Shown piece by piece: positions 1 through 47,729 of a DNA stretch of 47,729 nucleotides. The position numbers and the translations under genes were made by a program. Under the pieces are notes generated by a model. It was given only the letters and a program-made list of their open reading frames with translations. It ran no database searches and was not told the DNA's origin. Numbering within the stretch: position 1 is the first letter of the stretch; every line of letters starts with the position of its first letter. This stretch comes from a bacterium. Its GTDB lineage: Bacteria; Hydrothermota; Hydrothermia; UBA1063. The stretch lies in contig JASEFR010000002.1 of assembly GCA_030019025.1 (NCBI GenBank), positions 62,320-110,048 of the forward strand, read 5' to 3'.

Positions 1-2573
1 TCAAAAAACAAGACCCCACCTATTCCTGAAATATCAATAGGTAGGGGAAAGCCAAGGCTCAATCTCTTAACAAAGGGAAATCGAAACTCTGTGTTAAATA
101 TAAGATATTTGTTGCCTATATATTCGGCAAACTCCGTACCCCTAAGGTCGGTTATTCCATCAAAGGTGAAATAATATCTATCCTTTCCGAAAGAACTCAT
201 AACTTTTAGCCTGGTGGCAATCAAGTAATCTTCAGAAAAAGCAAAATAATGCCTTAAATCTGTCACCAAAATTCCAAGATCCACATCAAAGGGTATCGTT
301 CTGAAAATTCCTACATAATAACGCACACCATTAATAGGGTCTTGAATGTAATTGTAATAAACGTTGTCAAATACATGGGCACTGTAAAGACCGGTAAGTA
401 ATCTGTTCTTCTGTAAATCAGCTAATTCTATGAAGTTCCCAAGGGGAGTTTCCCAAAAGTAGTAATTGGTCTGACTTTCAAAACTTAAGCCAAACTCAAA
501 ACGACGATTCCTCGAAAGAGGATAAATTTGCATCAACATCAACCCCAGGGTTCTCGACACCAGAACTGTATCATACGAAATGTATCCAGCGTCCCACAAC
601 TGGTAAAAGGAAAAGCCCCTATCACTCCTCCCTTTGAGATTAAAATAATCCAGTTCAAAGTTGGAGTTTAAGATATCACCAGAAAGATCTGTAGCAAACT
701 GAATTTGATGGTCGCCCAGTTCATCAGAGATGCCAAAGGCAACGGTCCCCTGGAAACCAGTAATTGTCGCATAGGCTGCACTTCCATAGATCCAGTCCAA
801 GGAAAATTTTGGCGTATAAGCCTTTAATGCAACTTTTAAAGTATCTACAAAAGTGTAAAAAACATAAGAAGTTGAATCTTCTATTTTCACAAGGTTCCTC
901 ACTTCATACACATCGTATCCGTTGCCAAAGAGAACTGATGCAATAATTTTCCCCGTCTTCGATACAGTGTACCATTTAAGCTCCGTTGGAAAATCTGTAA
1001 TCCTGTGAACATCTCCGCTATTTAAATTTTTAACAAAGAGATTCAACGCAGAAAAACCATCTCGGGCAATAAAGTAGAGCAAAGTATCCTCATGACATAG
1101 GGGCTGTGATAGCTCACCATAGTAATCAGTGATCCGTACAATTTCTTGTGTTTCCAGATTCAGTCTATAAACTGAATATGCACCATACTTAAAAGAGTTC
1201 ACAGAATCTTCAGAAAATCTATCAGAAACAAAGAGCACATCTCCTTTACCATCAAAGCAGGGGTCTCTATCATCCCAAGGGTCATCAGTTAATTTTGAAA
1301 GTTCACCCTTCTTCCACTCATACAAATAAATATCAGAACGGCCATCATTAAGTCCCACAAAAACAATCTTCCGTCCATCCTCCGATATAAAAGGGGTGTA
1401 AATGGCATCTACGTCAAAACCTATGCTCTTTATGACTTTGTTTCTGCGTGTATCAAAGATGTAAATCTTATCACCCTCTCCTGATTGGGCAGAAAAGACT
1501 ATGAACCTACCATCACCACTTATAGAAAGGGAAGGCCTGAGAATATGTATGTTTTCAAAATCAGGTATTTTGGAGCTCTTAAATACAACCTTTAATCTCT
1601 CCCCTGTAGCGACGGAGTGCTTTACTATATAAAAATCACCCATCTTTTCTTGTATAAAGTATAGACCCCCTCCATCAGGGCTTACGAGAGGAGCAACATT
1701 GTAAAAATTACCGAGTTTTTCGTGATCAGAATATTTTTTCAAATTAACGGGAGTTGTGGTAACCCCGAATATCGGATAGAAATTCCTTCGAATATAATCC
1801 TTGAAGCGCAAGTCAAACTCTTTTTGAGAAATTCCGAAGGATTTTTTAAAAGCCCGGTCTACAGAGTTGGTATAAACAAGAAGGGAATAGAACTCCGCTA
1901 TTTTCTCTGTACCGTAAGTTTCCTGCAAATATTTGTAAAAAAGCTGTCCCAATTTGTATACAATATAACCCCCGTAATAGTTTAACTCAACAAGAGAAGG
2001 CAACTTATCGGAAAGTATGAGGTTCCTAACATACCTTTCTGCATCAGGAGACCAGCCTATGGAAAGGAACTCTGCCATTCCTTCTGTAGCCCAAAGCGGA
2101 ACTTGAGAAGTCAGTATTCCTTCGAGAGTAGAGCGTTTCCCCCTCCTTAACATTGCATATTGAAACACGTGAACAAGCTCGTGTCTTAAAACATGTTTAA
2201 AATCTACATATGAACCGTTAAAGGGAACTACAACCCGTGTTTTAAATATTTCTGTAAATCCGCCGATACCCTCTTCTATTACATCGGGTATGACGTTGGT
2301 CTCTGAGAAGTGTTTTGGGGAATTGTATATAATAACGGGGATCTTTGACTCTATTGAAATTCCCAAGGTCGAAACGTATTCACTATAGGCTTCTTCCAGT
2401 ACTACCCCCGCAAATTTCACAATAAAATCATCCTTTGAGTAGGAGAATATTTTGAAGTTCTGAGTTTCGTAAATTCGAAATTCATATGTTCTTGTCTGGA
2501 ACTTGTTTTTGCCAAAAGAATAGGCAAATAAGTTACCCCATAGCAAAAAAATGCAAATCACTCCCTTCTTCAT
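1..2573 (-). CDS. Exported metallopeptidase-like / TolB-type propeller / Omp85-like barrel protein, 3' end missing
   Basis: Open from an ATG at 2573 to the window edge (857 codons, no stop), so the C-terminus is missing. Residues 1-17 form a signal peptide. A gluzincin zinc site is visible: HELVH at 131-135 and a WATEGMAEF motif with the likely third ligand E164. The middle (roughly 300-580) has repeated S-x-D-G-x-x-I-V-F and D-I-Y-L-Y blades typical of TolB/PD40 propellers. The rest is beta-strand rich and ends in an ElrlPl...FFD-type stretch, as in the C-terminal barrel of the Omp85/BamA surface-antigen family. The order peptidase-propeller-barrel suggests an outer-membrane-anchored surface protease, but substrate and activity are unknown. 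No SD lies before the ATG; a promoter-like pair ends 6 nt upstream. Confidence 0.75.
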   Translation of the reverse strand, partial: MKKGVICIFLLWGNLFAYSFGKNKFQTRTYEFRIYETQNFKIFSYSKDDFIVKFAGVVLEEAYSEYVSTLGISIESKIPVIIYNSPKHFSETNVIPDVIEEGIGGFTEIFKTRVVVPFNGSYVDFKHVLRHELVHVFQYAMLRRGKRSTLEGILTSQVPLWATEGMAEFLSIGWSPDAERYVRNLILSDKLPSLVELNYYGGYIVYKLGQLFYKYLQETYGTEKIAEFYSLLVYTNSVDRAFKKSFGISQKEFDLRFKDYIRRNFYPIFGVTTTPVNLKKYSDHEKLGNFYNVAPLVSPDGGGLYFIQEKMGDFYIVKHSVATGERLKVVFKSSKIPDFENIHILRPSLSISGDGRFIVFSAQSGEGDKIYIFDTRRNKVIKSIGFDVDAIYTPFISEDGRKIVFVGLNDGRSDIYLYEWKKGELSKLTDDPWDDRDPCFDGKGDVLFVSDRFSEDSVNSFKYGAYSVYRLNLETQEIVRITDYYGELSQPLCHEDTLLYFIARDGFSALNLFVKNLNSGDVHRITDFPTELKWYTVSKTGKIIASVLFGNGYDVYEVRNLVKIEDSTSYVFYTFVDTLKVALKAYTPKFSLDWIYGSAAYATITGFQGTVAFGISDELGDHQIQFATDLSGDILNSNFELDYFNLKGRSDRGFSFYQLWDAGYISYDTVLVSRTLGLMLMQIYPLSRNRRFEFGLSFESQTNYYFWETPLGNFIELADLQKNRLLTGLYSAHVFDNVYYNYIQDPINGVRYYVGIFRTIPFDVDLGILVTDLRHYFAFSEDYLIATRLKVMSSFGKDRYYFTFDGITDLRGTEFAEYIGNKYLIFNTEFRFPFVKRLSLGFPLPIDISGIGGVLFF

Positions 2574-2579
2574 GTGTTA

Positions 2580-2608
2580 ATTCTAAACTAAACTTATGGG
2601 ATTATAAA
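2580..2608 (-). promoter_or_regulatory. Putative promoter of the peptidase/propeller/barrel gene
   Basis: On the minus strand TTTATA, 17 nt, TAGAAT, then 6 nt to the ATG at 2573. The -35 is weak (4 of 6 matches). The transcript would be leaderless. An alternative -10 (TATAAT) lies a little upstream but has no good -35. Confidence 0.4.
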
Positions 2609-2626
2609 ACAGAGATTTTTTGAATT

Positions 2627-3535
2627 TTAATCGTAATAAACGCCTGCAGGTATGATATAGTTTACAGGATTCACCGGCTTATCATTTACTCTAACTTCGT
2701 AATGCAGGTGGGGAGCAGTTGACCTTCCACTATTACCCACATAGGCAATGACGTCCCCCCTCTTAACATATTGCCCGGGGGAAACCCTTGCCCTTAAGAG
2801 GTGTGCATACCTTGTTTTTACCCCGAGGCCATGGTCAATTTCCACCCAAAGACCATATCCCCGATCCCACCTTACAGTGGTGACAACTCCCGAAGCAGGT
2901 GCAACCACAGGAGTCCCCGGCGGAGCAGAGATATCAATACCCTCATGGAAAGCGGGAAGGCCTGTAAAGGGATCCCTTCTCATACCAAAGCCAGAAGTAA
3001 AATATCCAGCAGCTGGGATAATCGTTGGCGTATGATCCCTGATCCTCTGATCTTCTTCAAATTTCTTTGCTATTTCAGAAAAACTTTGAAGTTGAAAATT
3101 AGCTAAATTAAGAAGTCTTTCAATCTCCTGTTCTACATACTTTTTCTCGTCTTTCTCTACAACAGGCAATTCTTCAATGTTTCCACCCATACCCATAAGG
3201 GCAATCTCTTTGGGCACAGGGTCAAGTCCTACGGCAGCCCTGAGCCTGTTATTTTGCTGTAAAAGCTCGGCAAGCATCTTATCAAGACGTACTGTTTTAT
3301 TTCTAAGTGCTTTTATCTCTTTTTTCAAAGTGGTATTTTCCTTTTCTAAGATTAAACTTTTGTGGTAATCAATCTCAAGACTCAAATACCTGTAAAGGGC
3401 AAAGCCAAAGGCGCAAACCCCAAGAATTAAAAAAGCAGAAAACAATTTCAACGCCCACGGTCGGAATGTAATTTCGATTTCCCTGCGCTTTGTTGTTGGG
3501 AAAAAGATTTTTAACTTCAAAGACCACTTTTGCAT
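2627..3535 (-). CDS. Membrane-anchored M23 (LytM-type) peptidoglycan endopeptidase
   Basis: A 302-residue protein with one transmembrane segment (about 28-48) after a basic N-terminus, a coiled coil (about 55-105), a linker, and a C-terminal M23 domain. Zinc and catalytic residues are all visible: H197 and D201 (HEGID), H245 (YAH), and H276/H278 (PHLH). This is the layout of cell-separation and cell-shape endopeptidases that cut peptidoglycan cross-bridges in the periplasm. The complete motif set argues for an active enzyme rather than an EnvC/NlpD-type activator. It is a single-gene unit: a hairpin upstream ends the previous operon and it has its own promoter. There is no SD before the ATG, and the -10 sits only 6 nt away. 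Confidence 0.9.
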   Translation of the reverse strand: MQKWSLKLKIFFPTTKRREIEITFRPWALKLFSAFLILGVCAFGFALYRYLSLEIDYHKSLILEKENTTLKKEIKALRNKTVRLDKMLAELLQQNNRLRAAVGLDPVPKEIALMGMGGNIEELPVVEKDEKKYVEQEIERLLNLANFQLQSFSEIAKKFEEDQRIRDHTPTIIPAAGYFTSGFGMRRDPFTGLPAFHEGIDISAPPGTPVVAPASGVVTTVRWDRGYGLWVEIDHGLGVKTRYAHLLRARVSPGQYVKRGDVIAYVGNSGRSTAPHLHYEVRVNDKPVNPVNYIIPAGVYYD

Positions 3536-3541
3536 AATCTA

Positions 3542-3570
3542 AATATAAATTAACCAGTTTAAAATGTCAA
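3542..3570 (-). promoter_or_regulatory. Promoter of the M23 peptidase gene (leaderless architecture)
   Basis: On the minus strand a consensus TTGACA (3570-3565), 17 nt, and TATATT (3547-3542), followed by only 6 nt (TAGATT) before the ATG at 3535. The expected transcription start falls on or next to the A of ATG. This is the clearest example in the window. Confidence 0.7.
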
Positions 3571-3624
3571 CTTCTATTGTCTTAAACCACATTTTAAAAT
3601 AACTTTGTAGTTTAGCAGTCTTTA

Positions 3625-3651
3625 GGCGGGTCCCCCAAAGGGGGACCCGCC
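3625..3651 (-). terminator. GC-rich hairpin ending the surface-protein operon
   Basis: Perfect 12-bp inverted repeat GGCGGGTCCCCC / GGGGGACCCGCC with an AAA loop, 10 bp past the stop of the gene at 3662. The usual U-tract is absent on the minus strand, so it may act as a U-tract-less terminator or an RNA 3'-end stabiliser. Confidence 0.65.
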
Positions 3652-3661
3652 CAATTTACCC

Positions 3662-4267
3662 CTACTTCATCTCCAACAATTCGGTAATTCGGTTTGACCT
3701 CTCATTCAACGGCTTCTCTTTGTCAAAGACCGTGAAAGTCCTCTGAACCACATCAGTAGTAATTTCCTGTCTTACAAGGAGCCCCGTCTCTTCGTCGTAA
3801 TAATCTTTTTTAGTAGAGTTAACAACCGTTCGCATAATTAGATGGCCTTTAGTATCCTCCTGAGAATGTTCCCTCACAGAGGTTACTACAAGTACACTTT
3901 TACCCTTGTAGCTTTCAAACTTCTTCCCAATCTCCTTATAATCCGGCATCGTGCCTTTAAGCTCCAGATTAACTCCTTCGTAAACTTGACCCTGGAATTC
4001 CTGCTTCACAACCTTACCACTGTTGTCATAGTAAATCGTGCCAAGCGCTTTTTCACCGTCAAAAATCGCCAAAGTAGCTGGATTACCCAGACTGTAGACT
4101 ACTTTCAGATCCCTCTCTTCAGAAATGTACTTTGAGTTTCTCGTGTAATGGTAATTGACTTCCAAAGTGGCATCCTTAGTCTTTGGAAAAACAAGAAGGG
4201 ACCTGAGGTCAAAACCAAAGACAAAACCTGAAAGCAAGAATATTGATATTAAAATGTATTTTTTCAT
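3662..4267 (-). CDS. Small secreted protein of unknown function
   Basis: A 201-residue protein with a clear signal peptide (MKKYILISIFLLSGFVFG, cleavage near 18-19). The mature part is rich in charged beta-strand segments and contains no cysteine. I recognise no family; its size and alternating strands recall LolA-type or periplasmic beta-fold proteins, but no motif supports that. The start has a strong SD (AAAGGAGG) and lies 13 bp after the stop of the giant 1856-residue protein, so the two are almost certainly co-transcribed. It is the last gene before the hairpin at 3625-3651. Confidence 0.75.
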   Translation of the reverse strand: MKKYILISIFLLSGFVFGFDLRSLLVFPKTKDATLEVNYHYTRNSKYISEERDLKVVYSLGNPATLAIFDGEKALGTIYYDNSGKVVKQEFQGQVYEGVNLELKGTMPDYKEIGKKFESYKGKSVLVVTSVREHSQEDTKGHLIMRTVVNSTKKDYYDEETGLLVRQEITTDVVQRTFTVFDKEKPLNERSNRITELLEMK

Positions 4268-4279
4268 AGCCTGCCTCCT

Positions 4280-7200
4280 TTATCTAACCTTTAAAAACTT
4301 CTTTGAAGCAATCTCTTTACCATCTTCGTCATAAACCCTCAAGAAGAACACACCAGAAGAGAGTTTTGAAACATCCACATCAAGAGATCTCGTTTCCTTA
4401 TTCACAAAGTAGTTACCAGATATTACTGAACGACCAAGGACATCGTAGATTACAGCCTTTACGTTGCCACCAGTGGAATAAATTGAGAGTTTTAATATGT
4501 TTCCTTTGATTATAGTTCCTTCCTCTGTAGCTTTTGCCACAGGCTTATCGTATACACCGGTATAGTCATCCGTTATGTAAGCCGCATATGGAACCGTAAA
4601 TCCCTGGGATTGGAGAACGTTATCGGTCTTTACTCTTATATTTACCGTATTACCAGGAATGGCTATTGCGAAGAAAGTACCGAGGTTACCCGTGTAAGAA
4701 CCATACCTATTTCCATTGCCATCGTAGAGAATTACCGAATCGGCACTTAACGAATCGGTTATGCTCATATTGAAATTCTTAAAGCAAACCTTAATTGCCT
4801 TGGCATCAGGAATGCTTATCATGTATGTAGAATCCCAGTTGTTAGGAACGGGAGAAGGAGTGGAGATATACCACTCTGCACTATAGAAGTAAGGAACATC
4901 CTTCCTCAACCTCACATAATCTACCTTAAAGCCATAATCGTTTGTGACATTATCCGAATGGAGTTCAAGAATAACCTTCTTGGAAGGTATAGGCGGCGTG
5001 GAGAAACTACCAAGCGCAGGGCCATTATATGTATACCAGACTCTACCGAGATGGTCCTTTATATAAAGCGAATCCCAGTAGTCCGTGCTAAAGTTTTCAA
5101 AGTGAAGTCTCATAAAGGAGGCTGAGGTATCCTCTATGGTCCAGGTCAACCTGGCATTATTCGGGTAAGGATGAGGTGTTTCAATATTTATCATCGTAGT
5201 TTTCCAATCGTGTCTTACTGCATAGTTGTCCAGATAGAGGACGTTGTCATCGCCTCCAACGCTTGCATAGAAAGCCGGGTCCCAATCATCATTGAGTTTA
5301 AAGGAGAATAAAGGCCTTATAGGCCTGGATCTGCTGAACTCATAGGTGTAGAGGTAGAGGGATTCGGGTTCAAACACAAACTCAAGAGTATACCACTTTC
5401 CAACTTCAAAACTGGTTTTCACACCGGTTTTTGTGCCCGCACCAAGGATTTCACCCTCCATTAAGTCACCCTTGGAAGGATAGTAGAAGAGGACGCCGTA
5501 ATACCTTTGAAGTGTAGAGTCGGTCATCAAAATAAGGGTTGAATCGTTCCTTGCGACACCATTCAGCATAAAGTTAATTTTGAAAGAGGGGAAGTCAATC
5601 CTTGGATAGTGTGCCTTATCTTTCATGTAGGTTAATCTCAGAGGCCTACCCTCTGCCCTAAGAACAAACTTTCCTCCTTCAACGGTCACATTATTTTGCC
5701 TATCAAACCTATAGATATCCCAGGAGAGTGCTCTGTCATGATAATCTACCACCTGATCAGGCCTGTTGGGCTGGTAAGAAACGCCATCAATGATATTACC
5801 GTTGGCATCGGTTACTCTCAAGTAAATACCCCACTGGTCAAATGACTTCCTTACCTTGAACATTATAAATTTCCAACCAGGCTGGTAAAAAACCAAAGCC
5901 TGTGTAAACTGGTCGGGCTGGGCATATCCGTTACTGCCAGAGCTCACAACAATTCCGTCTTCAAAAAGCTTGTATTCCCCAGCAACTCCATATTTAAGAT
6001 AGACAGTCTGTACCTCTGAAGAATTAATATAGAGCCCTACATAAACAATTCCCGAGTTTCCAAAGTAGTTGAAGTTGAAGTATCCCGTATTGTCAGCACC
6101 CATGTTTACCCACATGTATCCACCAGGGACCTCATAAGTATCGTAAGGTCTTATATACTGCTCTCCGCCCACATAGTCAAAATCGAGACCTAAATCGGGA
6201 TATGGTCCTACAAATACTAAATCACTTACAAAGGGAGCATTCCCTGGATTTTGCTCATCCACAGGACCCCACCAAACATCGTAGTCAAAACGGTGTCTTG
6301 CAGGGTTCCAAGTCACATTAATCCCTGCCAGATATCCAAGAGCTAAGCCAGAGGCACCAATTCCGCTGTTATATAACTTCTGCCTCCAATAAGGACCATA
6401 TACAAAGGGCCATTCTGAGAGATCATAGGCAAATCCAAACCATGCATTAAAACTGACAAACCACACACTTACACCCAGATCGCCTTTCCCCCAGGCATCA
6501 ACGTTAATCCAGTTGTAATACACGGAATCTTGACCACGTATGTAACACCCCCAGAAGGAGATGCCTTCCGACGGATCCTCACCAAGCCAAGCGAAGGCAT
6601 CAAGATATCCCTGAGTTGTATAAACATCAAATCCGGCAGAAGCCCATGTATATTGTGCAATCATGAGGTGCCCAAGGCCGGAAACCCTACCATCAGTGGT
6701 GATTTCAATAGTGGCATCAAGAGCCAGTGCCCTCACAGGATCAGATACAAGGCCACTTAAGACAAACATCCAGTATTCGTAAGGATCAACATAGTGATAT
6801 ACTCCGCCACCTATACCGTTTATGAAGAGCCCTGTACTACCTATTGGAATATTCATCCCAGTAGCCGCGAGATAAGCATAGTTGAAAGTTCCATCCCAAT
6901 TGAAAGACATACTAAGTTCTACCTCACACACTTCAGGTACATTTATCCTGGCTGTTCCTTCAACGCCAATCGAATCAAAGGCAAATGCCCCACCAAGGAA
7001 GTGGTAACCTCCCATTTCAAACTCTGGAATGGAAAGGGAACCGGCAAGGACGTTGTAGCCGAGATCGAGCACTCCACCCGTCCCATCGGGTGTTCTTTCA
7101 AGAAGAATTGACCCCGATGCATCTCCACTCAAGAAAACAGGCAAATGAATACTTCCTTCAAAGTAGATTCTATTGTTTGCTGGAAAGCTTAAACTTCCTG

Positions 7201-9850
7201 TAAATCCATATCCACCAATGGTGAAACTGCAACCTGCTTCTGCAAGATCGAGGATATTTCCGTTACTATCAAGAAGGAGATCCCTTACGTATGCATACCC
7301 AATATTGTCAAGCTCAACTCGTCCTGTTACACTTACTCCGCTATTGACGAAGTAGACCCATCCCGAGGCATGGAAAATGCCAGCATTCAAATACTCAAGT
7401 CCAATTGCAGAGGCGTAAACAATTTGGCCGTCATAAGAAATTGCAATATTTTCAAAACTGACTCTTCCGTTGACCGTCGAGAGATTAGAAAAGTCGATCA
7501 CAGCATAATAGATCACAAGATAATTCTCAAAGAATCCAAACTCTCCTGAAAAGGCGAAGAATTCACCTATATGGAAGTTCTGAACACCCACAAGCTCGCA
7601 TCCGAGAAACCTTCCATCAGAAGATATCATTAAGTTGCTGAAATAAATGTTATTAACGCCTATAAAGTTCGAAAGATTGGAAAGGTCAAAGTTTCCACTA
7701 AGAATGATTCTGCCGGGATTAGAAGCAAACCTTCCGTTAGCATAAACGATATGGAAACCATTTATATAGATATCCTGCAGGGTAACTGAACAACTATCTA
7801 TACCGCGGGATGTTGCATACAAGTAGTCCACACTGCCCGCACCACCACCGGGAATTTCAACACCACCGCTGAAGTATAGCGCGCCATTTACATACTGGAA
7901 GTTACCATAAATATGGAAACCGTTTACGTAGAAGTCAAAGCCCGGTACATAAAAACTTAAACCACCGCTTCCATTGGCCTTCAAGAGTACATAGATTCCT
8001 CCTTGGAACTCAGGAATGTAGACAAATCCTGAAGCGGTGAAGGGATAAAGATGCATGGTAATGTCTTTGATCACAACTCTCCCAAGATTTATATATCCGT
8101 CTCTCACCGTTGCATCAATATAGCCGTTGTAAAGAGCAATAAATTCGATGTAAAAGTTCACGTTTTCCAGTTCAACACGGCCATAACCTGTGATTCCATC
8201 TTCCGTAATTGTTACATTAATTCCATAGATGTTTACGGTGATCCCTTGACCATCTTGTAGCGAGAGATAATTGGGGAATGTTCCAAACAGCTTTCCATTT
8301 GGATTAGACCTGAATTGAATTGGAATTTCCACATAGTTATTCTCATCTCCGATCCTTACATACCCTTGACCTATAAATCCAGAATCTGCATAAATAGTTC
8401 CGGTCAAGTTATAGACCATTACATTGCCATACATGAACGTCCCAGGATAAACTACCTGCGCATACCCCTGCCCCCAATTGATTTCAAAGTAAAGTGAATC
8501 GGTCTCGGAAATAATCCACCAAGCAAACGCCCTTCCATCGGAACCAACATAATAATGCCTGAGCAATATGTTGCCAAACACGATTGCATCACCATAAATC
8601 TGCCAGTATACAGTCCCAGATTGAGAGTTAAAGACCACCGTTACATCGCTACTTCCATCCGTATAGGTTCCGTAGCCAAAGAATCCGTCTCTTGTTATAT
8701 AAGCGGTAAGGTTGTTTATTGTTGCTCCGTTGCTTAAAACAACGTAACCATCTTCAATGCCTATAAAGACATTTCCACTCCAATCAGTAGAGAATGATAC
8801 CTTAACCCTTCCATTAGCGGGATAATTTACATCATTAAAGTACACGTATCCAGAACCATAGAGTCCCGCTGTCTTTGAAAGTGTCAATGTCAAATCGTGG
8901 ATAATTACAGAACCAATGACTAATTCCGTAGATACTACCGAGAGCCTGAACTCAGACTCAGGAAGGTTTTCATTGTAATAGACTGCCGCATATAGTGAAG
9001 ATCCATAAAGATTGATCTTGCCCCTTATATCGTAAAGGCCATTCCCTATATAACCGGTAAAGTCACTAATCTCGATACCATGGATTACAAAATAGCCATC
9101 GTTTACCACAAGATAGGAGTTTGAAGAAATACTTAACTCAATATCAGCATAAGAATTGTAGAGTATTAACTTTCCTTTGCCGTAAAAACCGGTAGAACTT
9201 GAAATCATAAGGTAAAAGTCGTAAATGGTGAGTTCATTATAAGTAAAGGTATTCCCGTAGCTTTCCGCATATAGCTCATAACCGTTAAATCCTATGTTGA
9301 GATGAAAGAGATTGCCAAGAAGATTTACATCAGCACCACCAGTGATCATTCCATTCTCTAAGTGAAGGAAGAGGTTTGTAAGTACCACGTTGTAAACCGT
9401 GATCTCCGAATAGGTGGCATGAGCCACGAGGTTATTCAGCGAGTCAATTTCAAGAAGCAGTGTCAAAGTCCTGTCGCCAAAAGCCACATCTCCGTACCCA
9501 TAAAAGCCGTTTTGATCCAAACTAAAAGAGACGTTTCTTATGATTACGCCGTTTAGTTCAATGTTTCCCCCATCGGCATAAATATTTCCGTAGCTATAAA
9601 CACTTATGTTCCCGTTCGAGAAAGAAGAAAGGCTTATCTTCATGTCATCAACGCGAACGTTGAAAACGTTGTTCAATACGACGATTCCATCAACCGTAAT
9701 TGTATCCCCTGATATAGATTGGATTATCGCCGAGATTTGGACACTACCGATACTAAACCGGATTGTGTCCCCGATAAAAGCCTTTGTATCGGCTTTATAG
9801 GGGACATTACTTGGAGCCCCTATTAGTGTTAACACCAGCAACCACTGCAT
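4280..9850 (-). CDS. Giant repetitive exported beta-protein with CUB-like domains and a Por/T9SS-like sorting tail
   Basis: 1856 residues with a short signal peptide (1-about 15). Residues 40 to about 900 are a repetitive all-beta region built around a G-F-x-G-x-G motif, seen near residues 116, 222, 330, 390, 492 and 553, so the period is about 60 or 105. A Trp/Tyr-rich region (about 950-1250) and a PA14/beta-sandwich-like stretch follow. After these come a LamG-like domain (about 1388-1545), two CUB-like domains (about 1560-1648 and 1660-1755, each with a D-x-x-x-I-x-D-x-x-G pattern and a late S/D...GF strand), and a C-terminal sorting domain (about 1775-1856, VYDVLGR ... SGVFFLRV ... KKFLKV). 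It is probably secreted and surface-bound. Function is unknown. It is preceded 5 bp upstream by another sorting-tail protein whose last codons supply the GGAGG. Confidence 0.85.
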   Translation of the reverse strand: MQWLLVLTLIGAPSNVPYKADTKAFIGDTIRFSIGSVQISAIIQSISGDTITVDGIVVLNNVFNVRVDDMKISLSSFSNGNISVYSYGNIYADGGNIELNGVIIRNVSFSLDQNGFYGYGDVAFGDRTLTLLLEIDSLNNLVAHATYSEITVYNVVLTNLFLHLENGMITGGADVNLLGNLFHLNIGFNGYELYAESYGNTFTYNELTIYDFYLMISSSTGFYGKGKLILYNSYADIELSISSNSYLVVNDGYFVIHGIEISDFTGYIGNGLYDIRGKINLYGSSLYAAVYYNENLPESEFRLSVVSTELVIGSVIIHDLTLTLSKTAGLYGSGYVYFNDVNYPANGRVKVSFSTDWSGNVFIGIEDGYVVLSNGATINNLTAYITRDGFFGYGTYTDGSSDVTVVFNSQSGTVYWQIYGDAIVFGNILLRHYYVGSDGRAFAWWIISETDSLYFEINWGQGYAQVVYPGTFMYGNVMVYNLTGTIYADSGFIGQGYVRIGDENNYVEIPIQFRSNPNGKLFGTFPNYLSLQDGQGITVNIYGINVTITEDGITGYGRVELENVNFYIEFIALYNGYIDATVRDGYINLGRVVIKDITMHLYPFTASGFVYIPEFQGGIYVLLKANGSGGLSFYVPGFDFYVNGFHIYGNFQYVNGALYFSGGVEIPGGGAGSVDYLYATSRGIDSCSVTLQDIYINGFHIVYANGRFASNPGRIILSGNFDLSNLSNFIGVNNIYFSNLMISSDGRFLGCELVGVQNFHIGEFFAFSGEFGFFENYLVIYYAVIDFSNLSTVNGRVSFENIAISYDGQIVYASAIGLEYLNAGIFHASGWVYFVNSGVSVTGRVELDNIGYAYVRDLLLDSNGNILDLAEAGCSFTIGGYGFTGSLSFPANNRIYFEGSIHLPVFLSGDASGSILLERTPDGTGGVLDLGYNVLAGSLSIPEFEMGGYHFLGGAFAFDSIGVEGTARINVPEVCEVELSMSFNWDGTFNYAYLAATGMNIPIGSTGLFINGIGGGVYHYVDPYEYWMFVLSGLVSDPVRALALDATIEITTDGRVSGLGHLMIAQYTWASAGFDVYTTQGYLDAFAWLGEDPSEGISFWGCYIRGQDSVYYNWINVDAWGKGDLGVSVWFVSFNAWFGFAYDLSEWPFVYGPYWRQKLYNSGIGASGLALGYLAGINVTWNPARHRFDYDVWWGPVDEQNPGNAPFVSDLVFVGPYPDLGLDFDYVGGEQYIRPYDTYEVPGGYMWVNMGADNTGYFNFNYFGNSGIVYVGLYINSSEVQTVYLKYGVAGEYKLFEDGIVVSSGSNGYAQPDQFTQALVFYQPGWKFIMFKVRKSFDQWGIYLRVTDANGNIIDGVSYQPNRPDQVVDYHDRALSWDIYRFDRQNNVTVEGGKFVLRAEGRPLRLTYMKDKAHYPRIDFPSFKINFMLNGVARNDSTLILMTDSTLQRYYGVLFYYPSKGDLMEGEILGAGTKTGVKTSFEVGKWYTLEFVFEPESLYLYTYEFSRSRPIRPLFSFKLNDDWDPAFYASVGGDDNVLYLDNYAVRHDWKTTMINIETPHPYPNNARLTWTIEDTSASFMRLHFENFSTDYWDSLYIKDHLGRVWYTYNGPALGSFSTPPIPSKKVILELHSDNVTNDYGFKVDYVRLRKDVPYFYSAEWYISTPSPVPNNWDSTYMISIPDAKAIKVCFKNFNMSITDSLSADSVILYDGNGNRYGSYTGNLGTFFAIAIPGNTVNIRVKTDNVLQSQGFTVPYAAYITDDYTGVYDKPVAKATEEGTIIKGNILKLSIYSTGGNVKAVIYDVLGRSVISGNYFVNKETRSLDVDVSKLSSGVFFLRVYDEDGKEIASKKFLKVR

Positions 9851-9855
9851 AAAAA

Positions 9856-11352
9856 CTACCTCCAGTAAATTACTTTCTTAACCTTACTCTTAACATCTTT
9901 TTGTCTTAAGAAGTAAACCCCTGAAGGAAGTTTTAAAGACTTTAAATCCGAAGGGGATTTTACCCTCCCTACAAGCCTTCCAACAACATCAAATACCTCA
10001 AAATAACCTATTTGAGCAACCGCTTCTCCAATTCCACTCTGCAGAACCACTGGTCCATCCAGCGCATCCACCTCAGGATATCTAAATTCACCCTTATAGT
10101 TATAAGCAACATAAAAATGCTTGTAGTGTCCAATACCCAAAGATCCGGTTTTCTCATAGGTTCCCTGAAGTCCACTTCCAGAAACCAGGTCCATTAATAC
10201 CTCAAAAGTATCCTGTTTCGTAGAATCAAAGGGTTCATATAGGAAGTAGAACAACTTTACACTATCGCAAGATGTAAATCTTGAGTAGTAATCAATGTGA
10301 AAGGTAAAGGGTGTGGAATTCGTTCCAGTATCGGCACTCACAAATGGATTATAAAGATAAATGGTGTCTCTCATTACAAAAGGACCAGTTAAAAAACCAT
10401 TTTCAGGAATCCTGCAATATACATCCTGTGAATTGATAGCGTAAAAATAAACATAATACTGACCTTCATCATTGAGGGGAACCCTGACTCCATAAACCCC
10501 ATCATAGGCCTGACCCTGAAGCAGGGAAAGGCTGAAGGTGTCCTCTACACCATCGGGTTTCAAAACCACAGCGTCAATATAATAAGGAGCGTAGCTGTAA
10601 TTGTCATAATAATGAATCAAAAAGCTGAAAAGGGAGCCAACCTCACCCGTATCAGGTGCGACCGTGGGATCATACAACACGAGCTGATTTGGCATGAGAT
10701 AGGAAACGTAAAGGTAAGTCTTTTCTCCAAAAAAGTTGACTCCAGCATCGGATCCCTCTTCGTCATCCTTCATAATCCCAACACCAATCCATGTGATCCC
10801 TTGAGCCAAACGACTATTAAGGTAATCTATAAAGGTCTGATTAAGGGGGAGAAATGTGGAATCGGAAGGGTAGTAAACATTATACTGGGGATCCATTTGC
10901 ACATAAAAAGAATCGTCGACAAAAAGATAACCATCGTATGCATCGTTAAAGAGCGTACTGCTTTCTCCTCCACTGTTTGGGTACCAGTCAGCCAAATTTT
11001 GTTCCATACTGCGAAGTAAAAGATAACTCCAACTACCATCCCACTCGTCTTCCCACTGTCCATCATACGCAACATAAAATCTTATCCCCGCACTCTGAAT
11101 GGTAGCACCGGGTGGAATAAAGGAAAGGTCAAACTGGGCATAACCCCTTCCCCATTCTTTAACCCAGTCTTCATCATACCCTACCATAATTGGGTAACTA
11201 AGAGGATCATCATCTTTAAGGTAAACATAAAAGTAGATCTCTTCTGAAACCCACCACTCATCTGTTCTGTAAGAATAACCATAATACTGAACCTGGACTG
11301 TGGAGTCCCTTATCTGCCCTAATATTAACATTAAGAGAATTAATGCATCCAT
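9856..11352 (-). CDS. Exported protein with DNRLRE/CBM96-like N-terminal domain and Por/T9SS-like sorting tail
   Basis: 498 residues. The first 13-15 are hydrophobic (signal peptide). Residues about 18-230 carry the phrase Y-A-Q-F-D-L-S-F-I-P-P-G-A-T-I-x-S-A, characteristic of the DNRLRE/CBM96-type beta-sandwich that often binds polysaccharide. Two Ig-like modules follow (about 235-335 and 335-420), each opening with a Y-D/N-P-x-V-x-x-D-T-G phrase. The tail (about 430-498, YFEVFDVVGR ... LPSGVYFLR ... KKVIYW) is a sorting domain like that of its neighbour. It is the first gene of a three-gene unit; the pair may form one surface structure. A TTGACA promoter lies just upstream with no SD. Confidence 0.8.
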   Translation of the reverse strand: MDALILLMLILGQIRDSTVQVQYYGYSYRTDEWWVSEEIYFYVYLKDDDPLSYPIMVGYDEDWVKEWGRGYAQFDLSFIPPGATIQSAGIRFYVAYDGQWEDEWDGSWSYLLLRSMEQNLADWYPNSGGESSTLFNDAYDGYLFVDDSFYVQMDPQYNVYYPSDSTFLPLNQTFIDYLNSRLAQGITWIGVGIMKDDEEGSDAGVNFFGEKTYLYVSYLMPNQLVLYDPTVAPDTGEVGSLFSFLIHYYDNYSYAPYYIDAVVLKPDGVEDTFSLSLLQGQAYDGVYGVRVPLNDEGQYYVYFYAINSQDVYCRIPENGFLTGPFVMRDTIYLYNPFVSADTGTNSTPFTFHIDYYSRFTSCDSVKLFYFLYEPFDSTKQDTFEVLMDLVSGSGLQGTYEKTGSLGIGHYKHFYVAYNYKGEFRYPEVDALDGPVVLQSGIGEAVAQIGYFEVFDVVGRLVGRVKSPSDLKSLKLPSGVYFLRQKDVKSKVKKVIYWR

Positions 11353-11362
11353 AATGCTAAAT

Positions 11363-11391
11363 ATTTTACATTAAATTGTGCATTTTGTCAA
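11363..11391 (-). promoter_or_regulatory. Promoter of the surface-protein operon
   Basis: On the minus strand TTGACA (11391-11386), 17 nt, TAAAAT (11368-11363), then 10 nt to the ATG at 11352, so a 5' leader of only a few nucleotides. A second TTGACA overlaps just upstream. The gap 11353-11469 otherwise separates this gene from the fdhD stop; no convincing terminator hairpin was found in it. Confidence 0.65.
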
Positions 11392-11469
11392 GTGTCAATT
11401 TTCTAAACAGCGAGATTTTCGCCAAGTATACCAGCGATTTCAGGATTTTTGTATGTAAAAGAAGAAACT

Positions 11470-12222
11470 TTACGGAATCAAAATACGCCAATCATTAGAG
11501 TATATATTACACCTTTTACCCCTGAGAAAGCCGACAAGGGTAAGGCCATAGGCAACTGCCAAGTCAACGGCGAAAGTTGTAGGAGCAGAATGGGAAACAA
11601 TCACGGGAATCCTTGCTATCAATGCTTTTCTGACTATCTCACTGGATATTCGACCGCTTGTGAGTAAAAAGGTCTTTGAAAGGTTTTTCCCCTCCAGCAA
11701 GGCTTTTCCGATGACCTTATCAACGGAGTTATGCCTTGCTATGTCCTCAGAAAAATAAATAATCCCCGTTTCCTCACAAATCGCCGATGAATGGAGAGAA
11801 CCTGCTAATTTAAAATTCACAGATTTTTTATTGAACTCTTCAAAAATTTCAAAAATTTTTGATACTTTAAAATAAACTTTTTCTTCCTCAAGACCTGTGA
11901 GATCAGCCACACAAAAATTCTCCATGGAAGAACCGCATCCCGAGGTACCAGTCCAGAAGGTCCCGGGCTTAATGTTAATTTCTCCTTCCAGAAAGATTTT
12001 ACCCTCTTCTTTCCACATTTTAACCTTGCTAAGATCCTCTACCACTCTGTTAGTGTAAAGATAACCAACCGCCCACTCATAGAGCTCTAAAGGGGAAACA
12101 GCGTGCCTGAAAAGTACCTCACCTCTATAGATAACTTCAACAATCTCTTCCTGTGCTATGTAATCACTAAAAGATTCAGCCCTTTCATTAGAAACCCTGA
12201 TTACTTTCCTTATCTCAATCAC
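11470..12222 (-). CDS. fdhD: Formate dehydrogenase accessory sulfurtransferase FdhD
   Basis: FdhD passes sulfur from a cysteine desulfurase to the bis-MGD cofactor of formate dehydrogenase. The protein has 250 residues, the family length, with family blocks visible: TSGCG (93-97), a SLHSSAIC segment, EDIARHNSVDKVIGKAL, TSGRISSEIV and SAPTTFAVDLA. The usual CxxC pair is altered: C96 is followed by G-S-S, so the second cysteine is Ser99, with another Cys at 104. The start is GTG at 12222, overlapping the mobA stop by 8 bp, with an AAAGG about 10 nt upstream. It is the last gene of the formate/hydrogenase superoperon, which fits service to FdhA encoded three genes upstream. Confidence 0.9.
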   Translation of the reverse strand: MIEIRKVIRVSNERAESFSDYIAQEEIVEVIYRGEVLFRHAVSPLELYEWAVGYLYTNRVVEDLSKVKMWKEEGKIFLEGEINIKPGTFWTGTSGCGSSMENFCVADLTGLEEEKVYFKVSKIFEIFEEFNKKSVNFKLAGSLHSSAICEETGIIYFSEDIARHNSVDKVIGKALLEGKNLSKTFLLTSGRISSEIVRKALIARIPVIVSHSAPTTFAVDLAVAYGLTLVGFLRGKRCNIYSNDWRILIP

Positions 12223-12817
12223 GGAAAAAAGCCTTTAAATCTTCTTTGGTATTTATATTGACAAAGCTTTGAAATTCTGGATCAAAAATTCTTATCTCTT
12301 CCTCTGAAACCGATTTTATGTTAACTCGTGAATAAAATCCCGTGATTTTCAAATTACCTTTCTTAATTTCTCCTTCAATAGCATCAATACAGGATTTGTT
12401 GTAAACAGCCAAAAGCGGTTCAAAATATCCCCCTACTACGGGTACGACTGCGTCTGCCCTACACTCCTCGGCTTTAGAAAGCAAAAACTGCACCAATTCC
12501 CTTTTTATAAAAGGCATGTCACAGGCTACAACCAGATTTACTAAACTCTTAGACGCCTTTAAACCGGCGTAAAGACCAAAAATTGGCGCATATTCATAGG
12601 AATTATCCAAAATACAGGGATAAGGCTCGATACACTGTTTTCTTTCTTTCACCACAACCAAAATCTCGCCAAAAAGACCTTTTAAATTTTCAATGGAATA
12701 ATCAACTAACCTCTTTTGTTTAATGAGGAGGATGGGCTTTGGCTCGCCCATCCTCCCGGACTTTCCACCGGCAAGGATTATAAGGCTTCTATTTCTGCTC
12801 TTTCGGTTTTCTAACAT
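12215..12817 (-). CDS. mobA: Molybdenum cofactor guanylyltransferase MobA
   Basis: MobA attaches GMP to molybdopterin to give the MGD cofactor that FdhA needs. The nucleotide-binding signature LAGGKSGRMG...PK lies near the N-terminus, with a VACDMPF metal/GTP motif in mid-protein and a GYFEPLLAVY segment; 200 residues is a normal length. The reading frame extends upstream to a TTG at 12859, but those codons run inside focA. I therefore take the ATG at 12817, which still overlaps the focA 3' end by 29 bp and implies translational coupling (no obvious SD). It sits between the formate channel gene and fdhD. Confidence 0.9.
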   Translation of the reverse strand: MLENRKSRNRSLIILAGGKSGRMGEPKPILLIKQKRLVDYSIENLKGLFGEILVVVKERKQCIEPYPCILDNSYEYAPIFGLYAGLKASKSLVNLVVACDMPFIKRELVQFLLSKAEECRADAVVPVVGGYFEPLLAVYNKSCIDAIEGEIKKGNLKITGFYSRVNIKSVSEEEIRIFDPEFQSFVNINTKEDLKAFFRD

Positions 12818-13631
12818 AAACAAGCCAGTAGAGTGTAGCAACAAAACCGGCACCGCCAACGATATTACCGAGAGTAACAGGGATAAGGTTCCTCACGAAG
12901 AAGCCATACCAGTTGAGATTTGTAAGTACAGGATTCCCCGCTGCATTTACCACAGCCTCAACATTCTTCATAAAGATACCCATTGGAATGAAGTACATAT
13001 TGGCAATCGAGTGTTCAAAGCCAGATGCGACGAATGCCATGATCGGGAAGAAAATGGCAAATATCTTTCCAACTACATTGCGAGATGCCACAGCCATCCA
13101 GACAGCGAGGCAAACCAGCCAGTTACACAAAATACCACGAGAAAAGGCGGCCAAGAAAGGAAGATTTACCTTTGCATTTGCAATGGAAAGGGCATAAGCG
13201 CCAACAAGATTCCCATTTGTTTTCCAAAGTTCAGTCCAGTACATGAGAACAACAAGAAAAAGCGATCCTATGAGATTTGCAAAATAGACTACAACCCAAT
13301 TGTAAAGTAGTTTACCCACCGAAGCTTTCCCATCAAGTACAGAAAGCATTATGAGGTTATTTCCTGTAAATAACTCGGCACCAGCAATTACTACGAGCAT
13401 TAAGCCTACGGAGAATACCGCTCCCTGCATGAACCTCGCGAAGCCAATTCCAAGATATTTTGCCAAGTCATGGCCCACCATGGTGGCAAGCTGGGCACCA
13501 AATCCAATATACACACCAGCAAGAATACCGAGGACGAAAAGTTTGGTAAAACTCGCAGTAACCTTTTTAACGCATACATCATTTGTTAGTTGGTCTGCCA
13601 CATTGGCTGGGGCTCTGCATTCTATCTCCAT
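12789..13631 (-). CDS. focA: Formate/nitrite transporter family channel (FocA-type)
   Basis: 280 residues with six predicted membrane helices and the FNT repeats, including G-x-N-L-I-G-S in the first half and a WLVCLAVWMAVA helix in the second. FNT proteins are pentameric channels that move formate (FocA), nitrite (NirC) or hydrosulfide. Its place directly after fdhA and before mobA-fdhD makes formate the likely substrate. It could import formate for oxidation to H2 or export formate as a fermentation product; direction cannot be read from sequence. The ATG at 13631 has a strong GGAGGTGA SD and lies 16 bp past the fdhA stop. Confidence 0.92.
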   Translation of the reverse strand: MEIECRAPANVADQLTNDVCVKKVTASFTKLFVLGILAGVYIGFGAQLATMVGHDLAKYLGIGFARFMQGAVFSVGLMLVVIAGAELFTGNNLIMLSVLDGKASVGKLLYNWVVVYFANLIGSLFLVVLMYWTELWKTNGNLVGAYALSIANAKVNLPFLAAFSRGILCNWLVCLAVWMAVASRNVVGKIFAIFFPIMAFVASGFEHSIANMYFIPMGIFMKNVEAVVNAAGNPVLTNLNWYGFFVRNLIPVTLGNIVGGAGFVATLYWLVYVRKPKEQK

Positions 13632-13647
13632 ATCTCACCTCCATTTT

Positions 13648-16359
13648 TTAACTTAGTTTTTCAACTTTACATGCACACACTTTGTATTCTGGAATTTTTG
13701 CTATTGGATCCAAAGCATCATTTGTTAAAATATTTGCTGCCGCCTCACTATAATGGAATGGGATAAATACAAGACCTGAAAATACCCTTTCACTGGCTAC
13801 TGCTTTAATCTCAATAGACCCTCTACGAGAAGATACTTTAACCTTCTCACCATCCTTTATACCAAGCCTTTCCATGTCATCGGGATTCATCTCCATGTAA
13901 GGTTCGTTGCTAAACTTGATCAGGGAATTACTCCTTCTTGTCATCGTGGCAGTGTGATAGTGATATAGCATTCTACCAGTGGATAGAATGAATGGGTAAT
14001 TTTCATCAGGAAGTTCTGCTGGAGGAATAAAGTCTACAGGGTGGAATTTACCAAGGCCTCGGGAGAATTTCTCTTTGTGAAGGTATTGGGTTCCGGGATG
14101 ATCGGGAGTTGGGCAAGGCCATTGTAATTTTTCACCTCTGTTCACTCTTTCTGGGGTTATCCCACCATAACTCGGGGTCAACTTGTTGATTTCTCTTAAG
14201 ATATCCTCCCAAGAGCTGTAATTCATTTCATAACCCATTCTTCTTGCGACTTCTTGAACTATCTCCCAATCAGCCCTGATTCCGGGAATGGGTTCTATGG
14301 CTTTATTGAGTTTCAGAATACGTCTTTCCGTATTGGTAAAGGTTCCTTCCTTTTCTGCAAAGGATGCCACGGGGAGTATCACGTCAGCATACTGGGTCGT
14401 TTCCGTCATGAAAATGTCCTGGCACACAATAAACTCGGCTTTTTCCAGAGCTTCTTTAACGTGAGGAATATTTGGATCAGACATCATCGGGTTCTCGCCC
14501 ATCATGTAGAAAGCCTTTATTTTACCTTCAACTGCTGCATTCATCATCTCCACAACCGTGAGTCCGGGTTTGTCCGATAGTTTGACTCCCCATGCCTCTT
14601 CAAACTTCTTTCTTGCCTGTTCATCCACAACTTTCTGATAACCAGAGTAAACGTCGGGTAAAGCTCCCATATCGCAAGCGCCCTGCACGTTATTTTGACC
14701 TCTCAAAGGATTCACACCGGTTGATTCCCTTCCTACATGACCCGTCATCATCGCCAGGTTAGCAAGAGAGAGTACGTTATCCACACCGGTTGTGTGCTGG
14801 GTAATTCCCATAGAATAAACGATTGACGCCTTCTGGGCTTTGGCGTAAAGCCTGGCTGCCTCAATAAGTTTGTCTTTTGGAATTCCCGTTATCTCTTCGA
14901 CTTTTTCAGGAGTATACTTCTCAATTATCGGTATTATGGACTCAAAACCCTCCGTCCTGTTTTTAACGAATTCTTCATTGTAAAGTTTTTCCTTCCAAAT
15001 AACGTGAAGCATTCCGTTGATCCACGCCACATCGGTCCCGTTTCTCTGCTGAAGATGAAGGGTTGCATATTTGACGAGGTCTATCTTCCTCGGGTCAACG
15101 ACGATCAACTTCGCTCCGTGGAAAATCACCGCTCTTTTAATATATGTCGCAATAACAGGATGTGTTTCTGTGGTATTGGAGCCTGTAACAAGAATTACAT
15201 CAGCAAACTCCAGCTCTTTTATGGAGTTAGTCATTGCGCCAGAGCCAAAGGCCCTTGCAAGGCCAGCTACTGTGGATGCATGGCAGAGCCTCGCACAGTG
15301 GTCCACGTTGTTGGTTCCAATTACAGCCCTCATAAATTTCTGGAAAACATAGTTTTCCTCATTTGTACACTTGGCTGATGCGAGCCCAGCAACGGCATCG
15401 GGTCCATATTTTTGCTTTATTTCCAGGAGCTTTTTGGCAACAAAGTCAAGGGCTTCGTCCCACTCAACCTCTTCAAATTCGCCATTTTTCTTAATTAAAG
15501 GTTTGGTCAATCTATCTGGTTTATGCACGAAATCAAGGCCAAAGCGCCCTTTGACACAAGTTTTTTCCTCATTAGGAATTTCATCTGCGCCGCGAACCTT
15601 TACAATTCTATTATCCTTAACCCATAACTCAAGCTGACACCCTACACCACAGTAAGGACATGTAGTAACTACCTTCTTGTCGACATCCTTCGCCCTCACT
15701 TTAATGCCATAGGTCTCCCACTTTTCAACCAATGCTCCGGTTGGGCACGCCTGTACACATTGCCCACACCCGTCACATTCAGACTCGGACCACTTGCCAA
15801 GCCCAGCAACCACGTGGGTTTCAATGCCCCTTTCAGCAAAGCTTAAAACATTCTTTACTTGAAGCTCGGCACACGCCTTCACGCAACGCATACACTTTAT
15901 ACATTTGGAAGAATCATAAAAGAGTACCGGCGAAGAGTCATCGATCTTCCTTTCCAGCTCCCTCCATATCGGGGAAAACATCCTATTATCTCTTCCAAGG
16001 CCGTACCGGTAGGCCAGATCCTGCAATTCGCAATTACCGTCCTTGTCACAATTTATACAATCATCATTGTGTTCAGAAAGAATGTTATCAAGCAAAATTC
16101 TTCTTGTGTTTTCGAGTTCTTCGTCAAAAGCAGTAATCTTCATTCCCTCCTGAACAGTTAGAAGGCAGGAGGGCACCATTCCCGGTCTACCTTCAACCTT
16201 AACGATGCAAAGTCTACACAACCCACTGGGAGATAGCTTCTCCAAGAAACACAGCGATGGGATGTTGATTCCATTTTCTTTTGCTACCTTTAATACCGGC
16301 TCCCCTTCAGGAGCAACTATTTCCTTACCATCTATAAAAATTTTAACCAATCTACTCAT
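13648..16359 (-). CDS. fdhA: Formate dehydrogenase catalytic subunit FdhA (Mo/W-bis-MGD, cysteine type)
   Basis: 903 residues from the ATG at 16359, which follows a GGGGGG SD; an in-frame TTG 24 bp upstream lacks such support. The N-terminal module holds a [2Fe-2S] set (C37, C48, C51, C65), the His-ligated cluster motif H-x3-C-x2-C-x5-C, and two [4Fe-4S] motifs (CIKCMRC and CDGCGQC). The MopB part starts with CPYCGVGC. The catalytic position is Cys359 (ARLCHAS) with the adjacent His, so this is a Cys rather than a selenocysteine enzyme. It oxidises formate to CO2 or does the reverse. The N-terminal cysteine spacing is identical to that of HydA in this operon, suggesting docking to the same kind of NuoEF partners. 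The start overlaps the hydF stop by 8 bp. Confidence 0.93.
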   Translation of the reverse strand: MSRLVKIFIDGKEIVAPEGEPVLKVAKENGINIPSLCFLEKLSPSGLCRLCIVKVEGRPGMVPSCLLTVQEGMKITAFDEELENTRRILLDNILSEHNDDCINCDKDGNCELQDLAYRYGLGRDNRMFSPIWRELERKIDDSSPVLFYDSSKCIKCMRCVKACAELQVKNVLSFAERGIETHVVAGLGKWSESECDGCGQCVQACPTGALVEKWETYGIKVRAKDVDKKVVTTCPYCGVGCQLELWVKDNRIVKVRGADEIPNEEKTCVKGRFGLDFVHKPDRLTKPLIKKNGEFEEVEWDEALDFVAKKLLEIKQKYGPDAVAGLASAKCTNEENYVFQKFMRAVIGTNNVDHCARLCHASTVAGLARAFGSGAMTNSIKELEFADVILVTGSNTTETHPVIATYIKRAVIFHGAKLIVVDPRKIDLVKYATLHLQQRNGTDVAWINGMLHVIWKEKLYNEEFVKNRTEGFESIIPIIEKYTPEKVEEITGIPKDKLIEAARLYAKAQKASIVYSMGITQHTTGVDNVLSLANLAMMTGHVGRESTGVNPLRGQNNVQGACDMGALPDVYSGYQKVVDEQARKKFEEAWGVKLSDKPGLTVVEMMNAAVEGKIKAFYMMGENPMMSDPNIPHVKEALEKAEFIVCQDIFMTETTQYADVILPVASFAEKEGTFTNTERRILKLNKAIEPIPGIRADWEIVQEVARRMGYEMNYSSWEDILREINKLTPSYGGITPERVNRGEKLQWPCPTPDHPGTQYLHKEKFSRGLGKFHPVDFIPPAELPDENYPFILSTGRMLYHYHTATMTRRSNSLIKFSNEPYMEMNPDDMERLGIKDGEKVKVSSRRGSIEIKAVASERVFSGLVFIPFHYSEAAANILTNDALDPIAKIPEYKVCACKVEKLS

Positions 16360-17575
16360 TAAAAACCCCCCGCTTTTTTTCAAAGGTTTTTAAAACTCTT
16401 TCCAGGACTCCCTGAGCCTTACAGATAGTTACACCGTAGTTTGTTATCGGTACCCCCCTACGCAAGCACTCCCTAATTCTACTCCTCATTTCGGAAGGAT
16501 TTAACATACAACCACCACAATGGATAACGAGCTTATACTCCTCCAGGTTATCTGGAAAATCGCTCCCTGAGACCACATCAAATTTTATATTCTTCCCGGT
16601 ATACTGAGTGATCCACCGCGGTATTTTAACCCTCCCGATATCATCAGCCTGTATGTGGTGAGAGCAGGCTTCAGAAATTAAAACCTTATCGCCGTCTTTC
16701 AAATTATCGATCTGCTTGACTCCATCTACTAAGGTTTTCAAATCACCGCTTTTATATCTTGCAAAAAGTATGGAAAAAGTAGTCAGGGGGATCTCCTTAG
16801 GTACATCACCAGCGACTTTTAAAATTACCTGGGAATCAGTAATCACAAGAGCTGGCTTTTTATTGAGCGAACGCAGGGCTTCTTCCAGCTCGCGCTCTTT
16901 AACGATGATACCGATAGCATCATTGTCGAGAATATCCCTTAAAACCTGCACTTGTGGGAGGATAAGCCTCCCTTTGGGAGCTGCAAGATCTATTGGAACA
17001 ACAAGAATGACAATGTCTCCTCCCTTTATAAGGTCGCCAACCAGTACCTGTTCCCTTTTCAAATAATCAGGCGCGAGACTAATAATCAATTCTTTAAGTT
17101 CATTTACACCTTTACCGCTTTTTGCCGAAACGGGAACGAAGAATATATTCTTTGAAGTGCAAAAATTTATGTCCTCTTGGCGAGGTGCATTTAGATCCAT
17201 CTTGTTAAAAACAACTATAAAAGGTATGTTCTTCTCTTCAAGTTCTTTTATAATTTTGAACTCTTCATCACCCAATCCCCTTTCATCCGTCACCAGAAGA
17301 GCCAAATCTGCTTTCATTAAAACTTTCCTGGTTGCTTTAATTCTCATTTCACCTAACTCACCCACATCATCAAGCCCGGCAGTGTCGTAGAAAGTGACAG
17401 GACCAAGAGGCAGTAGCTCATAGTGTTTATCCACAGGATCAGTTGTAGTCCCTGGAACATCTGAAACAAGGGCAATCTCCTGACCCACCAGTGCATTTAT
17501 CAAACTTGATTTACCTACATTCCTCCTGCCCAGTAAGACTATTATCAGCCTCTCTCCCTTAGGAGCCTTTTGCAT
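16352..17575 (-). CDS. hydF: [FeFe]-hydrogenase maturation GTPase HydF
   Basis: HydF is the scaffold on which the diiron subcluster of the H-cluster is finished and delivered to HydA. 407 residues from the ATG at 17575, which follows AGGAGG; the longer in-frame TTG start at 17611 lies inside hydE. The GTPase domain has GRRNVGKSS, DTAG and NKMD motifs. The C-terminal [4Fe-4S] site is complete: C304-x-H306 and H352-C353-x2-C356. The gene overlaps hydE upstream by 17 bp and fdhA downstream by 8 bp, tying hydrogenase maturation and formate dehydrogenase into one transcript. Confidence 0.95.
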   Translation of the reverse strand: MQKAPKGERLIIVLLGRRNVGKSSLINALVGQEIALVSDVPGTTTDPVDKHYELLPLGPVTFYDTAGLDDVGELGEMRIKATRKVLMKADLALLVTDERGLGDEEFKIIKELEEKNIPFIVVFNKMDLNAPRQEDINFCTSKNIFFVPVSAKSGKGVNELKELIISLAPDYLKREQVLVGDLIKGGDIVILVVPIDLAAPKGRLILPQVQVLRDILDNDAIGIIVKERELEEALRSLNKKPALVITDSQVILKVAGDVPKEIPLTTFSILFARYKSGDLKTLVDGVKQIDNLKDGDKVLISEACSHHIQADDIGRVKIPRWITQYTGKNIKFDVVSGSDFPDNLEEYKLVIHCGGCMLNPSEMRSRIRECLRRGVPITNYGVTICKAQGVLERVLKTFEKKRGVFNE

Positions 17576-18620
17576 AAAACCTCCTGGGTGAATAGCCCTT
17601 GGATATCTCAACCTTTAAATTGCATGATTCCACCAACTCTCTCAAATAGTTAACCTCCTCTATTGTACAGGCGCATTTAATGTTCTTGCCAGGGTAGATA
17701 TTGTATAACGCCCTTACATCTGTCGGCGTAATAGATGGCATCAATACATTAGCTCCAGCAACAAGCCCGGCAGCGCGCCAGTCCAAAAATGTTAAACCCA
17801 ACAAATCTTTTAAAGTCTCAGAGAACTCACTATAATCGTTAATTGAGGCCAGAGCACTGGTAGACGGTATGTTTGCATATGGATTCAATATCCTCAATAT
17901 AGCTATGCACCTCAATGTAATAAGAGGGCTTCCTGCCGGGTAGTTTCCAAGAGGTGTATCAGGATGCGGAATAAACGGACCAACTGCAATCATATCCAAC
18001 TCAAGCTCTGTCAATCTCATTAAATCCATAGCAAGACCTTCAATTGACTGCCCTGGTAGCCCTACAATAATTCCAGAACCCGCCTCATAGCCGAGCTCTT
18101 TAAGCCAGTAAATCATTTTAATTCTTTCCTCCAGGATCCTTTCTGGGCGGTATCTTTTATAAAGTTCAGGACTGAATGTCTCCACTTTTATTAAATACCT
18201 CTCTGCTCCCGCTTTTCTCCACTCTGCAAGCTCTTCATAACTTCGCTCCCCCAAGGACAAAGTTATTACCACATTAACATGAGAAAGTATTTCACTGATT
18301 AATTTCGATATCTCGTTCTTTTTATAAAAGTAATCATTTCCAGACTGTAAAACTATCGTTCTAAGCCCTTCCAAATAGCCTATTTCAGCCAACTGTAAAA
18401 CCTTTTCAAGGGGAATCCGGTATCTTTTCAACTTCCTGTTTTCACATCTCAACCCACAGTAAAAGCAATTATCACGGCAATAATTAGAAAACTCGATAAC
18501 ACCCCTCATAAATACAGACTTCCCGAAAACTTCTTCCCTTATTCTGCCTGCTTCAGAAAAGAGCCACCTATCGTCTTTTCCAGACAGCAATTCCTTTATT
18601 TCTTTAAGACTTAAACTCAT
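17559..18620 (-). CDS. hydE: [FeFe]-hydrogenase maturation radical SAM enzyme HydE
   Basis: HydE acts on the Fe(CO)2(CN)Cys synthon made by HydG on the route to the diiron subcluster. 353 residues with the radical-SAM triad C48-x3-C52-x2-C55 (CRDNCFYC) followed by GLRCEN, and the HydE/BioB-type barrel segments (VLQSGND, IIVGLPGQ, GPFIPHPDTPL, ANVLMPSITP). The ATG at 18620 overlaps the 3' end of the aspartase-like gene by 17 bp. I see no intact second [4Fe-4S] motif near the C-terminus (only CACTIEE), which is acceptable because that cluster is not universally conserved. Confidence 0.94.
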   Translation of the reverse strand: MSLSLKEIKELLSGKDDRWLFSEAGRIREEVFGKSVFMRGVIEFSNYCRDNCFYCGLRCENRKLKRYRIPLEKVLQLAEIGYLEGLRTIVLQSGNDYFYKKNEISKLISEILSHVNVVITLSLGERSYEELAEWRKAGAERYLIKVETFSPELYKRYRPERILEERIKMIYWLKELGYEAGSGIIVGLPGQSIEGLAMDLMRLTELELDMIAVGPFIPHPDTPLGNYPAGSPLITLRCIAILRILNPYANIPSTSALASINDYSEFSETLKDLLGLTFLDWRAAGLVAGANVLMPSITPTDVRALYNIYPGKNIKCACTIEEVNYLRELVESCNLKVEISKGYSPRRFYAKGS

Positions 18621-20016
18621 TCAGGTCTTCCTCAGTGAATCCGAGTTTATACATTCTATTTGGTTTCAAAAGCTCCCTAACTTTTTCCTCTTCCATAATT
18701 CCACCCTTGATTAAAACATCAATGATACTGCACCCACGCCTTCTGGCTTCTTCCACAATTTCCTCTACCTTTTTATATCCCAAAATGGGAACCAGCACCG
18801 TGGCAAGAGTCTTACTTCTTTCTACGTATTCTCTGCATCTAATTTCGTCGGGAATAATTCCCCTCACACACCTCTCATTAAAAACCTTCGTAGCATTCTT
18901 AAGAAGAAGTAAACTTTCTAACATAGTATACGTAATTAGGGGATGAAACTGGTTAAGTTCGAGTTGTCCAAGGCCTGATGCATAACTAACAATATCGTCG
19001 TTCGCTATAACCCTTATCGCAACCTGACCCACAGCCTCGGGAATTACCGGATTAACCTTATCAGGCATGATTGTTGAATTGGGTTGAACGGAAGGAAGTT
19101 TTAACTCACCAATTCCACCATCCGGCCCACTGCTTAACAACCTCAGATCACTGGAAATCTTTAGAAGATTCGTTGCGTAAGTCTTCAGGAGTCCGGAAAC
19201 TTCAACCAAGGAATCAAGGTTTTGAGTAGAATCTACAAGGTTTTCCGCTCGAGCAATATTAAGCCCTGTAAGGTCTCTCAAGACCTCTGTAACCCTGAAG
19301 ATATACTCCCTTGGTGCTCCGAGCCCCGTTCCAACAGCAGTTCCACCAAGATTTACAACCTTTATCCTCTCCCTCGCTTTAAAAATTCTCCACCTATCCC
19401 TTGCGATCGCCTCTGCATACGCTCCAAATTCCATACCGAGGGTAATGGGGACTGCGTCCTGTAATTCTATTCTACCGAGTTTAACAATATTCCTAAACTC
19501 CTTTTCTTTTTCTTGAAAAGAGTCCTGTAAACGAGCCACCTCCTCTTCAAGCTCCCTGAGTTCGAAAAGGATAGCGATCTTAGAAGCAGTAGGGAACACG
19601 TCACTAGTTGACTGGTGTCTATTAACATGCTCAAGGGGGTGGATATAGTCATATTCTCCCTTCTTTTTACCCACAAGCTCAAGGGCTCTGTTAGCAATTA
19701 CTTCGTTGAAATTCATATTGGTAGATGTACCCGCACCACCCTGAAATGGATCAACCACTATTTGATCGTGCAGCTTTCCTTCAATTAATTCATCGCAGGC
19801 TCTGACAATTGCACTACCTCTGGCTCTGTCTATAAATCCAAGTTCTACATTTACCAGTGCACAGGCTTTTTTTACAGTTGCGAAACTTTTTATGAAAATC
19901 AAAGGCCATCTGAGTCCTGAAATAGGAAAGTTTTCCATCGCCCTCAAAGTCTGGATACCGTAATAAACATCATCAGGCAACACCCTCTCTCCTAACAGAT
20001 CACGTTCTACCCTCAT
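18604..20016 (-). CDS. aspA: Aspartate ammonia-lyase-like protein in the H-cluster maturation operon
   Basis: 470 residues of the aspartase/fumarase superfamily, with TSTN at 97-100 (aspartase-like rather than fumarase-like), a STIMP-x-K-V-N-P signature at 314-323, and a C-terminal domain. The presumed general base S314, K320 and N322 are kept. Other substrate-binding positions differ from the aspartases I recall: QSTSD at 135-139 has Ser where Asn is usual, and G-R-I-E-L-Q at 181-186 has Ile-Glu where Thr-His or Thr-Gln is usual. An aspartase in a hyd maturation cluster would supply ammonia, the proposed nitrogen source of the azadithiolate bridge, but these changes leave activity open. The ATG has an AAGGAGATG SD and overlaps the preceding 90-residue ORF by 17 bp. 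Confidence 0.85.
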   Translation of the reverse strand: MRVERDLLGERVLPDDVYYGIQTLRAMENFPISGLRWPLIFIKSFATVKKACALVNVELGFIDRARGSAIVRACDELIEGKLHDQIVVDPFQGGAGTSTNMNFNEVIANRALELVGKKKGEYDYIHPLEHVNRHQSTSDVFPTASKIAILFELRELEEEVARLQDSFQEKEKEFRNIVKLGRIELQDAVPITLGMEFGAYAEAIARDRWRIFKARERIKVVNLGGTAVGTGLGAPREYIFRVTEVLRDLTGLNIARAENLVDSTQNLDSLVEVSGLLKTYATNLLKISSDLRLLSSGPDGGIGELKLPSVQPNSTIMPDKVNPVIPEAVGQVAIRVIANDDIVSYASGLGQLELNQFHPLITYTMLESLLLLKNATKVFNERCVRGIIPDEIRCREYVERSKTLATVLVPILGYKKVEEIVEEARRRGCSIIDVLIKGGIMEEEKVRELLKPNRMYKLGFTEEDLNEFKS

Positions 20017-20272
20017 GCAACATCTCCTTAAGCCTAACCTTTATTGAATCCCAAGCTTCCTTCAATAATTTTTCGTTTTCACAAAAGAGCGCAAAATTAC
20101 TATCAATCTCCAGAAAATAGGGCGGAGAGGTCTGCTCGGGTTCAAAACCAAGAAGGAAAGACCAGCGCCTCCCCAGCTTTCGCGAAACCCAGATGCCACC
20201 TGTTTTATACTTCGACTTAATTTCTCTTAAAAAATCAAGCACCTCTTTAGAAGAAAAGATCTCTCTCTCCAT
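20000..20272 (-). CDS. 90-residue protein of unknown function inside the hydrogenase maturation operon
   Basis: A short soluble protein with alternating charged helices and a central strand region (GGIWVSRKLGRRWSFLLGF), then a PPYFLEID segment and a C-terminal helix. It has one cysteine, no membrane segment and no metal motif. Its start overlaps the hydG 3' end by 26 bp and its stop overlaps the aspartase-like gene by 17 bp, so it is translated within the maturase block; the SD is weak (GGAAA). I do not recognise the family. Position suggests an accessory to HydG or to the aspartase-like enzyme, which is inference only. Confidence 0.7.
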   Translation of the reverse strand: MEREIFSSKEVLDFLREIKSKYKTGGIWVSRKLGRRWSFLLGFEPEQTSPPYFLEIDSNFALFCENEKLLKEAWDSIKVRLKEMLHEGRT

Positions 20273-21731
20273 TTTCCAGTCTCTTTAAATATTCTAAAAC
20301 CTTATCATAGGCTCTTGGCAATTTCTCTTTTATCTCCTGGAGCTCTTTCTCTATCAATTTTTCACCCACAGCGCGTGTCTCTTCGGATGCAAAATCCAGA
20401 AGCCATTCCTTAAAAGTTAAAACAGCGTTTAGTTTGCAAAATTGACCCTCTTTACCCGTTCTTAGAAGTTTCATTATCAATTCACCGGTTCTTCCACATC
20501 TATAACCGGCTGTGCAAAAAGAAGTGATATATCCAAATTTTGCGAGATCTCTAATGAGTTCATCCAGGCTTCTCGTATCGCCAATCAGAAACTGCTGCCT
20601 TTCCAGTTCTTGTTCAGTATAACGGTCGCTATATGCACCTATACCTATCTTAGTGGAAGCATCCATCTGCGTAATACCATAATGCACAATTTTATCTCTT
20701 ATCTCTTTAGGTTCCCTGGCTGTTAAAATCATTCCGGCGTAAGGTATGGCGAGCCTGAGTACTAATATAACCTTCTCAAACTCCTCATCACTAACTTTGT
20801 ACTTTGTCTCCTGGACAAAGGGAGTGTTGGCTGCTGGCTCAAGACGCGGAAAGGACACAGTATGAGGCCCCACTCCAAATCTCCTCTCCAATTCCCTCGC
20901 ATGATAAAGAAGTCCCATTACTTCGAATTTCCAATCATAAAGGCCAAAAAGAGCGCCGATCCCAACATCGTCCACTCCTGCCTCCAATGCCCGGTGCATG
21001 GAATACAATCTCCACCGATAGTCGCCTTTCACCGTATCCTGAGGGTGCACTTTTCTGTATGTATCATGATGGTATGTTTCCTGGAAAACCTGATAGGTGC
21101 CAATTCCCACTTCAACAAGCCTTCTCAACTCATCAATTTGAAGAGGAGGAGCGTTAACATTGCATCTCCGTATCTGACCATATCCATTTCTTACCTTTAC
21201 TTTCACATTGTATATCAATTCCAGGCTTTTTTCAATGTAATCAATATCCATAGAAGGGTGTTCGCCGTAAACGGTAATTAGACGTTTATGCCCGATCTCA
21301 CCCGCAAGAACTTCTACTTCTCTGACAATTTCCTCTTCTGTCAGAACCTTTCTCTTAATAACTCGATTATCTCTCCTGAAACCACAATAGAGACAATTAT
21401 TAACGCAATAATCACCGAGGTAAAGAGGTGCAAAGGTCACTATCCTGTTATCGTAAACCTTACTTTTTATTTGGTGTGCAACCTGCTTCATTTCCTCAAG
21501 CAGGTCTTCATCTTCTACATTGATAATAGCCGCCGTTTCATCCGGTGTGAGAGTCTCAATCCTCAAAGCTTTATCAAAGATTTCTCTGATCCAGGCTTTA
21601 TCAGGTTTTCTATATTTATTCAACTTCTCCCAAATTTCATCATCGTTTATAAAATCCTGGCCATTTTCAAGATATCTCTCTACCTCATCTTCTTTTATAC
21701 GATTTTTAACCCAGCTTTCAACCTTTTCCAT
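20247..21731 (-). CDS. hydG: [FeFe]-hydrogenase maturation radical SAM tyrosine lyase HydG
   Basis: HydG cleaves tyrosine to p-cresol, CO and CN- and builds the Fe(CO)2(CN) synthon. 494 residues with the radical-SAM triad C109-x3-C113-x2-C116 and HydG-specific blocks (TVYGEHPS, RNGYGQIRRCNVNAPP, YHHDTYRKVHPQ, GVGPHTVSFPRLEPA). The C-terminal auxiliary-cluster motif is unusual. In place of C-T-A-C-Y-R-x-G-R-T-G it reads C406-T-A-G-Y-R-C412-G-R-T-G, and the last ligand C432 keeps the canonical 26-residue distance from the first. The ATG at 21731 has a strong GGGGGG SD. Confidence 0.95.
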   Translation of the reverse strand: MEKVESWVKNRIKEDEVERYLENGQDFINDDEIWEKLNKYRKPDKAWIREIFDKALRIETLTPDETAAIINVEDEDLLEEMKQVAHQIKSKVYDNRIVTFAPLYLGDYCVNNCLYCGFRRDNRVIKRKVLTEEEIVREVEVLAGEIGHKRLITVYGEHPSMDIDYIEKSLELIYNVKVKVRNGYGQIRRCNVNAPPLQIDELRRLVEVGIGTYQVFQETYHHDTYRKVHPQDTVKGDYRWRLYSMHRALEAGVDDVGIGALFGLYDWKFEVMGLLYHARELERRFGVGPHTVSFPRLEPAANTPFVQETKYKVSDEEFEKVILVLRLAIPYAGMILTAREPKEIRDKIVHYGITQMDASTKIGIGAYSDRYTEQELERQQFLIGDTRSLDELIRDLAKFGYITSFCTAGYRCGRTGELIMKLLRTGKEGQFCKLNAVLTFKEWLLDFASEETRAVGEKLIEKELQEIKEKLPRAYDKVLEYLKRLENGERDLFF

Positions 21732-21743
21732 AAAGATCCCCCC

Positions 21744-22004
21744 TTAAAGCTCCTTTTTTAAAAGGGTTCTAACCTGAACCCCCTTTATTTTCTCTATTTT
21801 TCCTGTAAAGGCGCCAATTTCATCAGTATTGCCTTTGAATAATAGAACAACCACGGTGGCTTCTGGAACATTAAAACCAGCCCTTCCAAGAATCTTATGG
21901 GAATAAGAAGATATAATCTCCTGAAGAGGCTTTACTGCCTCTTTATCATTAACAAATATCCCAACTAACCCAAGCCTATCAGTATTATTTACAGATTCTT
22001 TCAT
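21744..22004 (-). CDS. TM1266-like iron-only hydrogenase system regulator (ACT-like), copy 2
   Basis: 86 residues with a beta-alpha-beta-beta-alpha-beta pattern: LGLVGIFV, a helix ending in Y-S-H-K-I-L-G-R-A-G-F, a strand TVVVLLF, a helix and a last strand. This matches the small ACT/NikR-C-like family that accompanies hydEFG in many anaerobes. Members are presumed regulators or ligand sensors, without a defined mechanism that I know of. A paralogue lies immediately upstream. A strong AAGGAGGGG SD is present, and hydG begins 12 bp after its stop. Confidence 0.8.
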   Translation of the reverse strand: MKESVNNTDRLGLVGIFVNDKEAVKPLQEIISSYSHKILGRAGFNVPEATVVVLLFKGNTDEIGAFTGKIEKIKGVQVRTLLKKEL

Positions 22005-22061
22005 ATTTCCCCTCCTTGGTTCAGGTACTTCCCTCCCCTCAGAGTAGGGAAAGCGGTCTTT

Positions 22062-22310
22062 TTACAGGCTGCTTATTCCTACCCTGACTTCGGGAACTTC
22101 CTTTCTTATCGTTTCAACAAGTTCAATAGCCTTCTCTTCCTCACCTAAAAATACTACAGTGATAATAAAGAACCTTGCACACTTAGAGGGAAGTCCTAAC
22201 CTACCGTAAATATAATTAGCATATCGATGGAGAATGTCCTGTACCTTTAAAGCATATGAGTTGTCAGTCATTGCAATCGTTATTGTATTAATTCCCCACT
22301 TTTCGCTCAT
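22062..22310 (-). CDS. TM1266-like iron-only hydrogenase system regulator (ACT-like), copy 1
   Basis: 82 residues from the ATG at 22310, chosen because GGAGG lies 5 nt before it; an upstream in-frame ATG at 22322 overlaps the hydA stop (TAATG) and has no SD of its own. It has the same small alpha/beta pattern as the next gene (TITIAMT, helix ending Y-I-Y-G-R-L-G, strand FFIITVVF), and the shared I-x-G-R-x-G marks them as diverged paralogues. A heterodimer is plausible. The 57-bp gap to copy 2 (22005-22061) contains no recognised element beyond the next SD. Confidence 0.78.
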   Translation of the reverse strand: MSEKWGINTITIAMTDNSYALKVQDILHRYANYIYGRLGLPSKCARFFIITVVFLGEEEKAIELVETIRKEVPEVRVGISSL

Positions 22311-22321
22311 AATTTCCTCCA

Positions 22322-24112
22322 TTAGTGGTGTGAAACGTGTTTCTCCGTTACCGTCTCAATCGCGCTTCCAGTATAATCCGAACGTTTGAAATAATAGGTA
22401 TGGAGCAGTTTATGTGAAACTTCAGAGCCTGGCTTACCAAGGAACTTCTCATAAACTCTCTTTATAGCCGGATTTTCATGGGTTCTGCGGATCGGTAATG
22501 ATTTATCTTCTTTATACAATCCCTCACCTCTCCTTGCTCTCATCGCAAAAGTGCTTCCCTTAGGTTGTCCACCGCCACCAACACAACCACCCGGGCATGC
22601 CATAATTTCTATGAATGCATATTCACTCTTCCCGGTCTCTTCTATCTGCTTCCTGACTTTTGTAAGAAGCTCCCTTGCATTTCCAAGGCCATGGGCAACC
22701 GCAACTTTAACCTTTAACCCATCAATGTCAAGCTCAGCCTCTTTAATCCCCGCCATTCCTCTCACCGCGGTTATATCAAGATTTTCCAATTCCTTACCGG
22801 TAATCATCCAGTATGCTGTTCTCACAGCCGCTTCCATAACTCCACCCGTTGCTCCGAATATAGTTGCGGCTCCGGAATACATTCCCATAAGCTCATCGGG
22901 CTTTTCATCAGGAAGCTCTTTAAGGTCAATACCTGCCGACTTCAACATTCTTACAAACTCTCTTGTTGTAAGAACATAATCAACGTCCTGATATCCAGAA
23001 TCTCTCATCTCCGGCCTTCTTGCTTCAAACTTTTTGGCGGTGCACGGCATTATTGAAACACTAACAATTTTTGAAGGGTCAATACCTGCCTCCTTGGCAA
23101 AATAGGTCTTTGCAAGAGCACCAAACATTTGCTGAGGAGACTTGCATGTTGAAACGTGCTTGGCAAGATCTGGGAAAAAGGTCTCCATAAACTTTATCCA
23201 GCCAGGGGAGCAGGAAGTGATAAGAGGCAATGGTTTTCCATTCTTAACCCTGTCCACAAACTCGTTGGCCTCCTCCATAATGGTTAGGTCTGCTGCAAAG
23301 TTTGTATCGAAAATCACGTCAAAACCTAACTTTCTCAAGGCAGCATACATCTTTCCAACGGTAACCGTTCCAACCTCCATACCGAATTCTTCACCCAATG
23401 TAGCTCTTATAGAAGGAGCCTCCTGAACCACAACAACTTTGTCAGGGTCAAGAAGTGCATCCCACACAAGGTCAATTTCACTTCTTTCACTGAGAGCACC
23501 CGTGGGACAGAAAACAGTACACTGTCCACAATTTACGCAGGGGCTATTCCCAAGTCCCTGGGAGAAGAATGTATCTACCTCTGCCTCGAATCCTCTATTT
23601 GCAATGGTTATTGCCGAAACCGTCTGTAATTCATTACATACAGTTACACACCTTCCACACAATATACATTTATTCGGATCCTTGAGAATAGCTATGCTTG
23701 TTTCGTCAACAGGTTTTCTTTCCAAAATCGCAGGTAGCCCATTCATGTCTACTCCAAGGTAGTTTGCCAGGGACTGAAGCTCGCACTTCTCGTTTGCTGG
23801 GCAGGTTGGACAGGTAATATCGTGGTCAGAAAGTAAGAGCTGAACGATGGTCTTTCTCACTTCTCTGAGAGCCTTTGAGTTTGTTATGACTTTCATCCCT
23901 GGAGCAACGGGGGTGCAGCAGGATCTCTTTGGTGTTGGAGAGCCCTCTATCTCAACGACACATACGCCGCAGGCACCAGTGGGAGGGAGATCCGGATGGT
24001 AGCACAATGTAGGAATGTGAATACCTGCCTTTTTTGCAGCTTCTAAAATTGTCGTACCCTGTTCAACTTCCACTTCCTTACCATCTATAAATAATTTAAC
24101 CATTTCTGCCAT
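22322..24112 (-). CDS. hydA: [FeFe]-hydrogenase catalytic subunit HydA (multi-subunit, group A3-like)
   Basis: 596 residues that reduce protons or oxidise H2 at the H-cluster. The N-terminus carries a [2Fe-2S] set (C37, C48, C51, C65), the His-ligated cluster motif H-x3-C-x2-C-x5-C, and two [4Fe-4S] motifs (CILCGRC and CVNCGQC). H-cluster motifs: L1 T299-S-C-S-P-G-W305, L2 MPCTAKKFE, L3 EIMACPGGCVGGGGQP. In L1 one of the two adjacent cysteines of the classical TSCCPGW is Ser302. The C-terminal tail after L3 resembles that of NAD(H)/ferredoxin-linked trimeric and tetrameric enzymes. Immediately upstream lie hydC-like and hydB-like genes; downstream lie two regulators and the maturases. Confidence 0.95.
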   Translation of the reverse strand: MAEMVKLFIDGKEVEVEQGTTILEAAKKAGIHIPTLCYHPDLPPTGACGVCVVEIEGSPTPKRSCCTPVAPGMKVITNSKALREVRKTIVQLLLSDHDITCPTCPANEKCELQSLANYLGVDMNGLPAILERKPVDETSIAILKDPNKCILCGRCVTVCNELQTVSAITIANRGFEAEVDTFFSQGLGNSPCVNCGQCTVFCPTGALSERSEIDLVWDALLDPDKVVVVQEAPSIRATLGEEFGMEVGTVTVGKMYAALRKLGFDVIFDTNFAADLTIMEEANEFVDRVKNGKPLPLITSCSPGWIKFMETFFPDLAKHVSTCKSPQQMFGALAKTYFAKEAGIDPSKIVSVSIMPCTAKKFEARRPEMRDSGYQDVDYVLTTREFVRMLKSAGIDLKELPDEKPDELMGMYSGAATIFGATGGVMEAAVRTAYWMITGKELENLDITAVRGMAGIKEAELDIDGLKVKVAVAHGLGNARELLTKVRKQIEETGKSEYAFIEIMACPGGCVGGGGQPKGSTFAMRARRGEGLYKEDKSLPIRRTHENPAIKRVYEKFLGKPGSEVSHKLLHTYYFKRSDYTGSAIETVTEKHVSHH

Positions 24113-24118
24113 AAAAAA

Positions 24119-25726
24119 TTACCTCCTGCATTTTTCACATCTATAATTTTTATCAAGGTGTGCTAAGAAATCCTCTCTGAAGTTTTCAATTGCACTTTTT
24201 ACTGGCATAATTAGTGACTGCCCGAGAGGGCAAAAAGAAGATTTAAACATTGCCTCAGAGAGGCTGATCATCTTGTCAAGGTCCTCCTCTTTTGCTTCTC
24301 CTTCCCTGACTTTATTAATTATTGTGTAAAGCTCATACGTGCCGATCCTACACGGGGTACATTGACCGCAGGATTCATGTTTGAAGAACCTTATTATGGA
24401 AAAGAGCATATCTACCATACAGGTATCTTCGTTCATAACGAGAATCGCACCAGAACCAAGAACCGCCTTATATTGCTTTAGATTATCAAAATCCATCCTC
24501 ACAGAAAGCAAACTCTCAGGTAGAAACACACCCGCAGCACCACCCACAAGAGCAGCCTTAAATCTCTTGCCATCCTTTATTCCGCCACCGTAATTAAAGA
24601 TAATATCCCTTAGAGGAGTGCCCATTTCCACTTCTATAAGGCCAGGATAAACTACATGTCCAAGAATGGTGAAAACCTTAGTCCCTGGGCATTTTTCTGT
24701 GCCCATAGATCTGTACCATTCGGCTCCATTTTTAATGATAGAAGGAACATTGGCAAGAGTTTCAACATTGTTAACCACTGTCGGCTTCATCCACAAGCCG
24801 TGAGTTACAGGATAAGGGGGCTTGTTTCGAGGTTGTCCTCTTTTACCTTCCAAAGATTCAATAAGAGCGGTTTCTTCACCACAAACGTAAGCACCAGCAC
24901 CTTTCTTTATCTCAAGGTCGAAATTCACATTCGTTCCGAGAATATTTTTGCCAAGAATGTTGTAATTGTAGGCATCCTGTATCGCCTTTTGTAATCTTCT
25001 TATAGAGAGGTCATATTCTCCCCTTACGTAAATATATCCTTTCTCAGCACCAATCGCGTATCCTGCTATGATCATACCCTCTATTAACTTGTGGGGATCA
25101 CCCTCAAGAATTAACCTGTCTTTAAAAGTGCCGGGTTCCCCTTCATCAGCGTTGCAAATTACAAACTTCTCGTCACCTGGAGCCTTCCTGGCAGATTCCC
25201 ACTTAATTCCCGTTGGAAAACCTGCACCACCTCTTCCCCTCAAACCAGATTTCTTAATTTCCTCGACGACTTCTTCCGGTTTCATTGAAGTAAGAACTTT
25301 CTCTAATGCCTCATAACCACCAGCTGCAATATAATCGTCAATGTTTTCAGGGTCTATAATACCTACGTTTTCAAGGACAACCTTTTTCTGCTCCCTCGTA
25401 AGGCCAACTTTTTCTTTCTTCACAAATCTCGCAGGTACTTCACCAAGAAGTAAATCCTTCACCGGTCTTCCCTTTAAGAAGTGTTCCTCAACAATTCTTG
25501 GTATATCACTGACCTTCAAATTAGCATAGTAAATACCTTCAGGGTAAACTACCATCAGAATACCTTTACCCGTAATCCCAATCGATCCAGTCTCTAAAAC
25601 TTTAATCTCATCTTCCAAATTCCTTTTCTTGAGCTCCTCGAGGAGAGCCTTTTGAAACTCCACAACGCCTGCAAGAATCGTATCAGGATCTACAGGTAAA
25701 AGAACATGCATTCTCGCTATCTTCAT
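24119..25726 (-). CDS. hydB: NuoF/HydB-like NADH- and FMN-binding subunit with Cys-less N-terminal domain
   Basis: 535 residues. The core has the NAD(H)/FMN motif [23 protein letters not shown], and a [4Fe-4S] site SC453-GQC456-TPC459 ... C499. The N-terminal thioredoxin-like [2Fe-2S] domain (1-about 95) keeps its fold pattern but has no cysteine: the first Cys of the whole protein is in VICNADEG. It also has GGAAGVF where its paralogue has GGPSGGC. The protein ends right after NYRCEKCRR, so the C-terminal two-[4Fe-4S] ferredoxin domain of classical HydB is absent. Gene order hydC-hydB-hydA and an ATGA overlap with hydC suggest it is HydA's immediate diaphorase partner. Confidence 0.88.
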   Translation of the reverse strand: MKIARMHVLLPVDPDTILAGVVEFQKALLEELKKRNLEDEIKVLETGSIGITGKGILMVVYPEGIYYANLKVSDIPRIVEEHFLKGRPVKDLLLGEVPARFVKKEKVGLTREQKKVVLENVGIIDPENIDDYIAAGGYEALEKVLTSMKPEEVVEEIKKSGLRGRGGAGFPTGIKWESARKAPGDEKFVICNADEGEPGTFKDRLILEGDPHKLIEGMIIAGYAIGAEKGYIYVRGEYDLSIRRLQKAIQDAYNYNILGKNILGTNVNFDLEIKKGAGAYVCGEETALIESLEGKRGQPRNKPPYPVTHGLWMKPTVVNNVETLANVPSIIKNGAEWYRSMGTEKCPGTKVFTILGHVVYPGLIEVEMGTPLRDIIFNYGGGIKDGKRFKAALVGGAAGVFLPESLLSVRMDFDNLKQYKAVLGSGAILVMNEDTCMVDMLFSIIRFFKHESCGQCTPCRIGTYELYTIINKVREGEAKEEDLDKMISLSEAMFKSSFCPLGQSLIMPVKSAIENFREDFLAHLDKNYRCEKCRR

Positions 25727-26184
25727 TTCGATTCCCTCCTTTTCTCCTCAATTATCTGCCTGACTTTTTCCGGAGTTAGGTTACCATAGACCTCCTCATT
25801 GATCATCATAGCAGGCGCAACACCACATACACCTATGCAAGAAGTCAGCTCTAAAGTAAAGAGTTCATCTTTTGTGGTTTCCCCGATCCCAACCCCAAGG
25901 GTTTTAACGAGCTCCACAATCAAATCACTGGAACCCATAAGGTGACAAGTCGGTGATTCACATACCCTAATAATGTATTTTCCCCGGGGTTTTAGGCTGA
26001 ACATACTGTAGAAGGTGGCCACCCCATGAACATAACTGTAAGGGAGGTTTAACCATTTAGCAACCGCTCTTAGATCCTCTTCTGTCAGATAATGCCGGGG
26101 ATTATTGTCCTGAATATCATGCAAAATATAAAGGAGGTTGTCCTTCGACTTTCCATACTTGTTAAGAATTTCTTCCCTTGTCAT
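25723..26184 (-). CDS. hydC: NuoE/HydC-like [2Fe-2S] subunit, second diaphorase module
   Basis: 153 residues: an N-terminal helical bundle (NPRHYLTEEDL...VHGVATFYSMF) and a thioredoxin-like [2Fe-2S] domain with all four ligands (CESPTC and CIGVC). It relays electrons between the flavin subunit and the hydrogenase. The stop overlaps the hydB-like start as ATGA, so these two are coupled and probably form a dimer. It is one of two intact NuoE-like proteins in this operon; the other is encoded at 28768-29295. Confidence 0.9.
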   Translation of the reverse strand: MTREEILNKYGKSKDNLLYILHDIQDNNPRHYLTEEDLRAVAKWLNLPYSYVHGVATFYSMFSLKPRGKYIIRVCESPTCHLMGSSDLIVELVKTLGVGIGETTKDELFTLELTSCIGVCGVAPAMMINEEVYGNLTPEKVRQIIEEKRRESK

Positions 26185-26196
26185 AGCACCCCCAAA

Positions 26197-27864
26197 TTAA
26201 ACTATTCCTTTTAATTTTTCCTCAAGCGAAACCTCTTCCTCTTTTGCCTCTTCAAACTGGCAAACGCCTGCTCTACATTTCTTATCTTTAATGTGTTCAA
26301 TGTACTCTTCCCTGAAATAACGTAATGTAGAAAGTACAGGGTTTGGTGCCGATTGACCAAGCCCACAGAGAGAGGTTCTCTTTATCTCTTCCCCAAGTTT
26401 TTCAAGGGTTTCAATATCTTCCATCTTACCACGGCCCTTAGTTATCCTGTCAAGAATATCGTAAAGATGCTTCAATCCAATCCTACAAGGTACACACTGA
26501 CCGCAGGACTCTTCCACTGTAAAATCTAAAAAGAACTTGGCAAGATTTACCATGCAGGTATCCTCATCCAGAACAATTACACCACCGGAGCCCATTATCG
26601 TTCCGAGTTTTCTAAGCGACTCATAATCAATAGGAGTATCGGCATAATCCGCAGGTACACAACCTCCCGAAGGCCCGCCTATCTGAACCGCTTTAAACTT
26701 CTTATTATCCGGAATGCCACCCCCTATATCAAAGACGAGTTCTTTTATAGTAATTCCCATTGGAACCTCAACAAGTCCCGTATTATTAACCTTTCCAGAA
26801 AGGGCAAATACCTTGGTACCTTTGCTGGTTTCTGTTCCAATGCTGGCAAACCATTTAGATCCATTAAGGATTATATGCCGCACATTCGCAAAGGTTTCAA
26901 CGTTATTAATTAAAGTAGGTTTACCCCATAAGCCCTTTTGAGCAGGAAATGGAGGTTTCGGCCTCGGTTGACCACGTTTCCCCTCAATTGATGCAATGAG
27001 TGCCGTCTCTTCTCCGCACACAAAGGCTCCTGCACCAATCCTAATCTCTATATCAAAACTGAAGGAGGTTTCAAAGATGTTGTTCCCAAGAAGTCCGTAT
27101 TTCCTTGCCTGCTGAATGGCCTTTTCCAATCTCTTTATTGCAAGGGGATATTCTGCTCTCACGTAGACATAACCCTGTTTCGCTCCAATGGCATAAGCAG
27201 CAATTGCCATACCTTCAATTACAGAATGGGGATCGCCCTCGAGAATCGCCCTGTCCATAAAGGCACCGGGATCACCTTCGTCACCATTACAAACCACAAA
27301 CTTCTCATCACCGGGTGATTCTCTCGTTACTTTCCATTTTAATCCAGTTGGAAAACCGGCTCCTCCTCTTCCTCTTAGTCCGGAATTAATCATTTCTTCA
27401 ATAACCTGCTCGGGCGTCATTTCAGTGAGGACCTTAGCCAATGCTTCATATCCGCCGACGGCAATATATTCCTCAATATTTTCAGGATCAATTTTTCCAC
27501 AATTTGAAAGCACTATTTTGAGCTGTTTTTCAAAGAAGGGTATCTGTTTTTTCTCTTCAACGATTCTCCTGGCCTCGGGAGTGGTCCACTGAAGCCTCTT
27601 CACAGGTCTTCCTCTGATAATGTGTTCTTTAACAATCTCCTCAACGTCGCTCTCCTTAACCCTTATGTAAAAGACGCCATCAGGATATACAAGCATAACA
27701 GGACCAAGCTCACACGGTCCCATACAACCCGTCTCAACTATCGCAACTTCGTCTTCCAAATTGTGTTCTTTCAGAACTGCCTGCAATCTATTTTTAATAG
27801 TTGTACTATCATTTGAAATACAGGCAGCTCCAGAACACACAAGTATATCTAGCCTCTTTGGCAT
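26197..27864 (-). CDS. NuoF/HndC-like NADH- and FMN-binding subunit with intact N-terminal [2Fe-2S] domain
   Basis: 555 residues. The N-terminal thioredoxin-like domain has the full ligand set C10, C15, C47, C51. The core shows [23 protein letters not shown] and GGPSGGC, and the [4Fe-4S] motif SC454-GQC457-VPC460 ... C500. After DKKCRAGVC the sequence turns into an acidic tail and stops. The C-terminal double [4Fe-4S] domain that normally begins there in HydB/HndC is missing. It follows the Cys-less Trx-like protein by one stop codon, so NuoE(28768)-Trx-NuoF matches the hndA-hndB-hndC order of Desulfovibrio-type NADP-reducing hydrogenase. The SD is AAGGAGG. Confidence 0.9.
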
Positions 27865-28230
27865 TTATGCCTCCTTGACCTCTATTACGTATTCCGTTAC
27901 AGGATTCCCATTCACGATATGTTCTGCAACAATTCTTCTCGCAATTTCAGGAGTCAGGTTTCCGTAGACCACAATGGGTTTACCCTCTTCCCATACCTCT
28001 GCAACTGGCTCATGGGAGGAAAGCCCTTTTTCTCCACTCTGAGTAACAATAACATCCTGTAAGTTTCTTTTCTCAATTTCGTCTATGAAAGCCTTCAAAA
28101 CTTCCCTTGCACCAGCAGCTATACCGCTGGTCCCCATACCCACGACAATCTTGACTCTTGCCTTACCTTCTCTAAGTTTAAGTTCTTTCTCTGCCTTCTC
28201 CCTGATCTTTCTAAGATCTTCTAACTTCAT
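27865..28230 (-). CDS. HndB-like thioredoxin-fold [2Fe-2S] ferredoxin homologue without any cysteine
   Basis: 121 residues: an N-terminal charged helix, then a thioredoxin-like ferredoxin fold whose phrases G-M-G-T-S-G-I-A-A-G-A-R-E-V and T-Q-S-G-E-K-G-L-S-S-H-E-P are recognisable versions of the family motifs G-T-C-G-I-A-A-G-A and T-G-C-x-G-L-C-x-x-E-P. All four ligand positions are replaced (Ser, Glu, Ser), and the protein contains no Cys at all, so it cannot hold the usual cluster. The fold is otherwise well kept, suggesting a structural or regulatory role rather than decay. The start overlaps the HATPase stop as ATGA; the next gene begins directly after its stop. Confidence 0.85.
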   Translation of the reverse strand: MKLEDLRKIREKAEKELKLREGKARVKIVVGMGTSGIAAGAREVLKAFIDEIEKRNLQDVIVTQSGEKGLSSHEPVAEVWEEGKPIVVYGNLTPEIARRIVAEHIVNGNPVTEYVIEVKEA

Positions 28231-28778
28231 GACACTACCTCCATTGCTTTCAGGTTTTTATCAATATACTCTTCCAAAAATCTTATTACTTCAGGATGAT
28301 TAACAGGCACATCCTGAAGTTCTTTTTTAATTTCCCGGGTATCCAGAATAAAAGATTCTCCATCTTTATAAATCTCGAATACAAAATCAATATCAGGTTT
28401 TCCAACAACAAGGGTCAAAATTGTATCTTTGAGGTTTCCAATAGGAGGAAGGTCGATGTGAGACTTTCTAAACCTTGCTCTAATTAGCGTACCTTTTCCA
28501 GGTACGCTTTTTATTTCAAAACTACCATCACAATGTTCCGCAATTTGCTTAAAAAGGGGAATCCCGAGCCCCACTTTCTTGTAGGATTTAGTTGTGAAAA
28601 ATGGATCTTGAACCCTTTTAACCTCTTCCTCAGTCATACCTCTACCATTATCCTCAATCTCAATTGCCAGTGTGTCGAGAGAGTCATTTTGTTCGATCTT
28701 CACCCTGACTAAACTTGCACCTGCGCTTAAAGAATTTTGTACAATGTCCATTATGTGCATGGAAAGTTCAGCCAGCAA
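28227..28778 (-). CDS. GHKL-type ATPase domain protein embedded in the hydrogenase operon
   Basis: 183 residues. A histidine-kinase-like ATP-binding domain occupies about 1-108: N-box HIMDIVQNSLSAGAS, G1 box DNGRGM, F-region DPFFTTK, G2 box GLGIPLF. An extra C-terminal domain of about 75 residues follows. There is no phospho-acceptor His domain and no membrane segment, so it is not a classical sensor kinase. The start is TTG at 28778, supported by the family-like opening (L-A-E-L-S-M-H-I-M-D-I) and a GAGGGG upstream. It sits between the NuoE-like and Trx-like subunit genes with overlaps on both sides, implying direct work with the complex, perhaps as a phosphorylating or ATP-sensing regulator (inference). 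Confidence 0.82.
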   Translation of the reverse strand: MLAELSMHIMDIVQNSLSAGASLVRVKIEQNDSLDTLAIEIEDNGRGMTEEEVKRVQDPFFTTKSYKKVGLGIPLFKQIAEHCDGSFEIKSVPGKGTLIRARFRKSHIDLPPIGNLKDTILTLVVGKPDIDFVFEIYKDGESFILDTREIKKELQDVPVNHPEVIRFLEEYIDKNLKAMEVVS

Positions 28779-29295
28779 CCCCTATTTGCCCCTCTTTTTC
28801 TTCAGCTTCTTTTTGTTTTCTATATTCTCTTAGAACTTCTTTTACCTTTTCGGGCGTTAGTTTGCCAAAAACATCCTCGTTAATCATTATCACTGGCGCA
28901 AGCCCACAGGCACCGAAACATCTGGCGGTTGAGAGTGTGAAAAACTTATCCTTTGTGGTTTCACCAACCTTAATTCCAAGCTCTTCCGATATGGCTTTCA
29001 GAATTGCATCAGCACCTTTTACATGACAGGCAGTCCCCATACATACATTGATAACGTGTTTAGCGACAGGTTCTGTACGGAAGAAATTATAGAATGTAAC
29101 AACGCCATAAACCTGTGAAAGAGGAACGCCAAGCTCTTTTGCGACAAAGTATTGAACTTCTGGTGGAAGATAACCAAAAATTTCCTGGGCCCTGTGCAAA
29201 ACCTGAATTAGTGGGCCGGGCTTTCTCTTATATCTCGCGATATCTCTTTTTAACATCTTGTATTGTGGATTATCTTCAGGTATGTGAAGTTTCAT
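28768..29295 (-). CDS. NuoE/HndA-like [2Fe-2S] subunit, first diaphorase module
   Basis: 175 residues with an N-terminal helical bundle (GPLIQVLHRAQEIFGYLP...VYGVVTFYNFF) and a thioredoxin-like domain with four ligands (CMGTAC and CFGAC). It ends in a charged tail rich in Lys and Glu. It passes electrons between a NuoF-like flavin subunit and the catalytic subunit. The start overlaps the PHP stop as ATGA and has a GGGAGG SD. Together with the Trx-like and NuoF-like genes downstream it forms an hndABC-like set, separate from the hydCB pair. Confidence 0.9.
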   Translation of the reverse strand: MKLHIPEDNPQYKMLKRDIARYKRKPGPLIQVLHRAQEIFGYLPPEVQYFVAKELGVPLSQVYGVVTFYNFFRTEPVAKHVINVCMGTACHVKGADAILKAISEELGIKVGETTKDKFFTLSTARCFGACGLAPVIMINEDVFGKLTPEKVKEVLREYRKQKEAEEKEGQIGVAG

Positions 29296-30044
29296 AAAAT
29301 CCTCCCTTTTTCACCATAAACTTCATAACTTCTTCCCTCTAATCCCTTTAATGCCTTCTTAATCTCTTCTACAGTGGGTTTCTCAACATTGAACACCACA
29401 TACCCCCTACCTATCTCCTCAGGATAGTGGGCGTCGGAAAACATTACTATTGGATAATTTGAAACACCTGGAATTTCCTTATCATTTATCTTCGACACCT
29501 CAGTGTTGTACATAACTTCTAAAGCGTCAACATTGAGATTTTCGGGAATAAATCCCAGTTGCGAAATAATGCTAAAATGTGTTGCATTGACATGCGAAAG
29601 AACAGAAATACCTCCATAGTCCTTAACCAGACTCAGCACTTCGTCCATGCTTAATGTAATTGAGTTTAGAAGGAGCTTCTCTTCAAACTTTATTATTTCA
29701 TCATTTTCGTCAACAACCACCTGATCTCCAAAATAATCAGGGTTATTAGGAATATTAGGCAGATGCTCATAAACAATTTTTCCGAATTCCTTCAATTTCT
29801 CAACAGAATCAAAGAGGGCAAGAAGGTGCACCTCTTCAGAGGTCTGGACTTCCATACCATAAAGTGCAGAAATTAACTTTTTTTCCACAAATTTCGAAAG
29901 CTGTGCTGAATTTTCGTAAGCATTATGGTCTGTGATAGCTATAAAATTAATACCCTTTTGCAAAGCGGTTTCAACTATTTTTTTTGGCGACATCTCCAAA
30001 CTCCCGCAGGGGGAAAGTGCCGAATGAATGTGAAAATCCGCCAT
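29292..30044 (-). CDS. PHP-domain phosphoesterase-like protein
   Basis: 250 residues from the ATG at 30044; an in-frame GTG at 30062 is possible but overlaps the upstream gene. PHP metal motifs are visible: DFHIHS at 3-8, ITDHN near 40, a histidine in the L-S-H-V-N-A strand, and FSDAHYPEEIG near the C-terminus, which together can bind two or three metals. PHP proteins hydrolyse phosphoesters (histidinol phosphate, nucleotides, oligonucleotides). Proteins of this short type occur beside DRTGG and HATPase genes at hydrogenase loci, as I recall, but their substrate is unknown. ATGA overlap with the NuoE-like gene. Confidence 0.82.
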   Translation of the reverse strand: MADFHIHSALSPCGSLEMSPKKIVETALQKGINFIAITDHNAYENSAQLSKFVEKKLISALYGMEVQTSEEVHLLALFDSVEKLKEFGKIVYEHLPNIPNNPDYFGDQVVVDENDEIIKFEEKLLLNSITLSMDEVLSLVKDYGGISVLSHVNATHFSIISQLGFIPENLNVDALEVMYNTEVSKINDKEIPGVSNYPIVMFSDAHYPEEIGRGYVVFNVEKPTVEEIKKALKGLEGRSYEVYGEKGRIL

Positions 30045-30048
30045 AAAT

Positions 30049-30402
30049 CTACTTAGCTTCACCGTATCTTAATAAATTGTAAAGTTTACCGCAAAATTCG
30101 AAGGTATTTAGTTCTGTGCTTAGTAAGATTACACCCTCTTCCGTCGCCTTTTTCAGTGTAGTATCGTCGGGAACTATACCTTTCGCAATAACAATTCCAG
30201 CTGCATCCTTTAGTTTTGCAACAGCTATCACGTTGAGGTGTCTTTGTATGGTAACCCATAGTTCGTCTTTGGAAAGCCCGGCAATCACATCCGAGAGAAG
30301 ATCGGAGGCATATCCCCAGGATACTTCTCTCATCTCCCAGCCATTAACTTCAGAATTAAATACCTTCAAGTTCAGTGCCTTAACGACCTCACTCAGCTTC
30401 AT
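30049..30402 (-). CDS. DRTGG-domain protein, copy 2
   Basis: 117 residues from the ATG at 30402, which has AGGAG 8 nt upstream; the longer open frame to 30474 runs inside the HATPase gene. The fold signature Y-A-S-D-L-L-S-D-V-I, then I-V-I-A-K-G and L-L-S-T-E-L-N-T-F-E-F-C, parallels the gene two positions upstream, so they are paralogues. DRTGG domains are small ligand-sensing modules found near CBS and HPr-kinase-like proteins; the ligand here is unknown. It overlaps the HATPase stop by 14 bp and ends 4 nt before the PHP start. Confidence 0.8.
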   Translation of the reverse strand: MKLSEVVKALNLKVFNSEVNGWEMREVSWGYASDLLSDVIAGLSKDELWVTIQRHLNVIAVAKLKDAAGIVIAKGIVPDDTTLKKATEEGVILLSTELNTFEFCGKLYNLLRYGEAK

Positions 30403-30868
30403 TTTTCTTTCTCCTGTATACTGTGGCATGAATCTTTGTCCCCACACCGGGCGTGGACTCCACCTCGAAGACATCGGAGTTCTGCTTCATGTTGGGAAAC
30501 CCCATCCCTGCACCGAAGCCGTAATCCTGCGCCCAGAGAGGTGCTGTGGAATAGCCTGGCTGCATGGCCTTCTCAAGATCCTCTATCCCAGGTCCATTAT
30601 CCTCGGCAAATATCTCAATAGCGTCTTCGTGAGCTTCGACAATGATTTTTCCTCCGACAGAATAAAGGATCATGTTCATTTCCGCTTCAAAGCAAACTAC
30701 CCCAACCCTTTTCACCGCATCTTCCTCGACCCCACATTTTTTAAGCTCACTCTTTATTTGTGAAGATACAAAACCTGCGTTCGCAAGGTCCATCGGTTTC
30801 ACCCTATAAACTAATCTCACCTTTTCTCCTTCCATTGACTCCTTTGCATTTAAGCTGTATTTAATCAT
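30389..30868 (-). CDS. Anti-sigma-factor-like HATPase (RsbW/SpoIIAB type) protein
   Basis: 159 residues of the GHKL ATPase fold: an E-x-E-M-N N-box, G1 box DNGPGIEDL, and the G-F-G-A-G-M-G-F ATP-lid glycines. It has no dimerisation/phospho-acceptor domain and resembles serine kinase/anti-sigma proteins. The start at 30868 overlaps the upstream stop as ATGA; an internal ATG at 30835 has the better SD (AAAGGAG) and matches the usual family start, so the real protein may be 148 residues. It lies between two DRTGG genes. No partner STAS or PP2C gene is in this window. Confidence 0.82.
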   Translation of the reverse strand: MIKYSLNAKESMEGEKVRLVYRVKPMDLANAGFVSSQIKSELKKCGVEEDAVKRVGVVCFEAEMNMILYSVGGKIIVEAHEDAIEIFAEDNGPGIEDLEKAMQPGYSTAPLWAQDYGFGAGMGFPNMKQNSDVFEVESTPGVGTKIHATVYRRKKNEAE

Positions 30869-31245
30869 GCATCCGAATTGTCATCACTTTCCAGTATTTT
30901 AATTTTACAGGGTTTTACTCCATGTGTATAGAGGATACCGCAAACCTCAAATACAATTTTTTTAGTTAAAACTACCGGAATGCCTATTTCCCTCGCTGCT
31001 TCTACAAGGGCTTTTGAGGGTTTTTTACCCCTCGCGATTATAACTAAAGGGATGTCTAAAATCTCTGCAACCCTTATAACTTGTGGACCTGTTATTCCAG
31101 TAATGAGACAGGCTTTCTCTTCCGTTAAAGCGAGAACGTCGGAAAGAAGGTCAGCAGCAAAACCCCTTTCTATTTCAACATCCAACTTATCTTGGCCCGA
31201 AATAATTTTACCATCTATCTTTTCGATAATCTCTCGTATCTTCAT
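30865..31245 (-). CDS. DRTGG-domain protein, copy 1, first gene of the superoperon
   Basis: 126 residues. Signature segments F-A-A-D-L-L-S-D-V-L-A, I-T-G-I-T-G-P-Q-V-I, and V-V-L-T-K-K-I-V-F-E-V-C match the downstream paralogue. It is likely a cytosolic sensor of a small ligand. The ATG at 31245 has no SD; the -10 of a good promoter ends 12 nt upstream, so the message would be almost leaderless. As the first gene of a roughly 20-kb transcript its translation may set the level of what follows. Confidence 0.8.
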   Translation of the reverse strand: MKIREIIEKIDGKIISGQDKLDVEIERGFAADLLSDVLALTEEKACLITGITGPQVIRVAEILDIPLVIIARGKKPSKALVEAAREIGIPVVLTKKIVFEVCGILYTHGVKPCKIKILESDDNSDA

Positions 31246-31257
31246 AGAACTATTTTA

Positions 31258-31286
31258 ATTATACAACTTTGTGAAAATGCGTTCAA
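31258..31286 (-). promoter_or_regulatory. Promoter of the hydrogenase/formate superoperon
   Basis: On the minus strand TTGAAC (31286-31281), 17 nt, TATAAT (31263-31258), then 12 nt to the ATG at 31245. It lies back to back with the mgtE promoter, with only 21 bp between the two -35 boxes. I saw no clear operator palindrome between them. Confidence 0.65.
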
Positions 31287-31307
31287 GCCCTATAAAATTG
31301 GTAGGAT

Positions 31308-31336
31308 TTGAAGTTTTGGACCTAATGAAGTATAAT
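31308..31336 (+). promoter_or_regulatory. Promoter of mgtE
   Basis: TTGAAG, 17 nt, perfect TATAAT. The start would fall near 31343, giving a leader of about 20 nt before the ATG at 31364. This promoter is the reason for not using the longer in-frame GTG at 31271. Confidence 0.6.
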
Positions 31337-31363
31337 TTTGAATGCACTAAGGGACGATGGAGG

Positions 31364-32737
31364 ATGCTCGAAAGGAACGAGTTTATAGAATTTATACTTC
31401 CAGATGTAGAAGATTTTATCGAACAGAAAAATTGGCACGAGTTAAAAATCGCACTTTCTGAGTGGCCTCCCCAAGATCTTGCATATCTAATCCAATCCCT
31501 CAAAGATGAATACAAAATAATTATTTTTAGACTGCTCCCAAAAGACTTACAGGTAGAAGTTTTTAGTGAACTGGATTTTGAAGTTCAGGAACAATTGATT
31601 CACAAACTTGCCGACGAAGAAGTCAGGGCAATCATTGAAGAACTTGAACCAGATGATAGGGCTGGACTCTTTGAAGAATTACCTGGGCAAATAGTTCAGA
31701 AACTTCTTCAATTCCTTTCTCCGGAAGAAAGAAAAGTTACCTTAAAACTTTTGGGATATCCGGAAAATACCGTTGGAAGATTGATGACACCTTACTATGT
31801 TGCCGTGTGGTCTCACTGGACCTGTCAAGAGGCAATAGAACACGTCAGAAAATATGGGAAAGAAGCAGAGACAATCGATGTTATTTACGTAGTAGATCAA
31901 ATTGGGCACCTTATAGACGATATAAAATTAAGAGACATAATACTGGCCGAACCAACGGAAAAGATTGAAGAATTAATGGACGGGCAAGTTGTCTATGTGG
32001 ATGCTTATACTGACCAAGAAGAAGCGGTAAAAATAATGAAAAAGTATAACCTTAACGTTCTACCCGTGGTTGATAAAGATGACATTCTCCTCGGAATCGT
32101 TACAATTGACGATATGATCGACGTTCTTGACGAAGAGCAGACAGAAGACCTTGCAAAAATATCAGGTGTTAGCCCAGAAGTAGTTGGTGCGGAATTTCTC
32201 ACCCACCTTAAAGACGTACCTATTTCAGAGATATACCGAAGCAGAATTAAATGGCTGGTATTTCTCTTAATAATGGACTTAGCAACTGGTGGAATAATTG
32301 CAGGTTTTCAAGAACTCATAGCAAAATATGCGATTTTAGTCTCTTTCCTCCCCGTACTCATTGATACAGCGGGAAACGCAGGTTCTCAGGCAGCCACACT
32401 GCTTATAAGGGCCCTTGCCCTTGGCACAGTGAGACCAAAGGACTGGCTATTACTCTTCGGGAGGGAATTTCTCGTAGCAAGCCTTCTTGGCCTTACCATG
32501 GCACTTGGAATCTCTCTCATGGGTTTCATAAGAGGCGGGACAGAAATAGCGAAGGTCGTAATTACTGCAATGTTTGTTAACGTAGTTCTCGGATCCCTAA
32601 TAGGACTTATTCTACCTTTCATATTCCTCAAACTTAAGCAGGATCCTGCATCTGCGAGCACTCCTCTAATTACGACCTTAGCAGACATTCTCGGAACAGG
32701 CGTGTACTTAGCCTTAGCAACCCTAATGCTCCATTAA
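31364..32737 (+). CDS. mgtE: Magnesium transporter MgtE
   Basis: 457 residues, the family length: a cytosolic MgtE N-domain (acidic helices with PPQDLAYL and EELPGQIVQKLLQFL), a CBS pair (about 135-255, with G-R-L-M-T-P and the CBS end D-D-M-I-D-V-L), and a five-helix membrane domain with the pore motif DTAGNAGSQAATLLIRALALG. The CBS/N-domain plug senses cytosolic Mg2+. The open frame runs back to a GTG at 31271, but a consensus promoter lies inside that stretch, so I take ATG 31364. GGAGG abuts this ATG and AAGGGA lies 9 nt before it. Confidence 0.92.
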   Translation: MLERNEFIEFILPDVEDFIEQKNWHELKIALSEWPPQDLAYLIQSLKDEYKIIIFRLLPKDLQVEVFSELDFEVQEQLIHKLADEEVRAIIEELEPDDRAGLFEELPGQIVQKLLQFLSPEERKVTLKLLGYPENTVGRLMTPYYVAVWSHWTCQEAIEHVRKYGKEAETIDVIYVVDQIGHLIDDIKLRDIILAEPTEKIEELMDGQVVYVDAYTDQEEAVKIMKKYNLNVLPVVDKDDILLGIVTIDDMIDVLDEEQTEDLAKISGVSPEVVGAEFLTHLKDVPISEIYRSRIKWLVFLLIMDLATGGIIAGFQELIAKYAILVSFLPVLIDTAGNAGSQAATLLIRALALGTVRPKDWLLLFGREFLVASLLGLTMALGISLMGFIRGGTEIAKVVITAMFVNVVLGSLIGLILPFIFLKLKQDPASASTPLITTLADILGTGVYLALATLMLH

Positions 32738-32753
32738 AGCACCATTATATTCC

Positions 32754-32782
32754 TTTACTTTCCGAGGCTTTCAAATTATAAT
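32754..32782 (+). promoter_or_regulatory. Promoter of the tig-clpP-clpX-lon operon
   Basis: TTTACT, 17 nt, TATAAT, followed by a leader of about 27 nt with GGAGG before the tig ATG at 32817. I saw no CIRCE-type inverted repeat or sigma-32 motif, so heat control is not visible. Confidence 0.6.
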
Positions 32783-32816
32783 AAAAACGAACAAAGAACA
32801 CATTTTGGAGGTATGG

Positions 32817-34034
32817 ATGGCAAAATTAATTGGAAACGTCAATCCAAAAGCTTTAAGAGAATTGACCATTATAGTTACCGAAGAAGAGGTCAAAGCCAAT
32901 ATTGACAAGATTTCTCAGATCTATCAAAGGAAGGCCAAAATTCAGGGATTCCGACCCGGAAAAGCCCCTCTGGAACTTGTAAAAACAGTGTACGAAAAGG
33001 AAATTCTACAAGACGCTCAGGATGAAGCCATCAAAACCAAAATTTACGACGAAATTAAGACAAGGAAAGAAGAAGTGGTTTCTGAAATCTACATCAAAGA
33101 CCGTAAGGATGATGAAAATGGTATAACGGTGACGGTAGAATATGAGGCAATCCCAACCTTCCTCTTCCCAAATCTCGGCTCTATAAAAGTACAGAAAAAA
33201 ATTAAACGAGTCTCAGAAATTGACGTGGAGGACGAAATTGAGAAATATCAGAAAAAACTTGGCAAGCTGGTTCCAGTCAATAGAGAGAGCAAGGAAGGCG
33301 ATTACCTTATCGTAGACTACAAAGAGATAGAAAACGGAAAAATCACCAAAACCAGACCCAATCTAACTCTTCAGATTTCTCATGAAACTATAAATTCGGA
33401 TGTGCTTGATAAATTCTTAAACAAGAAAAATGGTGATACCGTGGAAATTGATTTCGTTGACGAGGATAAAAACAAACCGATAAAGCTCGTTTATGTAATT
33501 AAAGAAGTAGCAGAGCTTCAGCTCCCAGAATTGAACGACGAATTCGCTAAAAGTCTTGGCTACGAAAACCTTGAAAAGATGAAGGAAGAAATACGAGAAT
33601 ACCTGATCAAACAAAACGAAAAAGCATCAGAAGATGAACTGGAATGGCAAATCATAGATGAAATATATAATAGGGTTCAGTTCGAACTACCCCGTTCGTT
33701 AGTTGAAGAGAAAATTACACGAATTGCTCAGAGCTTTAGATATGACCACAAAAACGAGGAAGTCAGGAATTCTTTTAGACGAATTGCAGAAGACCTCGTC
33801 AAAAAAGAGATAATTTTAAAGAACTACATTGAACAGGAAGGCCTGGAGGCCACGGAGGAAGAAATAACTAAAGCCGTTGAAGAAAAGGCAAAAATCTATC
33901 GTATGGACCCTCAAACCTATAGGAAAGAACTGGAGAAACGGGGTTTGATGGAGGATATAGTAGACGAGATACTAAGAAACAAGGCCATGGAAAATTTGAA
34001 AAATGCCGTTAAAGTGGAGGTAATTATAGAATGA
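32817..34034 (+). CDS. tig: Trigger factor
   Basis: 405 residues of the ribosome-bound chaperone. The N-terminal ribosome-docking signature GFRPGKAP is near residue 48. An FKBP-like domain follows (about 150-235), weakly conserved and probably poor in isomerase activity, and then the long helical C-terminal domain. The start is the ATG at 32817, with GGAGG 5 nt upstream; an in-frame TTG 12 nt earlier overlaps that SD. The stop overlaps clpP by 4 bp, giving the common tig-clpP-clpX-lon order. Confidence 0.93.
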
Positions 34035-34654
34035 GTATAGACATCAAGAAGGTTATTAATCAATACGTTCCTTACGTTATTGAGGTAACTGGAAGGGGCG
34101 AAAGGGTTTATGACATTTATTCAAGGCTTTTAAAAGACAGAATAATTTTTCTCGGTTCGCCGATAAACGGACATGTAGCCAACCTCGTAGTTGCTCAAAT
34201 GCTCTTCCTTGAAGCAGAAAACCCTGAAAGGGATATCAACCTTTATATAAACTCGCCGGGGGGCGAAGTAACTGCAGGTCTCGCAATTTACGACACAATG
34301 CAATACATAAAACCTGACGTAGCCACAATTTGTGTCGGAATGGCCGCATCTATGGGAGCTGTACTCCTTGCTGCAGGTAAAAAGGGCAAGAGGTATGCCC
34401 TTCCACACTCCAGAATAATGATCCATCAACCATGGGGCGGTGTTGAAGGTCAGGCTATTGACATAAAAATTCACGCGGAAGAGATCATGAAAATGAGAGA
34501 TATATTAAACAATATTCTTTCGAAGCACACGGGGCAACCCATTGAAAAAATTGAGAGGGATACCGATAGAGAATTCTTCATGTCAGCTCTTGAAGCAAAG
34601 GAATACGGCATTATAGACGAGGTAATCTTTAGCCGTAAGGAGGAAAAGAAGTAA
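34031..34654 (+). CDS. clpP: ATP-dependent Clp protease proteolytic subunit ClpP
   Basis: 207 residues. Serine peptidase family S14 motifs: catalytic S107 (GMAASMGA) and H132 ([10 protein letters not shown]), with the Asp in the following helix region. The NSPGG oxyanion segment and the Y-I-N-S strand are intact. It forms the tetradecameric chamber that degrades proteins unfolded by ClpX, encoded one base past its stop. It overlaps tig by 4 bp; GGAGG lies upstream of the ATG. Confidence 0.96.
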
Positions 34655-34655
34655 A

Positions 34656-35909
34656 ATGCCCAGAAAAAAACTAACGAAAGATAGACACATTCACTGCTCC
34701 TTTTGTGGAAGGCCAAAATCGGAAAACTTGAGATTAATTGCAGGTATTGATGCATATATCTGCGAAGATTGCGTGAAAATTGCTTACGACATCATTCGTG
34801 ATGAAGAAAAGACGAAGAGAGAATTTAAAACTTTCACACTCCCAACACCTGAAGAAATCAAGGCCTACCTTGATGACTACGTTATAGGGCAGGACCTTGC
34901 CAAAAAGGTTCTTTCCGTTGCAGTTTACAATCACTATAAAAGGATTTTAAATCCTAAAAAAGACATTGAATTGCAAAAGACAAACGTATTACTTATCGGA
35001 CCAACCGGTTCTGGTAAAACGCTTCTTGCCAAGACTCTCGCAAAACTCCTGGACGTTCCCTTTGCGATCTTTGATGTAACTTCTTTAACTGAATCAGGGT
35101 ATGTGGGTGAAGATGTAGAGATGATCCTTCTCAGGCTTATTCAAAACGCTGGCGGGGATATTGAAAAGGCCTCATACGGAATTGTTTATCTGGACGAAAT
35201 CGATAAAATAGCGTACAAACATACAACTGGCAGAGATGTTTCGGGTGAAGGCGTTCAGGAAGAACTCCTTAAACTCCTTGAAGGGCATGTAGTAAACGTT
35301 CCTATGAAATCAAGCAAAAAAATGTCTGAACAGCCTGCTTACCAGATTGACACTTCAAATATTCTTTTTATCCTCGGCGGCGCTTTTGTTGGAATTGAAG
35401 ATATAATAAGGTCAAGACTCGGGTCTACAGAGATGGGCTTTAAATCAAATCAAAGAGACGTAAACAAATTAACTTACAACGAAATAATATCAAAGGTAGA
35501 GCCCGAAGATGTTATAAAATACGGCTTCCTACCAGAATTTGTTGGAAGAATACCTGTTATCGTTCCACTTCACTCCCTTGGAAAGGAAGATCTGATGAGG
35601 ATTCTAACGGAACCACGAGATGCGGTAATAAAGCAGTATCAGAGGTTTTTTGAAATGGAAAATGTGAAATTGACATTCACAGAAGATGCCCTCGAATCCA
35701 TTGCTGATATAGCGTTACAAACAAAAACCGGAGCAAGGGGATTAAGAAATATTATCGAAAAGGCGCTTCTTGAAACCATGTTTAAATTACCTACTCTTAA
35801 GCAAAAAAGACCCATTGAAGAGGTAATAGTGGATAAGGAAGTCATAACCTCTGGTAAAGAACCAGTAATTATCTTTTCAGAATTCAAAAAGAGAAAAGAG
35901 AGTTTTTGA
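34656..35909 (+). CDS. clpX: ATP-dependent Clp protease ATP-binding subunit ClpX
   Basis: 417 residues. N-terminal C4 zinc finger (CSFC ... CEDC), Walker A GPTGSGKT, Walker [10 protein letters not shown], the GYVGEDVE pore loop, and sensor-2 GARGLR. The ClpP-contacting IGF-type loop is not obvious as a strict tripeptide: F-K-S-N sits near the expected place, so the loop deserves alignment. It unfolds substrates for ClpP. Strong AAGGAGG SD. Confidence 0.95.
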
Positions 35910-35914
35910 TAGTC

Positions 35915-38212
35915 ATGGAAAATAGACTTCCCGCAGTAATAACAAGAGAACTGATAATTTACCCTTCCGTTGTTTCTCCAGTAATCATCGGAAGGCCCTT
36001 CTCCCTCAAAGCAGCAAGAGAAGCACTTACTTTGAACAAGCAGGCTATTTTCGTCGCCCAATTAAACCCTGAACAGGAAATCCCCTCAAGCATTTCCGAC
36101 ATACTCGAATATGGAACTATTGGCCTATTTCTCCAGCATCTGGCACCACCTGATGGGACAATTAGGGCTGTTGTTGAAGGTCTGAAAAAAGTTAAAATCA
36201 CCGATTTAGTTTATCAAGATGACACATTTTATGTCTACTATGAGGAGATAGAACCCGTTGTTCCTGAATCTCCAGATATAGAAAAATATTTAAGGCTTTT
36301 GAGGGAGTATTTTGCAAAATACATTGAATACGTTAAAACCGTACCCGAAACCGCTTTCAACGTCTTCGACGAATCACAAGACCCCTGGAGTATTGCATAC
36401 AGAGTGCTGACCGCACTTAGACTAAAGTTCAGCGAGCAGATCGAATTATTTAAAATAAATAACCTGGAAGAGCTACTGAAGAAACTGGTAGAAATCCTAA
36501 TACGCGAAATCGAATTCATTAACCTGAAAATTAATATAGAAACAAGGGTTTCCGAGGAAATCAAAAAATATCAGAAGCAATTCTTTCTCCAGCAGGAAAT
36601 GAAAGAAATCCAAAAAGAACTCGGCGTCACAGAAGAAGATGAATATGAAAACCTCGAAAAGACGATCCAGCAATCCCTAATGCCAGAAGAGGTTAAGAAA
36701 AAAGCCCTGGGTGAAGTAGCGAAATTGAGGAGAATGCCTACAAACTCACCTGATGCAGCAGTAATCAGAAATTACCTTGACTGGCTTATCAACCTCCCAT
36801 GGGGTATTTACACTGAGGACAATCTGGATATTTCCAACGCAAGAAAAATTCTTGACGAGGACCACTATGGTCTTGAAGAGCAGAAAGAAAGAATTCTGGA
36901 ATATTTAGCAGTGCTTAAGTTAAAGGGCGAAATCAGGGGTCAGGTAATTTGTTTCGTTGGACCTCCTGGTGTTGGAAAGACTTCTCTCGCAAAATCCATT
37001 GCAAGGGCCCTAAATAGGAAATTTGTGAGAATTTCCCTTGGAGGTTTGAGGGACGAAGCAGAAATTAAAGGACACAGAAGAACTTACGTTGGTGCAATGC
37101 CTGGTAAAATAATTCAGCAAATAAGAAGAGCCGGAAGTTCAAATCCCGTATTCCTTTTAGATGAAATCGATAAAGTGGGTCAGGATTGGCGTGGGGATCC
37201 CCAAGCAGCTCTCATGGAAGTTCTCGACCCCGAGGTAAATAAATCATTTCAGGATCACTACTTAGAGGTTGAATTTGACCTCTCTCACGTTCTCTTTATT
37301 ACCACCGCCAACACAACCTATACCATTCCCAAACCACTCTTGGACAGGATGGAGGTCATCCCCATACGGGGATATCTGGAAAATGAAAAATATCACATTG
37401 CAAAGAAGTTTTTGATTCCCAAGCAAATAAAGTCTGCTGGCCTTCCTGAAGATGCCTTAAAAATAACGCGTCCAGCAATATACAAAATAATAAATGAATA
37501 CTCAAGAGAGGCTGGTTTGAGGGAACTGGAAAGGCAAATTGCTAAAATAACGAGAAAAGCGGCAAAGAATTACGCCGATAGAGGAAAAAAGACAACGGTT
37601 ACTGCCAAGAATTTGGAAAAATTTTTAGGTCCACCTCGCTACAGATTTAGAGAACTGAATGAAACTCTTCCGGAAGGTGTTGCTTACGGCCTTGCCTGGA
37701 CAGAGTATGGTGGAGACATTTTAAGGATTGAAGTTGCCAAGATGGAAGGAAACGGGAGACTCGAATTAACAGGACAACTGGGAGATGTGATGAAAGAATC
37801 TGCAAAAGCTGCTCTTACATACATAAGGGCAAATTACCAAGAATTTGGACTGGAGAGGGATTTTTACAACAAGTTGGACCTTCACTTACATGTTCCAGAA
37901 GGTGCTATTCCTAAGGACGGGCCTTCTGCTGGTGTTACAATATTAACCGCAATGGTTTCCACCCTGACCGGTAAAAAGGTCCCGAGTAATATCGCGATGA
38001 CGGGAGAAATAACTATCACAGGTCAGGTGCTTGCCGTAGGGGGTCTGGAAGAAAAACTTCTGGCAGCTAAAAGATATGGTATCACCACCGTTTATCTTCC
38101 CCTTGAAAACAAAAGAGACGTTGAAGAAATGAAAAAGGATATAACCGAGAAGCTTGAAATAAGGTACATTTCACACGTTAGCGAACTTATAAAGGATGTA
38201 TTCAACCTCTGA
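35915..38212 (+). CDS. lon: ATP-dependent protease Lon (LonA type)
   Basis: 765 residues: N-terminal LAN domain, coiled-coil helices, AAA+ module (Walker [10 protein letters not shown], Walker [10 protein letters not shown]), and a C-terminal Ser-Lys peptidase with S671 (DGPSAG) and K714 (GGLEEK), 43 residues apart as expected. It degrades misfolded and regulatory proteins. I take the ATG at 35915; an in-frame TTG 9 nt earlier overlaps the clpX stop. No strong SD precedes it, so coupling to clpX translation is likely. It overlaps hflX by 17 bp. Confidence 0.95.
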
Positions 38213-39323
38213 AAAAAAGCCTGAAAAAGCCCTTCTTGTAGGAGTCTGCACTTCTTCTCAAGAACGCTGGCATGAACTGGATCGTCTTGAAGAGCTTCAA
38301 AAGCTCGCAGAAGCAGCTGGTGCAACCGTTTTTGAAAAAGTCCTCCAAATTAGACCCTCCTATGACCCTGCGTATCTTATAGGAAAGGGGAAAGCCTTTG
38401 AAATTCAAAACATTTGCGAGCAATTTGGCATTGACGTTGTAATCTTTGACCAGGATCTATCACCCTCACAGGTAAGAAATCTGGAGCAAATAATAAAGTG
38501 CAAAATTATAGATAGAACGGAATTGATTCTGGATATCTTCGCCCAACACGCAGAAACGGTAGAAGCAAAGATCCAGGTTGAGCTGGCTCAACTTCTTTAC
38601 CGATTACCGAGACTTGCAGGTAAGGGTATAGACCTTTCAAGACTCGGTGGTGGCATAGGAACAAGAGGCCCTGGTGAGAAGAAACTGGAAGTAGACAGGA
38701 GAAAAATTAAAGATAGGATAAATCATCTGAAAAGAGAGCTGGAAGAGATTGAAAAAACAAGAGAGCTTCACTACCGCAGAAGACGGGAGATTTACAAAGT
38801 AACCCTTGTAGGATACACCAATTCAGGAAAATCTTCTATAATGAACCTCCTTACAAAATCCAACCTTCTCGTTGAAGATAAACCCTTTTCCACCCTTGAT
38901 GCCACGACAAGAATTATGCATCAAGAAGTTCTCTCCAAACCCGTTGTAGTTTCAGACACCGTAGGATTCATTGAAGACATTCCGCACCACCTTATTGCCT
39001 CCTTTAAGGCTACGCTTGGAGTTGCAAGGGAAGCAGATGTCCTGATCCATGTAATTGATATCACCAATGAGCCCATAGATAAAAAAATTCAAACGGTAGA
39101 GTCTGTCTTAAGCGATATTGGATGTGGTGACAAACCGATTATAAAAGTTTTTAACAAAACCGACCTTGTAATAGAGAAAAATGTTATAGAAAGACTGCGT
39201 TCCAATTATCCTGACGCCCTATTTATCTCAGTCAAAATGAAAATCGGGATTGAAGAGCTGAAAAATGAGATTATAAGAAGATTTCAAAGATTTGAAGAAC
39301 TCTCAAAAAGCTCGAAAAAGTAG
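38196..39323 (+). CDS. hflX: Ribosome-associated GTPase HflX
   Basis: 375 residues with the HflX N-terminal domain (Y-L-I-G-K-G-K, DQDLSPSQVRNLE, RLGGGIGTRGPGEKKLE) and a G domain (GYTNSGKSS, DTVGFIEDIP, FNKTD). HflX splits stalled or stressed ribosomes. It starts inside the lon 3' end with AAAGG adjacent to the ATG. Its last 40 bp overlap the convergent coaX gene, so no intergenic terminator exists between them. Confidence 0.94.
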   Translation: MYSTSEKKPEKALLVGVCTSSQERWHELDRLEELQKLAEAAGATVFEKVLQIRPSYDPAYLIGKGKAFEIQNICEQFGIDVVIFDQDLSPSQVRNLEQIIKCKIIDRTELILDIFAQHAETVEAKIQVELAQLLYRLPRLAGKGIDLSRLGGGIGTRGPGEKKLEVDRRKIKDRINHLKRELEEIEKTRELHYRRRREIYKVTLVGYTNSGKSSIMNLLTKSNLLVEDKPFSTLDATTRIMHQEVLSKPVVVSDTVGFIEDIPHHLIASFKATLGVAREADVLIHVIDITNEPIDKKIQTVESVLSDIGCGDKPIIKVFNKTDLVIEKNVIERLRSNYPDALFISVKMKIGIEELKNEIIRRFQRFEELSKSSKK

Positions 39324-40042
39324 TAAAGCCCCCATAAAACCGCATGTTTTTCATATTCACCCATATTTATTATATTCCTCAAAATTTCACCGTCTCCACC
39401 AGTTACAATGACCCTATCTTCACCCGTTAATTTAACTGCACCTTCAACAAGACCTTTAATTGCATCAACAAGACCTTTTATAATACAATCTACCGAAGAT
39501 ACTGGAAAAAAATGGGAATAATCCTCAATAATCTTCTTATCCAAAAACCGCCTACTTTTAGCAAGTTCGTTTACAATCAAAGAGGAATAATTTTTTAACC
39601 TCGTTCCCCTTTTAAAGCTATCCACGAGGATTTTTAAACCCGGAAATATTGCTATTGGATGGTGAATCTCGTTATTTACCCATTCAATATTGATAAAAGT
39701 ACCTGCATCTATTCCAAGACCCTTTCCGTGCCGTTTCCAGATATAATAAGCCAGCGCCAGCCTGTCATCACCTAATTGTAAGGGATCCTCATAGTGAATC
39801 CTTAAGAATTTCTGAGTTTTTGAAGATAAACGTAAAATTTCACCCTTATATTGAGCCTCCACCAGTCTTTCGCTTAATTTCCTAAAATTCCTCTGCGAAA
39901 CCGAACTATAAACAACCGCCCTGGCATGGCGCAGGTCCTCCAGTCCCGGCAGACCATCAAAAGCTTTAATTAGTTTCCCGCCAATAAAAAGCCCTGTATG
40001 AATATTAACATTACCAACATCAACACAAATTAATAAATCCAT
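39284..40042 (-). CDS. coaX: Type III pantothenate kinase CoaX
   Basis: 252 residues of the ASKHA-fold kinase that phosphorylates pantothenate in CoA synthesis. Motifs: VDVGNVNIHTG (phosphate 1), G-D-D-R-L-A-L-A, IDAGTFINIEW (phosphate 2), GTRL, and VTGGDG near the C-terminus. Several positions differ from common CoaX enzymes (for example F-I-N-I-E where A-x-T-x-D is usual), so it is a divergent member. I take the ATG at 40042 over the in-frame GTG at 40051; neither has a clear SD, and the start overlaps the biotin ligase stop by 13 bp. Confidence 0.8.
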   Translation of the reverse strand: MDLLICVDVGNVNIHTGLFIGGKLIKAFDGLPGLEDLRHARAVVYSSVSQRNFRKLSERLVEAQYKGEILRLSSKTQKFLRIHYEDPLQLGDDRLALAYYIWKRHGKGLGIDAGTFINIEWVNNEIHHPIAIFPGLKILVDSFKRGTRLKNYSSLIVNELAKSRRFLDKKIIEDYSHFFPVSSVDCIIKGLVDAIKGLVEGAVKLTGEDRVIVTGGDGEILRNIINMGEYEKHAVLWGLYYFFELFESSSNL

Positions 40043-40704
40043 TCTATCCACACAATATCATTAAATTTAAAACACCCCACAGTGGTATCTAAATTTAGTT
40101 CCTCATCTATGTCCCTTATCTCACACGCCACCTCTCGACCGCCTCTTAAATGCAAAAAGCATTTTCCATGAAGAGACACAACCTTGTAGTACTCCTGAAA
40201 TATTTTTTCATAATCCTGTCCCTCAAGATCCTCAATCTCATTAATCAGACTGTCTGCAATTTCAGGGACAGGCCTTTTAACGCCCGTTTCGAGGAACAAA
40301 CTGGTTGCAATTCCTTTTATTTCCTCAGGAAACTCTTCCTGATTTACGTTAATACCAATACCTATTATCGTTGCTTCACTGATTTGTTCTACAAGAACAC
40401 CCCCAATTTTCTTTTTATCTGCGAAGATATCGTTGGGAAACCTGATTTTTACTGGTAAAAAAACTAAAAGTGTTCTGTAAGAGGCAAGAGCCCCAAGGGT
40501 TAAAGCTTTTTTTGAATCAATTTTATTTAACACAAAGGAAGAATAAAGGCCTCCCTTTTGGGAAATCCACTTCCTTCCCTGCTGACCCCTGCCTTTTGTC
40601 TGTTCTTCAGAAATAACCACAAAAGGGATTTCTACGCCACTCTCAAGAAAAAATTTAGCGGTATCATTTGTAGATTTGCAAATTTTTATGTAATACCTAT
40701 CCAC
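40030..40704 (-). CDS. birA: Biotin-[acetyl-CoA-carboxylase] ligase without DNA-binding domain
   Basis: 224 residues, starting directly with the catalytic domain (KSTNDTAKFF; GRGQQGRKWIS biotinyl-AMP loop; LTLGALAS; IRFPNDIF with KKIGGVLVE; GIGINVN) and ending with a short SH3-like C-terminal domain. It lacks the N-terminal HTH of bifunctional BirA, so it should not act as a repressor. It attaches biotin to carboxylase carrier proteins. The start is GTG at 40704, overlapping the upstream gene by 8 bp. Confidence 0.88.
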   Translation of the reverse strand: MDRYYIKICKSTNDTAKFFLESGVEIPFVVISEEQTKGRGQQGRKWISQKGGLYSSFVLNKIDSKKALTLGALASYRTLLVFLPVKIRFPNDIFADKKKIGGVLVEQISEATIIGIGINVNQEEFPEEIKGIATSLFLETGVKRPVPEIADSLINEIEDLEGQDYEKIFQEYYKVVSLHGKCFLHLRGGREVACEIRDIDEELNLDTTVGCFKFNDIVWIEWIY

Positions 40705-41590
40705 AGGCTGCTACTGCAAAGGCAATTGAATAATACTTTAATTCAGGTTCATCAGCACGGGAAAGCAAGACAACGGGAACTTTTGCACCGTAAATTAGTC
40801 CACCGGCTTTTGCCTTAGCAATATATATCAAAGCCTTTGCAAGAATATTACCTGATGCCACATCGGGAACCATCCACAGATCTGCATCACCACTAACGAG
40901 AGAAGTAACGCCTTTGAGCTCTGCTGCTCTTTTTGAAATTGCTATATCAAATCCCATTGGTCCATCGAGATACACCTTAATCCCTTTAAAGAAACTCCTA
41001 TCTTGAAGTTTTGAAATGGCTGCAAATTCAATGGTTTCGGGCATATCCTCGTGAAGAGTTTCAAGGGAAGCAAGAAAGGCTACCTTAATTTCCTCATATC
41101 CAAGAGTTTTCATGATCTCAACAGCATTTTGTAGGATACTGATCTTCATTTTTAAATCGGGCCTTATATTCATCCCAGCATCGGTCAAAAATACCAGCTT
41201 GTGGTAGTTAGGAACCTCCATGAGGGTTATATGGGAAAAAATCTTATCGGTTCTGATCCCCCTTTCTTTATCTAAAAGGCTCCTCAAAAATGTCGGGGTA
41301 TCAATCTTACCCTTCATAAGAAAATCTGCTCTCCCATCTTTTACAAGTTCACAGGCCTTAAAGGCGGACTCCACGGGACTATGAGAATGCACTACTTCAT
41401 ATTCCTCTATTCCATGGGATTCTGCAAACTTCTTTATTTTCTCAGAGTCACCAATAAGAACGGGAAAGGCCAGTTCTTTTGCAAGTTTAAGACCTTCAAC
41501 GATCTCCTCCGACACACCCTCCACAACAGCAATCCTTTTTCTTCCCTTACTTTTAGCAAGTGTAATTATATCCTCAAAAGTTCTAAACAT
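40697..41590 (-). CDS. Phosphate acetyl/butyryltransferase family enzyme
   Basis: 297 residues of the PTA_PTB family (Pta/Ptb/MaeB-C fold). Visible blocks: AVVEGVSEE, FLMKGKIDTPTFLRSLLDKE, FLTDAGMNIRPDLKMKISILQNAVE, YLDGPMGFDIAISKRAAELKG, and VPDVASGNILAKAL. The length and this MKG-x-x-x-T pattern favour phosphate butyryltransferase over Pta. It would interconvert acyl-CoA and acyl-phosphate, allowing ATP gain in fermentation if paired with a kinase; no kinase gene is present here. GGAGG precedes the ATG. It is first of a coaX-birA-ptb unit, unusual partners joined only by CoA chemistry. Confidence 0.85.
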   Translation of the reverse strand: MFRTFEDIITLAKSKGRKRIAVVEGVSEEIVEGLKLAKELAFPVLIGDSEKIKKFAESHGIEEYEVVHSHSPVESAFKACELVKDGRADFLMKGKIDTPTFLRSLLDKERGIRTDKIFSHITLMEVPNYHKLVFLTDAGMNIRPDLKMKISILQNAVEIMKTLGYEEIKVAFLASLETLHEDMPETIEFAAISKLQDRSFFKGIKVYLDGPMGFDIAISKRAAELKGVTSLVSGDADLWMVPDVASGNILAKALIYIAKAKAGGLIYGAKVPVVLLSRADEPELKYYSIAFAVAACG

Positions 41591-41680
41591 CTTACCTCCT
41601 TTTTCCTGTAAATATTTTAAAGGAGAAAAAAAGTAAAATCAGGGAAAACAAAAACAAGCTAAACCAGTAACAAAATTCAA

Positions 41681-41748
41681 GGGAGACTGACTAAGGCTGG
41701 CCGAAGCAAACGTTGAGAAACGACCACTTATTTAGAATTCTTTCTCCC
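41681..41748 (+). other. Possible structured RNA or cis element between phosphotransacylase and TGS GTPase genes
   Basis: The 267-bp gap 41591-41857 has no ORF. Inside it GGGAGA (41681-41686) can pair with TCTCCC (41743-41748), CTAA (41691-41694) with TTAG (41732-41735), and CGTT-GAGA-AACG (41711-41722) forms a stem with a GNRA tetraloop. It matches no riboswitch or ncRNA family that I recognise. The element lies upstream of the promoter for the plus-strand gene, so it would not be in that mRNA's leader. Confidence 0.25.
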
Positions 41749-41822
41749 CTACTTCCCTTCATAGCCTCAAAATCAACGAAACCTGAGCTTTTCAAGTAGA
41801 TATTTTAAGGAATACTGAAAAC

Positions 41823-41851
41823 TTGAAAAATACCTATTTCCCTATTATAAT
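41823..41851 (+). promoter_or_regulatory. Promoter of the TGS GTPase gene (leaderless architecture)
   Basis: TTGAAA (41823-41828), 17 nt, TATAAT (41846-41851), then exactly 6 nt (TTTTAC) to the ATG at 41858. There is no SD before this ATG. The layout repeats that of the M23 gene. Confidence 0.68.
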
Positions 41852-41857
41852 TTTTAC

Positions 41858-42847
41858 ATGCCGGCAAATTTACCCCCTCAATACTTCGAAGCAGAAAAAG
41901 AATACAGGAACGCTAAAACTATTGAAGAAAAAATTCAGGCACTCAGGAAAATGCTATCAATAATGCCAAAGCATAAAGGCACTGACAAACTGCAGGCAGA
42001 GATCAGAGCAAAGATTTCAAAACTTCAAGAAGAGCTTGAAAACCAGAAGAAAGGGAAAAGGACAGGCCCTCACTGGTATATTAAAAAGGAAGGGGCAGGT
42101 CAGGTAATTCTTTTGGGTCTGCCCAATTCAGGAAAGACGACCCTTGTCAACGCCCTTTGTAATACAAACTTTGTAACTGCAAACTATCCATTCACAACTC
42201 AGCAACCTCAAGCTGCCATGATGGATTTTGAAGATATTAAAATACAGCTGATTGATACCCCTCCCCTGAAAGAGGAAAATGATTACAGGATTTTTGAGCT
42301 GATAAGAAACGCAGACCTTTTGACCATTGTCCTTGGCCTTGAAAGTAACCCTATCCTCGATTTTACTTTTATTCAAGAAAAACTTTCGGAGAAAAACATC
42401 ACCCTAAAGGGAACAGGTACAGGAGAGTATGAACTCTTTGGACCTGTCACAAAAAGAGCAATAGTAATTTTGAACAAACTTGACCTCACCAAGGATACAA
42501 AATACCTGGAAGATTTGGAAAGTCATTTCAAAGATACGTATGGAATTATTACCTTTCCCCTCTCTGCACTTTATGGGACGGGTACAGAAGAAGTAAAGAA
42601 AGAGATCTTTAAAGAACTGGACATTATAAGAGTTTACACAAAAGAGCCTGGAAAACAGCCAGTTCTTGAAGATCCACTGATTCTCAAAAGGGGGAGTACC
42701 GTACTCGATGCAGCAAGGGAAATTCATAAAGACTTTGAAAAAAAGCTTAAATACGCAAAAGTTTGGGGGTCAACAAAATTTGAAGGTCAGCGGGTAGAAA
42801 GGGACTATAGGCTCGAAGATAAAGACATCGTCGAATTTCACGTTTAA
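41858..42847 (+). CDS. DRG/Obg-like GTPase with C-terminal TGS domain
   Basis: 329 residues: a charged helical N-terminus (about 1-72), a G domain (GLPNSGKTTLVNAL near 88, D-T-P-P-L at G3, NKLD at G4, SALYGTG at G5), and a TGS domain (about 260-329, VLDAAREIHKDFEKKLKYAKVWG...QRVERDYRLEDKDIVEFHV). This layout matches the DRG family, best known from archaea and eukaryotes as ribosome-associated GTPases, with scattered bacterial members. A translation-related role is inferred. It is first in a plus-strand run with murA 21 bp downstream. Confidence 0.87.
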   Translation: MPANLPPQYFEAEKEYRNAKTIEEKIQALRKMLSIMPKHKGTDKLQAEIRAKISKLQEELENQKKGKRTGPHWYIKKEGAGQVILLGLPNSGKTTLVNALCNTNFVTANYPFTTQQPQAAMMDFEDIKIQLIDTPPLKEENDYRIFELIRNADLLTIVLGLESNPILDFTFIQEKLSEKNITLKGTGTGEYELFGPVTKRAIVILNKLDLTKDTKYLEDLESHFKDTYGIITFPLSALYGTGTEEVKKEIFKELDIIRVYTKEPGKQPVLEDPLILKRGSTVLDAAREIHKDFEKKLKYAKVWGSTKFEGQRVERDYRLEDKDIVEFHV

Positions 42848-42868
42848 AGCCTTAAACTTTATCCTGTG

Positions 42869-44125
42869 ATGAAGTACATTAAAGTGTATGGACCTGTTAG
42901 TCTTGAAGGTGAAGTAAAAGTTCAGGGAGCGAAAAATGCTGTTCTTCCTGTAATGTCGGCCATCATACTTCATGATGAGCCTGTTCTATTGAAAAATGTT
43001 CCACGGGTTCAGGACGTCTTTACAATGATAGAACTTCTAAAACTCCTGGGAGCCAGTGTTGAATGGAAAGGACATAATGAGCTTATTATTGATCCATCTA
43101 CTATTAGTAATTACACTGCCCCATACGAAATTGTCAGTAAAATGAGGGCTTCTATTTACGTTCTCGGCCCCCTTCTTGCAAAATTCGGAAGAGCGGAAGT
43201 CTCTTTTCCGGGGGGATGTGCTTTTGGTCCAAGGCCTGTGGACTTCCATATCAAGGGGTTATCACTCCTCGGTGCAGATCTCACCATTGAACGTGGGTAC
43301 ATTAAAGCTATGATGAAGAAACCAAACCCTTGCGAAATTCCATTGAACTTTAAATCTGTAGGAACTACGATCCATTTAATGACAACTGCATCAATGATAG
43401 AGGGTGAGACAACAATTCTCAACTGCGCCCAAGAACCTGAAGTAGTGGCAACCGCGGAATTCCTTTCAAAGTCTGGCGTCAAAATAGAAGGAGCAGGTAC
43501 TGATGTTATAAAAATCAAAGGTGTTAAAAAATTGAAACCGGTTTCAGAGTTTGAAATCATCCCTGACCGCATCGAAGCGGGTACCTATCTTGTGGCCGGT
43601 TTCATGACAGGTGGAAATGTAAGGGTCTCGGGTTGTATACCTGAACACCTTGAGTCTGTTATCTTGAAACTAAGAGAAGCAGGTGCAAAAATACACAAAG
43701 GGAAAAACTTTATAGAAGTAAAAAGGCCAAACAAAGATATCAAAAGTCTTCAAATTGAAACTCAACCTTTTCCGGGATTTCCTACTGATATGCAACCCCA
43801 GTTCATGAGTATGCTTACAATGGCAAAAGGAACCAGCATGATAAAGGAAAATATCTACCCCAATCGATTCGCCCACGCCTTTGAATTACAAAGACTCGGA
43901 GCCCGTATAAAAGTAGTCGAACCAATGGCCTTTATAGAAGGTGTAAGTAAACTAACTGGAGCTGAAGTTACAGGAAATGACCTCCGAGGGGCTGCCGCAC
44001 TCGCCCTCGCGGGTCTGATAGCTGAGGGAGAAACAACGGTTTTCGGGTTAGAACACTTAGAGAGAGGATACGAGAATTTCAGCGAAAAGCTTCGCACATT
44101 GGGCGCAAAAATCAAAATAACCTAA
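42869..44125 (+). CDS. murA: UDP-N-acetylglucosamine 1-carboxyvinyltransferase MurA
   Basis: 418 residues: the enolpyruvyl transferase that starts peptidoglycan synthesis. The catalytic cysteine is kept (PGGCAFGPRPVD, near residue 118), and K-x-x-G-A-K-N-A-V-L-P at the N-terminus, RASIYVLGPLLA, FPTDMQPQ and DLRGAAALALAGL are all present. Cys at the active site predicts fosfomycin sensitivity. The ATG at 42869 is preceded by an in-frame GTG; neither has an SD, so coupling or a leaderless start is possible. Confidence 0.95.
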   Translation: MKYIKVYGPVSLEGEVKVQGAKNAVLPVMSAIILHDEPVLLKNVPRVQDVFTMIELLKLLGASVEWKGHNELIIDPSTISNYTAPYEIVSKMRASIYVLGPLLAKFGRAEVSFPGGCAFGPRPVDFHIKGLSLLGADLTIERGYIKAMMKKPNPCEIPLNFKSVGTTIHLMTTASMIEGETTILNCAQEPEVVATAEFLSKSGVKIEGAGTDVIKIKGVKKLKPVSEFEIIPDRIEAGTYLVAGFMTGGNVRVSGCIPEHLESVILKLREAGAKIHKGKNFIEVKRPNKDIKSLQIETQPFPGFPTDMQPQFMSMLTMAKGTSMIKENIYPNRFAHAFELQRLGARIKVVEPMAFIEGVSKLTGAEVTGNDLRGAAALALAGLIAEGETTVFGLEHLERGYENFSEKLRTLGAKIKIT

Positions 44126-44233
44126 CGACTCACTCGCAAAATTGGTTAAAGGACAAACTGAAGCCATAGCAGAAAGGGGGGAATATTAGTTTTTTCATAG
44201 AATAAACGCATTCGGTGTTTTAAAATTCTCACA

Positions 44234-45238
44234 ATGGAAAAAATTTTCGAAAGGGTGGTCTCCGAGAAGATGGACGGTACTCGTCTTGATGTATATCTTG
44301 TTGTCAGTGGTATCGGGCTATCGCGCTCACAGGTATTAAAATTGATAAAAGAAGGTAAAGTTCTTGTTAACGACAAACCTCAAAAACCCAGCTACAAGGT
44401 AAAGGCAAATGACCACATTTTTGCAAAATTTACCGTACAGGAAAAGTTGCCAGTGATTGCTGAAGACCTACCAATTCCTGTTATTTACGAAGACGAAGAC
44501 ATAATAGTTATTAATAAGCCAAAGGGAATGGTAGTTCATCCCGCGAGGGGGAATGTCACGGGTACCCTTGTTAATGCGCTCGTTGCAAAATATAAAGAAC
44601 TTCCTAAAATCGATGATAAAACCCGCCCAGGAATTGTCCATAGACTTGACAAAGATACCACAGGGCTTTTAGTGGTGGCTAAGAGTGAAAAAGCCCTAAG
44701 AAGCCTGGCAAGGCAAATGGAAGAAAAAACTGCAAAAAGAATTTATTGGGCTATCGTCTGGGGTAGGATTGTAGGCCCAGAAGGGACCATAGATGCACCT
44801 ATTGGGAGACATACCGTTGACAGGACAAGAATGGCAGTAACCTTTTTCAAATCAAGAAGCGCAATAACGCATTATAAAGTTTTAGAAAATTTTGGAAACT
44901 TAGCCACCCTTCTTGAAATTTCCTTAGAGACAGGAAGAACTCATCAGATCAGGGTTCATATGGAATATATTGGGCATCCCGTTGTGGGAGATGAGGTATA
45001 TTCCGGACGAGATGTAAGAAAAATCTTTCGCGTAGTGCCTTCGGAATTAAACCAGTATGTAGCAAAAGTCCTCGAAATCATGGACAGACAGGCTCTCCAT
45101 GCTAAAAAGCTATCCTTCTACCACCCCGGCAAAGGGATGAACGTTGAGTTCGAGGTTGACATCCCCGAGGACTTCCAAAATCTTCTTGAATACTTGAGAA
45201 GTGTTAGGAGCGAACTGGAATCAGCCTTTAAAAATTGA
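44234..45238 (+). CDS. rluD: RluD-type ribosomal large subunit pseudouridine synthase
   Basis: 334 residues: an N-terminal S4 RNA-binding domain (LDVYLVVSGIGLSRSQVLKLIKEG) and the RluA-family catalytic domain with the aspartate in HRLDKDTTGLLVVAK, plus GRTHQIRVH. It converts specific uridines in 23S rRNA to pseudouridine; the RluA, RluC and RluD subtypes cannot be told apart safely here. No SD is visible. TAAAAT ends 7 nt before the ATG but has no good -35. The 108-bp gap 44126-44233 contains nothing else recognisable. Confidence 0.9.
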   Translation: MEKIFERVVSEKMDGTRLDVYLVVSGIGLSRSQVLKLIKEGKVLVNDKPQKPSYKVKANDHIFAKFTVQEKLPVIAEDLPIPVIYEDEDIIVINKPKGMVVHPARGNVTGTLVNALVAKYKELPKIDDKTRPGIVHRLDKDTTGLLVVAKSEKALRSLARQMEEKTAKRIYWAIVWGRIVGPEGTIDAPIGRHTVDRTRMAVTFFKSRSAITHYKVLENFGNLATLLEISLETGRTHQIRVHMEYIGHPVVGDEVYSGRDVRKIFRVVPSELNQYVAKVLEIMDRQALHAKKLSFYHPGKGMNVEFEVDIPEDFQNLLEYLRSVRSELESAFKN

Positions 45239-45288
45239 TTAGAACAAAATAGTAACCTTTTTTCGTCCAATATCTTAGGAGGTGAGCC

Positions 45289-46206
45289 ATGAAAAGCTTG
45301 AGGTACTTAATACCAATAGTTACAGTCATAGCAATGTTTGCTTCTTCGTGCACAAAAACGGAAGAGTTAAAAGACGAAGAAGCCATTGAAGAGCTTATCA
45401 ATTCCACCTACAGGACTGAATTGGATTTCGAAAATGAATACGCGGATAGTGGACTTATATCAGATACTTTCGACATCAGCCAAGCAAAAGCACTCCATCG
45501 TGTAATTGGTTGGTGGAGAAGAATTATCTCCGTTAGCTCCAACAAAGAGATCCTTATCGAAAATGACACTGCATGGGTAAACATAAATCACCACATATAT
45601 GGCCTATTCAACATCGTTTATTATGATCAAACCGGTGATTCCGTTTTCTCCCATAACAAAAACTTTCACGATCTTGCCACAAGAAAAGCCTTGTTCGTGA
45701 GGGAAGGTGATATAAATGACCCTCACCGTGGATGGGTGTTAAAACAAGTTTCTTTCGGAGAAGTAACATCAAAAGACGTTCCCGACTCAATCCTCATCGG
45801 TGATTCCTTTGTTCAAGTAACGCAAAACCATATTGACTCTATCAAAATCACCTATGTGGATACTCTGGACAATACAGTTACAAGGGTATTTACAAACTAC
45901 CTGGATCTAATGGAACTGGAAGAAATTCCCACGATCAAGAGTGGAACAGATTTAACTTTTGACCTTTACGCAAATGACTCTACAAATTTCGCTTTCTTCT
46001 ACAGAGGTGCTGCATGGGGAACCCCGAGGAGGATGAGGATGACAAGAGATCCACAAAATCCTTCCCATTTCTATACTACTGTGCAGGTTCCTTCAAATGT
46101 TGTAAGGGGCAGTTTTGCATTAAGTATAATTTCAGCTCCTTCCTTCAGACCCGACAATTACCCTTATGTTCACCACGGGGTACTTCTACGAGTTAGGGTT
46201 AGATAA
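45289..46206 (+). CDS. Lipoprotein of unknown function
   Basis: 305 residues with a lipoprotein signal: hydrophobic N-terminus and lipobox A-S-S-C, Cys21 being the lipidation site. The mature part begins with an acidic stretch (TEELKDEEAIEELIN), continues with mixed alpha/beta sequence rich in Trp and Asp, and ends with a beta-sandwich-like segment (FAFFYRGAAWG ... PYVHHGVLLRVRVR). I recognise no family. It has a very strong AGGAGGTGA SD and its own hairpin downstream, so it is probably a single-gene unit. Confidence 0.85.
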   Translation: MKSLRYLIPIVTVIAMFASSCTKTEELKDEEAIEELINSTYRTELDFENEYADSGLISDTFDISQAKALHRVIGWWRRIISVSSNKEILIENDTAWVNINHHIYGLFNIVYYDQTGDSVFSHNKNFHDLATRKALFVREGDINDPHRGWVLKQVSFGEVTSKDVPDSILIGDSFVQVTQNHIDSIKITYVDTLDNTVTRVFTNYLDLMELEEIPTIKSGTDLTFDLYANDSTNFAFFYRGAAWGTPRRMRMTRDPQNPSHFYTTVQVPSNVVRGSFALSIISAPSFRPDNYPYVHHGVLLRVRVR

Positions 46207-46225
46207 TACTCCATTAACAAAAATT

Positions 46226-46250
46226 GGGCTGGGGGATTAAGCCCCAGCCC
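46226..46250 (+). terminator. GC-rich hairpin after the lipoprotein gene
   Basis: Perfect 9-bp inverted repeat GGGCTGGGG / CCCCAGCCC with a 7-nt loop, 19 bp after the stop. The 3' flank is ATAAATATT rather than a run of T. It lies between convergent genes and could serve the hemerythrin gene on the other strand as well. Confidence 0.65.
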
Positions 46251-46299
46251 ATAAATATTAAAGAAGTGACCGAACAATTTTAGTTTAAGATCATATCCT

Positions 46300-46705
46300 T
46301 TATATCAAACCTTTTTTCTTGGCATAGATTCCGTAATCTTTGTCTACAGTACCAATGTGATTGAAAAGCCAAGACCAAGTAACTGAAAGGGCTTCTCTGA
46401 AAGCATCTATATCACCTTCTTTAAGTGACCGCACATAATCATAAACCTGCCTTTTAAAGGCTTCGTGAATTTTTCTGTGTGACTCTAACTTAGGAAATCC
46501 TATACTTTCCATAAATTTCTCCTCAGCTTCAAAGTGGGGTATCAACGTATTCTTTTAACTCTTTAGAAAGAACCTCCATGGCGGTATTTACGTCACCCAG
46601 TTTTAAAAGTTCAGATATTCTGTTCAATAGCTCCACGAGCTTCTTATGCTGGTTATCCATCTCTGGAACATGGGTCAGGATTTCATCTGTGAATTCAATC
46701 TTCAT
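46300..46705 (-). pseudogene. Bacteriohemerythrin gene with a one-base frameshift
   Basis: Reading from the ATG at 46705 (AGGAGG SD upstream), frame 1 encodes a hemerythrin start (MKIEFTDEI..., then M-D-N-Q-H-K-K-L-V near 16-24) and reaches EYVDT before stopping at a TGA. Frame 2 (46300-46545) continues with PHFEAEEKFM, ESHRKIHEAF and F-N-H-I-G-T-V-D-K-D-Y. Removing one C from the CCCC run (46536-46539 on the plus strand: GGGG) gives a continuous 134-residue protein reading ...DTHFEAEE..., the normal hemerythrin length with a complete ligand set. Either a sequencing/assembly error or a recent inactivating slip. An intact protein would bind O2 at a diiron site, sensing or scavenging oxygen. 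Confidence 0.85.
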
Positions 46706-46743
46706 ATTTTACCTCCTCTTAAATTGATAACAACATTGAAATT

Positions 46744-46772
46744 GTTTTAAACATTGCCAATCGAAAAATCAA
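46744..46772 (-). promoter_or_regulatory. Weak candidate promoter of the hemerythrin gene
   Basis: On the minus strand TTGATT, 17 nt, TAAAAC, leaving a leader of about 30 nt with AGGAGG before the ATG. A CAATGTT direct repeat flanks the -10 and could be an operator. Confidence 0.3.
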
Positions 46773-46815
46773 CAAAAAGCATCTATGCTATACAAGTACA
46801 GAACAAGCTTTTCAC

Positions 46816-46844
46816 TTGTTTAAATTTACACACTCCCTTAAAAT
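46816..46844 (+). promoter_or_regulatory. Weak candidate promoter of the epimerase/reductase gene
   Basis: TTGTTT, 17 nt, TAAAAT, with a short leader that contains AAGGGAGG. The -35 is poor (3 of 6). Confidence 0.35.
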
Positions 46845-46865
46845 TTCTTTCAAGGGAGGCGTCTT

Positions 46866-47729
46866 ATTAGTAAGCTAATAGTTGTAACTGGTGCCTCTGG
46901 GCATCTTGGAGTAAATATCGTAAGGAATTTATTGGAAAAGGGATATAAAGTAAGGGCCATTGTTAAAACCGATAAAAGGGCTGTTTTAGGTCTCCCTTGC
47001 GAAGTCATAAAAGCCGATATTCTAAGCAAAGAAGAACTTCTAAATGCCTTTAAAAACGCCCATGCCATAATACATTCTGCAGCCCACATTAGCATAACGA
47101 GTTTTGAAAAAGACGCTATATGGAAAACAAACGTTCAAGGGACGAGAAATGTAATAGATGCAGCATTTTCAAGCAATGTTGAAAAACTGATATACATTGG
47201 TTCCATCCATGCCTTCCAAGATGACCACAATACTGTTGATGAAAATTCCCCTCTTGTTGATAAAAATGGCTCAATTTACGACATAACTAAAGCCGAAGGC
47301 GTAAAAGCAGTGCAAGAGGCAAGAAAGAGCGGTTTAAATGCAGTTATAATATGCCCCACAGCCCTTATTGGGCCTAACGATTACAAACCTTCTTTAATGG
47401 GAAGGTTTCTCATTTCCTTAGCCCAGCAACGAGTCCCGGCATTAGTTGATGGGGGTTTTGACTTTGTTGATTCGAGAGATGTAGCGGAGGCGGTTTCAAG
47501 GGCACTTACAAACGGAAATGGAACTTATATTATCTCAGGGCAATACCTGAAAGTCGCTGAGCTTTCTCAACTATGGTGCAAAACAGCAGGTGTAAAATGC
47601 CCGAGCATTATTCTTCCTTTAAAAATGGCCCAAACGGGAGCTCACATTGCTCTATTTTTTAGCAGAATCCTCAAATTTTCACCCTTATATACTCCTGAAG
47701 CACTTAAAGCCCTATCCTGGAAAAGTTCT
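46866..47729 (+). CDS. NAD(P)-dependent epimerase/reductase (extended SDR), 3' end missing, likely AUU start
   Basis: 288 codons open to the window edge. The Rossmann motif T-G-A-S-G-H-L-G lies at residues 8-15, with the S-I-H serine region, Y-x-x-x-K (YDITK), a CPTALIGPNDY segment and FVDSRDVAEAV, all typical of extended SDRs of the dihydroflavonol reductase/3-beta-HSD group. The substrate is unknown. Between the upstream stop (46839) and the Rossmann motif the frame contains no ATG, GTG or TTG. A strong AAGGGAGG ends 6 nt before an ATT at 46866, giving (M)SKLIVVTGASG, exactly where such proteins begin. So I propose AUU initiation, or an ATG-to-ATT sequence error. Confidence 0.8.
   Translation, partial: MSKLIVVTGASGHLGVNIVRNLLEKGYKVRAIVKTDKRAVLGLPCEVIKADILSKEELLNAFKNAHAIIHSAAHISITSFEKDAIWKTNVQGTRNVIDAAFSSNVEKLIYIGSIHAFQDDHNTVDENSPLVDKNGSIYDITKAEGVKAVQEARKSGLNAVIICPTALIGPNDYKPSLMGRFLISLAQQRVPALVDGGFDFVDSRDVAEAVSRALTNGNGTYIISGQYLKVAELSQLWCKTAGVKCPSIILPLKMAQTGAHIALFFSRILKFSPLYTPEALKALSWKSS

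Follow-up and report, generated by a model that had tools for sequence, protein, structure and literature searches.

Where does translation begin in a gene whose reading frame offers no ATG, GTG or TTG ahead of its first conserved motif? This question is raised by one end of the window, the whole stretch of 47,729 nucleotides analysed here. In a draft genome (G000, 1.73 Mb), the window reaches as far as contig C2 extends, and for this reason the gene concerned, which encodes an extended short-chain dehydrogenase/reductase (SDR), stops after 288 codons. The original prediction had given this epimerase/reductase gene an AUU start, with AAGGGAGG lying six nucleotides before the ATT and no canonical codon from the stop at 46839 to the Rossmann motif. 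The coordinates of the gap and the position of the Shine-Dalgarno (SD) sequence were confirmed, the count of in-frame ATG, GTG and TTG codons in this interval being zero. The ATT is followed by AGT AAG CTA ATA GTT GTA ACT GGT (S-K-L-I-V-V-T-G), and the N-terminus read from it is I-S-K-L-I-V-V-T-G-A-S-G-H-L-G. The locus therefore combines the features expected of AUU-initiated genes, namely the lack of a canonical start in frame and an AUU that lies at SD distance where the homologous N-terminus begins. The features of the start region are as follows.

46833–46858, forward strand: possible hairpin CTCCCTT / AAGGGAG over the SD sequence, in the window species only.
46839–46841, forward strand: TAA, the last in-frame stop before the SDR frame.
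46852–46859, forward strand: SD sequence AAGGGAGG; core GGAGG in 3/3 orthologues, anti-SD duplex of -11.8 kcal/mol.
46860–46865, forward strand: six-base spacer CGTCTT (CGTTTT in orthologue L004, CGTCTT in orthologue L005).
46866–46868, forward strand: predicted AUU start codon of the SDR gene; ATT in 3/3 orthologues, canonical in-frame start in 0/3.
46866–47729, forward strand: extended SDR gene, 288 codons present (322 codons at full length in L004 and L005).
46932–46934, forward strand: TTG, the earliest canonical in-frame codon; a false start, since a protein begun here would lack the Rossmann motif.

The last of these lies past the GxxGxxG motif, and the mechanical ORF list opens the SDR gene there, which fits the earlier expectation that gene callers would truncate it.

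The protein belongs to the NAD-dependent epimerase/dehydratase family (PF01370), with scores of 115.2 to 120.5 bits against a cut-off of 20.9. Its nearest NCBIfam models are the hopanoid-associated sugar epimerase HpnA (TIGR03466; 173.8 bits for the gene cut by the contig end, 205 and 200.4 bits for the orthologues, curated cut-off 367.65) and the sterol demethylase SdmB (NF052578; 154.5, 167.5 and 177.5 bits, curated cut-off 600). Since both sets of scores fall well below the cut-offs, the SDR is described here as HpnA/SdmB-like, with membership in either family unproven. The gene that follows SDR in L004 and L005 is like 3-oxo-5-alpha-steroid 4-dehydrogenase (PF02544; 178.5 bits, scored for L004), and the one after it we take, by eye, for a phosphomannomutase. 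On the other side, a bacteriohemerythrin-like gene adjoins the SDR gene in the window (46300–46705, reverse strand). A one-base frameshift near 46546 splits it, and the copy in G003, the genome of L004, is intact; either a short run of Cs was misread or the gene has recently become a pseudogene.

Among 41 genomes searched, two yielded SDR orthologues, both from other species of the same WOR-3 genus: L004 (G003, 72% identical) and L005 (G001, 67% identical). Both read GGAGGCGTYTT-ATT-AGY, and between the upstream stop and the motif neither contains a canonical in-frame start. The comparison of orthologous start codons that had been proposed for this gene thus supports the AUU start, the ATT being kept in 3/3 orthologues. 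At fourfold-degenerate sites the three pairs agree at 38/99, 26/99 and 49/100 positions, which is near saturation and almost random. A mere lack of divergence therefore does not account for the shared GGAGGCGTYTTATTAGY, and the start region appears to be held by selection. In G002, which completes the four species of the genus, the only homologue is divergent (36% identical), with an ATG start and a different neighbourhood. More distant homologues were found at 27 loci, and all 22 that could be evaluated by the motif have an ATG or GTG at most 15 codons before it. On the contig of the window, 88 orthologue pairs were compared. In 16 of these, six or more conserved codons precede the first canonical one in each of the two species; inspection by eye finds a usable canonical start in 15, the SDR gene being the sole exception. 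One point counted against the AUU reading is a further in-frame ATT at -15 in L005, but it lies 5' of the SD sequence.

The SD duplexes of the SDR gene were calculated at -11.8, -12.2 and -9.5 kcal/mol (window, L004 and L005), compared with a median of -8.6 for 87 genes. The value of L005 is average, 38/87 genes being equally strong or stronger, and this also counts against the main reading. The duplexes of infC are stronger than those of the SDR gene (-12.8 to -13.0 kcal/mol). The tail of the 16S rRNA, found in one of four genomes (G003), is GGATCACCTCCTTT; the initiator tRNA looks normal in all three genomes that gave a reading, and G001 also carries the exact stem-loop motif; and the IF3 of the genus aligns over both domains with solved IF3s and has no obvious lesion. 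Hence, nothing in the initiator tRNA, IF3 or 16S tail points to an altered machinery. A hairpin masking the SD sequence was considered as a conserved feature and rejected, both by the probability of an unpaired SD (0.05 in the window, 0.64 and 0.29 in the two orthologues) and by folding z-scores of -1.07, 0.54 and -0.26. An Rfam search of the three loci for known leader RNAs gave two sub-threshold matches only, both well outside the SDR leader.

Other non-canonical starts in the genus were sought in a census of 426 orthologue pairs (294 + 132), representing 370 distinct ORFs of G003 in several collinear stretches. An automatic filter flagged 67/294 and 24/132 pairs; a script then discarded those in which the first canonical codon of either species is an ATG with an SD sequence in each case, and the remainder were judged by eye. 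Rows left out included an apparent ORF that is a tRNA-Ser region, ATG/TTG starts without a clear SD sequence and conserved stretches resembling overlaps with the preceding gene. The sample is non-random, because the contigs of SDR and infC were chosen and contig C8 of G000 was chosen because a pattern match on the SpoIID-domain gene showed collinearity, while murJ and tatD were not known before the census. By eye, five genes lack a canonical start in both species: SDR, infC, murJ, tatD and a SpoIID-domain gene. They have no clear common function, which counts against the main reading. One-sided candidates numbered eight among the 426 pairs, with one credible by eye, and the resulting ratio of 5:1 indicates that such starts are mostly shared and long-lived. 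The one-sided case is a phosphoesterase-like gene (L132, G000:C8, about 13220), which seems to begin with CTG in G000 and has ATG in G001 and G003.

In all four species of the genus, infC starts with an ATT that follows AAGGAGG at a distance of eight bases. It therefore serves as an internal positive control, since it places an AUU start at the classical position in this genus. The murJ gene (PF03023, 326 bits) starts with ATT in G000 and G003, ATA in G001 and G002, and ATG in G005, G006 and G007. In the sister genus of the same family (L181, G004:C206), the aligned murJ start is an ACG preceded by GGAGGG, and no canonical codon lies close to it. The tatD gene (PF01026, 276 bits) starts with ATA in 4/4 species of the genus and with GTG in G004, G005 and G008. 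A TTG two codons downstream is a possible alternative in G002, although badly spaced. The SpoIID-domain gene (PF08486, 38.4 bits) has ATA in 4/4 species, aligned without gaps to the ATG/GTG position in G004 to G007, and in G000 and G003 an ATT also precedes the ATA. Outside the genus, relatives start these genes with ATG or GTG, the exception being the ACG of the sister-genus murJ. The start region of the SDR gene at window position 46866, GGAGGCGTCTTATTAGTAAG, and that of the SpoIID-domain gene of G001 (L120), GGAGGCATCTTATAAATAAG, are alike, possibly by coincidence.

From these comparisons the AUU start of the SDR gene is well supported, and we consider it likely, with good confidence, that it is a genuine weak start of the type IF3 discriminates against, kept by selection. 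Start codons that do not end in G are reported to be discriminated against by IF3 (PMC4611024), and control through such a start is described for infC, which regulates itself, and for sigR, which IF3 represses through its GTC (PMC5472188). In the proposed mechanism, the SDR gene would initiate at AUU 46866–46868 with the ordinary initiator tRNA, after the GGAGG SD sequence. Discrimination by IF3 against AUU would make this initiation weak and expression low; a high level of IF3 relative to 30S subunits would depress initiation further, and a low level would raise it. We infer that initiation takes place at these codons in the cell, with low expression and tuning by the level of IF3. The genus would maintain such starts in infC, SDR, murJ, tatD and the SpoIID-domain gene, and the occurrence of several AUU/AUA genes suggests a shared kind of translational control, as the earlier remark that AUU starts are often regulatory had hinted. 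A more tentative extension, which we think possible but would not favour, is an IF3-governed set of perhaps at least 12 AUU/AUA genes, among them infC, murJ, tatD, the SpoIID-domain gene and SDR, through which the ratio of IF3 to ribosomes would tune cell-wall and housekeeping functions while selection keeps the start weak even as the codon changes, as in murJ (ATT, ATA, ACG, never ATG in the family).

Several other explanations were weighed. The frameshifted hemerythrin gene next door and the position of the SDR gene at a contig end would suit a misread ATG or a dead gene. However, the same ATT occurs in three separately assembled species, which rules out a read error as its source, and the frame stays open for 288 to 322 codons with a conserved protein; this explanation is already refuted and retains a negligible probability. 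Scarcely more probable is an upstream start in another frame that enters the SDR frame by programmed frameshifting near TATTAG, where in 3/3 orthologues the ATT shares bases with a TAG of the -1 frame (ATTAG). Such an upstream start had been named as one of the observations that would speak against AUU, and L005 has no canonical codon in any frame that could lead into the SDR gene, both other frames being free of ATG, GTG and TTG 5' of the junction; in L004 and the window, only distant TTGs in other frames could do so. With the ATT shared by the orthologues and no leading frame in L005, read error, dead gene and upstream frameshift are all unlikely.

Relaxed start selection, by which the genus would simply tolerate AUU and AUA and the codons would have drifted in without regulation, is harder to dismiss, yet we judge it rather improbable. 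Several unrelated genes are affected, the phosphoesterase start differs between species (CTG versus ATG) and the murJ start has varied among ATT, ATA and ACG, all of which speaks for it. Against this, starts are mostly canonical, only one of the six genes seen with a non-canonical start has it on one side of the comparison while the other five share it, the codons of SDR, infC, tatD and SpoIID are stable despite fourfold sites near saturation, and the initiator tRNA and IF3 carry no obvious lesion. Somewhat more plausible, though still on the doubtful side, is a weak start that merely fixes a low and constant level of the enzyme with no role in sensing, as the weak start of pcnB is said to do. 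The conservation of the weak start together with its SD sequence and spacer agrees with this, as does the lack of a conserved leader structure; alone, it leaves the sharing of such starts by several genes, including infC, unexplained, yet it is compatible with that sharing.

The preferred reading, a selected weak AUU start, has precedents. In Escherichia coli and other bacteria, the IF3 gene infC has a conserved AUU start after a strong SD sequence. The SDR gene resembles it in its conserved AUU after an SD sequence, and the infC of the genus itself also has AUU; unlike infC, the SDR gene would have no self-feedback, because it does not make IF3. AUU starts outside infC are very rare. In a study that reconstructed 61,358 ancestral AUG starts, a single switch to AUU is reported (PMC5622118). 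The pcnB gene of E. coli is described as a chromosomal gene other than infC with an AUU start (PMC9410913); it shares with SDR an AUU outside infC, whereas gene and phylum are unrelated. In Staphylococcus aureus, cvfC1 (AUU) and ccpN (AUA) are reported to have conserved starts that follow strong SD sequences and lower expression (PMC13009471). These were demonstrated by experiment, whereas that of SDR is deduced by comparison. The AGGCGT of the SDR gene is a literal match to the computational AGGNGT motif of the same source, a motif defined for S. aureus. The conserved GTC of Streptomyces sigR is another non-canonical start, for which repression by IF3 was shown, whereas for SDR it is proposed (PMC5472188); sigR also differs in its codon and in its product, which is a sigma factor and not an enzyme. 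The SDR gene thus joins a class already known, that of conserved AUU starts outside infC, while their number in this genus is unusual. A literature search found no paper on WOR-3 start codons, and neither the density of non-canonical starts in the genus nor an ATG-free series of murJ codons was found described, which is weak evidence of absence.

One uncultured genus thus seems to have at least four AUU/AUA genes besides infC in 370 sampled ORFs. If initiation occurs at the predicted codons, such genes are cut short by gene callers, and the identity of the start codon becomes a comparative signal for selection on the level of translation. The murJ series (ATT, ATT, ATA, ATA, ACG) makes selection versus drift testable.

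Genome-wide, AAGGAGG-N5-9-ATT shows no clear excess over its reverse (65 versus 71 in G000, 77 versus 60 in G003), which weighs against the main reading, although counting alone is powerless. When 60 of the 142 places were scanned, 21 opened a frame of 50 codons or more, among which the credible starts by eye were the SpoIID-domain gene (in both species), SDR and infC. In a control genus (G005 against G006/G007), 83 pairs gave 22 flagged cases, and of the seven that were listed none was judged to share a non-canonical start; 0/83 is not significantly different from the 5/370 of the WOR-3 genus, the control sample being too small. A region of G005:C27 was rejected as a shared non-canonical start, since a shift of frame at nine consecutive Ts fits it better. 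It holds a lipoprotein gene of this control genus, which belongs to the same order (L218, G005:C27, about 244904; L222, G007:C2, about 98478) with an ATG-started signal peptide and an L-G-C lipobox in different frames. The frames meet at the T9 run, which is conserved in both species and is a candidate site of transcriptional or translational slippage.
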